From positions 1-56,504 of the forward strand of contig CAKKQC010000015.1 of NCBI GenBank assembly GCA_919901855.1: a DNA stretch of 56,504 nucleotides, in the 5' to 3' direction. A program made the position numbers and the translations under genes. This DNA comes from a bacterium. GTDB lineage: Bacteria > Oederibacteriota > CAKKQC01. Positions 1 to 56,504 of the stretch are shown in pieces. Below the pieces are notes generated by a model that was given only the letters and a program-made list of their open reading frames with translations, did not search any database and was not told where the DNA came from. How positions within the stretch are numbered: the first letter of the stretch is position 1; each line of letters starts with the position of its first letter.

Positions 1-3
1 GGG

Positions 4-45
4 GTACCATTCCGCCCCGGGCTGAAGCCCGGGGTTCCCTGGTAC
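4..45. repeat. REP-like nested inverted repeat
   Basis: Two nested perfect stems share one axis. The outer stem is GTACCA (4-9) against TGGTAC (40-45). The inner stem is CCCCGGGCT (15-23) against AGCCCGGGG (26-34), with a 2-nt loop. The layout resembles dispersed palindromic elements of high-GC genomes rather than a terminator, because no T-tract follows on either strand. The element lies beyond the 3' end of the LOG gene and may continue outside the window. Confidence 0.5.
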
Positions 46-88
46 GGCTTATGGACGGGCTTCTAAGGCGTCCGCGGACGGACGCACG

Positions 89-114
89 CGAGTGTCGGCG
101 GACGCCGACACTCG
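89..114 (-). terminator. Hairpin just after the LOG gene stop codon
   Basis: A perfect 12-bp stem (CGAGTGTCGGCG at 89-100, CGCCGACACTCG at 103-114) with a GA loop starts three bases after the minus-strand stop codon at 118. No T-run follows, so it is either a 3'-end-stabilising hairpin or a U-less terminator. The structure is directly visible; the function is inferred. Confidence 0.4.
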
Positions 115-117
115 ACG

Positions 118-810
118 CTACGAGCCCCCGGCTTTCGCCTTCGCGTCGTCGGCCGCCTTGACCGCCCGGTACCAGTTCTTGAGTTCCCGGACCACCTCGT
201 CGGGATCGTCGCGCACGTGGAAGAGCGAGAGGTCCTCGGCGTCGATCATGTGCTGGTCCACGACCGTGTCGCGGACCCAGGTCAGGAGGCCCTTCCAGTA
301 AACGCTGTTGACGAGGAAGACCGGGAACGGCTTGATCTTCTTGGTCTGGATCAGCGTGAGCGCCTCGAAGAACTCGTCGAGCGTCCCGTACCCGCCGGGG
401 CAGCAGATGAAGGCTACCGCGTACTTCACGAACATCATCTTGCGGACGAAGAAGTACCGGAAGTACATGTTCGTCTGCGAGTACGGGTTCGGCTTCTGCT
501 CGTGCGGTAGCTTGATGTTCAGGCCCAGCGACCGGCCGCCCGCCTCCGCGGCCCCCCGGTTGGCGGCCTCCATGATGCCGGGCCCGCCGCCCGTGATCAC
601 GGCGAAGCCCTGCTCGACGCACTTGCGGCCCAGCGCCCTGGCGAGCTCGTAGTTGGGGTCGTCCGGACGGGTGCGCGCGCTGCCGAAGATCGACACCGCC
701 GGCCCGACGCCGCCCAGCGTCTCGAAACCGTCGGCGAACTCGGCCATGATCCGCCACATGCGCCAGGAGTCTTCGGACTCGCCGGTATTGAGCAGCAGGT
801 GGTCGTTCAT
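118..810 (-). CDS. LOG family (TIGR00730) cytokinin riboside 5'-monophosphate phosphoribohydrolase-like protein
   Basis: This 230-residue protein has the LOG family signature: GGGPGIMEA at residues 74-82 and PGGYGTLDE at 138-146, where the conserved Glu and Arg/Lys of the active site lie. Family members cleave the N-glycosidic bond of nucleoside 5'-monophosphates such as AMP, releasing base and ribose 5-phosphate. Bacterial members are often mislabelled lysine decarboxylases. The protein is about 30 residues longer at the N-terminus than minimal LOG proteins, as in other TIGR00730 members. The ATG at 810 faces a divergent ATPase gene. A GGAGG lies about 15 nt upstream, too far to be a convincing ribosome binding site. 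The physiological substrate cannot be told from sequence. Confidence 0.88.
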   Translation of the reverse strand: MNDHLLLNTGESEDSWRMWRIMAEFADGFETLGGVGPAVSIFGSARTRPDDPNYELARALGRKCVEQGFAVITGGGPGIMEAANRGAAEAGGRSLGLNIKLPHEQKPNPYSQTNMYFRYFFVRKMMFVKYAVAFICCPGGYGTLDEFFEALTLIQTKKIKPFPVFLVNSVYWKGLLTWVRDTVVDQHMIDAEDLSLFHVRDDPDEVVRELKNWYRAVKAADDAKAKAGGS

Positions 811-847
811 GGTCTTGAGGCCTATCCTCCCCCGGCCTTGTCGGCCC

Positions 848-901
848 TGTCAAACAAGCCGATTGTTCAGCTTGACACCCGGGAAAAACGGATGCTAACG
901 T
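848..901. promoter_or_regulatory. Divergent promoter region between LOG and the MalK-type ATPase
   Basis: On the plus strand a perfect -35 TTGACA (872-877) is followed after 18 nt by TAACGT (896-901) with an extended -10 TG (893-894). On the minus strand another TTGACA reads 853-848 toward the LOG gene, without an obvious -10. The two -35 boxes therefore diverge within 30 bp. The plus-strand TSS expected near 908 lies after the ATG at 904, which supports the ATG at 919 as the start of the ATPase. Confidence 0.55.
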
Positions 902-918
902 GAATGCCTGTAACCATC

Positions 919-2025
919 ATGGCGAAAGTAAGCTTCAAGAACGTTCGCAAGGTCTACCCGGGCACCGGAGAGGTTGTCAGCAACGTCACCCTCGAGGTGC
1001 AGGACAAGGAGTTCGTCGTGCTCCTGGGGCCGTCCGGATGCGGGAAGACCACGACCCTGCGCATGGTGGCGGGGCTCGAGGAGATCACGGACGGCGAGAT
1101 CTCGATCGACGACCGGAAAGTCAACGACGTCCCGCCCAAGGACCGCGACATCGCCATGGTGTTCCAGAACTACGCCCTCTACCCGCACATGAGCGTCTAC
1201 GACAATATGGCGTTCGGGCTCAAGCTCCGGAAATACCCGAAGGATGAGATCGACCAGCGGGTCCGCGAGGCCGCGGACATCCTCGGGCTGACGGACCTCC
1301 TGGACCGCAAGCCCAAGGCGCTTTCCGGCGGCGAGCGCCAGCGGGTGGCCCTTGGCCGCGCGATCGTGCGCAAGCCCAAGGTCTTCCTCTTCGACGAGCC
1401 GCTCTCGAACCTCGACGCCAAGCTCCGCGTGCAGACGCGGGCGGAGATCAGCAAGCTCCACCACCGGCTTCAGGCGACCATCGTCTACGTCACGCACGAC
1501 CAGGTGGAGGCCATGACGATGGGCGACCGGATCGTCGTCATGCACAAGGGCCGGGTCCAGCAGGTGGCGAATCCGCAGGAGCTTTACGGCCAGCCGGTCA
1601 ACCGGTTCGTCGCCGGTTTCATCGGGTCGCCGCCCATGAACTTCGTCGAAGGTGACATCGAGTCCCGCAAGGGCGGCCTCTTCTTCACCACGGGCGAGGG
1701 GCTCCAGGTCCGGCTCATCGACGACCACCTCGAACGGATGAAACCTTACGAGGGCAAGTCGGTACACATGGGAGTCCGGCCCGAGAACCTGCACGACAAG
1801 CTCTACGCGAGCAACGCGACGCCGGACAACACGGTTACGGGGCGTGTGGAAGTCGTCCAGCCGCTCGGGTCCATGACCGAGGTCTACGTCACCGTCGGAC
1901 GCACCCCGCTCATCGCGCAGGTGGCAGCGACGGACCAGGTAGAGGTCAACCAGGACATCGACATCGTGTTCGACATGAGCAAGGCGCACTTCTTCGATCC
2001 GCAGACTGAAGTCGCCATCGTCTGA
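919..2025 (+). CDS. ABC transporter ATPase, MalK/UgpC/MsmX type
   Basis: The 368-residue protein carries Walker A GPSGCGKT (37-44), signature LSGGE (135-139), Walker B VFLFDE (155-160) and the switch histidine in VTHD (His193). A C-terminal MalK-type regulatory (TOBE/OB) domain follows, containing MGVRPENL. This architecture energises CUT1 carbohydrate importers, usually as a homodimer. No permease or binding-protein gene of that class is adjacent, so it looks like an orphan multitask ATPase of the MsmX kind. An in-frame ATG at 904 also exists, but the promoter geometry and the typical MAKVSFKNV N-terminus favour 919. LptD follows after 7 bp, possibly only by read-through. Confidence 0.93.
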   Translation: MAKVSFKNVRKVYPGTGEVVSNVTLEVQDKEFVVLLGPSGCGKTTTLRMVAGLEEITDGEISIDDRKVNDVPPKDRDIAMVFQNYALYPHMSVYDNMAFGLKLRKYPKDEIDQRVREAADILGLTDLLDRKPKALSGGERQRVALGRAIVRKPKVFLFDEPLSNLDAKLRVQTRAEISKLHHRLQATIVYVTHDQVEAMTMGDRIVVMHKGRVQQVANPQELYGQPVNRFVAGFIGSPPMNFVEGDIESRKGGLFFTTGEGLQVRLIDDHLERMKPYEGKSVHMGVRPENLHDKLYASNATPDNTVTGRVEVVQPLGSMTEVYVTVGRTPLIAQVAATDQVEVNQDIDIVFDMSKAHFFDPQTEVAIV

Positions 2026-2032
2026 TCCGCTC

Positions 2033-4273
2033 GTGTCCAGGCCCGCCGCAGACCGGCGGCCGCTTCCCCCGGCACCCCGAGTTCCCGCCCCCGTTCGCCT
2101 GGTCCCCGGCCTCGCCGTCGCCGCCTCCCTGCTCGCCGCGGTCGCGACGGCAGGTTCCGTCCAGCCTCGGGACACCGGCGGCCCGCGAACTGCCGACGGC
2201 GCCGCGCCGTCCTCGACGGTCGCCGCCGGCGCCCGCGCCTCCGCCATCGAGCTCGAGCGCGCCGACCGGGTCGAGTACTTCGAGCGCGAACGGCGCGTGG
2301 ACCTCACGGGCAACGTCAAGGTTCGCTTCGAGACCAACGTCATCCAGGCCGACTCGATCAGTGTGGACCTCGACCGGGAGCAGATCACGGCCTCCGGCCA
2401 CCTCGTCTGGGAGAGCGCGGACCTGCACGCCACCGGCTCCCGGATGACCTTCGACATGAAGCGCAAGACAGGCGCCGTCGACGACGTCACGCTCCTCACC
2501 GGGCCCTGGATCTGCCGCGGCGACCGCGTCGAGCAGCCCGAGGAGAACACGGTCATCGTGGCGCCCGGCGTGCTGAGCACGTGCGTCGCGCCGCGCCCGC
2601 ACTACTCGATCCGCTGCCGCCACGTTCAGATCCGGCTCAACCGGGACCTGACCGCCCGCTCGGTCACCGTGCTCGCCGGCACGACGCCGATCTTCTGGCT
2701 GCCCGTCCTCGCCACACCGCTGCGCGAATTCCGCCTGCCGTTCGAGGCCCAGGTCGGCCACACCCGGGAACTCGGCGCGTACGCGCGAACCGCCCCCGCC
2801 TACTCGTTCACCCGGCGGGCTCCCGGGCAGGCGCATCTCGACTACTTCGCCCGGACGGGCTGGGGTTTGGGAATCACGCAGGAGCTCCTGGACGCGAAAG
2901 GGCGCCGGGCGGCGCGCGTGCACGCGTACCGGATCCGCGAACGCGTCCCCTCGCGCGTCTCCGTGCCGAGCACTCGCGGGGAGGTCTTCGTCGAGGGCTC
3001 GCGACCCTTCGGATCGAAGACGCGGGTCGCCGCCGCCGTCGACATGGTGAGCGATCCGCATTTCCGGGAGCAGTACGGAAACCAGCGCCTCGGCCTCCCG
3101 ACCACCGCGGGCGAGCGGCGCGCGCACGTCCTGGTCTCGCAGGAGCTGCCGGGGGCCAGTCTCGGACTCACCGTCGAGCGCGTGGATACCCTGCACCTCA
3201 CGAGTGCCGAGGCCGTCGAGGGCCGGTACGCCCTCTCCCAGATCCACGCGCCGCAGATCACGCTGAACAGCCGGTCCCTGCCCCTCGCCGACTGGCTCAG
3301 CCTGTCGGCCCGGGGCCAAGCCGACCACGGGTACACGTGGCAGAACGGCTGGTATGTGAATTCCACCTCCCTGACGCCGGCGCTGTCGGCGTTCGGCCGC
3401 CTCCGCGGGGTGGGTGCCGCGGCGATGACCACCCGGCTGACCACCACGGCCCGGGACCGCGGCGACCGCGTGCTCCGGGAGGACGGCACGCTGGCCGAGG
3501 ACCGGAACCGGGGAGTCGGGTACCGGGCCGAGAACGCCACCTCGCTGCGCCGCGGCCTGGCGCCCGGGCTCGACCTCGACCTCGCGCACACGATCGTCAA
3601 GCGGCTCAACAAGGTCGGGTACGACCCCTTCCGCTACCACGGGCTCGATGTCCATTCGGCGGGCGCCGGCCTCGCCCAGCGATTCGGCCGGGCGGGCACG
3701 CTCGGTACGTCCCTCAGTTACGACCTGCGCAACAAGCAGGACCCCTCGCGGCGTCGCTGGTCGCCGCTCACGGGCACGCTCGGACTGACGCCCGTGCGCT
3801 TCGTCTCCCTTTCCGCCGAGACCGGCTACGACCTCTGGTGGCGCCGGATTCGGAGCGCCTCCGGCTCCCTGCTGCTGGGAATGGAGGCCGGCGGGCCGTT
3901 CATCCGGTTCCAGCCCCGGTACACGGACAACCGGCTCGAGCTGCCGGCGGCGACGACGACGTCCCAGGACTACCGGTTGGCCCGTTTCGTGTACGGAGCG
4001 AGCTTCCAGGACGACTTCCAGTACCGGAACATCTTCGTCGTGGACGCCGACGCCTCCTTTCCCATCGCGCCCGGAATCACGGTCGGGGCTTTCGGCCAGT
4101 GGGACGCGGCCGCCCGGCGCGTGCACTGGTACACGATCTCGGTCACGCGCAATCTGCACTGCTGGGAGCTCGTGGGCACCTTCCAGCGCTACGTATCCGG
4201 CGAGTACCGGTTCAACGCGAGCGTCGGGCTAATCGCCTTCCCGGTCGAGCGCGTGCCGCTGATCGGGCTCTAG
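2033..4273 (+). CDS. lptD: LPS-assembly protein LptD (OstA/Imp family)
   Basis: This 746-residue protein has a hydrophobic signal segment near residues 21-42 and then an OstA/LptA-like beta-jellyroll. In it, transmembrane-free repeats such as VDLTGNVKVRFE and ADSISVDLDREQITASGHL are typical of the domain. A long predicted outer-membrane beta-barrel rich in alternating aromatic/polar strands follows. With LptE, LptD inserts lipopolysaccharide into the outer leaflet, so it is evidence of an LPS-bearing diderm. Its length is near that of the E. coli protein (about 780). It starts with GTG 7 bp after the ATPase stop and lacks a clear ribosome binding site; the RdgB-like gene follows after 9 bp. 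Disulfide cysteines are sparse: ICRGD, STCVAP and SIRCRH in the N-terminal part. Confidence 0.82.
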   Translation: MSRPAADRRPLPPAPRVPAPVRLVPGLAVAASLLAAVATAGSVQPRDTGGPRTADGAAPSSTVAAGARASAIELERADRVEYFERERRVDLTGNVKVRFETNVIQADSISVDLDREQITASGHLVWESADLHATGSRMTFDMKRKTGAVDDVTLLTGPWICRGDRVEQPEENTVIVAPGVLSTCVAPRPHYSIRCRHVQIRLNRDLTARSVTVLAGTTPIFWLPVLATPLREFRLPFEAQVGHTRELGAYARTAPAYSFTRRAPGQAHLDYFARTGWGLGITQELLDAKGRRAARVHAYRIRERVPSRVSVPSTRGEVFVEGSRPFGSKTRVAAAVDMVSDPHFREQYGNQRLGLPTTAGERRAHVLVSQELPGASLGLTVERVDTLHLTSAEAVEGRYALSQIHAPQITLNSRSLPLADWLSLSARGQADHGYTWQNGWYVNSTSLTPALSAFGRLRGVGAAAMTTRLTTTARDRGDRVLREDGTLAEDRNRGVGYRAENATSLRRGLAPGLDLDLAHTIVKRLNKVGYDPFRYHGLDVHSAGAGLAQRFGRAGTLGTSLSYDLRNKQDPSRRRWSPLTGTLGLTPVRFVSLSAETGYDLWWRRIRSASGSLLLGMEAGGPFIRFQPRYTDNRLELPAATTTSQDYRLARFVYGASFQDDFQYRNIFVVDADASFPIAPGITVGAFGQWDAAARRVHWYTISVTRNLHCWELVGTFQRYVSGEYRFNASVGLIAFPVERVPLIGL

Positions 4274-4282
4274 AGGCGCGGG

Positions 4283-4879
4283 ATGAAGGCCCTGCTGGCG
4301 ACCCGGAACAAGGCCAAGCTCGCGGAGCTCGGAGGCCTCTTCGCCGGGGGCGGGCTGGAACTGGCGCTTCCGGAGGACGCCGGGGTCGCCATGCCGGACG
4401 TGGAGGAGACCGGCGCCACGTTCCTCGAGAACGCGCTGCTCAAGGCCCGGGCCCTGGCCGCGGCCGCGGGGGGATGGGCTCTCGCGGACGATTCGGGCCT
4501 CGAGGTCGACGCCCTGGGCGGCGCGCCCGGAGTGCGTTCCGCGCGGTACGCGGGGCCGGGCGCGACCGACGCAGACAACGTCGCCCGTCTGCTCGAGGCG
4601 CTGGGCGATCGCTCCGACCGCAGCGCGCGGTTCCGGTGCGTGCTCGCGCTCGCGGGGCCCGACGGCGCGACGCTCACGGCGACGGGCACGCTCGAGGGCG
4701 AGATCGCGCGCGCGCCGGCGGGCACCTTTGGCTTCGGGTACGACCCCGTCTTCCTCCTCCCCGACCGCGGCCTCACCGTCGCCCAGCTCCCCTTCGCCGA
4801 GAAGCAGCGGATCAGCCACCGCGCCCGCGCCGCCGCCGCCCTGCTCGAGATCTTGCCCCGCCTGACCGACCCCCGATAG
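4283..4879 (+). CDS. rdgB: RdgB/HAM1 family XTP/dITP pyrophosphatase
   Basis: The 198-residue protein matches the whole family length. The N-terminal TRNKAKLAEL (7-16) is the substrate-binding loop. ADDSGLEVDALGG (68-80) contains the metal-binding acidic pair, and FGYDPVFLLP sits in the C-terminal third. The enzyme hydrolyses non-canonical purine nucleoside triphosphates (XTP, dITP, ITP) to monophosphate and PPi, keeping deaminated purines out of DNA and RNA. It is cytoplasmic. The start ATG at 4283 lies 9 bp after the LptD stop, so the two are probably co-transcribed. It converges with the NUDIX gene across a 45-bp gap that shows no clear terminator. Confidence 0.93.
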   Translation: MKALLATRNKAKLAELGGLFAGGGLELALPEDAGVAMPDVEETGATFLENALLKARALAAAAGGWALADDSGLEVDALGGAPGVRSARYAGPGATDADNVARLLEALGDRSDRSARFRCVLALAGPDGATLTATGTLEGEIARAPAGTFGFGYDPVFLLPDRGLTVAQLPFAEKQRISHRARAAAALLEILPRLTDPR

Positions 4880-4924
4880 CGCCCGCGCCCGGGACCGGCG
4901 AGGCCACTGCACCCGGACTGAACG

Positions 4925-5383
4925 TCAGCGCGTGGCGAGGGAGAGGAGGGCGCGGTCGATCAACGCCATCCCGGCGGGCTCTTCTCCGGGCGCGCACCAC
5001 GCCACGCCGCCGATCTCGGCGGTCAGCGCGAAGGGGACCTCCCGGTCGACGGTTCCCGCGAAGACGGCGCAGCACTCGGAGCGTCCCGTCCCCATCCCGG
5101 GGGCGAACCAGATCGCCCACCCGCGGAGGGAGAGCGGCCCCGGCGTCTGGCCCGATTCCTCGAGGGTCTCGCGGCGGGCGCAGGCCTCGGGGGTCTCAAC
5201 CGGCTCGATGCCGCCCCCGGGCAGTTCCCACGAACCCCGCCCCCGGTCCAGCACGAGCAGGACGCGGTCGCCGTGACGGACGACGGCGACGGTGCCGGTC
5301 ACGCGGACGTTCGGCGGCGGGCCGTCGGCGGGAGCCAGGAAGGCCACGAGGCGGGCGCCGTCGGGCTGCCGGACGATGGCCAC
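4925..5383 (-). CDS. NUDIX hydrolase
   Basis: The 152-residue protein has a complete Nudix box at residues 57-79: G, five residues, E63, seven residues, R71-E72, then E75-E76 and G78. All catalytic and metal-binding acidic positions are present. The usual hydrophobic positions are Thr73 and Gln79, a mild deviation. The domain cleaves nucleoside diphosphates linked to another moiety X; the substrate is unknown. The start is a GTG at 5383, 13 bp downstream of the O-antigen-ligase-like gene on the same strand, which suggests translational coupling or at least a shared transcript. Confidence 0.88.
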   Translation of the reverse strand: MAIVRQPDGARLVAFLAPADGPPPNVRVTGTVAVVRHGDRVLLVLDRGRGSWELPGGGIEPVETPEACARRETLEESGQTPGPLSLRGWAIWFAPGMGTGRSECCAVFAGTVDREVPFALTAEIGGVAWCAPGEEPAGMALIDRALLSLATR

Positions 5384-5396
5384 AACCCGGGGCCGG

Positions 5397-7502
5397 CTAG
5401 AAGGTGCGGAGGTCGCTGGACGGCACGGGCGCGGGCCGGGGGGCGGAGTCGCCGGCCTTCGCCGCGACCCGCGCGACGTCCCGGTCGAGGTCCGGCCGGA
5501 ACGCCGCGCCGTTGAGCACGTTCGGCAGGAGCGGGACGGCGGCCCGGAGCTCGCGCAAGGCCTCCGTCGTGCGTTCGAGCTGCTCGAGCACGAGTCCGCG
5601 GGTCCAGTGGTAGAGCGGGTGCCGGGGCGTCATCGCGACCGCCCGGTCGGCCAGGTCCAAGGCCTCCGCCAGGTTCCGGCCCCGCTGGGCGTACCAGTAC
5701 GCGAGGTTGGCGAGATGGTCCCCCTGCTCCGGGTAGATCCGCGCCGCCAGCTCGCCCTCGCGCGCCGCCGCCGCCAGCTTGCCCTTGCGCTCGTAGAGCA
5801 TCGCGAGACGCGCGTAGAGCAGCTCGTCGTGGAGCCCGAGTCGAAGCGCCTCGTCGAATTCCACGAGGGCGCGGTCCCACGTGTGCCCCGTCCAGTCGAA
5901 GGTCGCCGCGTTCCAGCAGGCCAGCCCGAACTGGTAGTGCACGATCGCGTCATGGGGCCGGGACGCGAGGCTCTGCTCGAAGGCGTCCATCGCCCGCTCG
6001 TAGAACCCCGAGCCCAGGAACGAATCTCCCGCCGACTGCGCGCGGTCCGCGCGAATCGCCGGCCACGCCAGCCACCCGATCCAGACCGCCGCCACCGCGG
6101 CCGCGACGACCGGGAGGAGCCGCCCGGCGGCGGCGGGGAGCTTCCAGGACGGACGCCACCACCGGGAGGAGGCCCGTTCGGCGAGGAGTCCCGCGAAGAG
6201 CCAGAAGACCGCGGCCGCCGGAATCACGCGGAACGGGAAGTTGAACGCCGCATCCACGGCAAGGACCACGCAGCCCCCGAGCAGGCCGCCCGCGCACGCC
6301 CGGTCCTGAGCCGTCCCTGCCACCTCCACCGCCCGCCACCCCACCTTCCCCACGACCGCGAACAGCCACAGCATAAGGCCCAGCCCCACGACTCCGACCT
6401 CGGCGGCCCACTGCACGTAGTCGTTGTGGGCCCGCTGTTCCTTCGGGGGGAAGAAGAAACCCTTCTTCGCGTAGGCCGGCCGGAACGTCGCCTGCGCGAG
6501 CGGGAACCGGCTCCCGAACTGCTCCGGCCCGGCTCCCAGCACCGGCGACGAGCGCACGATCAGCCCCGCCGCGCGCCAGAGTACGAGCCGGTGCTGGACC
6601 GTCCACCCCTTCATGTTGAACATGTCCCGGACCCGGTCTTTCAGCGGGAGCGCGTTCCGCCCGAATACCGTCGAACTGGAGATCGTGAGAACGACGGCGA
6701 CGGCGAAGCCGCCCAGGGCCATCAGCCACGTGCGGTTCCGCGCCACGAGGGCCCGGGCTTCGGAACCGCCCCGCGCGAGGGCGACCGCGAGCACGGCCAG
6801 CCCCGCCGCGCTACCGAGCCACGCGCTCCGCGTCTGCGCGAATACGAGCGCCAGGAACTCGACGAGCACGAGCAGGCCCAGGAGATCCTTGCGTTCCTCG
6901 TCCTCTTCCGCGACCAGGAGGGCCACGCCCAGGACGAAGAGCGGCGCGAGGAACTCGGCGAAGAACACGGGGTTGCCGATCGTCCCGAAGCACCGGGAGC
7001 CCCACGACGACGCCCACGGCAGGATGTCGATGCCCGCGTACTGGAGGATGCCGTAGACGGCCTCGAGCCCGCCGGCCAGCAGGAGCGCGCCCGCGACCCG
7101 CGGCCGGGCCGCCGGATCCGGAAGGGACGCCGCGAAAAGCACGAGCCCGCCCCACGCGAGCACCAGGCCAGCCGACTCCCAAGCGAGGCCGGGATTGGCC
7201 GAGAGGGCCCCGGAGGCGACCAGCACCCCGAGGACGCCGAGGAACGGCGCTACCAGCGGGGTGGCCTTGAGCGCCACCCCCCCTCGCCCGGGGGCGGCGC
7301 TCACGAGCACCCACCAGCCCAGGATCACGAGGCCCTCGACCCAGAGCCGCTTCGGCAGGTCCACGACGTTGCCGAGGAACCCGGGCGCGACGACGAGGGC
7401 GACGCCAAGGGCCAGCCCCTGGAGGATCCGGACCCCCGCCTCGTCCAGGAGGGCGAACCACCGGGAACCCGCCGGACCCGCCGGCACGGATGTGTCGCTC
7501 AT
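5397..7502 (-). CDS. O-antigen ligase/polymerase (Wzy/WaaL-like) membrane protein with C-terminal TPR region
   Basis: About ten hydrophobic segments occupy residues 1-430. They include the family-typical GNPVFFAEFLAPL stretch and a large periplasmic loop with AHNDYVQWAAEVG, characteristic of the Wzy_C domain. The last 200 residues form TPR-like helices (for example DAFEQSLASRPHDAIVHYQFGLACW). Such proteins transfer or polymerise undecaprenyl-linked glycans in the periplasm: O-antigen ligases, or oligosaccharyltransferases acting on proteins. Which reaction applies here is unknown. The ATG at 7502 is preceded by TACAGT with exactly six intervening bases and no ribosome binding site, which is compatible with a leaderless mRNA. 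A second, diverged paralogue lies at 27545-29551. Confidence 0.8.
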   Translation of the reverse strand: MSDTSVPAGPAGSRWFALLDEAGVRILQGLALGVALVVAPGFLGNVVDLPKRLWVEGLVILGWWVLVSAAPGRGGVALKATPLVAPFLGVLGVLVASGALSANPGLAWESAGLVLAWGGLVLFAASLPDPAARPRVAGALLLAGGLEAVYGILQYAGIDILPWASSWGSRCFGTIGNPVFFAEFLAPLFVLGVALLVAEEDEERKDLLGLLVLVEFLALVFAQTRSAWLGSAAGLAVLAVALARGGSEARALVARNRTWLMALGGFAVAVVLTISSSTVFGRNALPLKDRVRDMFNMKGWTVQHRLVLWRAAGLIVRSSPVLGAGPEQFGSRFPLAQATFRPAYAKKGFFFPPKEQRAHNDYVQWAAEVGVVGLGLMLWLFAVVGKVGWRAVEVAGTAQDRACAGGLLGGCVVLAVDAAFNFPFRVIPAAAVFWLFAGLLAERASSRWWRPSWKLPAAAGRLLPVVAAAVAAVWIGWLAWPAIRADRAQSAGDSFLGSGFYERAMDAFEQSLASRPHDAIVHYQFGLACWNAATFDWTGHTWDRALVEFDEALRLGLHDELLYARLAMLYERKGKLAAAAREGELAARIYPEQGDHLANLAYWYAQRGRNLAEALDLADRAVAMTPRHPLYHWTRGLVLEQLERTTEALRELRAAVPLLPNVLNGAAFRPDLDRDVARVAAKAGDSAPRPAPVPSSDLRTF

Positions 7503-7508
7503 GCCCCT

Positions 7509-7514
7509 ACTGTA
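7509..7514 (-). promoter_or_regulatory. Candidate -10 box six nt before the ligase start
   Basis: TACAGT on the minus strand is separated by AGGGGC from the ATG at 7502, so a TSS at the normal distance would fall on the start codon. No convincing -35 is seen. Confidence 0.35.
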
Positions 7515-7527
7515 CCGGATTCGGACG

Positions 7528-10500
7528 TCAGTTCACCTGCACGCGGTAGCAGGCGCAACCGGTGGTCTGGACCCCCGCCATCGGCACCGTCCACCGCAGC
7601 CACCGCGTGCCGGCCACCGGGTTCGCGCTCGTGAACGACGCCGCGGACGGCATCGCCGCCGAGGGCGCCGTCGAGTACGAAACCGTAATGCCCACCCCGT
7701 CCGTCGACTTGCAGTCGAACGCCGCCGTCGACGCCTCCGGGATGAACGTCATCCCCACCGGGATCGCGTCCGTCATCACCATCGAGAACGCGCTCGCGGA
7801 CGAATAGTTGCTCCAGCACACCTTGAACCGCACGGTGTCCCCCGACGCGGCCACCGTGAGCTTCGGCTCCTTGAAGATCTTGACGTCCGCCCCCGTGACC
7901 AGGATCGCCGTCAGCCCCGTGATGGACCCGTCGTTGATGTCGTTGCCGATGATCGTCTGCACCCCGAGCTTGGAGAGGATCACGTTGATGAAGACCTTGA
8001 CGCCGTTCTCGTTCGGCACCACGCTGCACGCGCTGGAGCTGGACCACGTGAAGTTGTAGGAATCCAGGCCGGCCCCCTCGATCTTGGCCGACGGATCCGT
8101 GGACGTGAAGCTCGTCGAGCCGCAGTAGTCCGTCTTCGTCCCGCCCGCGGTGTTGAGGACGACGACCGTGATCCAGAAGCTCTGGCCCGCGAAGACCACG
8201 GCCGGCGCCTGGATGTCGTAGTGGGTGCCCGTGGCCAGGAACGGCGCCGCGTAGTGGCGCTCGGTGAAGTATGTCGCGTTCATCATCCCGATCACGCGCC
8301 CGCCGGCCGGGGCCAGGACCTCGACCTTGTAGTTCACGCCGCAGTTGCCCGCGGGCTCCGTCATCGCGCAGAACGCGATCGGCTGGTCGGGCCCGGTCGT
8401 CGTGAAGACCGCGCTGTACCCCGCGCCGCTCGTGCACCGCACGACCATGCCCGTCGCCGGACAGAACGCAACGAGGTCGTTTGCCGGGTCCTGGCGGTGC
8501 TGGGTGTGCCAGAACGACGCCGGGACCTGCTGGGGCACCGTTCCGCTCTCGTCCACGCCGTGCATGACGTACCCGCCGTACCGCGAGCCCGCGCCGCGCC
8601 CGGTCCGAACCTGGACCGGCCCGCCGGAGAGGACCTTGAGCTGGTAGAGCCCGAACGTGTCCGGGAAAGGCACCGAGTTCGCGTCGCACACTAGCGTGGT
8701 GTAGGCGAGGGGGTTGTGCGGCGTGCCGACCGACGAAAGGCCGGCCGGGATCGTACCCGCGTCGACCGGCTTCCAGGTCCCCGAGGACCCGCCGAGCACC
8801 GTCGGTACAGCGTTAACCACGAGCATGGGCTCGGCGGACTCGTAGCGCCAGAGCTCGGTCTTGGCGGGGTTGACGCCGACGTTCGTGACCACCATCGTCT
8901 GCCAGCCGCCCTGCTTCCCCGTGTAGCAGTAGAAGATGGACCCGGCGCCCCCCGTCAGGTTGCCGTTCGTCGCGGCCGCGGTCGTCGAGAAGTTGTCGTA
9001 ATCCGTGATCGGGTTCTCGAAGGCGTACCCCTTCCAGACGATGAGGTCCGTGTCCGAGGATATGACTCGCCAATGGCCCTCGAGGGCCGCGGTCGTGCCC
9101 CCGGCCATGTACTGGCTCAGGGGATCGATGGCCCGCGTCTCCTCGTACGACCAGACGCTGTTCGCCCCGTCCCAGGAGAACAGGTGCACGGTAGTCGCCA
9201 CATTCCCCGTATTGACTATCCCGAGGTAGTCGCCGTAGGACGCGTTGCCCGCCTGCGCCGAGTTCTGGCGGCGCCACGTGTAGACCATGTTCCCCTTGAA
9301 CGAAAGCGAGGTGGCGGGGCAGTACATGACCGAGTCCTGGTTCGTCTCGTCTATGTTCGGGTTCAATTCCCACAGCAGGGGCGCGTTGGAGACGAGCTTG
9401 TAGAAATCCTTGAACGGCAGGGTCCCGCAACAGGTGGTGAATGTCCCGTTGCCCCCGTACACCTGCGGGCGCCGCTCGGGACCCACCGAGCACCCGGCGC
9501 CGGGCCAGGAGTTGCAGGGCACCGACGGCGCGGGCGCCGTGATCGACGGGTTCAGGTTGCAATCCCCGTTGAGGTAGTAGAGCTGCCAGACGGCGGCCGG
9601 GTGCAGGGGGTAGAACGCGATGAAGTACCAGTTGCCCTTGCCGTCGAAGTCGCTCGTGACATCGTAGGAAACGTAGCTCACGTACGTCGTCCGCAGGACG
9701 ACGGGCGCGGTATGGGTGAAGTTGCGGGGCACCCCGGAGTGTCCCGTACCCCCGGCGACTCCCGTGTTCCCGTACTCGAGGATCGAGACCCGGTTGATCG
9801 CGGTCGAGCCCGCCGTGGCCTGCGGCCGGACCTGGGCCTTCCACTGCACCGTCAGGGTCATCCCCGGCGGCATGTCGAGCTTCCAAGTCAGGATCGTCTT
9901 GCCGCTGACCACGGTCCAGCCCGGCGACGCCGCGGCGCACCCGCTCGGCGTCATCGTCCAGCCCACGCAGGGGTCGTCGAAACCGTACCCGTCCCCCCAC
10001 GGATCCACCTCGGGGGGGACGGTGTCCCAGATCGATACGTTCCACCACTTCATCGTCCCGGACAGGTTCTTGATGAAGATGGAGTACGTGAGCTCGTCGC
10101 ACATCGTCGGCGTGCAGTTGAAGAGCACGTCCCGGTCCGCGAGCTTCCAGAAGAGGTAGCGTATGACCGTCGTCCGGGTCTGGTTGGAGAGGTGCACGCG
10201 CTGGCCGGCCCCCAGCGTCGGGAAGGTCGCGGTGGCGCGGTTCCAGAGATTGTACCCCTCGGGCGCCCCCACGTCCCCGCCCTGGGGATCGATGAACGGG
10301 TTGATCCCCCAGTCGATCGAGAGCTGGAACGTGATGGCCCCGGTGGCGCCCCCGGTCTGCGTCAGCGGGCCGGGGATCGTCCACCTCAGACGCAGGGGCG
10401 GCCCGGGATCGGGATCCCAACCGGGGTCCGGCGGCGGGTTCGCGCTGCCGATCACGTAGTGCGTGTAATCCGGCTGGGTGTCGAGGATCTCGAGGTTCGT

Positions 10501-11235
10501 GACGGGCACGTTCCCCGGCCGGCCGTAGTAGATCGTGTAGTTGAGGAGATCGCCGGGGGCCGCGCTGATCCGGTCGACGGTCTTGAAGGCATAGAGGATG
10601 GTCTTGGGCGAGCTCGACACGTCGTTCCACGGCGCCGAGCAGCAGCAGGTGTCGGAGAATCCCGCGGCGACGTTGATGTCATCGTACGGAATGCCGAGCT
10701 GGACGGTGGCGCCGTCCGCCGGGGTCGCCGAGATGTCCGCGTAGATGCGCAGGTTCGGCAGGGCGGACATGTCGGGGTTCACCTCGACGCCGTTCCACGC
10801 CCAGGTCCACATCTTCGGCGCGCACGCCGTGAGCGTGTGGTAGAACCCGGCGGCGTCCGCGTCGCTGCGCCAGTAGACGGCCGCGATGTCCCAGGACGAG
10901 CCCGCCTGGCCCGAGGTCCCGGTCCCGAAGTTCACGATCGTGAGCCCCGCCACCTGCTGGGCCAGGGCCCCGCAGGCGGGGGGCGCCCCGGTGGAGCAGT
11001 TCGGCGCCCCCGCGCACGCGCCGCCGCAGGAAACCGCCCAGTCGCTCACCGTGAACGCGCCGGCGTAGGCCTTCAGCCAGTTGGGAAAGAAGACGAACTG
11101 GGTCGCCTCGCCGGACATCACCGTCACGTCGGCGACGCAGTTAGCCCTCGCGGACACCGGCAGAAGCCCCACCACGCAGGCCGCCACCAATCCCCGCATC
11201 CCGTCGAGCGCCATGATCCGCGTAGCCCTTCGCAT
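7528..11235 (-). CDS. Very large secreted protein with DUF11-like repeat domains
   Basis: The 1235-residue protein begins with a signal peptide (hydrophobic LVAACVVGLLP, cleavage likely after SARA near residue 32). At least three segments resemble DUF11/conserved repeat Ig-like modules. They contain GDLLNYTIYYGRPGNVPVTN (about 220), DELTYSIFIKNLSG (about 370) and GDTVRFKVCWSNYSS near the C-terminus. The middle part, rich in Trp, Tyr and Asn, is unassigned and may be a set of beta-sandwich adhesive modules. Several Cys clusters occur, one with three consecutive Cys. No sorting motif or membrane anchor is seen at the C-terminus. The ATG at 11235 has GGAGG nine bases upstream; the in-frame TTG at 11244 does not fit that ribosome binding site. 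It is probably a surface or appendage protein; the function is unknown. Confidence 0.75.
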   Translation of the reverse strand: MRRATRIMALDGMRGLVAACVVGLLPVSARANCVADVTVMSGEATQFVFFPNWLKAYAGAFTVSDWAVSCGGACAGAPNCSTGAPPACGALAQQVAGLTIVNFGTGTSGQAGSSWDIAAVYWRSDADAAGFYHTLTACAPKMWTWAWNGVEVNPDMSALPNLRIYADISATPADGATVQLGIPYDDINVAAGFSDTCCCSAPWNDVSSSPKTILYAFKTVDRISAAPGDLLNYTIYYGRPGNVPVTNLEILDTQPDYTHYVIGSANPPPDPGWDPDPGPPLRLRWTIPGPLTQTGGATGAITFQLSIDWGINPFIDPQGGDVGAPEGYNLWNRATATFPTLGAGQRVHLSNQTRTTVIRYLFWKLADRDVLFNCTPTMCDELTYSIFIKNLSGTMKWWNVSIWDTVPPEVDPWGDGYGFDDPCVGWTMTPSGCAAASPGWTVVSGKTILTWKLDMPPGMTLTVQWKAQVRPQATAGSTAINRVSILEYGNTGVAGGTGHSGVPRNFTHTAPVVLRTTYVSYVSYDVTSDFDGKGNWYFIAFYPLHPAAVWQLYYLNGDCNLNPSITAPAPSVPCNSWPGAGCSVGPERRPQVYGGNGTFTTCCGTLPFKDFYKLVSNAPLLWELNPNIDETNQDSVMYCPATSLSFKGNMVYTWRRQNSAQAGNASYGDYLGIVNTGNVATTVHLFSWDGANSVWSYEETRAIDPLSQYMAGGTTAALEGHWRVISSDTDLIVWKGYAFENPITDYDNFSTTAAATNGNLTGGAGSIFYCYTGKQGGWQTMVVTNVGVNPAKTELWRYESAEPMLVVNAVPTVLGGSSGTWKPVDAGTIPAGLSSVGTPHNPLAYTTLVCDANSVPFPDTFGLYQLKVLSGGPVQVRTGRGAGSRYGGYVMHGVDESGTVPQQVPASFWHTQHRQDPANDLVAFCPATGMVVRCTSGAGYSAVFTTTGPDQPIAFCAMTEPAGNCGVNYKVEVLAPAGGRVIGMMNATYFTERHYAAPFLATGTHYDIQAPAVVFAGQSFWITVVVLNTAGGTKTDYCGSTSFTSTDPSAKIEGAGLDSYNFTWSSSSACSVVPNENGVKVFINVILSKLGVQTIIGNDINDGSITGLTAILVTGADVKIFKEPKLTVAASGDTVRFKVCWSNYSSASAFSMVMTDAIPVGMTFIPEASTAAFDCKSTDGVGITVSYSTAPSAAMPSAASFTSANPVAGTRWLRWTVPMAGVQTTGCACYRVQVN

Positions 11236-11356
11236 GCTCCCCAACCTCCATGATAGGCTCCCGGGCCCCGGACCGTACTGAGCGTCATCACGCCCACGGG
11301 ACTCATCGGGGCGTCTCGCGGCCCATACTCAGCAATCGCAATACCGCGACTCCAGC

Positions 11357-12109
11357 ATGCTAGAATTTCCGCATGAATTTGCCCGTTCCACGCCGGCTGC
11401 GGGGCCGCTGAACTTGGGCCTGGCCGGCACGCCCGCCGCTCCCGCCGGACTCGCGCTGTTCCTGAGCGCGCCCGAATCGGGCCCCGTGGCCGCGCGGTTG
11501 TCCGCCGCCTGGGGGCCCGACCGCGCCGCGCGCTTCGGCTGGGAATGCGCCCTCCTCGTGATGGCCAAGGCCCTGCGGCTGAAGGGCGCCGACGTCTTCG
11601 TCTTCGTGACCCCGGCGGAGAGGCAGGCCGAGATCGAATCGCAGGTCATGACGCGCTTCGGTCGGTTCGAAGGCCGGTTCCTCGCCCAGCGGGGGAACAC
11701 CCCCGGCGAGCGCGTGAACCACGCCCTCGAACGCCTGCGGGTCATGGGCTACGACCGCCAGCTCGTGCTCGGCACCGACTCGCCCACGATCCCGCTGGAG
11801 TACCTCCAGCGGGCCGTGGACGAGCTGGCGGACGCGGACGGTGTCATCGGCCCGACCTGGGCGGGCGGGTACTACCTCATCGGGATCCGCCGCCCCGATG
11901 TCCGGATCTTCCGGGACGTCCGCTGGGGATCGGGGCTGGAACTGGAGCAGACCTGGGGGAACCTGGCCGGCCTGGGACTGACCTTCCGCATGCTGCCGCG
12001 CTGGCAGAACGTGGATTCGGAGGACGACCTGCCGTTCCTCGAAGGGCAGGTCCGGCATGCCGACTACCGGCGTCTCCGCGCGATTCTGGATGAACCGGCC
12101 GCCCCCTGA
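11357..12109 (+). CDS. DUF2064/TIGR04282-type glycosyltransferase-fold protein
   Basis: The 250-residue protein matches the DUF2064 family of GT-A-fold nucleotidyl/glycosyltransferase-like proteins. Conserved pieces are LALFLSAPESGPVAARL near the N-terminus, GTDSPTIP in the middle and GGYYLIGIRRPD after it. In most relatives the GGY is preceded by Asp (DGG), but here the sequence is TWAGGYY, so a probable metal or nucleotide contact is changed. Homologues are tied to sugar-nucleotide or arsenosugar chemistry; the specific function is unknown. The true N-terminus is uncertain. The ATG at 11357 gives 250 residues. A TTG at 11414 gives 231, closer to the conserved core and consistent with the promoter seen at 11361. 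A strong terminator follows. Confidence 0.75.
   Translation: MLEFPHEFARSTPAAGPLNLGLAGTPAAPAGLALFLSAPESGPVAARLSAAWGPDRAARFGWECALLVMAKALRLKGADVFVFVTPAERQAEIESQVMTRFGRFEGRFLAQRGNTPGERVNHALERLRVMGYDRQLVLGTDSPTIPLEYLQRAVDELADADGVIGPTWAGGYYLIGIRRPDVRIFRDVRWGSGLELEQTWGNLAGLGLTFRMLPRWQNVDSEDDLPFLEGQVRHADYRRLRAILDEPAAP
11361..11411 (+). promoter_or_regulatory. Candidate promoter and 12-codon leader ORF before the DUF2064 gene
   Basis: TAGAAT (11361-11366), then six bases, then an ATG at 11373 opening the mini-ORF MNLPVPRRLRGR, whose TGA ends at 11411. The next possible start of the main gene in its own frame is a TTG at 11414, two bases later. If transcription begins at 11373, the upstream ATG at 11357 would not be on the mRNA. 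Confidence 0.3.
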
Positions 12110-12116
12110 AAACGAC

Positions 12117-12155
12117 GGCGCGCCCCCCCAGGTCGTTGCGACCTGGGGGCGCGCC
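12117..12155. terminator. Bidirectional intrinsic terminator between convergent genes
   Basis: A very stable GC stem joins 12117-12135 and 12139-12155 (loop TTG, two bulged C), followed on the plus strand by CCTTCTTTT. On the minus strand the stem is followed by CGTTTTC. It therefore can end both the DUF2064 transcript and the PstS-like transcript. Confidence 0.8.
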
Positions 12156-12177
12156 CCTTCTTTTCCGGAACCGACCG

Positions 12178-13080
12178 TTACTTCTTCTTCGCCGCCGGCT
12201 TCTTGGCCGCCGTCTTCTTGGCGGCCTTCTTCGCCGCCTTCGCCGGCTTCAAGGACACGTAGCCCGCATCCGCGCAGATCTTCTGCCCGTCCGCGGACAG
12301 GACGAACGCCAGGAAGTCCGCCGCGAGGGTCCCCTGGGCCGGCTCACCGGCCATGCACACGAGGAGCTTCTCCGTTAGCGGGTACTTGCCGCTCTGGAGG
12401 GCGGGAGCGGCCGCGCCCACCGTCGACCCCTTTACCTTGAGCTTGAGCGCCTTCGCGCCCTTCGGCACCGCCGCCAGGTTCCCGTATCCGATCGCGAGCG
12501 GGTCCGCGACCACGGCCTCGAGCACCGCCGCGCTCCCCGGCATCGCCTTCACCGTCGCCAGCGCGTCGGCGCCCTTGAGCGCGCGCTCCTTGAACGCCAC
12601 CGCGAGATCCGAACCGTTCTCCGCGCCGAGAAGCGCGATCGCGCCCTTCCGGCCGCCGGCCTTCTTCCAGTCCGTGATCGAGCCGGTGTAGATCTTGGCC
12701 AGCCCGTCCACGCTGAGGGACGACACGCCGTTCTTCGCGCTGACCCAGACCACGATCGCGTCGAGAGCGACCGCGGTTTCCTTCGCCTCGGCCTTCCGGC
12801 GGGCGAGCACCTGGGCCGCCTCGTCCTGCGTCAGCGACCGCGTCGTCAGCGCGAAGTCCGCGCCGCCGCCGATGAGCGCCGCAATGCCGACCGCGGACCC
12901 GCCGCCCGCCACCTTCACGACCTTCCCGGGGTTCGCCGCCATGAATGCCTCGGCCCATTTCTGGGCGAGGATCACCATCGAGTCGGAGCCCTTGAGCGTC
13001 ACCTCGTTCGCCGGCTTGCCGCCGCATCCGGTCACGGCGAGCAAGACCAGCCCTGCCAGCACCCTCCCTGTCGGTTTCAT
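12178..13080 (-). CDS. PstS-like phosphate/anion-binding lipoprotein with a Lys/Ala-rich C-terminal tail
   Basis: The 300-residue protein starts with a lipoprotein signal (VTGC, lipid-modified Cys19) and continues with a type-2 periplasmic binding domain of the PstS/SphX class. Family-type landmarks are LKGSDSMVILAQKWAEAF and GGGSAVGIAALIGGGADFA. Such proteins bind phosphate or a similar oxyanion for an ABC importer, but no pstCAB genes adjoin it. The last 23 residues are almost only Lys, Ala and Pro (KAAKKAAKKTAAKK and so on), resembling histone-H1-like tails. That is unusual for a periplasmic lipoprotein. An AGGAGG ribosome binding site lies before the ATG at 13080. It ends the minus-strand cluster and converges on a terminator. 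Confidence 0.85.
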   Translation of the reverse strand: MKPTGRVLAGLVLLAVTGCGGKPANEVTLKGSDSMVILAQKWAEAFMAANPGKVVKVAGGGSAVGIAALIGGGADFALTTRSLTQDEAAQVLARRKAEAKETAVALDAIVVWVSAKNGVSSLSVDGLAKIYTGSITDWKKAGGRKGAIALLGAENGSDLAVAFKERALKGADALATVKAMPGSAAVLEAVVADPLAIGYGNLAAVPKGAKALKLKVKGSTVGAAAPALQSGKYPLTEKLLVCMAGEPAQGTLAADFLAFVLSADGQKICADAGYVSLKPAKAAKKAAKKTAAKKPAAKKK

Positions 13081-13105
13081 TTTATCCTCCTTGGACTTTC
13101 GGTTA

Positions 13106-14116
13106 TCAGGGCTTCAACAATGGATCCCGCCCGAACGGAATTGCGGGATCCTCCCAGCGTGTCCACATCCTGCGATACGCGGCCAGATTGCCCGGCGTGA
13201 CGAGGTCCACCCCCGAGTACGAATTCCGGGGCAACCGGACCCCCTTCGCCGCCGCCACCAGCAGGTTCACGCTCTCCACCCCCCAGTGGAACACCCGCTG
13301 GGCGAGCAGGAGCCGAACCTTGCCCCCCTCGAGATACGGCCATTCGGGCGGCAGGGCGTCCCACGAGACGACCGCCGTCCGCTTCGCGTCCACCGGGTCG
13401 AGCGCACCCCGGGCGAAGAGCGGCCAGCCGCCCACGAACGCCCAGCCCGCGAGCGCGGGACGCGCCTTCATCACGCCCTCGATCTGGGACACGGACTTGG
13501 CCGTGTCGTCGTCGCACGCCACCGTCTGCACCAGCGCCATCCCCGGATGCCGCCGCAGGGCCTCCCGGACGCCCTCCATCCGGGTCTCGAGGTTGAACGC
13601 CCCGCGCATCCCGGTCAGCATCGCGACCTCGCCCTTGCCCTTCGTCTCGCGGGCGAGGGCCTCGCCCAGCAGCCGGCCGCACTCGAGGTCGTTGACGCCG
13701 TAGTAGGTCAGCCGCCGGGACTTGGGGGCGTCGGAGTCGAACGTGATGGTCGGGATGCCGGCCGCGATCGCCTTGTCGATGACCCCCCGGAGCGCCTCGG
13801 GCTCGTTGCACGAGACCGCGATCCCGTCAACCTTCATCGCGATGAGCGACTCGATGATCTCGACCTGTTTGGCCGCGTCCGCCTCCTGCGGCGCCCGCCA
13901 GAGGATGCGGATGTTCCCTATCTGCCGGGCCCGCTTCTCGGCGCCCACCCGCGCGTAGTTGAACACGGGGTTGTCCAGGAGCTTGGGTACGATCGCAAAC
14001 GTGAGTGGGGCTCCCGAAGCGGGAGCACTCGGGTTCTCGCCGGAGAGCGAAACCCCGGGGGCGAGGGCCAGCGCCACGGCGATCACGATTCCCGGCCACC
14101 TGCGACCCGCGGTCAC
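13106..14116 (-). CDS. Periplasmic sugar-binding protein, RbsB/type-1 periplasmic binding family
   Basis: The 336-residue protein has a signal peptide (WPGIVIAVALALAPGVSLSG) followed by the two-lobe fold of sugar-binding proteins. LTFAIVPKLLDNPVFNYARVGAEKRA, the segment split here as PKLLDNPVFNYARVG, is the family N-terminus. KVDGIAVSCNEPEALRGVI and GIPTITFDSDAP are the canonical hinge and ligand regions. It should deliver a sugar to the RbsC-like permease. The start is the GTG at 14116, which overlaps the permease stop codon in GTGA. The open frame runs further upstream, but that part is a shadow of the permease. No RbsA-type ATPase gene is present nearby. Confidence 0.88.
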   Translation of the reverse strand: MTAGRRWPGIVIAVALALAPGVSLSGENPSAPASGAPLTFAIVPKLLDNPVFNYARVGAEKRARQIGNIRILWRAPQEADAAKQVEIIESLIAMKVDGIAVSCNEPEALRGVIDKAIAAGIPTITFDSDAPKSRRLTYYGVNDLECGRLLGEALARETKGKGEVAMLTGMRGAFNLETRMEGVREALRRHPGMALVQTVACDDDTAKSVSQIEGVMKARPALAGWAFVGGWPLFARGALDPVDAKRTAVVSWDALPPEWPYLEGGKVRLLLAQRVFHWGVESVNLLVAAAKGVRLPRNSYSGVDLVTPGNLAAYRRMWTRWEDPAIPFGRDPLLKP

Positions 14117-15120
14117 GCCAGGCTCCGCGGCATCCGGAGACGGTCCCCGAGCACGGCCATCACGATAACGCACCCCACGACCAGCTGATTGTACTCCTCC
14201 GGAACCGACAGGAGGGTCAGTCCGTTCGTCAGCACTCCGATCACGGCAGCTCCGAGAACGCTGCCGACGACGGTCCCGTCGCCACCCGCGAGGCTGGTCC
14301 CGCCAATGACGACCGCCGAGATGACCTGGAGTTCCCAGCCCACGCCCGCGGTCGAGGACCCGTACCCGAACCGGGCGACGTATATGAGTCCCGCCAGCCC
14401 GGAGAAGAGGCCGCCGAGCCCGTACACGGCGAGCTTGAGCCGCGCCACGGGCAGGCCCGACAGGACCGCGGCCGCCTCGTTGCCGCCGAGCGCGTGGACC
14501 GCCCGGCCGAAGACGGTCCGGCGCAGAGCCACGGCGCCCGCCAGCATGGCCAGCAGCATGACCACGACGGGGAGCGGGACGACGGACGCCAGAAAACCCT
14601 GGCCGAAGGCGACGAACGAGTCCGGCAGCCCCGACACCATCCGTCCGCCCGAAAGCCAGTATCCCGCCCCGCGCGCGATGGAGAGCATTCCGAGCGTGAC
14701 GATGAACGGCGGCAGGCGCCCCCACGCGACGAGGGCGCCGCTCACGAGCCCGCACGCGCCCGACACGATCAGCCCGGCGGTCGACGCGGCCACGATGCCC
14801 CAGCCTGCCGAGAGGGCCATGGCGGTCGTCACCACGGTGAGGCCGAGGACCGACCCTACCGACAAGTCGATGCCGCCCGAGACGATGACGAGCGTCGCGC
14901 CGACGGACGCGATGCCGATGAACGAGAACGCCCGCGCGACCTGCATGAGGTTCTCGCGGTTGAGGAAGGTGGACTCGCCGGCGGCGGTCCTGGGCGCGAC
15001 GGCCCAGAGCACCGCGCCCATGACGACGAGCACGACGACAATGCCGGTCTCGCGGAAACGGAGGGCCCTCACCTTAGCCCCCGAATCGCGGGCGGGCACC
15101 TCCCCGGGGCATCGTCTCAC
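14113..15120 (-). CDS. RbsC-type (CUT2) sugar ABC transporter permease
   Basis: The 335-residue, strongly hydrophobic protein has about eight to ten membrane segments. It carries the hallmark GGIDLSVGSVLGLT, where CUT2/branched-chain permeases contact the substrate path, and a later FGRAVHALGGNEAAAVLSG, the EAA-like loop touching the ATPase. GTG at 15120 gives a 17-residue extension; GTG at 15072 (VRALRFRET) may be the real start. Neither has a clear ribosome binding site. It lies between GH4 (7 bp upstream) and the binding protein (4-bp overlap), so import of a glycoside or sugar for GH4 is a reasonable inference. The partner ATPase is not encoded in the window. Confidence 0.88.
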   Translation of the reverse strand: MRRCPGEVPARDSGAKVRALRFRETGIVVVLVVMGAVLWAVAPRTAAGESTFLNRENLMQVARAFSFIGIASVGATLVIVSGGIDLSVGSVLGLTVVTTAMALSAGWGIVAASTAGLIVSGACGLVSGALVAWGRLPPFIVTLGMLSIARGAGYWLSGGRMVSGLPDSFVAFGQGFLASVVPLPVVVMLLAMLAGAVALRRTVFGRAVHALGGNEAAAVLSGLPVARLKLAVYGLGGLFSGLAGLIYVARFGYGSSTAGVGWELQVISAVVIGGTSLAGGDGTVVGSVLGAAVIGVLTNGLTLLSVPEEYNQLVVGCVIVMAVLGDRLRMPRSLA

Positions 15121-15127
15121 CAGACGG

Positions 15128-16399
15128 CTATCGGAATTTCGGCAGGTACTTCCGATGCGCCTTCAGCATCTCGTCCAGAATTCGCTGCCCCACTGTCGCG
15201 TTCGGCACGAGCGGGTGCGTGATCATGGCCTCGAGGGCCGTGTGATAGCACCCGGTCATCGCGGCCTCCGCCGTCAGCGTCTCGTACGCCTTCACCTGGT
15301 GCGTGAGGCCGAGCAGGTGCGGCGGCAGGTCCCGGAGCGGGATCGCCACCGGCGTCACGCCCGCGGGGCGAAGCGTCGAGTCGATCTCGAGGACCTGGTC
15401 GCGGGCGAACCCCTCGACGGCCCCGCGGTTCTGGACGTTCATCGGGATCGTGCACGGCTTCCGCCCGGTCAGCGCGTTCATGACCGTCGACATCGCCAGC
15501 GAATAGCCGGATCCGCCGCGCAGGGAGAGCTCTTTCGGCGGCTCGTCCAGCGCGGGGTCCGCGTACCGCTTCATCAGGATCCGCTCGATCTCCATCACCC
15601 GCTTCGCGCGGTTGTGCCCCGGCCTCGAGTGCGGCAGCATCTTGTCGGAGTAGTAGTAGTACCAGAGATAGCCGATGGGGACCATGCGGATGCTCCGCAT
15701 GAGGTCCACGGGCCAGCCCAGGTGCTTGAGCCGCCGGTCCGGGAGGTTGAACAACCGGTCCGTCACGTCGCGCCCGTCCACGGATACGCGGTAGACCCAG
15801 GCGAGGTGGTTGAGGCCGGCGCTCCGGACCTTGATGCGCTCGCGCTTGACGCCGAGCGCGCGCGCCACCCACCACTCGCGGCCGAGCTGGGCCGAGCAGA
15901 TGCCGAGCATCTTGACGCCCGGAACCGCCTTGAGCACGGCCTCGGTCACGAGCCCGCTGGGATTCGTGAAGTTGAGGATCCAGGCGCGCGGGGCGACCCG
16001 CTTCACAGTCTTCGCGATCTCGACGACGGCCGGGATCGTGCGCAGGGCCTTGAACATGCCCCCCGGTCCCGTGGTCTCCTGCCCGATGACGCCGTACCGG
16101 TACGGAATCGTTTCGTCGAGCGCGCGGGCGCGGTTGCCGCCGACGCGAATCTGAACAATGACGAACTTCGCCCCCCGGATGGCCTCCGTCAGGGACGTCG
16201 TGAGCGAGATTTCCCCCCGCACGCCCTGCCGCCGGGCCATCCGCTGGGTGAGACCCCCGACGGCGGCCAGCCGGCCGCGGTCGATGTCCATGAGGGCCAT
16301 CTCGTCGAAGGGGACGAGCTTTCCCCCGTCCTTGAAGAATTCCGTGACGAGTTCGGGCGTGTATACGCTGCCGGCACCGATGACCGCGATCTTGTTCAT
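15128..16399 (-). CDS. Glycoside hydrolase family 4 protein (6-phospho-beta-glucosidase/alpha-glycosidase type)
   Basis: The 423-residue protein has the NAD-binding Rossmann start MNKIAVIGAGSVYTPEL. GH4 motifs follow: GQETTGPGG (106-114), NFTNP (143-147), GICSAQ with the metal ligand Cys168, and LNHLAW with the second metal ligand His198. GH4 enzymes cleave glycosides by an NAD+- and Mn2+-dependent oxidation/elimination route, often on 6-phosphorylated disaccharides. No PTS gene is seen; an ABC permease follows, so the substrate may be unphosphorylated. The start ATG at 16399 overlaps the stop of the AllA-like gene (ATGA), showing translational coupling. The longer open frame upstream is a shadow. 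Confidence 0.92.
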   Translation of the reverse strand: MNKIAVIGAGSVYTPELVTEFFKDGGKLVPFDEMALMDIDRGRLAAVGGLTQRMARRQGVRGEISLTTSLTEAIRGAKFVIVQIRVGGNRARALDETIPYRYGVIGQETTGPGGMFKALRTIPAVVEIAKTVKRVAPRAWILNFTNPSGLVTEAVLKAVPGVKMLGICSAQLGREWWVARALGVKRERIKVRSAGLNHLAWVYRVSVDGRDVTDRLFNLPDRRLKHLGWPVDLMRSIRMVPIGYLWYYYYSDKMLPHSRPGHNRAKRVMEIERILMKRYADPALDEPPKELSLRGGSGYSLAMSTVMNALTGRKPCTIPMNVQNRGAVEGFARDQVLEIDSTLRPAGVTPVAIPLRDLPPHLLGLTHQVKAYETLTAEAAMTGCYHTALEAMITHPLVPNATVGQRILDEMLKAHRKYLPKFR

Positions 16400-17004
16400 G
16401 GGATTCTCACTGCCTCCTTGCCTTTGAATGAACGGGACTTGAGATCCTTCTTGACCGTTCCGTCGCGGACGGCGACGAGAAAGAGACCGGACTCCCCCCT
16501 GGGGAACGGATCCGCGTGCCAGGTACCCCGGTGCAGCAGGACCGCCTGGCCCGGCTTCACGACGAAGGCGCGGACGCGGCTGGCGAGCAGCGGACGGCCG
16601 GCAAGGGTGGGCGGGGCCACCACCAGCACCCACTCGCCCGACAGCCCGGCGAGGAACGTGGGACTCCGGACGGACCGCTGCAGTTCCGCCACCTCGCGGG
16701 GCCGGGCTGCCACCGACAGCATGCCGAACTCGACCTCCTCGGCGAACCGGTCCTTGGCCAGGCCCCCCCAGTACCGGGCGGCCCCGGTGTCGGCAGTCGG
16801 GGGCTGGCCCTCGGGCACGACGATGGCCTCGCCGAACGGCTTGAACGCGGCTGGCGTCAGCGGCTCGACCGCCACCTCGACCAGGGTCGCGCTGGTCACC
16901 GCCGGAAGATCCGCGGGCTTCCCAGAGGTCCCTACGGGCGGGGCGGCTGACGCGGACACGGCGGACAGGCACGTGAGGAGGGCCATCAGGCGGACCGTCA
17001 TCAT
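16396..17004 (-). CDS. Secreted ureidoglycolate-lyase-like (AllA cupin family) protein
   Basis: The 202-residue protein from the ATG at 17004 has a signal peptide (VRLMALLTCLSAVSASAAP) and then an AllA-like cupin. Landmarks are LTPAAFKPFGEAI, a central PTFLAGLSGEWVLVVAPP, and RGTWHADPFP near the metal/substrate site. AllA releases glyoxylate and urea from ureidoglycolate in the cytosol; export to the periplasm is atypical, so the reaction here is doubtful. It might act on a sugar-derived ligand, because it is coupled by ATGA to a GH4 gene. TATAAT lies six bases before the ATG, which also explains why the open frame further upstream should be ignored. Confidence 0.72.
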   Translation of the reverse strand: MMTVRLMALLTCLSAVSASAAPPVGTSGKPADLPAVTSATLVEVAVEPLTPAAFKPFGEAIVVPEGQPPTADTGAARYWGGLAKDRFAEEVEFGMLSVAARPREVAELQRSVRSPTFLAGLSGEWVLVVAPPTLAGRPLLASRVRAFVVKPGQAVLLHRGTWHADPFPRGESGLFLVAVRDGTVKKDLKSRSFKGKEAVRIP

Positions 17005-17010
17005 GCGGGC

Positions 17011-17016
17011 ATTATA
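17011..17016 (-). promoter_or_regulatory. Consensus -10 box six nt before the AllA-like start
   Basis: A perfect TATAAT on the minus strand followed by GCCCGC and then ATGATG. A TSS at the usual spacing would coincide with the start codon. No clear -35. Confidence 0.45.
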
Positions 17017-17026
17017 CAGCCTGGCT

Positions 17027-18595
17027 TTATCCCAGGAGGAGCCAGGCGGGGAAGAGCCCGCGCATGTTCCGCCGCACGACCTCACGGGCCGGCAGGGCGA
17101 GGCGGTCGAGCGGGCAGTAGTCGTCCGTCAGCACGAAGGCGTCCGGTCCGGCGAGATCAAGTCTGCGGTCCAGGAGGCCCGCCACCATGGCCGCGATCTG
17201 GGGATGTGCCCCCGGGAACCGGAGCCGCTTGAGCCGCCGGGGCGACTCCCCGAAGACGTAGAGGACGTTCGTGACCCCCGGTTCGGCCTCCACGCGGAAG
17301 GCCGTGACCCAGGGGAACACCGCCCGCAGGGTCGTGTCCACGCACCGCGCGAGCCGCCCGTCCACGCCGTCCGGGTACGCGATCAGGTTCGCGACGCCGA
17401 CGCCCCCGGGGGCGAGCGCGCGGCGGACAAGCCGGTAGCATTCGGCGGTGAAGAGGTGGGCTGGCGGCGCCTCGCCCGTGTAGGCGTCGAGCAGGACGGC
17501 GTCGTACCGCCCCGGCGGCGTCTCGCGCAGGAACGTCCGCCCATCCGCTTCCACGACCGGCAGCTTGGCCCCGCCCACGAAGAACCGCCGCGCCGCGCCC
17601 TCGACCGCGGGGTCGATCTCGACCGACTCGACCGCGAGGCCGCGCGCCGCCAGCGCTCCCGCCACCACGCCCCCCCCGAACCCGACGAGACAGACGCGGC
17701 GGGCGTCCGGAGCGGCCGCCGCGAGGAGGGCCGGCATGGCGACGGCGTACGGGAACAGGGGCGAGCCCGTCGCCAGGTCGACCCCCGTCTGGAGCGTGCC
17801 GTCGACGATGAGGAGCCGGCGGCCGCGGTACTCGACGACCTCGACCTGCCCGTACCGGCTGTCCTCGCGGAAGAGGAGGCTCCACCCGTCCGCCTTGTTC
17901 GCCGCCGGGAACGTCGGGGCCGGACGCAGGAGCCCGATCACCGCGGCCGCCGCCCCCGCAACCAGGAGCACCCGCCAGAGCCCGCGGTCCCCGGGGCGCC
18001 CGACCGCCCACCAGTACCAGGCCGCGGGCGCGAACAGGGCGAGCGCGGCGAGCAGGAGGATCTTGACGACCCCGAGGGCGGGGACGAGCACGAATCCCGC
18101 CGCGAGAGCGCCCGCGAGGCTGCCGACCGTCGAGAGCGCGTAGAGCGACCCGACGGTGACTCCGAGGCTGCCGAGTTCCGCAACCGCGGAGCGAGCCGCC
18201 AGCGGCGCGACCGCCCCGAGCAGGGTGAGCGAGGGAGCCAGGAGGACGAGGGCGGCGCACAGGGCGCCGCCCCGCAGCCCCAGACGGGCGGCGCAGGCCG
18301 GCAGAACCGCATGACGGGCGGGGACGACGAGGAGGACGAGCCAGCCCGCGAGCACGAGGAGGCGGAAGAGCGCGGGCAGGGGGTCCGCGACGTCCGCGAG
18401 CCGCCCGCCGCCCCGGTAGCCGGCCGCGAGGGCGAGCATGGTCACCGCGATCAGGGCCGACCACACGTACTGCGACGCGCCGAAGAACGGGGCCAGCAGC
18501 CGGGCGCCCAGAATCTCGAGGACGAGGACGACGGCGCCGGCCAGGAAGACCGTGCCCCCGACGAGGAGGGGTTCGCCGCGCGTCGCCGGTATCAT
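17027..18595 (-). CDS. Membrane-fused spermidine-synthase-like protein
   Basis: The 522-residue protein joins about seven membrane helices (residues 1-245) to a SpeE-like Rossmann methyltransferase-fold domain. In the second half, VCLVGFGGGVVAGAL is the nucleotide loop. VESVEIDP carries the acidic ligand, and VLLDAYTGEAPPAHLF corresponds to the catalytic Asp region of aminopropyltransferases. Fused versions are widespread and mostly uncharacterised; true polyamine synthesis is unproven. Two in-frame ATGs exist. The one at 18595 has TACAAT seven bases upstream and is preferred over 18604, which overlaps that box. It ends 22 bp before the AllA-like start. Confidence 0.83.
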   Translation of the reverse strand: MIPATRGEPLLVGGTVFLAGAVVLVLEILGARLLAPFFGASQYVWSALIAVTMLALAAGYRGGGRLADVADPLPALFRLLVLAGWLVLLVVPARHAVLPACAARLGLRGGALCAALVLLAPSLTLLGAVAPLAARSAVAELGSLGVTVGSLYALSTVGSLAGALAAGFVLVPALGVVKILLLAALALFAPAAWYWWAVGRPGDRGLWRVLLVAGAAAAVIGLLRPAPTFPAANKADGWSLLFREDSRYGQVEVVEYRGRRLLIVDGTLQTGVDLATGSPLFPYAVAMPALLAAAAPDARRVCLVGFGGGVVAGALAARGLAVESVEIDPAVEGAARRFFVGGAKLPVVEADGRTFLRETPPGRYDAVLLDAYTGEAPPAHLFTAECYRLVRRALAPGGVGVANLIAYPDGVDGRLARCVDTTLRAVFPWVTAFRVEAEPGVTNVLYVFGESPRRLKRLRFPGAHPQIAAMVAGLLDRRLDLAGPDAFVLTDDYCPLDRLALPAREVVRRNMRGLFPAWLLLG

Positions 18596-18602
18596 GGGCC
18601 CC

Positions 18603-18608
18603 ATTGTA
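18603..18608 (-). promoter_or_regulatory. Candidate -10 box before the SpeE-like gene
   Basis: TACAAT on the minus strand, seven bases before the ATG at 18595. It fits the same leaderless-like arrangement as at 17011 and 22940. No -35 recognised. Confidence 0.35.
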
Positions 18609-18635
18609 GCGTGTTGACCTCCCCGCTCCGGCCCG

Positions 18636-20894
18636 CTATTCCGGAAGACGGACGGGGCGCCACGCGACCCGGACCTCACGGAACTCCATGGGCAGGAACA
18701 GCACCCTGTCGGCGGGGACCTCCGCGAGCCGGACGCCATCCACGAGCACCTGGCGGATGCGCCGGGTCCCGGGCACGCGCCACCGGAGCCCGCCAGGCGG
18801 CCGCGCGAGGTCGCGCGGTTCGATCACGGGCCCGCGCCCGCGGTTGGCCACCCGCTCGGCCGACAGCCGGCGCAGGGCCATCTCGTTCGGGAAACTCGCG
18901 AGCACGAAGCCCGGCAGGATACCGAACGCCGTCGGCAGGTGCCGGACATCCACGGCATCGCCCGGCCGCATCCACGCTCCCGGCAGGCCGGGCGCGAGCC
19001 ATAGCACATCCCCGTCCTCGCGGAGGAGCATGTCCCGGAGCGAGCAGATGAACCGCGCGGCCGCGCGCGGATCGGGTAGCGCCCCGCCCGCGTGGCGTCC
19101 CGTCGCCGGATCCACGAGAGCGCCCCAGGCGAACGCCCCCGGCGTCGTCGGATGCGCCAGCCACCAGGCGAGCACGCGCCGGGCCGCCTCGCCGTCGCCC
19201 GCCCGCGCGGCCGCCCAGGCGCCCGCGAACGCGTCCGCGGGATGCCAGGCGCCCTCGACGACTGCGGACGCCGAGAGACCCTCCACCGGGGCCGGCGTCA
19301 GAGCCCAGGCCGCCGCCGCATCCGTGAGCGCCGTCGCGGTGGCGGCGTGGCCGGACCTGATGAGGGCGGCGGCGGCCAACGGACGGTCGGCGTTGGCGAC
19401 GCGGCCCGCAGCCAGGGCCACGAGCAGGTGGCCCGTGCTCGCGTAGAAGGCCTCCTGTACCGCTTTGTCCGGCACCCGGAGGAAGACCCGCTCCTTCCCC
19501 GCGACGAGCTTCTGCCACCGGGCCCGCACCTCCTTCCATCCCGCCGTCCGGTCCACCTCCCGCACCGCCCGCACGAGATCGGGTGGCAGGGCGTCGGGCG
19601 TGCCGGACAGAAAGAGGCGGAACGACTGGGTGCGAACCCCGAACGGCTGGATCCGGAGATGATAGACGGCGGCGGCGGACACCAGGCCGGATGGGTCCTC
19701 GGCCTCTCGGGACGGCGGAAGCTCGCCGCGCGCGACCGCCTGCGCGAGGACCCAGGCCCCGCCGGGCACCGCGTCGTCGCCGAAGGCCGCGGCCCCCACG
19801 GCGTCCGGCGCGCCGGCCAACACGAGGGCGGGTCGGTCGTTCACCCAGAAGGTCTGGGCGGCCCGGTCGTACCGCACCCGCCGGACCGGGAGGACCTCGC
19901 CCGACACGCTGAACGGATGCACCACGATGATGAGGTCCGCCTCCCGCGGCCGGTCCGAGACGTTGTCCACCACCACCTCGCCCACCGCGAGCGTCATCGG
20001 GGGCCTGTCGGCCCCAGTCAACACGTACGGCCAGTACCCGACGGTGAGAGCGAAGGTCTTCCCCGCCCTGACGGTCACGATCGGCAGGGGAAGGTAGCGT
20101 CCTTCGAGCCGGAGCGTTGATGCGGCCGGCGGCGCCGCGTAGAGCCGTCCGGCGCCCCGGTCGAAGAGCCAGCACGATACCGCCCCGAGCCGCTCCCCAC
20201 CCTCGAGTTCGCCCCGCCAGCCGGCCAGCCCCTCGGACGCGCCGCCCTGGTCGGTGAGCCCATCAGGATCGGCGAACGCCGTCCACGCCGTGCCCTCGCC
20301 GCGCACCCAGGAGGGCCAGGGCAGGTCCGGCGCCTCGGACGAGGCAAACCGGAGCCGGTCGCGGGCATCCGGGAGCCACGGCCGGGGATCCCCCGCCATC
20401 CGGGCCACGGCGATCGCGCCCGGCCCGTCGTCGCCCTTCGCCACCCGAAGCGCGAGCAGGCACCTCGGCTTCCCCGCCGCCAGGCGGGCGAGATCGAGGA
20501 GGCATGCGCCGCCCGAAAAGCGCTGGCGCGCGAGGTCCCGCCCGGCCGCCACGCCGTTCACCCAGAGGTCCGCGCGGCCCGCGACCCCCTCGAGCACGAG
20601 CACGACGCGCGGCCAGCCGGCGGGCACGTCGACCCAGCGGCGGAACCAGACCGCCTCGCCGGCGGCCGACCGCGACAGGGCGCCGCGGGCCCACCCGCCG
20701 TCGTTCAGCCCCGCCGCGTCCCACCGGCCCGTCACGCCGGCCCGGCCGGGGTCGGCGCGGATGCGCCAGCCGTCATCGAGATCGGTGATAACCGTCGCGC
20801 TCCCGGTCGCAAGAGCGACCGCCGGGTTTTCGCCCGCAGCCGAGACCCCGCACGCGGCGGCGACCGCGAGGAGGAGACCCGCCACCGGGATCAC
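18636..20894 (-). CDS. Secreted glycosidase-like protein with galactose-binding-like N-terminal domain
   Basis: The 752-residue protein has a signal peptide (IPVAGLLLAVAAACGVSAAG). A beta-sandwich typical of the GH2 sugar-binding domain follows (DAAGLNDGGWARG, VWFRRWVDVPAGW, RADLWVNGVAAG). A long helical region comes after it, resembling six-hairpin glycosidase folds: AFAWGALVDPATGRHAGGAL, then LRDMLLREDGDVLWLAPGLP. A small beta C-terminus closes the chain. The last motif is common in uncharacterised glycoside hydrolase-like proteins. No catalytic pair can be assigned with confidence, so activity is open. The start GTG at 20894 overlaps the stop of the DUF2723 gene (GTGA). The same frame stays open far upstream, but that part is a shadow. 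Confidence 0.62.
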   Translation of the reverse strand: MIPVAGLLLAVAAACGVSAAGENPAVALATGSATVITDLDDGWRIRADPGRAGVTGRWDAAGLNDGGWARGALSRSAAGEAVWFRRWVDVPAGWPRVVLVLEGVAGRADLWVNGVAAGRDLARQRFSGGACLLDLARLAAGKPRCLLALRVAKGDDGPGAIAVARMAGDPRPWLPDARDRLRFASSEAPDLPWPSWVRGEGTAWTAFADPDGLTDQGGASEGLAGWRGELEGGERLGAVSCWLFDRGAGRLYAAPPAASTLRLEGRYLPLPIVTVRAGKTFALTVGYWPYVLTGADRPPMTLAVGEVVVDNVSDRPREADLIIVVHPFSVSGEVLPVRRVRYDRAAQTFWVNDRPALVLAGAPDAVGAAAFGDDAVPGGAWVLAQAVARGELPPSREAEDPSGLVSAAAVYHLRIQPFGVRTQSFRLFLSGTPDALPPDLVRAVREVDRTAGWKEVRARWQKLVAGKERVFLRVPDKAVQEAFYASTGHLLVALAAGRVANADRPLAAAALIRSGHAATATALTDAAAAWALTPAPVEGLSASAVVEGAWHPADAFAGAWAAARAGDGEAARRVLAWWLAHPTTPGAFAWGALVDPATGRHAGGALPDPRAAARFICSLRDMLLREDGDVLWLAPGLPGAWMRPGDAVDVRHLPTAFGILPGFVLASFPNEMALRRLSAERVANRGRGPVIEPRDLARPPGGLRWRVPGTRRIRQVLVDGVRLAEVPADRVLFLPMEFREVRVAWRPVRLPE

Positions 20895-22933
20895 TGGAGG
20901 ACCGCCGCCGCGTTGCCGCGCACCTGATCCGCGAGGAACGTAACCCCGCGGTCGGCGAGCGCGTCGGCGAGGCGCTCGTACCCCAGGGCAACCGCCTGGC
21001 TGTCGCGCCTCGCCCGGGCCGCGACGGGCGGGAGCCACGCGGCCGGGGGCGGTGGGGCCAGGGGCCCCACGAGCGCCTCCATCTGGGCCCGGGACAGCGC
21101 GAACGCCCAGGCCGCGTCCGCCTCGAAGCCGAACCGCAGGCACTGCTGGCCCAGCGTCGCGAGGCAGGCCGGATACTGGAAGAGGGCCCCCCGCGCCACC
21201 TCGTCGCGCAGGCGGCCGAGGTCCGCGATCGCGACGGCCCGGTGGTCCCGGAGGTTCCGGAGGGTCATCCCCCGCGCCGCCCGTCGCGTCGCCGCCGCTC
21301 CCGCGGCAGGCGCCCACGCCCGCACGACGCGGCCGACCAGCCCGTGGATTTCCGCGCCCTTCAGGAAGGGCATCATCTCCTGCAGCCGGCGGTCGTTCCC
21401 GGACGCCGCAACAAAGATGGGGGGCGCGGACGGCGGCGAGGCGACGGACCTCGCCACCAGGGCCGCCAATCCCTCCAGGCCCCGGGTGCGGATGCCGGCC
21501 GCCGCCAGCAGGCGCGCCTCCGCGCCGGAAGCCGTGAAGCCGGGATCCACGAATCCCGCCAGCCCGGCGACCTCGAGGTCCGGCCTGACCCCCTCGGTTG
21601 AACGCGCGGCCCAGAGCGGGAAGAGGTCGAAGTCGCCCGCGCCGAGGTACACGGCCCCCGGGGGCAGGGCCCGCAGGACAACCCGGGTGGCGTCGTGCGC
21701 GGCGTAGAACCGGGAGAGGTCGTTGCGGGACGCTCCCCGAACCGCCTGCCACCCGACCGCGCCGGTAACGAGGCCGGCGAGCGCCACGCGTCCCACCCGC
21801 CCCTTCAGAGACACGAGCGCCCAGACCCAGCCGACGCCCGCGGCGGCGAGGAGGATCGCGTAGGCGGGTTCGTACCACCGGACGACCTTCTCGGAGAAGT
21901 TGACCGCCCAGCCCGCGTTCGCCACGAGGCAGCACGCACCCGCGGCCGCCACCATGGGCATGCGGCGCGCGAGGAGGAGCGCGCCGGCGGGTGCCGCGAG
22001 GAGGAGCGGCCACGGCACCTCCTCGCCCAGGAACCGCGCGGCGAGCCGCCAGCGGCCGAACGCTAGCCACGGGTTCCGCGGCAGGGACGTCGACGCGAAG
22101 CCGCTCCGGTACAGCGTGCCCGAGAGGTACCCCCGGAGGGGCCCCGCATGACCGGGCCGGCCCCAGTCGAGGCCGGCGCCCCCGGCGCTGCGCAGCGGCG
22201 GATAGAGCACCTTCGTGGACAGCGGAAGCGCGGCGAGCACGGCGGCGAGGACCGCGGCCCGCGTCAGGGCCAGGCGCGCGCCCAGCGTCCGCATGAGCCC
22301 GGCCCGGGCCACCGCGAACCCCACTGCGGGAAGCGCGAAGATCGCGTACTGGTGGTGCGCAAACGCGAGCCCGGTCGCGAAACCGAGCCACGCGACGGAG
22401 CGGGGCAGGTCCGGGAACTCCGCGCGCATCGCCGCCACCGACACCCACGTGAGCACGGCGAACGCGAGGTACCATCCCGCGTACTTGTCGCCGATGACCG
22501 CTTCCCACCAGAACGCGTCCGACAGCGCCCAGGTGCCGCAGGCGAAGACGCCTGCGGCCACACCTGCGGTGACGGCCGCTCCTGCGGACGCGCGGACAGT
22601 CGCAACTTCGGTCGGCGGAGACAGGGCTCGCGCACTTTCGATGGCGATCGTCGCAACGCGGGCGACCAGGGCCCCCCACGCCACGACCGCGCCGGCCGCG
22701 CAGGCGGCGATCAGGAGGTTGAACCGGAACGCCGGAGAGCCGACGGGCAGGACGAGAACCAGCCGGCCCACGAGGGTCAGCAGCGGGTAGCCGGGGGGGT
22801 GCGTGTTCCCCAGCCCGGCGGCGCACGCGAGCAGTTCCGGGCCGTCCTCGAAGTAGAAGGTGCCGGGAACCGATACGAGGTAGACGCCGAAGCACCCGAG
22901 CCAGCCGAGCGCGAGACCAACGCGCGTGCGCAC
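20891..22933 (-). CDS. DUF2723 family membrane glycosyltransferase-like (GT-C) protein
   Basis: The 680-residue protein has the DUF2723 hallmark FYFEDGPELLACAAGLGNTH followed by PPGYPLL at residues 25-60, and about eleven membrane helices before a soluble C-terminal half. The family is related to protein O-mannosyltransferases (TMEM260-like) and uses lipid-linked sugars. The Asp/Glu in EDGPEL sit where GT-C enzymes keep the catalytic acid. The GTG at 22933 follows GATAAT by exactly six bases and lies 7 bp after the QueG stop. The extra 24 residues of the open frame upstream would overlap QueG. The C-terminal helical part may be TPR-like. Confidence 0.8.
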   Translation of the reverse strand: MRTRVGLALGWLGCFGVYLVSVPGTFYFEDGPELLACAAGLGNTHPPGYPLLTLVGRLVLVLPVGSPAFRFNLLIAACAAGAVVAWGALVARVATIAIESARALSPPTEVATVRASAGAAVTAGVAAGVFACGTWALSDAFWWEAVIGDKYAGWYLAFAVLTWVSVAAMRAEFPDLPRSVAWLGFATGLAFAHHQYAIFALPAVGFAVARAGLMRTLGARLALTRAAVLAAVLAALPLSTKVLYPPLRSAGGAGLDWGRPGHAGPLRGYLSGTLYRSGFASTSLPRNPWLAFGRWRLAARFLGEEVPWPLLLAAPAGALLLARRMPMVAAAGACCLVANAGWAVNFSEKVVRWYEPAYAILLAAAGVGWVWALVSLKGRVGRVALAGLVTGAVGWQAVRGASRNDLSRFYAAHDATRVVLRALPPGAVYLGAGDFDLFPLWAARSTEGVRPDLEVAGLAGFVDPGFTASGAEARLLAAAGIRTRGLEGLAALVARSVASPPSAPPIFVAASGNDRRLQEMMPFLKGAEIHGLVGRVVRAWAPAAGAAATRRAARGMTLRNLRDHRAVAIADLGRLRDEVARGALFQYPACLATLGQQCLRFGFEADAAWAFALSRAQMEALVGPLAPPPPAAWLPPVAARARRDSQAVALGYERLADALADRGVTFLADQVRGNAAAVLQ

Positions 22934-22939
22934 GGCGGT

Positions 22940-22945
22940 ATTATC
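22940..22945 (-). promoter_or_regulatory. Candidate -10 box six nt before the DUF2723 gene
   Basis: GATAAT on the minus strand, spacer ACCGCC, then GTG at 22933. The box overlaps the stop codon region of queG, so an internal operon promoter is possible. A weak -35 CGGACA lies 18 nt upstream. Confidence 0.35.
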
Positions 22946-24053
22946 CCTCGCGCGGACGATCGCTGTCCGCGGCGTCCGCCGAGGCGTCGGACGCTGCGGC
23001 CGCAAGCTCCTCCTGCACCGCGGGATCGGCCTCGATCCGCGCCGCCGCCGCCAGGGGAGCCCGCGCCCCCAGCATTCCGAGCGCCCAGGCCGCGTGGCCC
23101 CGGACCACGGGCTCGGGATCGCGGAGAGCCGCCGTCAACACCCGCCCGGCCGCCGGATCCCCCAGGTTGCCCAGCACGATCGCCGCGTTCCGCGCCATGC
23201 GCGCCCTACCCGCCCGCATCAGGGCCGTACCGGCGTACGCGGCTTTGAAGCCGGCCTCGTCGAGGGCGAGGAAGCCCGCGGCATCGAGGACCGTCGGAAC
23301 CTTCAGCGTTTCGACCCGACCGGCCGCTTCAATCCGCGCGAACCGGGTCCAGGGACAGGCTTCCTGGCAGGCGTCACAGCCGAAGAGCCACCGGCCGACG
23401 CCGCGGCGCAGGTCCCGGGGGACGAAGCCCCGGTGCTCGACGGTCAGGTAGGCCACGCACCGGCGGGCATCCACGACCCTTGGCGAGACGATCGCGCCTG
23501 TCGGACAGGAGGCGGCGCATCTCGCGCAAGTGCCGCACCGGGGGGGCCCCGGCGCATCGGGGGCCAGCTCGACGTCGACCAGCAGCTCCCCGAGCAGGAG
23601 CCACGGCCCGTGGGCCGCGGCCACGAGGCACGACGATCCGCCGGCCCAGCCCAGCCCGGCGCGCTCCCCGAGGGCGCGCTCGAGCAGGGGCTGCGCGTCC
23701 ACGGCGACAACCCCGCGGCAGGGCACGACCGCGCGGAGGCGCTCCAGCAGGCCCTCGAGCATGGCCCGAAGGCGGGCGTGGTAGTCGGGCCGGGTCGCGA
23801 ACCGCGCGATCCGGCCCTCGCCGGAACCGGGCGGCACCGCGGGAACGTACGTGTTCCACCCCGCGACGATGACGCTGCGCGCGGCCGGAAAGAAGGCGCG
23901 CGGATCCTCGCGGACCCCGGGACGGTCCATCCAGCGCATGCCGGCGTGATGCCCCCGCGCGAGCCACTCGCGGAGACGCGCGCCCCCGGGAAGCGGGGAG
24001 GAGTCCGTGATGCCTACCGCCTGGAAGCCCAGCGCACGCGCGGACGCGTGCAC
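22941..24053 (-). CDS. queG: Epoxyqueuosine reductase QueG
   Basis: The 370-residue protein contains the two [4Fe-4S] motifs of QueG: CGTCARCAASCPTGAI and GCDACQEACPW. VDARRCVAYLTVEHRGF lies between them, and a HEAT-like C-terminal extension (ARNAAIVLGNLGDPAAG and so on) follows. QueG reduces epoxyqueuosine to queuosine in tRNA using cobalamin. The N-terminal helix (LGFQAVGIT) fits the family. The first standard start is GTG at 24053. A CTG at 24086, overlapping the PorV-like stop, would add a family-like helix (LSPTPPELSRRV), so the exact start is uncertain. The remaining upstream open frame is a shadow of the PorV-like gene. Confidence 0.9.
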   Translation of the reverse strand: MHASARALGFQAVGITDSSPLPGGARLREWLARGHHAGMRWMDRPGVREDPRAFFPAARSVIVAGWNTYVPAVPPGSGEGRIARFATRPDYHARLRAMLEGLLERLRAVVPCRGVVAVDAQPLLERALGERAGLGWAGGSSCLVAAAHGPWLLLGELLVDVELAPDAPGPPRCGTCARCAASCPTGAIVSPRVVDARRCVAYLTVEHRGFVPRDLRRGVGRWLFGCDACQEACPWTRFARIEAAGRVETLKVPTVLDAAGFLALDEAGFKAAYAGTALMRAGRARMARNAAIVLGNLGDPAAGRVLTAALRDPEPVVRGHAAWALGMLGARAPLAAAARIEADPAVQEELAAAASDASADAADSDRPREG

Positions 24054-24082
24054 TCGCCGGGACAGTTCCGGAGGGGTGGGAC

Positions 24083-25114
24083 TCAGAAGGACAGGGCGAC
24101 CGCGAACCAGTGGGCGTCGCCCAGCTCGCCGAGCGGCGTCCACGCGTACGAGAGCCGGAAGCCCGTCACTCCGCGCCCCTCGGGCGACTCCCCGATGCCG
24201 GCCAGGGCGGGATCGTTGAACCCGCCGTCGGGATGCCAGAACACATCGGCCCCGGCCGCGAGACCCGAGAGGGACCCCTGCGGCGCGCCGCTGCGCCACC
24301 CGGCGCGGACGGCGATGGAGACGTCGGACCGCACGGCGAAGCTCTTCTCGGCCCCGGCCCGGACGCTCAGGTCCCCGTCCGACGGCTTGACTCCGTCCGC
24401 CACGACGACGAGCCCGAGGTCGGCCAGCGTGACCGCCGCGCCGCCGCGAATCGTGACCGGCAGGGACGAGGTCTTGCCGCCGTAGTCGAGCCCGGTCCCC
24501 AGGTGCTGGACCGCCGCCGCCAGGCTGAGCATCGGCACGGGCGTCACGCTGGCGCCCACATCCCCGGCGAAGGCATTCGCCTTCGCATCGGACGCGAGCT
24601 GGCTGCGATACCAGGTGGCGGCCGCGCCGGCCGACCAGGTGCCGCCCGGCCAGGCCCAGCCGGCGGACACCGCCTGCTCGCTCGGCGAGAAGGCGCCCGT
24701 GGCCGCGCCGTCGGCGGCGTAGCTGTCGAGCGTGCCCATCCTGAGGAGGGTGAACCCGCCGCCGAAGGCGCCCCAGCGCGTCGGCCCGCCCACGGCGAGC
24801 TGCTCGAGCGAGACGCCCTGCACGTACCGGCCGTGCATGAACGCGAATTCGGGCGCCGCGAGCGCGGCCAGCCGGGCCGGGTTGGCCCAGACCGCGCCGG
24901 GATCCCGGAGGTCCGCCAGCCCGGCCCCGCCCATCCCGAGCGACCGCGCGCTTCCGCCGACCCCGATCGCGACCCCGCCGGCCGTCCCGGCGCCGCCGGC
25001 GGACGCGGCCGCGACCCGGCCCGCCGGGCCCGTCGCGATGACGGCCAGTGCGACCAGCATCAACGCCGCTGCGGCGCCCGCGCTCTGCGGGACGGACCGC
25101 TCCCCGGTCGTCAT
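24083..25114 (-). CDS. PorV/PorQ family outer-membrane barrel (first copy)
   Basis: The 343-residue protein has a signal segment (ALMLVALAVIATGPAGRVAA) and the family N-terminus. GVGGSARSLGMGGAGLADL is followed by VWANPARLA, equivalent to the (A/Y)NPAG loop of PorV/FadL-like barrels. Alternating amphipathic strands end in a terminal Phe (VALSF), typical of outer-membrane barrels. In Bacteroidota, PorV is the shuttle of the type IX secretion system. The start ATG at 25114 overlaps the stop of the upstream gene (ATGA), whose product has a FlgD-like C-terminal domain, so cargo and shuttle appear coupled. Confidence 0.8.
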   Translation of the reverse strand: MTTGERSVPQSAGAAAALMLVALAVIATGPAGRVAAASAGGAGTAGGVAIGVGGSARSLGMGGAGLADLRDPGAVWANPARLAALAAPEFAFMHGRYVQGVSLEQLAVGGPTRWGAFGGGFTLLRMGTLDSYAADGAATGAFSPSEQAVSAGWAWPGGTWSAGAAATWYRSQLASDAKANAFAGDVGASVTPVPMLSLAAAVQHLGTGLDYGGKTSSLPVTIRGGAAVTLADLGLVVVADGVKPSDGDLSVRAGAEKSFAVRSDVSIAVRAGWRSGAPQGSLSGLAAGADVFWHPDGGFNDPALAGIGESPEGRGVTGFRLSYAWTPLGELGDAHWFAVALSF

Positions 25115-26658
25115 CGGATGATCACGAGCTTGCCGCGCGTGGTCGCGCCGTGCTCCGGGGCCACGACGAAGATGTACACGCCGGACACCGCGTCCTTCCC
25201 GCTCGCGTTCTTCGCGGACCAGACCACGAGGCCGTCGCGGTCGTCGTCTTTGAGCTCCGCGACGAGTTCCCCCGCGAGCGTGTAGATCCGCACGGCCGAC
25301 CCGGGCGTCAGCGACCGGAACGTGATCGCGGACGCGTCGTAGGCGCCGCCCTGCCCCGGCCGGAACGGGTTCGGGGTCGGATGGGGCACGGGCGACCCGC
25401 CGGAGGGCACCACGGCCGTAGACGTCTCGCGCAGGTCGGCGAGGTAGAGCCGCGGCAGGGCCGCGGCGCCGGTGTCCGCCTCGTAGCCCGCCACCAGCAC
25501 CTCCCCCTGCGCGCTTCCGGCGATCCCGAGCCCGCCGTCGACCTGGTGGCCCGGGCCGTCCCGCGTGAACTGCCAGCGGAGAGAGCCGTCGGGCGCGGCG
25601 CGCGCCACCCAGAGGTCGGCGAACGGCGACGAGGAGAGCGAGGTGAGGCCGCCGGCGATCAGCAGGTCCCCGTCGGAGGCGAGGGCGCAGGCGTCGGCTT
25701 CATCGCGCAGTCCGGCGCCGCCGTCGATGGTCGCCGTCCAGGCGACCGCGCCCGCGAGATTCAACCGGGCCGTCAGGACGTCCCGCTGCGTCGCCGCCGA
25801 CGACACCGCGCCGACCGCGTAGAGCGCCCCGGCGGAGGCATTCACGGCCAGCCCGCCGACGTAAGCCGTGGCGGTCCAGGCGGCGGAGAGCGTGGCCTCC
25901 CAGACCAGTCCGAGGGACACGTCCGCCGGGTACTGGGCCACCCAGGCGTTCTTGTCCCCGGCGGCCAGCGTCCGGTAACCGCCGACATAGACACTCCCCG
26001 CCGCGTCTACCGCGACCGCCAGTGCCGCCTCGTTGCCGCTCAGGGCATCGAAGTAGGACGCGCTGTAGATTGGCGCCCCGTCGCTGCCGCGGAGAACCTC
26101 GAGGCGAATCTGGCTCCCCGCCCAGCCGGCCGCCACGACATCGCCCCCCGGCGTCACCGCGACGGCGTTCGCGCCGTCCGAGCCGCCCGTGGTGGGATCC
26201 AGCAGCGTGCTCCATACCGTCACCCCGTTCATCGTCAGCCGGGACACCCAGATGTCCTGGTAACTCGTCGCGCTCGAGATGACCCCGGCGACGACGATGT
26301 CCCAGGTCGTCGCCGACGTCGGCAGGACCGCGACGCCCCGGACCGCCTGCTCGTAGTAAGACGCCGTCAGCGAGCCGGCCCCCGTGAGGTTCCAGGTCTG
26401 CCCGCCGTACCGCGAGTACCGGCGCAGGAACGCGGCGGCCGCGCCCGACGCCCCGGTCGGCCGGGTCGTGCCGCCGACGTACACGTTCCCGTCCGGATCG
26501 ACGGCGACCGCGTTCGCCGTCGTCGGCGTCTCGGTGGGTGACGTCTCCCACCACGCGTCCGCCGCGGCGCGCGCCGTCCCCGGCACAACGGGGGCACAGA
26601 CCAGCGCCAGGAGGCACGCGAGGGCAAGGGCGGACGGGCGGGGGCGTCGAAGACTCAT
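25111..26658 (-). CDS. Secreted beta-propeller-like protein with FlgD/type-IX-like C-terminal domain
   Basis: The 515-residue protein has a signal peptide (LALACLLALVCAPVVPGTARA) and five or six repeated blades with the SBBP-like pattern AVAVDPDGNVYVGG, AVAVTPGGDVVAAG and AVAVDAAGSVYVGG. The C-terminal 85 residues (PNPFRPG, then VRIYTLAGELVAEL, then GKDAVSGVYIFVV, ending GKLVIIR) match the FlgD Ig-like or type-A sorting domain found at the end of type IX cargo. It probably reaches the cell surface. An AAGGGG ribosome binding site lies 7 bases before the ATG at 26658. The gene is coupled by ATGA to the PorV-like gene. Confidence 0.78.
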   Translation of the reverse strand: MSLRRPRPSALALACLLALVCAPVVPGTARAAADAWWETSPTETPTTANAVAVDPDGNVYVGGTTRPTGASGAAAAFLRRYSRYGGQTWNLTGAGSLTASYYEQAVRGVAVLPTSATTWDIVVAGVISSATSYQDIWVSRLTMNGVTVWSTLLDPTTGGSDGANAVAVTPGGDVVAAGWAGSQIRLEVLRGSDGAPIYSASYFDALSGNEAALAVAVDAAGSVYVGGYRTLAAGDKNAWVAQYPADVSLGLVWEATLSAAWTATAYVGGLAVNASAGALYAVGAVSSAATQRDVLTARLNLAGAVAWTATIDGGAGLRDEADACALASDGDLLIAGGLTSLSSSPFADLWVARAAPDGSLRWQFTRDGPGHQVDGGLGIAGSAQGEVLVAGYEADTGAAALPRLYLADLRETSTAVVPSGGSPVPHPTPNPFRPGQGGAYDASAITFRSLTPGSAVRIYTLAGELVAELKDDDRDGLVVWSAKNASGKDAVSGVYIFVVAPEHGATTRGKLVIIR

Positions 26659-26721
26659 GGGTTACCCCTTGATTGTGGCGCATGGACCGCATCCCGGCAA
26701 GGCCCCGGACAATCGGTAGGA

Positions 26722-26727
26722 TATGAT
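26722..26727 (+). promoter_or_regulatory. Candidate -10 box six nt before the ZIP gene
   Basis: TATGAT, spacer CAGACC, then ATG at 26734. No ribosome binding site and no clear -35, which fits a leaderless transcript. Confidence 0.4.
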
Positions 26728-26733
26728 CAGACC

Positions 26734-27534
26734 ATGTCGGAGGGCACTTCCACCGGGCTCGTGCTCGGCCTCGGCCTGCTGGCCGCCGGATCGAACCTGC
26801 TGGGCGGACGGATCGCCCTGTTCCGCCCCCGGGTGGCCCAGCGCCACCTTGTCCACGGGCTCGCCTTCAGCGGCGGCTTCCTGCTCGCCGTGGCCCTGCT
26901 CCTGATCCTGCCCGAGTGCCTGCGGATGACCCCCGCCGCCCCGGCCCTGATCCTGGCGGGGTACTTCCTCGTATACTTCGCCGAGCACGTGTACGCGGGC
27001 CACGCCCACCACGTCGCGACGGAACCGCACGGCGCGCACCCCCTCGTCGGCACGCACGGCCACGAGGGGCACGAGGGCGCGATCGCGCGGCCCGCCGCCA
27101 CCGCCGCGGCCGCCGGCCTGCTCCTGCACAGCTTCTTCGACGGGGCGGCCATCGCGGCCGCGCTCGCCTCCGGGCCCTATGTCGGGTGGCTCACGTTCTT
27201 CGCCGTCGTCCTCCACAAGGTGCCGGAAGGCTACAGCCTCGCCTCGATCGTGCTCTCGACCGGCGGCACGCGCCGCACGGCCGGCCGCGTCGCGGCCGCG
27301 CTCGGCGCCTCGAGCTTCGCCGGCACCGTGACCGTCCTGCTGGCGACCCGCGTCATCGCCGGCCTGGAGCCGGTATGCCTGGGCATCGCGGGCGGCATGT
27401 TCCTTCATATCTCTGCCACGGACCTCCTGCCCACTACGTCGCACGTCCGGGGCCTCACGATCCTCGGCGCCACGGCCGCCGGCGCCCTCGCCGTCGTGCT
27501 GGCCGAAGGGCTCTTCCGCCTCGCCGGGTTCTGA
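26734..27534 (+). CDS. ZIP family divalent metal transporter
   Basis: The 266-residue protein has about eight membrane helices. A His-rich cytosolic loop lies at residues 90-113 (GHAHH, then HGAH, then HGHEGHEG). The two ZIP metal-site helices contain HSFFDGAAIA (His132, Asp136) and HKVPEGYSL (His161, Glu165). ZIP proteins move zinc, iron or other divalent ions into the cytoplasm. Membrane helices in the second half carry all expected ligands, so it looks functional. It starts a plus-strand run and is divergent from the CTD-protein operon. The start is supported by TATGAT six bases upstream. Confidence 0.9.
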   Translation: MSEGTSTGLVLGLGLLAAGSNLLGGRIALFRPRVAQRHLVHGLAFSGGFLLAVALLLILPECLRMTPAAPALILAGYFLVYFAEHVYAGHAHHVATEPHGAHPLVGTHGHEGHEGAIARPAATAAAAGLLLHSFFDGAAIAAALASGPYVGWLTFFAVVLHKVPEGYSLASIVLSTGGTRRTAGRVAAALGASSFAGTVTVLLATRVIAGLEPVCLGIAGGMFLHISATDLLPTTSHVRGLTILGATAAGALAVVLAEGLFRLAGF

Positions 27535-27544
27535 CCCCCTTGTC

Positions 27545-29551
27545 ATGACGACTGCCGCCGCCACCCGCGCCTCCACCCTCGCCTTGGCGGGTGCGCTGGC
27601 CGGCGGGGTCCTCCTCTTCTCGCAGAGTTTCAGCCTATGCTTCCCGCCGCCCCGGTGGCTCGCCCTCCCCCTCTTCGCCGGGCTCGCCGCGACCGCCCTC
27701 GGGGCGGCCGGCGGCTGGCCGGCCGCGTTCCGCCTGCCCTTCGCGGCACCCCTGCTCGCCGCCCTCGCCTGGGGGGCGGCGGGGATGGCCCGGTCGGAGA
27801 GTCCCGAGGCGCTCGGTCTCGTTTTCACCCCGCTCGCGGCGGCGGCGGTCGCGGCGCTGGTGGCCGGGGTGCTCGCCGCCCGGCCGGCCGAGCGCGCCCG
27901 CCTGCTCCTCGCCTTCGTCCTCGCCCACCTCGCCTGCGGCCTCTACGGCATCGTCCAGTACCTGGGTGCCGATCCGTGGACGTGGACCCTCGACTACGGG
28001 CGCGGCCGGGTATTCGCGACGCTCGGCAATCCGAACTTCCTGGCCGGCCAGCTCGCGCTCGCCCTGCCCGTCCTCGCCGCCCTCGGTGTCTCGTCCGGCT
28101 CCCGACCACCCGACCAAGTCCTGCGCTGGCTCGCGCGCGCCGCCTTCGTGGCCGCCCTCGCGGCCTTCATCTGCGCGCAGACGCGGGGCGCGTGGATCGG
28201 GCTGGCCGCGGGCTCCGTCGTCGCCGCGGCGGCGGCCTGGCAGCACGTTCACGCCCGGCCCGCCGCCATCGCCTGGCTGGTCGCGGTCGTGGCCGTCCTG
28301 GGGCTGGTCTTCTCCGTCCGGACCTTCAATCCGACCGGCATCTCGCTCCCCGCCCAGCTCGCCTCCTCGACGAACCTCGACCAGCAGTCCGCCCGCCAGC
28401 GGTTCTTCTGGTGGCGCGCGGCCGCCGAACTCGTCCGCGCCGGCCCGGTCCTCGGCCAGGGGCTCGGCAACTTCGCGCGCGAGTTCCCCGCGCGCGCGCG
28501 GCGCGCCCTGGGACCTTTCAGCGACCTGCCGCCCGCGTTCTGCGATCACCCGCACGACGACTACCTCTTCGTACTGTGCGAGCACGGCGTGATCGGACTC
28601 GGGCTGCTCTTGTGGCTCGGCTCGGTCTGGGCCCGCCTCGCCTGGCGGGCCGCGCGCGGGGGCGACGCCCTGGGCACCGGCCTCCTCGCCGGGATCGTCG
28701 CCCTCGCCGTCCACGCTGTGTGGAACATGCCCTTCACGATCCAGGGCACGCTCGTGACCGCCGGCGTCCTCCTCGGGTTGTCCGCGGCCCCGCGGCCGGC
28801 CGGCACGGCGGAGGCGCCCCTTCCCTCCGCGAGGGGCCGCGCCCTCTGGCTCGGCCTCGGGCTCGCCGCCACGCTCGCCGTCTCGTGGCGGCCCGTGGTC
28901 CTGCTCGCCGCCCAGGCCTACTACAACGGCGCGCGCATCCTGCACGATTCCCGGCAGGAGGCTCCCGCCGCCTTCTGCGCGCGCCAGACCCTGCGGCTCA
29001 CGAACGCGCCCTGGCGCACGCACTTCCTCCTCGGCAGCGTCCTCTACGCGAACCAGTACTGGGAGGCGGCCCGGGAGGCGTTCGCGGCCGACGAGGCGGA
29101 GAACCCGTGGGGCGCGGACTCCATCCTGCACCAGGGCAAGACCCTGCGGGAACTGGGCCGGTGGGGCGAGGCCGACGCCCAGTGCCGCCGGGCCCTCAAG
29201 CTCGTGCCGAACTACGCGGACGCCGCGACCGCGATCGCGACCCTCGCCTACGCCCGCGCGCGGACGGAAAGGGCCGCGGGGCGCCTCGCCCCCATGCGCG
29301 CCCAGCTCCGGCACGCCCGGGTCTGGCTCACCTACGCGCTCCGCTACTTCCCGCGGCATGCGGAAGCGCTGAAACTGCTGGGGTTCACGGAGGTCATGGA
29401 CTCCCGGTGGATCGCGGCCCGCGACGCGTGGACCCGGTCGCTGCGGGCAAGACCCACGGATGATGCCCTCAGGGCCCAGTTGGGCCTGCTCGAGGCCGAT
29501 CTGCCGCGCCTCCTGCGCGGCGGACGCCCCCGCGAAGGGAAGGGCCAGTGA
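27545..29551 (+). CDS. O-antigen ligase/polymerase-like membrane protein with C-terminal TPRs (second copy)
   Basis: The 668-residue protein has ten or more membrane helices. It shares the family stretch GNPNFLAGQLALALPVL and the periplasmic loop HPHDDYLFVLCEHG with the protein at 5397-7502. It is the same architecture but clearly diverged. The last 220 residues form TPR-like helices (AREAFAADEAENPWGADSILHQGKTLRELG and so on, shown here in part). It is probably a glycan ligase or oligosaccharyltransferase acting in the periplasm. It starts 10 bp after the ZIP stop and overlaps radC by 4 bp (GTGA). Coupling with radC appears accidental in function. Confidence 0.78.
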   Translation: MTTAAATRASTLALAGALAGGVLLFSQSFSLCFPPPRWLALPLFAGLAATALGAAGGWPAAFRLPFAAPLLAALAWGAAGMARSESPEALGLVFTPLAAAAVAALVAGVLAARPAERARLLLAFVLAHLACGLYGIVQYLGADPWTWTLDYGRGRVFATLGNPNFLAGQLALALPVLAALGVSSGSRPPDQVLRWLARAAFVAALAAFICAQTRGAWIGLAAGSVVAAAAAWQHVHARPAAIAWLVAVVAVLGLVFSVRTFNPTGISLPAQLASSTNLDQQSARQRFFWWRAAAELVRAGPVLGQGLGNFAREFPARARRALGPFSDLPPAFCDHPHDDYLFVLCEHGVIGLGLLLWLGSVWARLAWRAARGGDALGTGLLAGIVALAVHAVWNMPFTIQGTLVTAGVLLGLSAAPRPAGTAEAPLPSARGRALWLGLGLAATLAVSWRPVVLLAAQAYYNGARILHDSRQEAPAAFCARQTLRLTNAPWRTHFLLGSVLYANQYWEAAREAFAADEAENPWGADSILHQGKTLRELGRWGEADAQCRRALKLVPNYADAATAIATLAYARARTERAAGRLAPMRAQLRHARVWLTYALRYFPRHAEALKLLGFTEVMDSRWIAARDAWTRSLRARPTDDALRAQLGLLEADLPRLLRGGRPREGKGQ

Positions 29552-30243
29552 CCTCCCCCAGGAGGGGTATCCGCGGCTGGCCCGAAGCCGAGCGGCCCCG
29601 GGAACGCCTGCTCGAACACGGCGCCCACGGCCTCACGGACGCCGAGCTGCTTGCCATCCTCCTGCGGGTGGGCGTCCGCGGCCGCACCGCGGTCGACGTC
29701 GCCCGCGACCTGCTCCGCGACGCCGGCAGTCTCAAGGCGCTGGCGGAGGCGCTTCCGGCCGAGCTCGAGCGCAAGGCCGGCATCAAGGCCGCCAAGGCCG
29801 CGACGCTTCTCGCGGCCTTCGAGCTCGGCCGCCGCCTGCTCAGCGAGCCCGACCGTCCCCGCCCCGTGTTCCGGTCCTCGGCGGACGTATGGCACTGGTT
29901 CAGCCCGCTTCGGGCCGGCCGCCGCCGCGAGATCTTCGAGATCGCCCTGTTGAACACCGCCCACCGGCTCGTGGGGACGAAGGTCGTGACGGTGGGTACC
30001 CTGAACCTCGCCCTCGTGCACCCGCGCGACGTCTTCCGGGAGGCCATCGCCATGGACGCCGCCGGAGTCGTCGTGGTCCACAACCACCCCGGTGGCGACC
30101 CCGCGCCATCCGAGGAGGATGTCGCCCTCACCCGCCAGCTCGTCCGCGCGGGCGAGGCGGTCGGCATCCCCGTCCTCGACCACATTATCCTGGGCGCGAG
30201 GACCTACTTCAGCTTCGCGGACTCGCGACGGATGGCCGCCTAG
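29548..30243 (+). CDS. radC: RadC family JAB/MPN-domain protein
   Basis: The 231-residue protein has an N-terminal helix-hairpin-helix region (PRERLLEHGAHGLTDAELLA, then AGIKAAKAATLLAAFELG). A C-terminal JAMM metalloprotease-like domain carries His178-Asn-His180, seven residues, Ser188 and Asp191. RadC was once tied to recombination repair; its biochemical role is unsettled, and many copies travel with mobile DNA. Here no mobile element is near. The GTG start at 29548 overlaps the ligase gene, and the histone-deacetylase-family gene begins directly after the stop codon (TAG then ATG). Confidence 0.92.
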   Translation: MTSPRRGIRGWPEAERPRERLLEHGAHGLTDAELLAILLRVGVRGRTAVDVARDLLRDAGSLKALAEALPAELERKAGIKAAKAATLLAAFELGRRLLSEPDRPRPVFRSSADVWHWFSPLRAGRRREIFEIALLNTAHRLVGTKVVTVGTLNLALVHPRDVFREAIAMDAAGVVVVHNHPGGDPAPSEEDVALTRQLVRAGEAVGIPVLDHIILGARTYFSFADSRRMAA

Positions 30244-31212
30244 ATGGCCGGCACCACCGTCGGCCTCGCCACCGCCCCCGCGTGCCTCGCGCACCGCGCG
30301 GGCGACGCGCACCCCGAGAGGCCCGCGCGCCTCGAGGCGATCCTCGGGCGGCTCGCCGAGGAGGGCCTCCGGCCGCGGATGCGCGAGCTGCCCCCGCGGG
30401 CCGCGACCACCGAGGACCTGGCGCTGTGCCACACGGCCGGGCACATCGCCAAGGTCCACGACGCCTGCCTGGCCTCGCTGCCGCTCGACCCGCAGACGAC
30501 GCCGGTCCCGGCCTCCTGGGACGCCGCATTGTTCGCGGCGGGGGCCGGGCTGGCGGCCGCCGAGGCGATCGTGGCTGGCGAGGTCACGCGCGCGTTCTGC
30601 GCCGTCCGCCCGCCGGGGCATCACGCCGGGCCGGACTCCTCAGCCGGCTTCTGCCTCTTCAACAACGTCGGGATCGCGGCGCGCCACTGCCAGCGCCGGC
30701 TCGGCATCCCCCGCGTCGCGATCGTGGACTTCGACGTCCACCACTGCGACGGCACCCAGGGGATCTTCTGGGCCGACGGGACGGTGCTAGTCGCCTCGAT
30801 CCACCAGTACGGGGCCAACCCGCTCAACCCCGCCGTCCCGTTCTACCCCGGCTCGGGGGCCGAGACCGAGACCGGCGGGGGACCGGGAACGGGGTGCATC
30901 TTCAACGCGCCCGTGCCGCCCGGCGCGGGGCTCGGCGACTACGAGGAGGCGATCCTCGAGCGGTTCACGCCCGCGATCGAGGCCTTCCGCCCCGGCATCC
31001 TGCTCGTGTCGGCGGGGTTCGACGGCCACCGCGACGACCCCCTCGCGCTCATGGACCTCTCGACCGAGGACTACGGGCTGATCACGCGGCTGATCGTCGG
31101 GATCGCGGACCGCGTGTGCCAGGGCCGCGTCCTCTCTATGCTCGAGGGCGGCTACCACCTCGAGGCGCTGGCCTCCGCCGCCACCGCCCACGTCAAGGCG
31201 CTGATGGAGTGA
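30244..31212 (+). CDS. Histone deacetylase family (class II-like) amidohydrolase
   Basis: The 322-residue protein has the full catalytic set: RPPGHHAGPDSSAGFC (His126-His127), VDFDVHHCDGTQ with zinc ligands Asp164 and His166, and a third Asp in SAGFDGHRDDP. Bacterial members deacetylate polyamines (acetylpolyamine amidohydrolases), acetoin-pathway proteins or other N-acetyl groups. It may work with the SpeE-like product elsewhere in the window, but that link is speculative. It abuts radC with no gap. The convergent GH106-like gene ends 7 bp away, and no terminator is visible between them. Confidence 0.9.
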   Translation: MAGTTVGLATAPACLAHRAGDAHPERPARLEAILGRLAEEGLRPRMRELPPRAATTEDLALCHTAGHIAKVHDACLASLPLDPQTTPVPASWDAALFAAGAGLAAAEAIVAGEVTRAFCAVRPPGHHAGPDSSAGFCLFNNVGIAARHCQRRLGIPRVAIVDFDVHHCDGTQGIFWADGTVLVASIHQYGANPLNPAVPFYPGSGAETETGGGPGTGCIFNAPVPPGAGLGDYEEAILERFTPAIEAFRPGILLVSAGFDGHRDDPLALMDLSTEDYGLITRLIVGIADRVCQGRVLSMLEGGYHLEALASAATAHVKALME

Positions 31213-31218
31213 CCCGCT

Positions 31219-34200
31219 TCAGCGAATGGAGAGGACGGGCGGGGCCATGAGGCCGTAGGGCACGCTCACGTAGTCGTTGGTCCAGCGTTTCTCGTCGACG
31301 AACTCCCACGGACCCGTCCAGCCGGGATAGACCTCGGCGCAGTGCAGGGGCCCCAGGAGGTTCCGGCGGGAGCTCACGACGGTGACCCCGATCCGGTGCC
31401 GGCCCGGCCCCAGGGCGGCGGTCAGATCGAGCTCGTACGGCGGCCAGCCGCACCTCCCCACGGGCTTCCCGTCGACCGCCACTTTCACCAGCGTCCCTTC
31501 CCACGCGGGAAGGACCAGGACCGCGCGCTCGCCCGAGGCAACGGGGACGTCGAGGTCGATTCCGTAAGTGACGGCGCCGGAATAGCACGGGAGGCCCTGC
31601 GACCGCCAGTCGCCGGCCGCCAGCGCGGCCGGCGGCGCGGTCAACACGGACCTTTGATCCTGCCATCGCGCCCCGAAGCCGCCCGTGAGATACAGGGCCT
31701 CGAGCCCGGAGTCGTGGCGGTAGGCGGTCTCGAGGATGAGCTCGTTCGGCCCCGGCCGGAGCGCGGCCGCGGGAATCACAAGGCGCTGGAACGCAGGATC
31801 GATCCACGACCCGTCGGGCGTCGAGGGCACCGTCGTCCCGTTCAGCGTGATCGTGAACCGGTTGGGCTGCTCAAGAACGAGATGGCACGGCCCCGCCGGA
31901 AGCGTCTCGACGTCGAACCGGTACCGGAGCCGGACCGGCGTGGGGACCTCCCCCTTCGGCGGCACCGCCGCCCAGGGCTGAACCATGGCGCCGCCCCGGT
32001 GCCGCAGCCCCGCCGCGTCCCGGACCAGCCGGTCGACAAAGAGGATCTCCTTCGCCGGCTGCCACTCCCCCCCCCGGATGGCGAACTCGGGGACGTCGAG
32101 CGGCATCGCGTTGGGCTCGTCGAGCTCGATGGGCCAGGGCCCGGCCGGGAGCGTGACCGTTCGGACTTCGGGACGCGCCGGCCGGGGCTTGAGCGTGGTG
32201 TCCGAGGTGGGGTCAACAATGAAGAGCCGGGAGCCGCAGCCGGGCAGGTCGGCCGATATCGTGACGTGATCCCCGTCCCGCCGGGCCTCGGCGAGGCGGA
32301 TTTCCCCCGAGGCCGCGTCCCATTCCTGCGGCTGGCCAGCGGCCGGGACGCGGACCGTCACCGGCCCCGTCCCCGACCGCTGCTTCGTCTGGCACAGGAA
32401 GACGATCGTCCGGCCGTCGTCCTCCCGCCGCATCTGGACCAGGACCGACGGGCACTCGGTCCCGTCGGGACGCGTCACCGACACCCGGCGCAGCCCGGAC
32501 ACCCCGCCAACGGCCGCGACGAGGGCGGCGGGGTCCGGTACCGTCGCGGTCCGGCCCGCGAGAGCGGCCGGCGCCTCCGAGGGCTCGACGTCCACGCACG
32601 CCGGCGCAGGCCCCACGAAGATCACGCGCCCGCCGGCGTCCGCGAACCGGGCCAGCGTGTCCAGCGTCGCCTTCCGGATCGTGGAGCACGGCGGCACGAC
32701 GACCGCGCGGTACCGGGCCTGCCCCATCTTCAGTTCCGGCCCTTCGACGGCCGAGTGCCGCGCCAGGAGTTCCTCGTCAAGGTAGTCGAAGTCCCAGTGG
32801 GCCTCCAGCAGGGCCTTCTGCACGGCCTCGAGCTGGCCGTTCAGCTCGTCGATCCTCCGGCTCTTGTCCCCGACAAAGACCGCCCAGCCACTCTCGGCGG
32901 GGTGGAGCACGGCGACATCCCGGACGGGCTCGCCCCGCGTAAGCCAGACGTTGACCCGCGAGAAGTAGTCCTCGACCAGTGAATAGTCCCGCCACCACGG
33001 CGACTGGTACGAGATCGCGGCCGGGTAGTCGCGCTTGGCCTCGCCCAGCAGCGTGTACGGCGAGAGGTGCGGGCACCGGAGCGTCACCCCCAGCGCGGCC
33101 TGCCAGTCCCCGACGGCCTTGTGCTCAGCAAACGTGAACTGCCAGCCCGTGCACCCGTAGAGCTCGCTGAGCATCCACGTCCGGCCGAACTGGCGGAGGA
33201 CCGACGCGCACTGTTTGGCCGTGAGATACTCGGGCGGACGCCCGCCGGGCCGCTCGAGGCCCTGGCCGCAGAGGATGTCGATGCCCGGCGCCTGCTGGAA
33301 CTCGTAGAACCGCATCGCCGTGCCGATCTCGCTCGTCTGGCTCCGGAGGTTCTCCTCGCTGAGGGCGTGGCCCGTGAACGCGATCCCGTGTGCGCCGCAC
33401 CAGTCCCCGATCTGCTTCGCGAAGCTCCGCACGAACAGGTGCGTGACGCAGTCGTAGAAGTCGCGGCGGACCTTCGAGACCTCGCGACCCTCGACGACGA
33501 AGAAGAGCTCGGGGAGCCGGTCCAGGAGGTCGTACCCGTACCGGTCACGGAAGGTCTTCGGCAGCTCCCCGGTCCACGGCACCGACGCGGGCGAACCCCA
33601 GTGGTGGTAGTTCGGCTCGTCGGTGAAGATCCCGGGCACGATCGTCCCGAAGGCGTCGCCGACCGCGCGCGCGTAGGCCTCGTGCGTGACCTCGAGGAAC
33701 CGTTTCACCGCCGGGGCGGACATCGTGTCGAGGTAGGTCTGGTCGTTGTACCACGGCGACGGCTCCGACACGGACTCGCGGATGACGATGAGCCGCTCGC
33801 CCTCCTTCGCCACGGCAGGCGGCGAGACCTTGCGCACGCCCGACGCCGCGCCGCCCTCGATGTGCGCCGCGTAGACCCCGCGCACGTCGGCCGCGGGACT
33901 GTACCCGGCCGCGTCCATGACCGACGCCTCGAGCGACCGCATCCGGAACCGCGGGTCCTTCGTCACGAGACCGCCCGCGGCCCCCGACGGCCAGCGATCC
34001 TCGTCGTAGGCCCAGGCCTCCATCTTCAGGGTCCGGCACTCGTCCACGCATGCGGCGACGAGCCGGAACCACTCCTCGGAGAGGTACGCCGTCGCGAGCC
34101 CGACGCGGGAGTGCATGAAAGCGCCGCCGAGGCCCATGGTCTTGAAGACGCCGAGCTGGCGCCGGAGCTCCGCCTCCTCCAGCTTCCCGTTCCAGGCCCA

Positions 34201-34257
34201 GAACGGCTTGCCGCGGAACGCGGCAGGGGGGTCGCGAAAGAGCTCGCGCATTTCCAT
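31219..34257 (-). CDS. GH106-like (alpha-L-rhamnosidase-related) glycoside hydrolase
   Basis: The 1012-residue protein has an N-terminal TIM-barrel-like region with the GH106-type start FRGKPFWAWNGKLEEAEL and the motif AYDEDRWPSGAAGG. A middle part resembles the GH42 trimerisation fold, and two C-terminal beta-sandwich domains of GH2 sugar-binding type follow (CHLVLEQPNRFTITLNGTTV and WEGTLVKVAVDGKPVG). No signal peptide is evident, so it may be cytoplasmic. Members of this group remove rhamnose or related sugars from pectin-like glycans; the exact substrate is unknown. The ATG at 34257 (MEMREL) is preferred because TACCAT lies seven bases upstream. The open frame extends 15 codons further. 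Confidence 0.78.
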   Translation of the reverse strand: MEMRELFRDPPAAFRGKPFWAWNGKLEEAELRRQLGVFKTMGLGGAFMHSRVGLATAYLSEEWFRLVAACVDECRTLKMEAWAYDEDRWPSGAAGGLVTKDPRFRMRSLEASVMDAAGYSPAADVRGVYAAHIEGGAASGVRKVSPPAVAKEGERLIVIRESVSEPSPWYNDQTYLDTMSAPAVKRFLEVTHEAYARAVGDAFGTIVPGIFTDEPNYHHWGSPASVPWTGELPKTFRDRYGYDLLDRLPELFFVVEGREVSKVRRDFYDCVTHLFVRSFAKQIGDWCGAHGIAFTGHALSEENLRSQTSEIGTAMRFYEFQQAPGIDILCGQGLERPGGRPPEYLTAKQCASVLRQFGRTWMLSELYGCTGWQFTFAEHKAVGDWQAALGVTLRCPHLSPYTLLGEAKRDYPAAISYQSPWWRDYSLVEDYFSRVNVWLTRGEPVRDVAVLHPAESGWAVFVGDKSRRIDELNGQLEAVQKALLEAHWDFDYLDEELLARHSAVEGPELKMGQARYRAVVVPPCSTIRKATLDTLARFADAGGRVIFVGPAPACVDVEPSEAPAALAGRTATVPDPAALVAAVGGVSGLRRVSVTRPDGTECPSVLVQMRREDDGRTIVFLCQTKQRSGTGPVTVRVPAAGQPQEWDAASGEIRLAEARRDGDHVTISADLPGCGSRLFIVDPTSDTTLKPRPARPEVRTVTLPAGPWPIELDEPNAMPLDVPEFAIRGGEWQPAKEILFVDRLVRDAAGLRHRGGAMVQPWAAVPPKGEVPTPVRLRYRFDVETLPAGPCHLVLEQPNRFTITLNGTTVPSTPDGSWIDPAFQRLVIPAAALRPGPNELILETAYRHDSGLEALYLTGGFGARWQDQRSVLTAPPAALAAGDWRSQGLPCYSGAVTYGIDLDVPVASGERAVLVLPAWEGTLVKVAVDGKPVGRCGWPPYELDLTAALGPGRHRIGVTVVSSRRNLLGPLHCAEVYPGWTGPWEFVDEKRWTNDYVSVPYGLMAPPVLSIR

Positions 34258-34264
34258 CGCCACG

Positions 34265-34270
34265 ATGGTA
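34265..34270 (-). promoter_or_regulatory. Candidate -10 box before the GH106-like gene
   Basis: TACCAT on the minus strand, seven bases before the ATG at 34257. No -35 or ribosome binding site recognised. Confidence 0.3.
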
Positions 34271-34337
34271 CACCATCCCGCAGGGCCAGTGCCCCGATTC
34301 ACGCGGCCTCGGGGTACCCCCCTACAGCGACTCCCGG

Positions 34338-34721
34338 TCAGACTGGGTGCAGCGAGACCTCTGAATACGGGTAATCGCGCCGGTTATACGTCACGAGGGT
34401 GAGACCGTGCCGGATGGCCGTGGCCGCGATGAGCGCGTCCACCCACTCCCGCGGCTCCAGCCGCTTGCGCTTGCGGAGCAGGGCCGCCGCCTCGCGGGCC
34501 AGCTCCCCGTCCACGGGCAGGACCGTGAGCCCGTCGAGGCATTCGGCCGTCCGCGCCTCCTCACCGGGCCTCACCCCGACCTGGATCTCCATGACGCTGA
34601 GCGCCGAGCAAGCCAGCGGCTCGGAGGCGCGCTCGGCCAGTTCCTCCACCATCCGGACCGTCGACTCCCGGTTCCTGAGAATCCAGATCAGGACGTCGGA
34701 ATCGAGGAGGTAGCTAGGCAC
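34338..34721 (-). CDS. vapC: PIN-domain toxin, VapC type
   Basis: The 127-residue protein has the PIN-domain acidic set: Asp7 in YLLDSDVLIW, Glu45 in VMEIQVG, Asp95 in WVDALIAATA and Asp116 near TYNRRDY. VapC toxins are Mg2+-dependent RNases that usually cut tRNA or rRNA and are neutralised by a cognate antitoxin. The gene overlaps the end of the upstream antitoxin gene by 8 bp, the normal order for VapBC. All catalytic acids are present, so the toxin looks intact. Its target is unknown. Confidence 0.9.
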   Translation of the reverse strand: MPSYLLDSDVLIWILRNRESTVRMVEELAERASEPLACSALSVMEIQVGVRPGEEARTAECLDGLTVLPVDGELAREAAALLRKRKRLEPREWVDALIAATAIRHGLTLVTYNRRDYPYSEVSLHPV

Positions 34722-34962
34722 TGTTGCGGAGACGGCCGCGGAACCGGGCCAAGTAGCGGTTCACTCCCGCCTGCGTGCGGAGATCGGGATGCGCACGGTC
34801 GGACCACGCCCCGGCGCCGCGGCGCAGGTTCCGCCGGAACTTCATGAGCTGGAGCGACTTCTCGAGCGCCTCGGCGATGAACCGGCTCCGGCTCCGGACC
34901 GGCACCGTGCGCTTGAGCTCCGCGCTGAGCTCGTCGGGCAACACCACCTGAGTCTTGACCAT
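34714..34962 (-). CDS. vapB: Ribbon-helix-helix antitoxin, VapB-like
   Basis: The 82-residue protein begins MVKTQVVLPDELSAELKR, a ribbon-helix-helix N-terminus with a beta-strand and amphipathic helices to about residue 40. A basic, flexible C-terminal part follows (RRNLRRGAGAW and so on) that would wrap around the PIN toxin. It should bind its own promoter as a dimer. A strong AGGAGG ribosome binding site lies before the ATG at 34962. The open frame upstream of that ATG is a shadow. Confidence 0.78.
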   Translation of the reverse strand: MVKTQVVLPDELSAELKRTVPVRSRSRFIAEALEKSLQLMKFRRNLRRGAGAWSDRAHPDLRTQAGVNRYLARFRGRLRNSA

Positions 34963-34981
34963 GTCTCCTCCTGTCAATACT

Positions 34982-35010
34982 ACTATATGGCCATCTATAT
35001 GGATACGCAA
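34982..35010 (-). promoter_or_regulatory. vapBC promoter with operator-like repeats
   Basis: On the minus strand TTGCGT (35010-35005), 17 nt, then TATAGT (34987-34982). The spacer holds the palindrome ATGGCCAT (34987-34994). Two direct copies of CTATATGG (plus strand 34983-34990 and 34995-35002) start 12 bp apart. This is the expected position of an antitoxin operator. Confidence 0.5.
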
Positions 35011-35023
35011 CGCCCGTGGAGCG

Positions 35024-35653
35024 TCAGCGCTGGACGAGGAAGACGCGGGCGGGGGCGCCGTCGGCGCCCGGGATCCTGAGCGGACCGCAGAAGAGCTCGT
35101 AGTCGCCGGGCTCGACTTGCGAGAGATCGAGCCCCTCGAGGATCGTGACCCCGGCGTCCATGAGCGCATGGTGGGCCGGATGCGTGCCGCTCCGGATCCG
35201 GTCCACGGAGAGATAATCGACCCCGACAAGCCGGAGCTTCTTCAACCCCAGGAACGCGGCCGCCCCGCCCGTGAGGCCGACGAAGCCCTCGTCGAATGCT
35301 TTCGCCGTCCCCCACCGGTCCGAGTTCGGGGTCCGGAGCAGGACCCGTTCGACCCCGGCCCAGTCCAGGGGCTCGAGATCCGCGGCCTCGATGTGGCTGG
35401 GACGGCTCAGGCGGACCACCCGGGCCGTCCCCACCAGCGCCTCGAGCGGAATCGTCTCGACGCCGCCGCGGCCGTCGTAGACGTGCCGGGGCGCGTCGAC
35501 GTGGGTGCCCGTGTGGGTGCCAAGCGTGACGAGCGAGGAGTTCGAGGAACCGCCCTTGGCGATCTCGGACACGGGCTCGATCCGAAACTCCGGGTTCTTC
35601 GGGTAGACGATCATCCCGGGCTTCAGGTCGAGGGTCACGTCGAGGATGCGCAC
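35024..35653 (-). CDS. Cyclase/kynurenine-formamidase-like metal-dependent hydrolase
   Basis: The 209-residue protein has the cyclase-family metal signature HTGTHVDAPRH (His47, His51, Asp53, His57) and the usual late motif GVDYLSVDR. The family includes KynB arylformamidases and bacterial cyclases or isatin hydrolases. No other tryptophan-degradation gene is nearby, so the substrate is unknown. It starts 6 bp after the second PorV-like gene and is presumably co-transcribed with it, ending the operon that begins at 38256. Confidence 0.85.
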   Translation of the reverse strand: MRILDVTLDLKPGMIVYPKNPEFRIEPVSEIAKGGSSNSSLVTLGTHTGTHVDAPRHVYDGRGGVETIPLEALVGTARVVRLSRPSHIEAADLEPLDWAGVERVLLRTPNSDRWGTAKAFDEGFVGLTGGAAAFLGLKKLRLVGVDYLSVDRIRSGTHPAHHALMDAGVTILEGLDLSQVEPGDYELFCGPLRIPGADGAPARVFLVQR

Positions 35654-35659
35654 GAAACG

Positions 35660-36667
35660 CTACTCGGGGAACCGGATGAAGGAGACGCCGAACCGGTGCA
35701 CGGTGGTAAACGAAAGAAACTCGGCAGCGTAGTCGAGCCGCAGGCCGGAAAACGCGACCCCCGCCCCCACGCTCCAGGCGGAGTCGCGCGCCGCGCCCCC
35801 GCTCGCGAGGACCCGGTAGCCGCCGCGGACGAACGCCCACCCGGCGTACGCGTATTCGAGCCCGCCGCCGTAGCCGGTCGCGTGCTCGAGCCGCCGCAGA
35901 ACCGCCTCGCCCAGGATCCGGAGCACATGCGGCGGCGGCGCCAGGTGCACCTCGGGCGCCGTGAGGCTTTCCATCGTGCCGATCGCGGACCCGCCGACGG
36001 GCACCGCCATAGTCCACGCGGCCCCGAACCGCCACATGAGCGGGAGCGGATTGTTGTCGACGGGGAACTTCGCGTCGTCGTAGCGCAGGTGCCCGCCCCA
36101 GTGCTGGATGGAGGCGCCGAATCGCAGGCCCGCCGAGGCGATCGCGGCCTGGGCGCCGAGATCGGCGGCGTAGTCGTTGGCCGCCGATTCCTCCAGCAGG
36201 GTGGACCGGACGAGCTTGGCGGAAGCGCCAACGAACACGGGCACCCCGGGGACCGGCCGCGCGATCCCCGCAGTCATCACGAGGTCCGACTCGGCGGTGA
36301 CCGAGGAAACGCGGCCGGTCGGGTCGATCCGCTCCACCGGGCCTGTGGTCAGGTACGAAACGCCCGCCGCGAGGCCGAATCCCCGGAAGGCGCCGCCGCC
36401 TAGCACGCTCGCGTAGGTGTCGCCCGCAAACCCCTGCCGGACGAGCGCCGAGCCTTCGGCCTCCGGAAGCTCGGAGAGCCCGGCGGGGTTGTACCCGAGC
36501 GCCTCGACCGTCCCGCCCACCGCCGCGTACGCCTCGCCCAGCGAGGCCGGACGCGCCGCTACGGGCTCGAGCAGGATCTGTCCGCCCGACGTGCCGACGG
36601 CCGCCCCAGCGGGGGACGAGCCGGCGGCAAGCCACCCGAACGCGACCATGGTCCGCAGGAGCGTCAC
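35660..36667 (-). CDS. PorV/PorQ family outer-membrane barrel (second copy)
   Basis: The 335-residue protein has a signal peptide (MVAFGWLAAGSSPAGA). The family N-terminus follows: LLEPVAARPASLGEAYAAVG, then EALGYNPAGLSELP, with the conserved NPAG loop. Beta-strands alternate through the rest, and the C-terminus ends HRFGVSFIRFPE. The start is GTG at 36667, overlapping the stop of the upstream CTD-protein gene (GTGA). This repeats the cargo-then-PorV order of the pair at 24083-26658, although the sequences are clearly diverged. The open frame extends upstream, but that part is a shadow. Confidence 0.8.
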   Translation of the reverse strand: MTLLRTMVAFGWLAAGSSPAGAAVGTSGGQILLEPVAARPASLGEAYAAVGGTVEALGYNPAGLSELPEAEGSALVRQGFAGDTYASVLGGGAFRGFGLAAGVSYLTTGPVERIDPTGRVSSVTAESDLVMTAGIARPVPGVPVFVGASAKLVRSTLLEESAANDYAADLGAQAAIASAGLRFGASIQHWGGHLRYDDAKFPVDNNPLPLMWRFGAAWTMAVPVGGSAIGTMESLTAPEVHLAPPPHVLRILGEAVLRRLEHATGYGGGLEYAYAGWAFVRGGYRVLASGGAARDSAWSVGAGVAFSGLRLDYAAEFLSFTTVHRFGVSFIRFPE

Positions 36668-38256
36668 GGGCGGCGCACCACGACCAGGCGCTTCATGACG
36701 GACAGGCCCCCGCCGGTCACGAAGCACGCGTAGGCACCCGAAGCCACGGGCTGGCCGGCGGCGTTCGCCCCGTCCCATTCGAGCGTGACGACCTGGTGAC
36801 CGGGGCCCGTGTCCTCGAGCTCGCGGATAAGCTCACCGCGCAGGTTCCGGATCCGGACGACCACGCTCCCACCGCCGGGCGGCCAGGCGAGAATCGTCAT
36901 CCGCTCGCCCCGCGCCAGGTTCAACACCGCGCCCTCCGGGCCGCGGATCTTGACCTCGCCCAGGGCGACGGGCGGCGGATCCGGGACGAACGCGTAGCGG
37001 TACAGGGCGATCCGCGTCCCGCCCCAGGTCGCCGGGGCCGCCGTGACCGTGGCCGCGACCCAGATCGCCCCGGTGGAGTCGAGGACGATCCCGGCCCCGG
37101 CGGCCCCGTCCACGCCCGCCGGCAGGAAGAATGGAAGTCCCGGAAGGGGCGCGCCGGCGTGATCCCAGCCCATGACGACGGTGTCGTTTCCGACCGAGCC
37201 CGTGACGTAGCAGTTACGGGCCGCGTCCATGACGATCCCGCGGAACACCGTCGCCGGTCCCGGGCTGTACCGCACCGGGAATCCGGGTGCCGGGTTGCCG
37301 TTCTCGTCGAACTGCCACACCGCCCCGTCCGCGTCCATCGATCCCGCGACCCAGAAGTCGCCCATGACGTCCCGCACCCCGGCGAGAGGCTCGTCCCACG
37401 CGGCCGTCGCGAACCGGCGCGGCCAGCCCGGCTCCGGGGAGGCGAATAGCTCACCGGCGAACGTGTCCTCGTAGCAGGCCGGCGTGTACTTGAAGAGCAC
37501 GATATCGCCGCCGGACTGCGCCGCGATCCAGGCGTTCCCTATCCCGTCGACGGCGATCGCGCGCCCCGTAACCGAGAGCGTGAGCGACCCCGTCCAGAAC
37601 GTCGCCGACACCCGGGGCCCGGAGTCCGTACCCCCGACGTTCTTCCGAATCTGGCGGACGACGAAGAGCTGGTCCACGCCGTTCGCCGTGACCCACCCGA
37701 CGGAGAACGGCGTGCCCGACCCGTCGACCGCGACCCCCGCGCCGCCGCAGGGGTACCCGCGCTGGTTCTCGTGCCACGGCGAAGACGAGCCGCTGCCTCC
37801 GACGGGCAGGAACGGCCCCCGCAGCCGGAAGGTGGTAAGCTCGCCGAGCCCCTCCCCCGTGGAGGTAAACACCAGGTACTCCTCCGGCTCGGTATCGCCC
37901 GACCCGAAGCCGTGGTTGTGCACCGCGAGCGCCGGCGGCCCTTCGTCCATCCCGGCCCGGTCGTACCCCACGGCCATCAGCGGCCTCGCGGGGTTCGCCG
38001 CCGTCCACGACACCAGGGTCTGGGTGCGGGAATAATAGAGGGCGAGGACGTCCCGGCCGGTTGTGGGGCCGACCGCGTTCGTCACGTTCCCGGCCACCCA
38101 GATCGAGTCCAGGTAGCCGATCCCGAGGGCCGTCGCGGCCTCGGTGCCGTTGACGGAGTAGGACCACGGAAAGGTCGCGGTGAGGTCCCAGCGGGCCGCG
38201 GCGGCGGGCGACGCCAGGAACAGCCCCAGGCAGAGGTGAAGCGCGGCGCGCGGCAT
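36664..38256 (-). CDS. Secreted protein with FlgD/type-IX-like C-terminal domain (second copy)
   Basis: The 530-residue protein has a signal peptide (AALHLCLGLFLASPAAAA). It has propeller-like repeats with AIAVDGIGNAWIAAQ, VRDVMGDFWVAGS and GIVMDAARNCYVTGS. Its C-terminal domain (VVVRIRNLRGELIREL, then LEWDGANAAGQPVASGAYAC, ending MKRLVVVRRP) is of FlgD/type IX kind. Unlike the first copy it lacks the NPF entry motif. GATAAT lies 12 bases and AGGA about 8 bases before the ATG at 38256. The next gene encodes a PorV-like barrel with a 4-bp overlap. The biological role is unknown; surface display is inferred. Confidence 0.75.
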   Translation of the reverse strand: MPRAALHLCLGLFLASPAAAARWDLTATFPWSYSVNGTEAATALGIGYLDSIWVAGNVTNAVGPTTGRDVLALYYSRTQTLVSWTAANPARPLMAVGYDRAGMDEGPPALAVHNHGFGSGDTEPEEYLVFTSTGEGLGELTTFRLRGPFLPVGGSGSSSPWHENQRGYPCGGAGVAVDGSGTPFSVGWVTANGVDQLFVVRQIRKNVGGTDSGPRVSATFWTGSLTLSVTGRAIAVDGIGNAWIAAQSGGDIVLFKYTPACYEDTFAGELFASPEPGWPRRFATAAWDEPLAGVRDVMGDFWVAGSMDADGAVWQFDENGNPAPGFPVRYSPGPATVFRGIVMDAARNCYVTGSVGNDTVVMGWDHAGAPLPGLPFFLPAGVDGAAGAGIVLDSTGAIWVAATVTAAPATWGGTRIALYRYAFVPDPPPVALGEVKIRGPEGAVLNLARGERMTILAWPPGGGSVVVRIRNLRGELIRELEDTGPGHQVVTLEWDGANAAGQPVASGAYACFVTGGGLSVMKRLVVVRRP

Positions 38257-38329
38257 GATCCTGTCCTGATTATCCCACACGGGAGGTCGGACGCCATTGC
38301 AGATGTCGATATGTCACCACTGCGTCCAA

Positions 38330-38356
38330 GGGCCGTTGCCGGCCAGGCAACGGCCC
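38330..38356 (-). repeat. Inverted repeat after the helicase-nuclease gene
   Basis: A perfect 11-bp stem: GGGCCGTTGCC (38330-38340) and GGCAACGGCCC (38346-38356), loop GGCCA. It directly abuts the stop codon at 38357. On the minus strand it is followed only by TTGGACGC, so intrinsic termination is weak. The shape also fits a REP-like element. Confidence 0.5.
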
Positions 38357-41275
38357 CTACCAACCTGCCGGCAGTTTCATCGTGCCCTGGATCGAGGGAA
38401 AGAGCACGTACCCGTGGCTCCGGCCGAACTCCCACAGCTCGCGGGTCACCTCGACATCCCGGCGGCAGTACGCGATCAGGTGGTCGAAGTCGCCCGCCCG
38501 GAACCAACGGACGGCCTCGATGCCGTCCGCGAGCTTCGCCTTCCCCAGCGTGGCTTTCGCGAGGTCGTCGAGCCGCACCCGCCGGCCGAGCTTCGCCCGC
38601 ACCGCCTCCAGCAGATCCAGCGTCGGGATCTCGTCCCAGGCCTCGCGGGGCATGTACGCCGACAGGACCTCGTAGTCGAAGCTCCTGATATTGAATCCGA
38701 CCACGAGGCTCGCGCTCCGGAGGTCCTCGAGCAGGGCCGGGATCTCGGGCTCGCGGTAATCGCGATAGGCTGCCGCCTCGAGGTCGTAGACGCACCCCAC
38801 GGACATCCGCATGTCGCGCTTGCGATCCCAGCCCCCGACCTCGTCGGCCAGCTTCTGCGTCTCGAGGTCGAAGAACAATGTGTGGCCGTGGGGTGGCACC
38901 GGCACCGTCTTAGGTGCCGGTGCCACCTGAATAGGGACTGTTTCTGCTGCCGAGGCCGCCCCTTCAACCGTACGAGAGCGGCCGCCCGGCCCGGCGCCGG
39001 GCGTCGCCCGCCGGTCGGACCCGGCCTCCGCGGGCGCGAAGGTGCGCGCCAGCGCCATGGCGCCGCGCTTGTCCAGCGGGTGGTTGTGACTCCCGCACTT
39101 GGGGCTATGGATGCACGAGGGGCACCCCTCCTCGCACGGGCAAGCCTCAAGATGCGCGGCGACCGTCCGCATGAGGTCCCCCATGATCTCGAAGGCGTAG
39201 GGCGCGAGCCCGACGCCGCCGGGAACGCCGTCATAGATGAAGACGGTCGCCGTGGCCGTATCCGGGTGGTGCGTCGTCGAGATCCCGCCCAGGTCCCACC
39301 GGTCGCAGAGGGCAAAGAGGGGGAAGAGCGCGATCGAGATGTGCTCGAGCGCGTGGAGCGAGCCCATGAGGTCACGGTCGGGCCCGAGCCCGCTCAGCGC
39401 CGCCGGCGGCACCATCAGCCAGACGCCCACGGTCTCGAACTCCTGCGGGGGGAGGGTGAGCGGATGCTGGCTCAGCGTGATCCCCCCGCGGACGAGCTTG
39501 CGCTCGTACCCGACGACGCGGCCCGTGACCCGCACGTCGCCCCACGCCAGCGACCCCGGGCCGAAGGCGCGCTCCCCGCGGACCTTGAGCACCTTCGTGT
39601 CCTCGGTGGTCATCGCCGCCGTGTAGTAGTCCGCGGACACCTCGCGCGCGGTCACGCGCTTGGCGTCGAGATTCAGGGTCGCGATCTCGTACGTGTCACC
39701 GCCGTGGAGGTAGATCGCCTGCGGGTGGCACTCCTTGAAGGCGCGGAACCCGTCGACGGTCCCCATGACCCGCCCCTGGTCGTCCTCGATCGTGAAGGTC
39801 TCGCCCATGGACCGGATACTCACGAACCGCTGGGGCGTCTTCAGGGGGCAGAACCACTTCCGCTCCGTGGCGCCCTCGTGCAGCTTCCCCTCGGCCAGGA
39901 GCTCGGCCACGAGCGGCTCGAGCGAGGGGCCGAACCACTGCGCGTCGGCGGGCGCGAGCGGCGCCTCGGCGGCCGCGCAGACGAGATGGGGTTTCAGGAT
40001 CGCGGGGTTCGCCTCGTCGAGAAGAAGCCGCTCGGGCGGCCGGTCGAAGAACTCGCGCGGGTGATCGAGGAAGTAGTTGTCGAGCGCGTCCTCCATCCCG
40101 ACGAGGGCGACGAGGGCGGGCCGCGTGCCGCGGCCAACGCGGCCCGACCGCTGCCAGGTCGAGAGCATCGTGCCCGGGAACCCGACGAGGAGGCAGCCGT
40201 CCAGCCCGCCGATGTCGATGCCGAGTTCGAGCGCCGAGGTCGAGATGATCCCGGCCAGCTCGTCCCGGACGAGAGAGCGCTCGAGCCCGCGGCGCTCCTC
40301 CGGCAGGTACCCGGCGCGGTAGGCCTTGACCCGGTGGGCCAGGGCCGGCGACCGCTCGCCCAGCCAGATGGCGAGCAGTTCCGTGATCTTGCGCGCCTTC
40401 GTGAACGCGATCGTCTTGAGGCCGCCTTCCAGGAACCGGGCGAGGAGCTCGCAGGACTCCGTGTAGGCGTTGGCCTCGGGCCGCACGAGCGCGAAGAAGC
40501 GGGGCGGCGCCGGCGCGCCACTCTCGGCCACGAGTGCGAAGTCTTCGCCCGTGAGCCGGCGCAGGAACTCCGCGGGGTTCCTCAGGGTGGCCGAGGTCGC
40601 GACGAACTGCGGGGTCGAACCGTACCGGGCGCACGCGCGCTTGAGCCGCCGCAGGATCCCGGAGACGTGGGAACCGAAGATACCGCGGTACGCGTGCGCT
40701 TCGTCCAGGACGACCGTCCGGAGGTTCGCGAGGAACGGGGCCCAGGCGTGGTGCGAGGCCAGGATCGAGAGGTGGACCATGTCCGGATTGGTGAGAAGGA
40801 AGGCGGGGGGCGCGGAGCGGATCCGGGTGCGGGCCGACCCCGGCGTGTCGCCGTCGTAGAGGGCAGCGCTGAGGCGGGCGGCCTTCGGCAGATGACCCGA
40901 GAGCTCCTCGATCACGCGGCGCTGGTCCTGCGCCAGCGCCTTGAGCGGCGAGAGGTAGAGCGCGAACCCGGGATCGCCCGCGAGTTTCCGTTCCCAGACC
41001 GGCAGGAGGTACGTGAGGCTCTTGCCCGACGCCGTGGGAGTCGCGATGGCCGTGTGGCGGCCGGCGCGGATCAGCCGGATCCCCTCGACCTGGTGCGTGT
41101 ACAGCCGCTCGATCCCGCGCGCCCGGAGTAGGGGCCGGAGCTGGGGATGGAGGTCGAGCTCGGCATACCGGGCCGCCCGCGCCGGGTAGGCCTCCACGTG
41201 CACGATCCGGGCTTTCCATTCGGGATCACGCTGGAGGGACCGGACAAGGGCTTCGGCGTCGGAGACGGGTTCCAT
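38357..41275 (-). CDS. MrfA-type DEAD/DEAH helicase fused to a MrfB-type DEDD exonuclease domain
   Basis: The 972-residue protein has Walker A ATPTASGKS (78-86), DEAH (191-194), motif III SAT (228-230) and a helicase C domain containing the arginine-finger region QRSGRVGRG. A DUF1998-type zinc region with CPCEEGCPSCIHSPKCG follows. A proline-rich linker ends near residue 795, and an RNase-H-fold nuclease starts at 796. Its DEDDy acids are Asp803, Glu805, Asp867 and Asp940 with Tyr936. In Bacillus subtilis, MrfA (YprA) and MrfB (YprB) are separate products that repair mitomycin-type DNA damage; here both form one chain. The ATG at 41275 is the first methionine after the promoter region. The longer open frame upstream is a shadow. 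Confidence 0.88.
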   Translation of the reverse strand: MEPVSDAEALVRSLQRDPEWKARIVHVEAYPARAARYAELDLHPQLRPLLRARGIERLYTHQVEGIRLIRAGRHTAIATPTASGKSLTYLLPVWERKLAGDPGFALYLSPLKALAQDQRRVIEELSGHLPKAARLSAALYDGDTPGSARTRIRSAPPAFLLTNPDMVHLSILASHHAWAPFLANLRTVVLDEAHAYRGIFGSHVSGILRRLKRACARYGSTPQFVATSATLRNPAEFLRRLTGEDFALVAESGAPAPPRFFALVRPEANAYTESCELLARFLEGGLKTIAFTKARKITELLAIWLGERSPALAHRVKAYRAGYLPEERRGLERSLVRDELAGIISTSALELGIDIGGLDGCLLVGFPGTMLSTWQRSGRVGRGTRPALVALVGMEDALDNYFLDHPREFFDRPPERLLLDEANPAILKPHLVCAAAEAPLAPADAQWFGPSLEPLVAELLAEGKLHEGATERKWFCPLKTPQRFVSIRSMGETFTIEDDQGRVMGTVDGFRAFKECHPQAIYLHGGDTYEIATLNLDAKRVTAREVSADYYTAAMTTEDTKVLKVRGERAFGPGSLAWGDVRVTGRVVGYERKLVRGGITLSQHPLTLPPQEFETVGVWLMVPPAALSGLGPDRDLMGSLHALEHISIALFPLFALCDRWDLGGISTTHHPDTATATVFIYDGVPGGVGLAPYAFEIMGDLMRTVAAHLEACPCEEGCPSCIHSPKCGSHNHPLDKRGAMALARTFAPAEAGSDRRATPGAGPGGRSRTVEGAASAAETVPIQVAPAPKTVPVPPHGHTLFFDLETQKLADEVGGWDRKRDMRMSVGCVYDLEAAAYRDYREPEIPALLEDLRSASLVVGFNIRSFDYEVLSAYMPREAWDEIPTLDLLEAVRAKLGRRVRLDDLAKATLGKAKLADGIEAVRWFRAGDFDHLIAYCRRDVEVTRELWEFGRSHGYVLFPSIQGTMKLPAGW
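38892..38927 (-). repeat. REP-like perfect hairpin inside the helicase-nuclease linker
   Basis: A perfect 15-bp inverted repeat: GGTGGCACCGGCACC at 38892-38906 and GGTGCCGGTGCCACC at 38913-38927, loop GTCTTA. It is read in frame as residues 783-795 of the fusion protein, giving VAPAPKTVPVPP. It sits exactly between the helicase part and the DEDD nuclease part. Confidence 0.75.
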
Positions 41276-41305
41276 TCTGTCCCGTATCCTACCCTCCCCG
41301 CGCGG

Positions 41306-41335
41306 TTGACGTCCCCCGGCCTGACAAGCGATCAT
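41306..41335 (+). promoter_or_regulatory. Candidate comEC promoter
   Basis: TTGACG (41306-41311), 18 nt, GATCAT (41330-41335), then nine bases to the ATG at 41345. It lies in the 69-bp gap shared with the divergent helicase-nuclease gene. That gene has TAGGAT ten bases before its own start. Confidence 0.4.
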
Positions 41336-41344
41336 GCGGCCGTC

Positions 41345-43915
41345 ATGCCTTCCCCTGCCCCCGCGCCGTTCGAGATCGCGCTCCTCCGCCGGGCGCCTCT
41401 CGGGTGGGGCGTCCTGGCCGGTCTCCTCGGCATCCTGGCCGCCGATGCGGCCGGGCTGGCGGGGGCGGTCGGCAGCGGCGGCGCCACGGTCTGCGGGCTT
41501 GCCGCCGTCTGTCTGGCAGCAGGCGCCGTCTTGACGGCACGGCGCGGAAGAGAGGGTGCGGCGTGGGCGCTTGCGCTGGGGGCGGCAGCGGCCGTCGGCG
41601 GGGCCCGGCTCGCGGCCGATCGGGGACCCTTGGCCCGGGAAGACATCGGCCGCCTCTCCCTCCCCGTCAAGCACGCGATCGTCGAGGCGCTCGTGACCGA
41701 CGCCCCGCGACTGTACGCCGACCGCGGCACCACGGTCCTGGTTCTCGAGGTGCACGCCCTCGCCGCGCGCGGTGCGCCGCCCGCCCCCGCCCAGGGCACG
41801 GTCCGGGCGACCCTCCACTGGATGGAATCCCGGGTGCGGTATGGCGACCTCGTCCGGATCGAAGGCACGCTCCTGGCGCCGCCGGCGCCGTCGAACCCGG
41901 GCCAGCGCGACGCCCGCCGTGCCATGGCCCGGCAGGGCGTCCGCGCCCTGCTCTCGGCATGGGAACCGGGGCGGTTCGAGGTGCGAGCCCGCGACCGGGG
42001 GTCCCGGGTCCTGGCCGCGCTCCTGATGCTCCGTCGGGCCGCCACGGCCCGCCTCGCCATCCTCGTCGGCCCGCCGGAGAGCGACCTGCTGGGCTCGATC
42101 GTCTTCGGCCTGCAGGCGGGATTCGACCCCGAGGTCCTCGAGGCGTTCCGCGCCACGGGACTAATGCACATCCTGGTGGCCTCGGGACTCAACGTCGGGA
42201 TCCTGGCCTGGCTCTGCCTGGCGGCGTTCCGCGCCGCCCGCGTGCCGCGGGCCCGCGCCTCCCTGCTCGCCCTGCCCGTCCTCGTCGCGTACCTGCTTCT
42301 ATGCGGCGCGGACCCGCCTCTCCTGCGCTCCACGCTCATGTTCGGCCTCCTCGTCGCGGCGGGCGCCCTGGGCCGGCCCACGTCGCCGTTTAACGCGCTC
42401 GGACTGGCTGCCGGCGTGATCCTGCTCGCCTCGCCGGAGGCCGCCTGGGACACGTCGTTCCAATTCTCGTTCGTCTCCACCGCGGGCGTGATGGCTCTCG
42501 TTCCCACGCTGGTCGCCGCCCGCGGCCGGATCCCCGCCTGGCTGGTCGAGGCCGGCGCCTGCACCCTCGCCGCCCAGCTCGCGCTCCTGCCGTTCCTCGC
42601 GTCGACGTTCGGAACGGTCCCGTGCCTCGGCGCGGTCGCGAACCTCCTCGTGACCCCGACGATGGGAATCTTCCTCTCGGGCGGCCTCGCCCTGCTCGGG
42701 CTCGGCTGGGTGCCCCTCCTCGGCCCCGCGCTCGGCTGGTTCCTCAAGAACACGCTCGCGGTGACGCTCGGAATCGTCGAGGCCTTCGCGGGCGTCCCCC
42801 TCGCCTCCGTGGTGACCCCCCCGTTCCCTGGCCTCGCCGTCGCGGCATACCTCGCGTGGACCCTCGGCGGCCTGCTGTGGCTGGCGGCGGGTCGCGCGGC
42901 TGCGGACGCAGCCGTCGGGAGTTCGCCGGAGGGCGATCTTCCGCGACGTGAAACGGAGGAGCCGGCGCCGATGGTCCCGCCAACCCGGACATGGCCCCGG
43001 GCCGTCTCCCTCGCCGGGCTCGCCGTCCTCGCGCTCCTCGTCTGGCGCGCGGCCCTCCGGCCCGCCCCCGGCGATCTGACCGTGACCGTCCTCGACGTGG
43101 GCCAGGGCGCGGCCGCCGTGATCCGGCTCCCGTCCGGCCGCGCCATCCTCGTCGACGCCGGGCCGCCGTTCGCCGGCTTGTCCGTCGTCTCGCCCTACCT
43201 CGCGCACGAAGCCGTAGGACGGCTATCGGCCGTGATCCTCACCCACCCGCACGACGACCACGCGGGCGGGATGGAGACCGTCCTGCGGCGGCACCGCGCC
43301 GACGTGTGGCTCGCGAGCGGGTGCGGCTTCGCGGAGGCCGGGAATGCGCTGGCCGGCACGCGCCGGGTCCTGCGCTCCCGCGGAATCCCCGTCCGGCTCG
43401 CGCGGGCCGGGCTGCGCCTCGAGGGCGAACCGGGGGTCGCGATCGAGGTCCTGCATCCACCGGAGGGCTGGATGCGGCGCGTGGCGAAGGCGAAGCGGAC
43501 GGATGAGAACGCGGTCGTGCTGGCCGTGCGCCTCGGGGACACGGGGGCCCTGCTGGCGGCGGACATCGAGGGACGCGGTGAGGCGCTCCTGGCCCCGCGC
43601 CTGCGCCGGGGGAGGCCGTTCGGCCTCCTCGTGCTGGGACACCACGGCAGCGACCGGGCCAGCAGCCGGGCTTTCCTCGCCGCCGTGCGTCCCCGCGACG
43701 CGGTGGCCGCCGCGGGGGCGGGCAACCGGTTCGGCTTCCCGAACCCGGCGGTCGTCATCCGCGTGCGGGACCGGGGCGCCCGGCTCTGGGTAACGGGGCG
43801 CGACGGCGCGATCCGGGCCCGCGCGGACGGGCGCGACTGGTCGGTCGGACCCTTGTCTCCCCTGGTGCGTCCGCGATTGGGCGCCTTCGAGTTTCGGCGA
43901 ACCCCGAAACTCTAA
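41345..43915 (+). CDS. comEC: ComEC/Rec2 DNA-uptake channel protein
   Basis: The 856-residue protein has N-terminal membrane helices with a DUF4131-like soluble loop. The competence domain follows (VFGLQAGFDPEVLEAFRATG, then MHILVASGLNVGILAW), with helices around residues 270-540. A C-terminal metallo-beta-lactamase-like domain carries LDVGQGAAAVIRLPSG (about 583), LTHPHDDHAGG (about 630) and LGHHGSDRASS (about 765). ComEC forms the inner-membrane channel that imports single-stranded DNA; the C-terminal domain may degrade the other strand. All three regions are present. The ATG at 41345 is the first plausible start. A longer open frame reaches into the helicase gene and is a shadow. Confidence 0.92.
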   Translation: MPSPAPAPFEIALLRRAPLGWGVLAGLLGILAADAAGLAGAVGSGGATVCGLAAVCLAAGAVLTARRGREGAAWALALGAAAAVGGARLAADRGPLAREDIGRLSLPVKHAIVEALVTDAPRLYADRGTTVLVLEVHALAARGAPPAPAQGTVRATLHWMESRVRYGDLVRIEGTLLAPPAPSNPGQRDARRAMARQGVRALLSAWEPGRFEVRARDRGSRVLAALLMLRRAATARLAILVGPPESDLLGSIVFGLQAGFDPEVLEAFRATGLMHILVASGLNVGILAWLCLAAFRAARVPRARASLLALPVLVAYLLLCGADPPLLRSTLMFGLLVAAGALGRPTSPFNALGLAAGVILLASPEAAWDTSFQFSFVSTAGVMALVPTLVAARGRIPAWLVEAGACTLAAQLALLPFLASTFGTVPCLGAVANLLVTPTMGIFLSGGLALLGLGWVPLLGPALGWFLKNTLAVTLGIVEAFAGVPLASVVTPPFPGLAVAAYLAWTLGGLLWLAAGRAAADAAVGSSPEGDLPRRETEEPAPMVPPTRTWPRAVSLAGLAVLALLVWRAALRPAPGDLTVTVLDVGQGAAAVIRLPSGRAILVDAGPPFAGLSVVSPYLAHEAVGRLSAVILTHPHDDHAGGMETVLRRHRADVWLASGCGFAEAGNALAGTRRVLRSRGIPVRLARAGLRLEGEPGVAIEVLHPPEGWMRRVAKAKRTDENAVVLAVRLGDTGALLAADIEGRGEALLAPRLRRGRPFGLLVLGHHGSDRASSRAFLAAVRPRDAVAAAGAGNRFGFPNPAVVIRVRDRGARLWVTGRDGAIRARADGRDWSVGPLSPLVRPRLGAFEFRRTPKL

Positions 43916-43938
43916 CGCGGCCGTTCGTATGGAGGCCA

Positions 43939-43967
43939 TTGTCGGGGTCCTGCAGGGCCGATATCAT
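43939..43967 (+). promoter_or_regulatory. Promoter of the third PorV-like gene
   Basis: TTGTCG (43939-43944), 17 nt, TATCAT (43962-43967), followed by the ribosome binding site AGGGAGAG six bases before the ATG at 43985. This is a normal leadered promoter and contrasts with the leaderless-like starts elsewhere. Confidence 0.55.
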
Positions 43968-43984
43968 CTTAGGGAGAGACGAGC

Positions 43985-45013
43985 ATGCACCCCCAACGCC
44001 TGACCCTCCTATTGGCCGCCCTGAGCCTGTCCACCCGGGCCTTCGCCGGGGCGGGCGTCGCGGGCGCCGACATCCTCAAGGTCCCGGTCGAGGCGCGGGG
44101 CTGGGGGCTCGCGAACGCCTATTCGGCGATCGCCGACGACGTCGGGGCCATGGCCTGCAACCCGGCGGGTCTCGCGCTCTCGGGGGAGCGCGAGGTGCGG
44201 TTCACGTACCTGCGCATGCTCGAGGGGACCAGCTTCGAATCCCTGCTCGGGTCCTACCCGCTGGGCCGCTGGGGTTCCGTCGGGCTCATGCTCGTGTGGC
44301 GCCAGATCCCGACGATCGACAACGGGACCCTCGTGCTGGGCACGACCAGGCCGGTCGAGGTCAGCGACGGCGTGACGGGCGGCTTCATCTCGGCGCGGTT
44401 CAGCCATCTCCTGCCGAGCGTGCCGTTCGCGTCCCCGTTCTCGATGGGCATCGGCCTCAAGAACGTCTCCCAGCACATCGGCGGCCTCACGGCGTCCGCC
44501 ACCGCCGTCGACATCGGCTTGCGGGCCACCTACGACCTCTTCCGGATCGCGCTCGTCATCCAGAACATGGGCGGCGGCATCACCTTCCCGGGCACCATCG
44601 CCCAGGAATCCGACGCCCTGCCCCAGACGCTCCACGAGGCGATCGCCTTCGTCCCCTACGAAGACTCCAGCGCCTCGCTCACGCTCGCGATCGAGAATGC
44701 GTCCTACGTCGGCGTCTCCTCGTCGCAGAAGTTCGGGGACGAAATCCGCACCGCGTCCGAGAGCCTCGACGTGCTCTCCTTCGGCGCCGAGTACTGGCGG
44801 CTCAAGAAGATGGGCGTCCGGATCGGGTACCTCTCGCCGTACGGAAAGGGAGGCACGCAGTCCTACACGGGCGCGCGCGGCCTGTCCGTGGGCGTCTCCT
44901 TCCGCGTCTACAGCCGGCTGGTCGCGTACCAGGTCGACATCGGGTACCGGCCGTTCTCGCTGGGCTCCGACAAGCAGGACGCCGGGACGCTCTCCCTGGG
45001 CCTTCGCTTCTAG
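43985..45013 (+). CDS. PorV/PorQ family outer-membrane barrel (third copy)
   Basis: The 342-residue protein has a signal peptide (LTLLLAALSLSTRAFA) and the family entry region VPVEARGWGLANAYSAIADD, then MACNPAGLALS with the NPAG loop. Regular amphipathic strands follow to a terminal Phe (LSLGLRF). It is more typical of the UPF0164/PorV group in candidate phyla than the two other copies. No CTD-bearing cargo gene adjoins it; the next gene, 47 bp on, is a GT-C/TPR protein. It has its own promoter and a good ribosome binding site (AGGGAGAG). Confidence 0.85.
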   Translation: MHPQRLTLLLAALSLSTRAFAGAGVAGADILKVPVEARGWGLANAYSAIADDVGAMACNPAGLALSGEREVRFTYLRMLEGTSFESLLGSYPLGRWGSVGLMLVWRQIPTIDNGTLVLGTTRPVEVSDGVTGGFISARFSHLLPSVPFASPFSMGIGLKNVSQHIGGLTASATAVDIGLRATYDLFRIALVIQNMGGGITFPGTIAQESDALPQTLHEAIAFVPYEDSSASLTLAIENASYVGVSSSQKFGDEIRTASESLDVLSFGAEYWRLKKMGVRIGYLSPYGKGGTQSYTGARGLSVGVSFRVYSRLVAYQVDIGYRPFSLGSDKQDAGTLSLGLRF

Positions 45014-45060
45014 CTGCCGTTGGGATACCCGGGCGTTCGCGGACTACCGCATCACCGGCC

Positions 45061-47568
45061 ATGAGCGGGGCCTCCGGGGGGCCACTGCTGGCGGCAGTCC
45101 TCGCGTGGAACGCCTTCGTGCTCGTCTTCTTCCTCGACCACTTCTGGATCGGGCCCTCCATCCTCGCCAACGCCGCGCGCCAGTACCTCTTCCAGCCGCC
45201 GTTCCGCTCCGCCACGCTGGCAGCCAACTGGGCCATCTTCCTCCCGGCCGCGATCGCGTGCGGCGGGCTCCTCGTCGCGGCCAGCACCACCGGCGGGGCC
45301 CTTGGCCGCCTCCTCCGTACTCGGGCCGACGGCGTGCGGACCCTCGCCCTCGGACTAGGCGCGCTCGGCACCCTGACGCTCGGACTGGGGCTCGCCGGCC
45401 TCCTCGTCCGGCCTCCGGCCGCGGTCTCGGGTGCCGTTCTCGCCGGGCTCGCGCTGGCGGGAATCCGCCGCCGCCGGGCGATCGGCGCCGCGATCCGGGC
45501 GGGGTCCCCCGGCCTCCCGCCGCTCTCTCCCTTCGGTCGCACGGTCCTCGCCGCCGCCGTCTGTCTCGCCCTGGCTGGCACGCTCAACATCGAGATGAGC
45601 TGGGACGCGCTCACGTACCATCTGCGAATCCCGTCGTTCTACGCGTACCGCCACAAGGTCTTCGACGTCTGGCACCACTACTGTGCCCCGTTCCCCTCCC
45701 TAGTCGAAATGCTGTATCTCGTCTGCCAGCTCACGGGCGGGGACCTGATGGCCAGAATGCTCAATGCCGTGTTCGGCCTCCTCCTGCTGGGTTCGCTCCC
45801 CCGCCTGGTCCGCCTGGCCGGACTGGGTTCCTCCGGATTTACAGCGGCCCTCCTGTGCGGATGCCCGCTGTTCCTCCTGCTGCTCGGCCGGGCCTACATC
45901 GACCTCGGGTTCGCACTCTTCCTCGTGCTCGCCGTCGCCGACCTCCTCGAGTGGCGGCGCGGACGCGACAGCGGGAAAGCGGGATACGCGATCGCGAGCG
46001 GCCTGCTGGCCGGCTTCGGGCTCTCGAGTAAGTACGTCGGAGCGCTCGCGCTCCCGGGTTTCCTGGCCGCGGCCGTCGCGTGGCCGGGGCGCCCGCGCCG
46101 GTTCACGAAAGCGGCGGCTCTCTGGATCGTGTCCGCCGCCGCCCCGCTGGTCCCCTGGCTGGCCAGGAACTGGATCAACAAGGCGAACCCGGTCTCCCCG
46201 CTTCTGGGCGGTCTCTTCGGCACCCACGAGGTGATCCCGGGTGACGTAACTCCGCTGTTCTCCCTGGCCGATCCCCTCCGCCACCTCGTCGCCTCCCTGC
46301 CCGCCCGCGCCGAGGCCCTCCTTGTCAACCACGGCCGGATCGACGGCCCGGTCGCGGCCGCGGTCACGGGCCTCCTGCCCCTGCTCGCGTTCGGCGGCCT
46401 CGCCCCGGCGGCAAGACCGCTGGCCGCCTTCGTCCTCGCCTACCTCGCGGGCTGGTTCGTGCTCTCACCCGATGTACGGTTCCTGCTGCCCGTCCTGCCG
46501 ATCCTCGGCCTCCTGGCCGGCGATTCCTTCGCGCGGATCTGGGGCGGGGCCGCACGCGGGGCGCGCGTCGCGGCCAGGTTGCTGCTGGAAGCCCAGCTCG
46601 TCGCGGGCGCCCTATACGGCACATCGGTCCTGTGGGTGTTCTTCGATCCGCTCGGCATGCCGCTCGGGCTGGCCTCGGTCGAGGAGCGCCTCCAGCTCGG
46701 CCTCCCGCCCGCCCCGTTCACCTGGTATATGAAAACCTACGTCAACGCGAACGTGCCCGCGGGAGAACGGATCTGGTTCCTCACCCATCCGTTCACGTAC
46801 TACGTCGACCGCGAGTGCGTGGCCGACTTCCACTTCGGCACTTCGCAGTTCACCCGGCTGGCGCGAAGCGCCCCCACCGCAGGGGCGATGGCCCGGCGGT
46901 TCCGCCAGCTTGGGGTGAGGTGGCTGCTCTCGACCGGCGGCAACGCGACGCAGTACGCGTCGATCCCGGGCTACTACGACGTGCCCGCGGGAGTGCCGGA
47001 GGCGCTGAAGCGCCTGCTCGCGACCCGGTCCGACGCCGTGTGGCAGACCGAATCCTTCACCCTCTACCGGCTGGGACGCGCGCATCCGCCGCGGCCCCTC
47101 CCCGCGCTCCCGATCTTCGAGGCGCTGGCCTGGGAGCGGGCGGACCGGGACCTCGGCGACGGCCGGACGGGCGAAGCCCTGACCGCGTTCCTCGCGCCGC
47201 CGGCGCTGCTCGCCGACGTGGGTTCCACGTACGTCCGGCAGGGCGACGCCTGGATGACGCTCGGGGACGCCCCGCGAGCCGAGGCCGCGTTTCGCCGCGC
47301 GCTCGCCCTGGGCGCCGACCAGCCGCGCATCCGGACGGGCCTCGCGCAGGCGCTGCTGCGCCTGGGGCGCGCGGGCCAGGCGCTCGAGCACTCGGAGGCG
47401 GCCTGGCGCGAGTCGCCGCTCTCCGCCTACGCGGCCGCCGGGCTGGCGCTCAACTACCACGCCCTCGGGCGCACCGAGGATGCCCGGCGCCTTATCCGGG
47501 AGGCGATCCGCCTGCGGCCGGACGAACCGGACTACCGCGAGTTCGCGAAACGGTTGGGGCTGAAGTAG
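45061..47568 (+). CDS. GT-C (GT39/PMT-like) membrane glycosyltransferase with C-terminal TPRs
   Basis: The 835-residue protein has about eleven membrane helices. The first large periplasmic loop contains NIEMSWDALTYHLRIP, whose Asp is placed as in GT-C catalytic loops. Residues from about 690 form TPR-like helices (TYVRQGDAWMTLGDAPRAEA, then AFRRALALGADQPRIRTGLA, and so on). The TPR-plus-membrane plan parallels the two O-antigen-ligase-like proteins in the window. It probably transfers lipid-linked sugars to a periplasmic acceptor; no substrate can be named. The ATG at 45061 is the first start after the PorV-like stop. The same frame is open back to 43939, but that part is a shadow of the PorV gene. 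Confidence 0.75.
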   Translation: MSGASGGPLLAAVLAWNAFVLVFFLDHFWIGPSILANAARQYLFQPPFRSATLAANWAIFLPAAIACGGLLVAASTTGGALGRLLRTRADGVRTLALGLGALGTLTLGLGLAGLLVRPPAAVSGAVLAGLALAGIRRRRAIGAAIRAGSPGLPPLSPFGRTVLAAAVCLALAGTLNIEMSWDALTYHLRIPSFYAYRHKVFDVWHHYCAPFPSLVEMLYLVCQLTGGDLMARMLNAVFGLLLLGSLPRLVRLAGLGSSGFTAALLCGCPLFLLLLGRAYIDLGFALFLVLAVADLLEWRRGRDSGKAGYAIASGLLAGFGLSSKYVGALALPGFLAAAVAWPGRPRRFTKAAALWIVSAAAPLVPWLARNWINKANPVSPLLGGLFGTHEVIPGDVTPLFSLADPLRHLVASLPARAEALLVNHGRIDGPVAAAVTGLLPLLAFGGLAPAARPLAAFVLAYLAGWFVLSPDVRFLLPVLPILGLLAGDSFARIWGGAARGARVAARLLLEAQLVAGALYGTSVLWVFFDPLGMPLGLASVEERLQLGLPPAPFTWYMKTYVNANVPAGERIWFLTHPFTYYVDRECVADFHFGTSQFTRLARSAPTAGAMARRFRQLGVRWLLSTGGNATQYASIPGYYDVPAGVPEALKRLLATRSDAVWQTESFTLYRLGRAHPPRPLPALPIFEALAWERADRDLGDGRTGEALTAFLAPPALLADVGSTYVRQGDAWMTLGDAPRAEAAFRRALALGADQPRIRTGLAQALLRLGRAGQALEHSEAAWRESPLSAYAAAGLALNYHALGRTEDARRLIREAIRLRPDEPDYREFAKRLGLK

Positions 47569-47653
47569 TCGGCGGACGCCGCCGCGCGTTCATTCGGAGT
47601 CATGGGCCACTATCGCCGAGTTCGCGACCGGCCGGGTGCGCCCGCCGGGAAGC

Positions 47654-48586
47654 TCAGCCCGCGTGATGCTCCGCGAGCCAGCGCTCGCAATCGATGGCGG
47701 CCTCGCAACCGCTGCCGGCCGCCGAAACCGCCTGCTTGTACCGGGGGTCCCGGACGTCCCCGGCCGCGAAAACGCCCTCGATCGAGGTCCATGACCACTT
47801 CGGGCAGACGACGAAGCCCGCCTCATCGAGGTCGATCTGGCCCCGGAAGACCGCGGTGTTGGGTTCGTGGCCCAGTCCGAGGAACAGGCCCTGGCACGGA
47901 AACGTCGAGACTTCTCCGGTCTTCGCGTGCCGGAGCCGCAGCCCGTCGACCCGGGCCTCGCCGAGCACCTCGTCGACGACGCGGTCAAAGAGGAACGCGA
48001 TCTTGGGATTGGCCTTCGCGCGCTCGACCATGACCCGGGTCGCCCGGAACTCGGCCCGGCGGTGGATGATCGTCACCTTCGAGGCGAACCGGGTGAGGAA
48101 CGTCGCCTCCTCCATCGCCGAATCGCCGCCGCCGACGACGGCCAGTTCCTTGCCCCGGAAGAAGAACCCGTCGCAGGTCGCGCACGCCGAAACGCCCTTG
48201 CCCTTGAGCCGGGTCTCGCCCGGCAGGTTCAGCCACCGCGCACTGGCCCCGGTCGCGATGATGACCGAGTTCGCCCGCACAGTCCGCTCCTCGTCGATCG
48301 TGAGGCTGAACGGCCGGGTACGGAAGTCGACCTTCGTGACCGAGCCGGTCTCGATCCGCGCGCCGAACCGCTCCGCCTGCGCGCGGAACTTCTGCATGAG
48401 CTCGGGACCCTGGATCCCCTCCGGAAACCCCGGGAAGTTCTCGACGTCCGAGGTCTGGGAGAGCTGGCCGCCGTCGATATCCCCGACGATTACGAGCGGC
48501 TTGAGGAAGGCGCGGGCGGTGTATATGGCGGAGGTGTATCCGGCGCACGCGGCGCCGACGATCACGACGTTCTCGACGGTCTCCAT
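47654..48586 (-). CDS. trxB: Thioredoxin reductase (TrxB family)
   Basis: The 310-residue flavoprotein carries the redox pair CATCDG (Cys135, Cys138) and the NADPH loop VVGGGDSAMEEATFL. VFAAGDVRDPRYKQAVSAAG near the C-terminus contacts FAD. The enzyme transfers electrons from NADPH to thioredoxin. The N-terminal FAD loop reads IVGAACAGYTSA instead of the usual GSGPAGYTAA: the second Gly is Ala and the Pro is Cys14, giving a third cysteine close to the flavin. A TusA-like gene ends 28 bp upstream on the same strand; an AAGGG ribosome binding site lies nearby. Confidence 0.93.
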   Translation of the reverse strand: METVENVVIVGAACAGYTSAIYTARAFLKPLVIVGDIDGGQLSQTSDVENFPGFPEGIQGPELMQKFRAQAERFGARIETGSVTKVDFRTRPFSLTIDEERTVRANSVIIATGASARWLNLPGETRLKGKGVSACATCDGFFFRGKELAVVGGGDSAMEEATFLTRFASKVTIIHRRAEFRATRVMVERAKANPKIAFLFDRVVDEVLGEARVDGLRLRHAKTGEVSTFPCQGLFLGLGHEPNTAVFRGQIDLDEAGFVVCPKWSWTSIEGVFAAGDVRDPRYKQAVSAAGSGCEAAIDCERWLAEHHAG

Positions 48587-48614
48587 GTTCGGTTACCCTT
48601 AGGCCGTCGCGCCC

Positions 48615-48902
48615 CTAGCGGCGGGCCTCCATCTTGATGAGCTCCAGAGCGACGTGCGATGCGCCGTTGTCCTCGATCCGGTCGCGGCGCAGGAAGCGGT
48701 GGCCGATTTCGTCCGCCCACTTCATTACCTCGCGCTCCACGTCGGGTGAGTTCACGAGCACGTGCACCTTCTGACCCGGCTTGATCTTGAACATTCCCGA
48801 GAAGGCCCGGGCGCGCGCGTCGGTCGGCTTCACGCTGCGCAGATCGACGTGCGGCGTGGCTGGACCCGTGGACGCCTTGGCGTGATGGGGTGTGTCGGGC
48901 AT
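48615..48902 (-). CDS. Small TusA/SirA-like protein lacking the catalytic cysteine
   Basis: The 95-residue protein has the strand-helix order of TusA sulfur carriers: VDLRSVKPTDARARAFSGMF, then KIKPGQKVHVLVNSPDVE, then REVMKWADEIGHRFLRRD, and a final strand HVALELIKME. The Cys-Pro of sulfur-transferring TusA is absent; no cysteine occurs at all. It is therefore either a structural relative or a regulator rather than a persulfide carrier. A strong AAGGAGG ribosome binding site precedes the ATG at 48902. It lies 28 bp before trxB, suggesting a redox- or sulfur-related pair. The assignment rests on fold pattern only. Confidence 0.5.
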   Translation of the reverse strand: MPDTPHHAKASTGPATPHVDLRSVKPTDARARAFSGMFKIKPGQKVHVLVNSPDVEREVMKWADEIGHRFLRRDRIEDNGASHVALELIKMEARR

Positions 48903-48930
48903 CGTTCCTCCTTCGCGGTACTACGGTACT

Positions 48931-48947
48931 CATGCCGTCCCGGCATG
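48931..48947. repeat. Short hairpin upstream of the TusA-like gene
   Basis: CATGCCG (48931-48937) pairs with CGGCATG (48941-48947) across a TCC loop. A second dyad GCGGGTAG (48970-48977) and CTACCCGC (49002-49009) lies in the same 142-bp intergenic region between divergent genes. Either may be an operator; nothing links them to a known regulator. Confidence 0.35.
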
Positions 48948-49030
48948 ACCCCGCTTTCGACGAGCCAGTGCGGGTAGTGCTCCGTGCGGGTTGATCCCAT
49001 TCTACCCGCGGGGCTCCAGCCCGGTCAAGG

Positions 49031-49036
49031 TACAAT
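49031..49036 (+). promoter_or_regulatory. Candidate -10 box before the small membrane protein gene
   Basis: TACAAT, eight bases, then ATG at 49045. No ribosome binding site of normal strength. Confidence 0.35.
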
Positions 49037-49044
49037 ACCGACGG

Positions 49045-49386
49045 ATGGATACCGCACCCGGCGGAGGGGCCTGGCTCCTCCTGTTCACCGGCGTCGCGTG
49101 CATGGCCCTCGGTCTCGCGTGCCGGTACCTGGACGCCGGATACCCGGCGCTCGTGCGCGCGCTCGGTGGCCCGCCGGCCGGGCCCCGTGAAACGCGCTGG
49201 GTCCCGTGGACGCTCCTCTTCGCCGGCGTCGCCTGGCTCGTGGTCGGCTGGGCCGAACTCTACCCCTTCGCGCACGGCGCCCGGCCCTATGCGATCGTGA
49301 TCCTGAGCGTCGTCCTGCCCCCGCTCGGCGCGCTCGCGCTGGCCGGGGCTTTCATGTGGATCGTCCTCCTGCGCCGGTTTGGCTGA
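49045..49386 (+). CDS. Small integral membrane protein, function unknown
   Basis: The 113-residue protein has three hydrophobic segments, near residues 9-26 (WLLLFTGVACMALGLACRY), 54-70 (WTLLFAGVAWLVVGWAEL) and 83-110 (IVILSVVLPPLGALALAGAF), each long enough to cross the membrane. I recognise no family. The first in-frame ATG supported by an upstream -10-like TACAAT is at 49045; an earlier ATG at 48991 lies before that box. It is divergent from the TusA-like/trxB operon, and the G5/3D-domain gene converges with it 5 bp after its stop. Confidence 0.65.
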   Translation: MDTAPGGGAWLLLFTGVACMALGLACRYLDAGYPALVRALGGPPAGPRETRWVPWTLLFAGVAWLVVGWAELYPFAHGARPYAIVILSVVLPPLGALALAGAFMWIVLLRRFG

Positions 49387-49390
49387 CCTC

Positions 49391-50062
49391 TTAGTCCGCG
49401 GCGCGAACCCCCTCGAGCACGTAGACGCGGACCCAGCGGCGTCCCCACGCCACGGCGTCCTCGGTCCGGTTGAAGCACAGGTCCACGCGATCGCCCTTGA
49501 TCGCCCCGCCCACGTCCCCCGCCCACGCCAGCCCGTACCCGGCCACGTACAGGAGGCTCCGGAGCGGGATGACCCGCGGGTCCACGGCCACGATCCCCCG
49601 GCGCGTGCGCCAGCCGAGCCTCGTCGTCCCCGCGTACTCGAAGCTGTTGTCGATTGGCCCGGGGTCATAGGCCGTCGAGAGGACCTCGTGCATGCGGACG
49701 GCGCGCGTGACCCTCGGCGCGCTGATCGCGTTGTCGTCCCCCGTGCCGAGGATGCGCACCTCGGTCAGCGGCGCCCGCACGAGCCGGACCTCGACGTCCC
49801 GGCGAGCCACCTCGCGGCCCCCCCGGGTGTGGACGCGGACGAACGCGAGGGTCTCTCCCGGACGGCCGGGGACCACGACCACCTGCCAGCCGCGCGCGAG
49901 GAGGACGCTGTACCGCTCATCCACGGGCACGGGGACGGCGCGGGTTTCGACCCGCTCCTGCGTGTCCCGGCGCTCGCGCCACCAGAGGACGGCGGCGAGC
50001 CCGGCCAGCCCGACGAGCGCGGCCCGGCGAAGAAGCAGGCGGGTACGATGATCCGGCTTCAT
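49391..50062 (-). CDS. Cell-wall-associated protein with G5-like and 3D domains
   Basis: The 223-residue protein has an N-terminal membrane anchor or signal (RRAALVGLAGLAAVLWW). A G5-like beta region lies at about residues 45-108 (RPGETLAFVRVHTRGGREVA). A C-terminal 3D domain (RGIVAVDPRVIPLRSLLYVA, then GYGLAWAGDVGGAIKGDRVD) carries the three Asp that give the domain its name. Such domains occur in MltA-type lytic transglycosylases and Rpf/YabE-like proteins that cut or bind peptidoglycan. It is therefore likely periplasmic, acting on murein; enzymatic activity is inferred. TAAAAT lies 18 bases before the ATG at 50062. Confidence 0.82.
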   Translation of the reverse strand: MKPDHRTRLLLRRAALVGLAGLAAVLWWRERRDTQERVETRAVPVPVDERYSVLLARGWQVVVVPGRPGETLAFVRVHTRGGREVARRDVEVRLVRAPLTEVRILGTGDDNAISAPRVTRAVRMHEVLSTAYDPGPIDNSFEYAGTTRLGWRTRRGIVAVDPRVIPLRSLLYVAGYGLAWAGDVGGAIKGDRVDLCFNRTEDAVAWGRRWVRVYVLEGVRAAD

Positions 50063-50155
50063 GGAAGGTTCAGAACGCGTATTTTACCGCTCCCGCGGCC
50101 TCTCGCACCTTGGCCGGAGCCGCCCACTCCGCGCACGTGCTTCCGGAGCATGGGG

Positions 50156-50209
50156 CATAATGGGTCCATGTCCAGCCGCCCGGCCGCACGGCCCGCGGGT
50201 CCCCGATGA
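50156..50209 (+). promoter_or_regulatory. Candidate promoter and 13-codon leader ORF before the histidine kinase
   Basis: CATAAT (50156-50161), spacer GGGTCC, then ATG at 50168 opening MSSRPAARPAGPR, whose TGA (50207-50209) overlaps the kinase ATG at 50206 in ATGA. Read literally, a leaderless mini-ORF would couple translation into the kinase. Confidence 0.35.
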
Positions 50210-51486
50210 CGCCCGCCCAGATCCGCGTCGCCTACGGGGTCCGGTATCTCAACGCCGCCATCCTGCTGCTCTTCTTCTCGCGCATCGAGTTACCCGCCAG
50301 CCGCGCGGGCCTCATCGCCTGCTCCCTGGGGGCCCTCGCGGCCAACGCCCTCGTGCACCTCTGGGCAGAGATGACGGGCCGGCGGCGGCAGGGACTCTAC
50401 CTCCTGCTCGGGGTGGACCTGCTGACGGTCGGGCCCGCCGTCTACCTGACCGGCATGGTCGCGAGTCCATTCCTCCTGGTCCTGGCGCTCTCGATCAACG
50501 AGGCCTACTACATCGATTTCGATCCCAGGCAGGCGGCCCGGTTCGGCGTCATCTCCGTCGCGTGGATCGCCGCGCTCTTCGCCTGCTGGTGGCTGCGCCA
50601 CGGTACGGTTCCCGCATGGGGCCCCGCCGATCATCCGGGGTTCGTGCTCTTCGTCTTCGCAGTCCAGGTCGCCTCGCTGGGGGCGGTCGCTTACCAGGCC
50701 CGGTTCCTGCCGTCCCCGCTGATCGCGGAGATCGCCCGGCAGGAGACCGAACTCGCCCGGTACGCGCACCGGGCGGAGCTGGGCACCTCGCTCGCCATGA
50801 TGGCCCACGAGATCCGCAGCCCCCTCACGACCGTGGGCTTCAGCCTGCACGCCGCCCTGGACCAGCTCAAGGTCCCCGAAGGCCCCGGTGCCACGCGGGC
50901 CCTGCGCCACCTCCAGGTCTCCGAGCAGGAGCTGGCCCGGCTCAACCGCATGCTCGATGGACTCCTCGCTTACGCCCGCGAGAAACGTGGCCGCATGCGG
51001 CCGGAGCCGCACCAGCCGCTGGCGCTCTTCAACCGCGCCGTCGAGTTCATCCGGCTCAAGTGGGGACGGCACGAGCCTCCGTTCGGAGCCGAGGCGGAGA
51101 CGGAGACCGCGCGGGCCGCCCTGTGCGATCCCGACGCCATGCACCAGGTCCTCGTGAACCTCCTCGACAACGCGCACCAGCACCGGGACCCGGGGCGGCC
51201 GCTTCAGATCGACCTGCGCGCCCGGGATCGCGGCGACCGGATCGCCCTCATCGTGCGCGACAACGGCATCGGCATCCCGGCCGAGCGCCTGCCCGGGCTC
51301 TTCGAGCCGTTCGCCACGGAGCGGCGGGGCGGCACGGGGCTCGGGCTCTCCATCGCCAAGGAGCTCGTCGAGGAGCAGGGCGGCACCCTCGAGGTCGAGA
51401 GCCTCGTGGGGACGGGGACGACGTGCACCGTCACGCTGCCGTCGGCCGCCCCGTCACCCGAGCCGGACGCGTCGCGACCCGGTTAG
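50206..51486 (+). CDS. Membrane sensor histidine kinase
   Basis: The 426-residue protein has five or six membrane helices in the first 165 residues with no large extracellular sensor. A HisKA dimerisation helix follows with AHEIRSPLTTVGF (phospho-acceptor His201). The HATPase domain has NLLDNAHQHRD (N-box, about 317), DNGIGIP (G1) and GGTGLGLSIAKELVEEQGG (G2). Membrane-only input domains often detect lipid or envelope state. No response regulator gene is adjacent, so it is an orphan within the window. Its stop codon overlaps the convergent spoVG stop by 4 bp. The ATG at 50206 overlaps the TGA of a 13-codon mini-ORF. Confidence 0.9.
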   Translation: MTPAQIRVAYGVRYLNAAILLLFFSRIELPASRAGLIACSLGALAANALVHLWAEMTGRRRQGLYLLLGVDLLTVGPAVYLTGMVASPFLLVLALSINEAYYIDFDPRQAARFGVISVAWIAALFACWWLRHGTVPAWGPADHPGFVLFVFAVQVASLGAVAYQARFLPSPLIAEIARQETELARYAHRAELGTSLAMMAHEIRSPLTTVGFSLHAALDQLKVPEGPGATRALRHLQVSEQELARLNRMLDGLLAYAREKRGRMRPEPHQPLALFNRAVEFIRLKWGRHEPPFGAEAETETARAALCDPDAMHQVLVNLLDNAHQHRDPGRPLQIDLRARDRGDRIALIVRDNGIGIPAERLPGLFEPFATERRGGTGLGLSIAKELVEEQGGTLEVESLVGTGTTCTVTLPSAAPSPEPDASRPG

Positions 51487-51755
51487 CCGGACGCCGTCCC
51501 CTCCAGCGCCTGCTGGTACACCGCCAGCACGCGGGTTTGGAGGGCCTCCCGCATCTCCTTCGTGACGGCGTGGGCCACGTCCCGGTACGTGCCGTCCGGC
51601 AGTTTCCGGCGCGGCATCGAGACGAAGAGCCCCCGGGCCCCGTCGACGACCTTGAGATCCTCGACCGCAAAGGCGCCGTCCAGGATGACGCTCACGAACG
51701 CCTTGAGGTGGTCTTCCCCCTGCCTGAGGTGGACTCGCACATCGGTGATTTCCAT
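51483..51755 (-). CDS. spoVG: SpoVG family RNA/DNA-binding regulator
   Basis: The 90-residue protein matches SpoVG over nearly its whole length: MEITDVRVHLRQGEDHLKAF, then VSVILDGAFAVEDLKVVDG, then LFVSMPRRKLPDGTYRDVAH. SpoVG proteins bind nucleic acid and affect septation or gene regulation in Firmicutes, Borrelia and others; in a diderm like this one the targets are unknown. A strong ribosome binding site (GGGAGG) precedes the ATG at 51755. The gene converges with the histidine kinase gene with a 4-bp overlap. Confidence 0.92.
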   Translation of the reverse strand: MEITDVRVHLRQGEDHLKAFVSVILDGAFAVEDLKVVDGARGLFVSMPRRKLPDGTYRDVAHAVTKEMREALQTRVLAVYQQALEGTASG

Positions 51756-51852
51756 GGGGACCTCCCTTCCTTCCTAAGACTGTTGTCCCACCGCCCCAGG
51801 CTCCCGGGAAGCTCCCGTTTGACGGTTTTGCCACCTGCCGGGCAAACGGGTC

Positions 51853-51881
51853 TTGCCTGCCCGGGCCAGGGGGCATAAAAT
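51853..51881 (+). promoter_or_regulatory. Promoter of the DUF1573 lipoprotein gene
   Basis: TTGCCT (51853-51858), 17 nt, TAAAAT (51876-51881), then ten bases to the ATG at 51892. A dyad CCCGTTTG / CAAACGGG lies just upstream (51814-51850). Confidence 0.45.
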
Positions 51882-51891
51882 AACCCAAGCC

Positions 51892-52506
51892 ATGAACACC
51901 AAGCGTCTTTCCCTTGTTCTAGGGTCTGCAATCCTCGCCTCCTCGTGCCTCTTCGGTGGCGGAGGCTTCAAACCCTCATCCCCCGACCCCGTGGTCTGGG
52001 TCGACTCCGACAAGCACGACTGGGGCACGTTGTCGGGCGCGGAAACGGTGGAACACGTCTTCTCGGTCCGGAACATGGGCGGCGCGCCGCTGAACATCAC
52101 GCGCGTCCAGACTTCGTGCGGATGCACGGCGGCCGTCCTGGACCATCAATACCTGAAGCCGGGCGAGGAAACGCGGCTCAAGGTCACGTTCGATCCGCGC
52201 GGCCGGCACGGCGCCCAGACGCGCACGGTCTGGATCCACTCGAACGACCCGAAGAACCCGCAGAAGCAGCTCGTGATCTCGGCCAGCATCACGGAAATGC
52301 CTCTCCCGGTGCCGGTCGTGACCACGACGGTGACGGGAGCGGCGACGGCCCCGACGCCGTCGGTGACTGCGTCGCCCACGCCGGTCCCGACGGTGCCCGC
52401 GGTGTCGGCGCCTGCGGCAGCTCCCGTGCCGCCGGCCGCCCAGGCCGGGTCGGCACCTGCCGCCGCCACCGGGACGGCGCCCGCACCGAAACCCGCAGGC
52501 CAGTAG
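51892..52506 (+). CDS. DUF1573 family lipoprotein
   Basis: The 204-residue protein has a lipoprotein-like signal (LVLGSAILASSC, loose lipobox, Cys19). A DUF1573 Ig-like domain follows, with the signature TSCGCT (Cys76, Cys78) and later PGEETRLKVTFDPRGR, HSNDPKNP. The C-terminal 60 residues are Pro/Ala/Thr-rich (PTPSVTASPTPVPTVP and so on) and look like a flexible or glycosylated spacer. The domain is common in Bacteroidota and candidate phyla; its role is unknown, probably envelope-associated. The start ATG at 51892 follows TAAAAT by ten bases, which gives only a short leader. Confidence 0.83.
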   Translation: MNTKRLSLVLGSAILASSCLFGGGGFKPSSPDPVVWVDSDKHDWGTLSGAETVEHVFSVRNMGGAPLNITRVQTSCGCTAAVLDHQYLKPGEETRLKVTFDPRGRHGAQTRTVWIHSNDPKNPQKQLVISASITEMPLPVPVVTTTVTGAATAPTPSVTASPTPVPTVPAVSAPAAAPVPPAAQAGSAPAAATGTAPAPKPAGQ

Positions 52507-52531
52507 CCGCCCCCGACTCCGGCAGGTTCCG

Positions 52532-53380
52532 GTGAAGATCTCGGTCTTCTCCCTCCTCCTGCCGGAGTTCTCTTTCGAGGAGCAGGTCGCCCTGCTCCGG
52601 GACCTCGGCTACGACGGCATCGAACTCCGCGTCTGCGACATCGCCCCCGAGCATCAGGGCAAGCCGTTCTCGAACTGGGGCAACCACAAGGACCCGATCG
52701 GCCCGTCGAACCTCGCCCGGAGCGTGCCCCGGCTGAAGGCGGCCGCCGCCGCCTCGGGCGTCGAGATATGCGCCCTTGGCACTTATGTGAATCTCCTCGA
52801 CCCCGCGGCCTTCGACGCGATCGCGGCCTCGGCCGTCGAGCTCGGCGCGCGGATGGTCCGCGTGAACTCGCCCTGGTACGACGGCCGCGAGCCCTACGAC
52901 CGGCTGCTCGAGCTTGCCGTCGCGGGGCTCGAATCCGTCGAGACCTCGGCCAGGCGGCACGGCGTCAAGGCCGTCCTCGAGATCCACCACGGCTCGATCG
53001 TCTCCTCGGCGTCCGCCGCACGACGGCTCTTCGAGGGCTTCGACTCCGCGGCCGTGGGCGCGATCCTCGATCCCGGCAACATGGTCCACGAGGGGCACGA
53101 GACCTGGGCCAAGGGGATCGATCTCCTCGGCCCCTACCTCGCCCACGTGCATGTCAAGAACGCCACGTGGGTGCTGAAGGAGAAACCTGCCGGCGGCCCA
53201 TTCGCCTGGGAGGTCCGCAACGCCCGCCTGCGCGAGGGCCACGCGAACTGGCGTACGATCGTTCAGGCCCTCGCCGCCGCCCACTACGGGGGCTGGTACT
53301 CGATCGAGGACTTCTCGGACATGCCGATCAAGGACAAGCTCGGCGACGATCTGGCCTATCTCAAGGCCCTCGCGGCCTGA
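52532..53380 (+). CDS. Sugar phosphate isomerase/epimerase-like TIM-barrel protein
   Basis: The 282-residue protein has the xylose-isomerase-like/AP-endonuclease-2 barrel: LRDLGYDGIELRVCDIAPEH at the first strands, VLEIHHGSIV in the middle, IGAILDPGNMVHEGHE-type metal ligands and HVHVKNATWV after it. The Glu/His/Asp metal ligands of the family are present. Members isomerise or epimerise sugars or sugar phosphates, or act on inositol-type compounds. The exact substrate is unknown. Start GTG at 52532, 26 bp after the DUF1573 stop. The TolC-like gene begins 37 bp further on. Confidence 0.83.
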   Translation: MKISVFSLLLPEFSFEEQVALLRDLGYDGIELRVCDIAPEHQGKPFSNWGNHKDPIGPSNLARSVPRLKAAAAASGVEICALGTYVNLLDPAAFDAIAASAVELGARMVRVNSPWYDGREPYDRLLELAVAGLESVETSARRHGVKAVLEIHHGSIVSSASAARRLFEGFDSAAVGAILDPGNMVHEGHETWAKGIDLLGPYLAHVHVKNATWVLKEKPAGGPFAWEVRNARLREGHANWRTIVQALAAAHYGGWYSIEDFSDMPIKDKLGDDLAYLKALAA

Positions 53381-53416
53381 CGAAACCGGCCCCGGCGCGA
53401 TAGGATTCACCTACCC

Positions 53417-54673
53417 ATGATCCGGTTCACCGCCCTGTGCCTTGTCCTCGCGACCGCCGCGTCCGCCGAGGACGCGCTCCCCGTCCTGACGTGGGAGGCC
53501 TGCGTGGCGGAAGCCCGCGCCGGCAACTCCGCCCTGCGCGAGGCCGGGCTCGGCCTCGACGCGGCCCGCGCCCGCCGGAATGCCGCCTACGGCGGCTTCC
53601 TGCCCAGGGTCAACGCCTCGCTTGGCGCGTCGGATTCCGACCGCAACAACCGGCTCTGGTACAGGGATCTCAACTCCTCCTGGTCGGCGCGGCTCTCAGC
53701 CTCGCAATCGCTCTTCTCGGGCTTCTCGACCCTGGCGGACGTCCTGCGGTCCTCGGCTTCGACCCGGCGGGAGGAGGCCGCCTTCCGGCAGACGGCCGCC
53801 GACCTGCGCGCCCGCCTGCGGCGCGCCTTCGTCGACGTCGTGTACGGCCAGGAGAACGTGACGGTCCAGGAAGGGATCGCCCAGCGCCGCCGGGCGAACG
53901 CGGACCTCGTCCGGCTCAAGTACGAGGCCGGCCGGGAGAACAAGGGCTCCGCCCTCCGCGCGGAAGCGGACGCCCTGCAGGCCGCCTACGAAGTCGCCCG
54001 CGCGCGCCGCGCCCTGATCCTGTCCCGGCAGAAGCTCGCCCGCGAGCTCGGACGCGACGCCTTCACGGAGTTCCGCGTCCAGCCCGACTGGACCATGGCC
54101 CCACCTCCGCCGTCGCCCGATCTGGCCGCGGTGGCCGAGGCGACCCCGGCGGCGGCCAGCGCGGCGGCCTCCGTGGACGAGGCCCACGCCTCGCTGATGG
54201 CCGCCCGCGCCCCCTTCTACCCGGCCCTCGACGCGAGCGCGTCCCTCGGCCGCGATGGCGCGGACTGGTTCCCGGACGAGGGCCGGTCCTGGAGCGCGGG
54301 CCTGTCGGTGTCCTGGAGCCTTTTCAACGGTGGGCGCGACTGGTTCGCATGGCGCGCGAGCCGGGCGGTCGCGGCCGAGTCCGAGAGTTCGCTCGCCTCG
54401 GTCCGCCGCGACCAGCGGGTCTCACTCCAGGAGGCGCTCTTCTACTACGTCGACACCCACGAGGCGCTCGCGGTCCGGGACCGCTACCTGGAGGCCGCGC
54501 GCACGCGCGCCGAGATCGGACGCGCCCAGTACGCGAACGGCCTGCTCGGTTTCGTGCAATGGGACCTGATCGAGGGCGACCTCGTCGACGCCGAACGCAG
54601 CTCGATTGCGGCACGGCGCGACGGACTGTACGCCGAGGCCGGCTGGCGCCGCGCCCTCGGGGAGGGGCTGTGA
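53417..54673 (+). CDS. TolC family outer-membrane efflux protein
   Basis: The 418-residue protein has a short signal (LCLVLATAASAEDALP) and two TolC-like repeats of long helices. Strand pairs such as SASQSLFSGFSTLADVLRSS and SVSWSLFNGGRDWFAWRASR mark the barrel-entry motifs of the two halves. It forms the outer-membrane tunnel of a tripartite exporter. It is slightly shorter than E. coli TolC. The adaptor gene follows 15 bp later, and an ABC ATPase gene after that, so the three are an operon. TAGGAT lies ten bases before the ATG. Confidence 0.88.
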   Translation: MIRFTALCLVLATAASAEDALPVLTWEACVAEARAGNSALREAGLGLDAARARRNAAYGGFLPRVNASLGASDSDRNNRLWYRDLNSSWSARLSASQSLFSGFSTLADVLRSSASTRREEAAFRQTAADLRARLRRAFVDVVYGQENVTVQEGIAQRRRANADLVRLKYEAGRENKGSALRAEADALQAAYEVARARRALILSRQKLARELGRDAFTEFRVQPDWTMAPPPPSPDLAAVAEATPAAASAAASVDEAHASLMAARAPFYPALDASASLGRDGADWFPDEGRSWSAGLSVSWSLFNGGRDWFAWRASRAVAAESESSLASVRRDQRVSLQEALFYYVDTHEALAVRDRYLEAARTRAEIGRAQYANGLLGFVQWDLIEGDLVDAERSSIAARRDGLYAEAGWRRALGEGL

Positions 54674-54688
54674 CATGATGGGAAGAGC

Positions 54689-55684
54689 ATGGCGCTAGGA
54701 CGACTCACCTTCACCCGGCCGCGACGGGGCCACCGCTGGCCCTGGATCGCGGGCAGCCTCGTCGTCCTCGCGGCCCTCGGCCTCGGCACCTGCCGGGTCG
54801 TGAAGGCGCGCAAGGCGGCGCCCACCTTCCGCGAGTACTTGGTCGCCAAGGGCGACCTGCGCAGCGCGATCAACGCGGCCGCGGACGTCTCGCCGCAGAA
54901 CCGGATCGAACTGCGTCCCCCGGTGGCCGGCCGCATTGACCAGGTGCTCGTCCGGGAGGGTGACGACATCCGGAAGGGACAGGTGCTCGCCTGGATCTCC
55001 TCCACCGACCGCGCGTCCCTGCTGGACGCCGCCCGGGCCAAGAGCCCGGACGAGGCCGCGCGCTGGGAGGACGCCTACAAGCCGACCCCCCTCGTCGCCC
55101 CGCTCTCGGGCTTCATCATCGCCCGCCGCGCCGAACCCGGCCAGAACATCGGCAGCGGCGAGGCCCCGCTCGTCATGGCGGACCGGCTCATCGTCCGGGC
55201 GCAGGTGGACGAAACCGACCTGGGCAAGGTCCGCATCGGGCAGAAGGCCGAAGTCCTGCTCGACGCCTACCCCGACATCCGGCTCCCGGGCCGCGTCGAC
55301 CACATCGCGTATGAGGCCAAGAGCTCGAACAACGTGACCGTCTACGACCTCGAGGTCGAGCTCCTGAAATCCTCGTCGGTCCTGCGGTCGGGCATGACGG
55401 CGACGGTCTCGGTGACCCTCGCCGAGCGCCGCGGCGTCATCGTCATCCCCGCCGAAGCGCTCACCGAGGAGAAGGGCGTCCTCTCCGTGCTCGTGAAGCG
55501 GGGCAAGCGCCCACCCGCTCTGCGGCCGGTCACGATCGGCATGTCCGACAACGGCATGGTCGAGATTCCCTCCGGGCTCGATGCCGGGACCACGATCATG
55601 ATCGCGTCGAACGCGATTCCCCCCTCGCTCGCGAAGCCCGGCAAGAACCCCCTCATGCCGCAATTCGGGGGCAGGCGGCGCTAG
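54689..55684 (+). CDS. MacA-type periplasmic adaptor with very short hairpin region
   Basis: The 331-residue protein has an N-terminal membrane anchor (WIAGSLVVLAALGLG). Lipoyl-like halves follow (LRPPVAGRIDQVLVREGDDI, then KGQVLAWIS, then LVAPLSGFIIARRAEPGQNI), and then beta-barrel and membrane-proximal domains. The usual long alpha-helical hairpin between the lipoyl halves is reduced to about 28 residues (106-134). It probably links the inner-membrane pump encoded downstream to TolC; how it docks without a long hairpin is unclear. It belongs to the tolC/macA/macB-like operon. Confidence 0.85.
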   Translation: MALGRLTFTRPRRGHRWPWIAGSLVVLAALGLGTCRVVKARKAAPTFREYLVAKGDLRSAINAAADVSPQNRIELRPPVAGRIDQVLVREGDDIRKGQVLAWISSTDRASLLDAARAKSPDEAARWEDAYKPTPLVAPLSGFIIARRAEPGQNIGSGEAPLVMADRLIVRAQVDETDLGKVRIGQKAEVLLDAYPDIRLPGRVDHIAYEAKSSNNVTVYDLEVELLKSSSVLRSGMTATVSVTLAERRGVIVIPAEALTEEKGVLSVLVKRGKRPPALRPVTIGMSDNGMVEIPSGLDAGTTIMIASNAIPPSLAKPGKNPLMPQFGGRRR

Positions 55685-55690
55685 CCCGTC

Positions 55691-56504
55691 GTGACCAGAC
55701 CGGCCGCCGGGGTCCGTCCCCCCCTCGTCGCGCTCAAGGGCGTCCGCAAGACCTATTGGCTGGGACACTCTCCGGTCCGGGCCCTCCGCAACGTCACCCT
55801 CTCGATCCGGGAGGGTGACTTCGTCTCCATCATGGGCCCCTCGGGCTCCGGCAAGTCCACGCTCATGCACGTCCTGGGCCTCCTCGACGTCCCGGACGAG
55901 GGCTCCTACCGGCTCGCTGGCCGCGAAACCGCCGAACTCTCCGAGGATGAGCTCGCCGGCCTGCGCGGCGCCACGATCGGTTTCGTCTTCCAGCAGTTCA
56001 ACCTCCTCCCCCGCATGTCCGCCGCCGAGAACATCACGCTCCCGACGCTGTACGCCGCGGCGCCCACCCGCCAGGGCGCGGCCGAGCGGGCCGTGCTCGC
56101 GCGCATGCTCACGCTCACGGACCGGCTTGCGCACACGCCCGCCGAGCTGTCGGGCGGCCAGCAGCAGCGGGTCGCGATCGCGCGCAGCCTCGTGAACCAC
56201 CCCAGGCTCATCCTCGCGGACGAGCCCACGGGCAACCTGGATTCGGTCACCCAGCGCGAGATCATGACCCTCCTCGCCCGGCTCAACCGCGCCGGGCTCA
56301 CGATCATCCTCGTGACCCACGAGCCCGACGTCGCCCTCTGGACCCGCCGCGTCATCTGGATGAAGGACGGCCGGATCGTGGCCGACCGGCACCAGCGGGG
56401 CATCACGGCCCCGGCCCGCCGGGGCCTCGTCCTGGTCACGGCCGCGGCGGGCGGGCCGAAGACCCCGGCGGCCGCGGGCGCCCCCCCGGCCCCGCCCGGC
56501 CCTG
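55691..56504 (+). CDS. MacB/LolD-type ABC transporter ATPase (truncated by window end)
   Basis: The visible 271 residues carry Walker A GPSGSGKST, the Q-loop VFQQFNLLPRMSA, signature LSGGQQQRVAIARSL, Walker B LILADEPTG and the switch His in VTHEPD. This is the MacB/LolD/FtsE subgroup that serves tripartite efflux or lipoprotein release. The gene starts with GTG 6 bp after the adaptor. An Ala/Pro/Gly-rich stretch follows the ATPase core near the window edge. The membrane part, fused or separate, lies outside the window. The reading frame is open to the last base. Confidence 0.88.
   Translation, partial: MTRPAAGVRPPLVALKGVRKTYWLGHSPVRALRNVTLSIREGDFVSIMGPSGSGKSTLMHVLGLLDVPDEGSYRLAGRETAELSEDELAGLRGATIGFVFQQFNLLPRMSAAENITLPTLYAAAPTRQGAAERAVLARMLTLTDRLAHTPAELSGGQQQRVAIARSLVNHPRLILADEPTGNLDSVTQREIMTLLARLNRAGLTIILVTHEPDVALWTRRVIWMKDGRIVADRHQRGITAPARRGLVLVTAAAGGPKTPAAAGAPPAPPGP

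Follow-up and report, generated by a model that had tools for sequence, protein, structure and literature searches.

Recurrent pairs of CTD-cargo and PorV-family barrel genes suggest a divergent T9SS-like system in a bacterium of the Oederibacteriota

Described type IX systems and the pairs of the window

The type IX secretion system (T9SS) is usually described for the Bacteroidota, with one PorV for all type A cargos, a rotary motor and a sortase. All type A C-terminal domains (CTDs) of Bacteroidota share the single PorV (PMC12618676) and are cut by PorU (PMC12618676, PMC10202324). The CTD of PorU itself stays on PorV and that of PorZ on PorQ (PMC10202324). Type B cargos use cognate, usually adjoining, SprF-like barrels (PMC12618676), and these PorP/SprF barrels are needed for export and also anchor the cargos uncut (PMC12618676, PMC9143113). 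A possible T9SS in other FCB phyla has been mentioned (PMC11285876). No paper on PorV-family cargo pairs with FlgD-type tails was found in the open-access literature.

The gene pairs described here resemble PorU-PorV and PorZ-PorQ in that a CTD protein is combined with a PorV-family barrel (on which it would likewise be retained), and PorZ, a beta-propeller with a CTD, in that cargos with propeller-like bodies carry a CTD. Unlike these precedents, which comprise one or two pairs per genome that serve as processing machinery, this genome contains about 53 pairs and no C25 match. As in the type B systems of Flavobacterium johnsoniae and P. gingivalis (PG1035-PorP), the barrel gene directly follows its cargo gene, but the barrels belong to the PorV/PorQ family without a PorP/SprF match, the tails are mainly FlgD/type-A-like, and the pair count is about five times the 9 of F. 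johnsoniae type B. An SprA translocon, a PorV-family barrel and an Ig-like C-terminal signal are shared with the canonical type A T9SS, from which the pairs differ by one barrel per cargo and by the lack of a PorU, PorL or PorM profile match. The tails are similar in sequence to the hook-capping Ig domain of FlgD (PF13860; 3osv, 3c12), but here they close multi-domain proteins that have a signal peptide and are encoded beside PorV-family barrels. We regard this as a variant of T9SS-type cargo delivery and not as a new kind of system, although it is far larger than the first-pass annotation of the locus had recognized. New with respect to the precedents are the scale, the PorV-family barrels as partners, and the undetected sortase and motor.

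That annotation had proposed two cargo genes translationally coupled to PorV-like genes. Both pairs were found at 24083-26658 and 35660-38256 on the minus strand of the window, i.e., the whole stretch of 56,504 nucleotides that was analysed, and cargo and barrel genes overlap by four bases in each, as listed below.

24083-25114, minus strand: barrel 1, PorV/PorQ-family outer-membrane barrel (NF033709)
25111-25114, minus strand: ATGA overlap of 4 bases, stop of cargo 1 and start of barrel 1
25111-26658, minus strand: cargo 1, signal-peptide protein with SBBP/delta-60 beta-propeller body and T9SS/FlgD-like C-terminal domain
25114-25398, minus strand: CTD of cargo 1, final 95 codons (the genome's own CTD3 profile)
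35660-36667, minus strand: barrel 2, PorV/PorQ-family outer-membrane barrel (NF033709)
36664-36667, minus strand: GTGA overlap of 4 bases, stop of cargo 2 and start of barrel 2
36664-38256, minus strand: cargo 2, signal-peptide protein with propeller-like body and FlgD_ig C-terminal domain
36667-36951, minus strand: CTD of cargo 2, final 95 codons (FlgD_ig and own CTD profile)
43985-45013, plus strand: third PorV-family barrel (108.6 bits), no CTD gene upstream

The assignment of both barrels to the PorV/PorQ type stands as well, since NF033709 (cut-off 90) is narrowly exceeded by barrel 1 with 90.9 bits and by barrel 2 with 92.7 bits. For both, PorQ matches better than PorV (54.3 and 27.4 bits, respectively, in case of barrel 1), and Pfam gives zero matches for either. 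The proposed FlgD/type-IX-like tails hold for cargo 2, whose C-terminus matches FlgD_ig (PF13860) with 30.7 bits (cut-off 27), but the tail of cargo 1 stays under the public cut-offs (CHU_C 19 bits, cut-off 27; Por_Secre_tail 15.3 bits, cut-off 23). With the CTD3 profile from this genome's pairs, which contains cargo 1 itself, this tail reaches 81 bits, and the PorZ CTD stretch scores 36.8 bits in cargo 1. Profile searches indicate propeller repeats for the body of cargo 1 (SBBP 25 bits, delta-60 53 bits); the body of cargo 2 gives just a weak SBBP match. The whole of pair 2 has an ortholog in genome G001 of the same family, with 43% identity for the cargo and 51% for the barrel, and the 4-base cargo/barrel overlap is kept there.

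Both operons may be longer than the pairs: barrel 1 is separated by 29 bases from the next gene (22941-24053, QueG-like by eye), and barrel 2 by 6 bases from a gene that is cyclase-like by eye (35024-35653). The third barrel, missed by the first-pass annotation, is flanked by a ComEC-like gene and a gene of 835 aa, without a cargo neighbour, and has an ortholog in G001 with 61% identity. It is a possible shared carrier for CTD proteins that have no barrel of their own.

Extent of the pairing in this genome and its relatives

With the family profile, about 58 PorV-family places were located in this genome (4.68 Mb, 93% complete), and FlgD_ig gave 58 matches. Loci around both kinds of match were fetched, and genes were called by our own codon-usage gene finder. 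A first tally, made from public-profile barrel places and inspected upstream tails before any own profile existed, gave 47 of 56 barrels as paired. Barrel and CTD profiles were then built from the first 47 pairs and applied to the fetched loci. These contain 63 PorV-family barrel genes, 53 of which are directly preceded by a same-strand gene with a C-terminal CTD, a count that is partly given by construction because pairs of this genome served to train the CTD profiles. A CTD gene is situated upstream of 53/62 assessable barrels versus 16/446 other genes of the fetched loci (Fisher p 8e-48), and this background is if anything enriched in CTD genes, since the loci were picked around barrels and FlgD matches. 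The pairing is not due to chance. Overlaps of 4 or 1 bases occur in 35 of the 53 pairs; for other neighbours on the same strand the figure is 80 of 357 (p 6e-10). The cargo bodies vary and include propellers, Kelch and FN3 domains.

In the fetched loci, about 20 CTD genes are not directly followed by a barrel. Such orphans would need a shared carrier and count against a reading of the pairs as cognate modules. In L090, L091, and L092 (C40:118000-205000 of this genome, G000), several long genes that lack an adjoining barrel have CTDs of a separate subclass (PGxTxWEWDGR...NGxYFIQI).

PorV-family genes are present in 45 of 45 same-phylum genomes searched, this genome included. A random order of CTD and barrel genes was not seen in relatives: seven related genomes were examined, and each has the pairing at a frequency above the background. 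The paired barrels amount to 15 of 19 in G001, to 13/28 (G006), 4/8 and 3/6 in other families of the phylum, and to 5/10, 4/8 and 4/8 in three strong-SprA genomes outside the phylum. Two control genomes with canonical GldM have only 2-4 PorV-family genes; in the Bacteroidota-type control genome L218, the gene directly upstream of porV ends in a PorU-like CTD. A scan of genome contigs gave a single short match, in Azospirillum, with 34% identity across about 80 residues.

Co-variation and identity of CTDs and barrels

Across 47 pairs, CTD distances follow barrel distances with a Mantel r of 0.671, and 10,000 shuffles reached at most 0.201 (null sd 0.034); across 53 pairs, r is 0.629. Part of this correlation can stem from linked duplication of the pairs, an effect that this computation does not separate from binding. 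Once cargo-body similarity is removed r is 0.62 (53 pairs), and among dyads with unrelated cargo bodies it is 0.56; for barrel and cargo body r is 0.246. One CTD cluster corresponds to one barrel cluster in 13 of 13 cases. Since the CTD co-varies with the barrel even across unrelated bodies, the conserved unit is the CTD together with the barrel, and the bodies vary. Within G001, r is 0.647 (p 0.0002); within G006, where 13/28 barrels are paired, the co-variation is not significant (r 0.146, p 0.17). For the 48 pairs of relatives, permuted within genomes, r is 0.373 against a null mean of 0.067 (sd 0.053).

Each pair probably combines a cargo with its cognate carrier, within a divergent T9SS-like system that would deliver every cargo to its own PorV-family barrel; binding, specificity, secretion and CTD retention are what we infer from the gene arrangement and homologies. 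That the pairing serves dosage and not specificity, i.e., that any PorV-family barrel carries any CTD and the coupling provides one barrel per cargo, seems rather unlikely. Such an arrangement would fit the strong translational coupling, the existence of orphan CTD genes, and the SprF-like barrel of F. johnsoniae that serves three orphan cargos with some cross-talk (PMC12618676), but CTD classes follow barrel classes, without exception in the class of 13, and interchangeable barrels are not expected to co-vary with CTDs at r 0.56-0.62 independently of cargo-body similarity.

Linked duplication alone, by which a few ancestral CTD-barrel cassettes would have been multiplied and matching trees would reflect linkage instead of interaction, appears quite improbable. 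Order and coupling persist across genera, as seen for pair 2 and its ortholog in G001, and the pairing recurs in several phyla, whereas neutral linkage would decay. Duplication has nevertheless left traces that are in line with this explanation, as the pairs are within-genome paralogues, the barrel-body correlation is weak but real, and homologous bodies are found in 22 of 53 nearest-barrel partners.

A profile of 24 barrels, compared to PDB, matches PorV (6h3i_F) best and across its length, with an E-value of 3.5e-29, and FadL-type porins at 1e-4 or weaker; NF033709 is matched by 24 of the 24 barrels scanned. The CTD profile matches the CTD of PorZ (5m11, residues 673-758; E 6e-9) and PorU (E 3e-4), and also flagellar FlgD (3osv; E 2.6e-9). 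WD40 matches of the CTD profile were rejected because their scores add up over many tiny repeats, none of which is significant by itself. AlphaFold models of barrel 2, from an alignment of the three window barrels only (pLDDT 40), and of the CTD (pLDDT 45) were too poor and were set aside. It is very improbable that no secretion system is involved at all and that FadL-like porins merely stand beside proteins of the periplasm or surface that have an Ig domain of the generic FlgD type: the Pfam match of the tail is indeed FlgD_ig, the CTD profile hits FlgD structures besides PorZ, the PorV fold is itself FadL-like and 2 of the 53 paired barrels match Toluene_X (PF03349), but the barrels are far closer to PorV than to the best FadL-type structure, NF033709 covers every barrel scanned, an SprA homolog is present in an operon with a pair, and the tails, in contrast to FlgD, form the C-terminus of proteins with a signal peptide.

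SprA, other T9SS components and the fate of the cargo

Of the T9SS parts, SprA, GldL, GldM, PorP, PorU and PorV were profiled. An SprA homolog is encoded elsewhere in this genome, at C23:68244-73772, with 204.8 bits for TIGR04189 (cut-off 200) and an E-value of 5.8e-19 against SprA of PDB entry 6h3i, and SprA profile matches occur in 40 of the 45 same-phylum genomes. The gene is followed by that of an FN3-containing cargo and then by a barrel gene. G001 shows the same succession of SprA, CTD gene and barrel; in G006, and apparently in G007 too, the gene behind SprA is of the FN3 type. By phmmer, the homolog (L068:245-5773 in the fetched locus) carries an FN3-like domain close to the N-terminus (3mpc, residues 16-88), and a signal-peptide-like stretch lies upstream of its modelled start.

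For the PorL/PorM (GldL/GldM) motor, neither TIGR03513 nor TIGR03517 matched in this genome. An initial search for GldM had remained without any match; rerun over 384 genomes, it gave zero matches in this phylum and exceeded the cut-off in three control genomes. A strongly diverged PorL/PorM motor may exist in this lineage. The C25 sortase domain of PorU (PF01364) was not found in this genome and is present in 4 of 45 same-phylum genomes. PorP/SprF (TIGR03519) gave no match in this genome and zero over the cut-off among 59 genomes. Single absences are soft at 93% completeness, and lineage-wide absence is firmer. PF01364 was found in G045, G047, G051, and G053; these genomes outside the phylum combine strong SprA and C25 proteases with no GldM or GldL family match, so the canonical motor may be absent beyond this phylum as well.

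The first-pass annotation had left two options, a full T9SS at some other place in the genome or a dedicated pairing of cargo and barrel in a simpler system. The second gains support from the number of pairs, the CTD-barrel co-variation and the SprA gene located elsewhere. PorL/PorM, PorU and PorP/SprF lack a family-profile match.

As cognate modules, the pairs would function as follows. The cargo would pass the inner membrane through its signal peptide and, judging from SprA homology, cross the outer membrane via a single SprA-like translocon. The product of the next gene, the PorV/PorQ-family barrel, would then take over the CTD of the cargo. As a PorU sortase for removal of the CTD was not detected, the most likely outcome is that the cargo remains bound and that the barrel serves as a one-to-one surface anchor. 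Such anchoring would account for the translational coupling and for the equal numbers of cargo and barrel genes in the pairs, and also for the OmpA, LpoB/CsgG-like or TPR domains at the C-terminus of many barrels, which would face the cell wall. More tentatively, and possible rather than probable, this would be a T9SS-like branch free of sortase and PorL/PorM, in which the cargo emerges from the SprA pore permanently joined to its own barrel as a consumable anchor instead of a recycled shuttle, some barrels having a built-in cell-wall-binding domain.

If one SprA indeed serves about fifty private PorV-family barrels, carrier specificity and anchoring within the PorV family would be a general strategy. 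The lineage would then allow a test of the need for motor and sortase, and its dozens of natural CTD-barrel pairs would provide material for a recognition code.

Among the 53 paired barrels, 13 carry an additional CsgG/LpoB-like domain, 5 TPR and 1 OmpA. In the examples read, these domains are C-terminal and, if the barrels have kept the topology of PorV, would face the periplasm. They recall PorE (TPR and OmpA), which binds PorP and has been proposed as a tie to the cell wall (PMC9143113). CsgG/LpoB/TolB_N-like domains are found in L054:11625-13043, L077:6283-7698, and 11 more paired barrels. The PorV-family barrels L073:6670-9048 and L067:5388-7418 are fused to OmpA-type domains, and the latter, which is unpaired, also bears a FlgD_ig domain.
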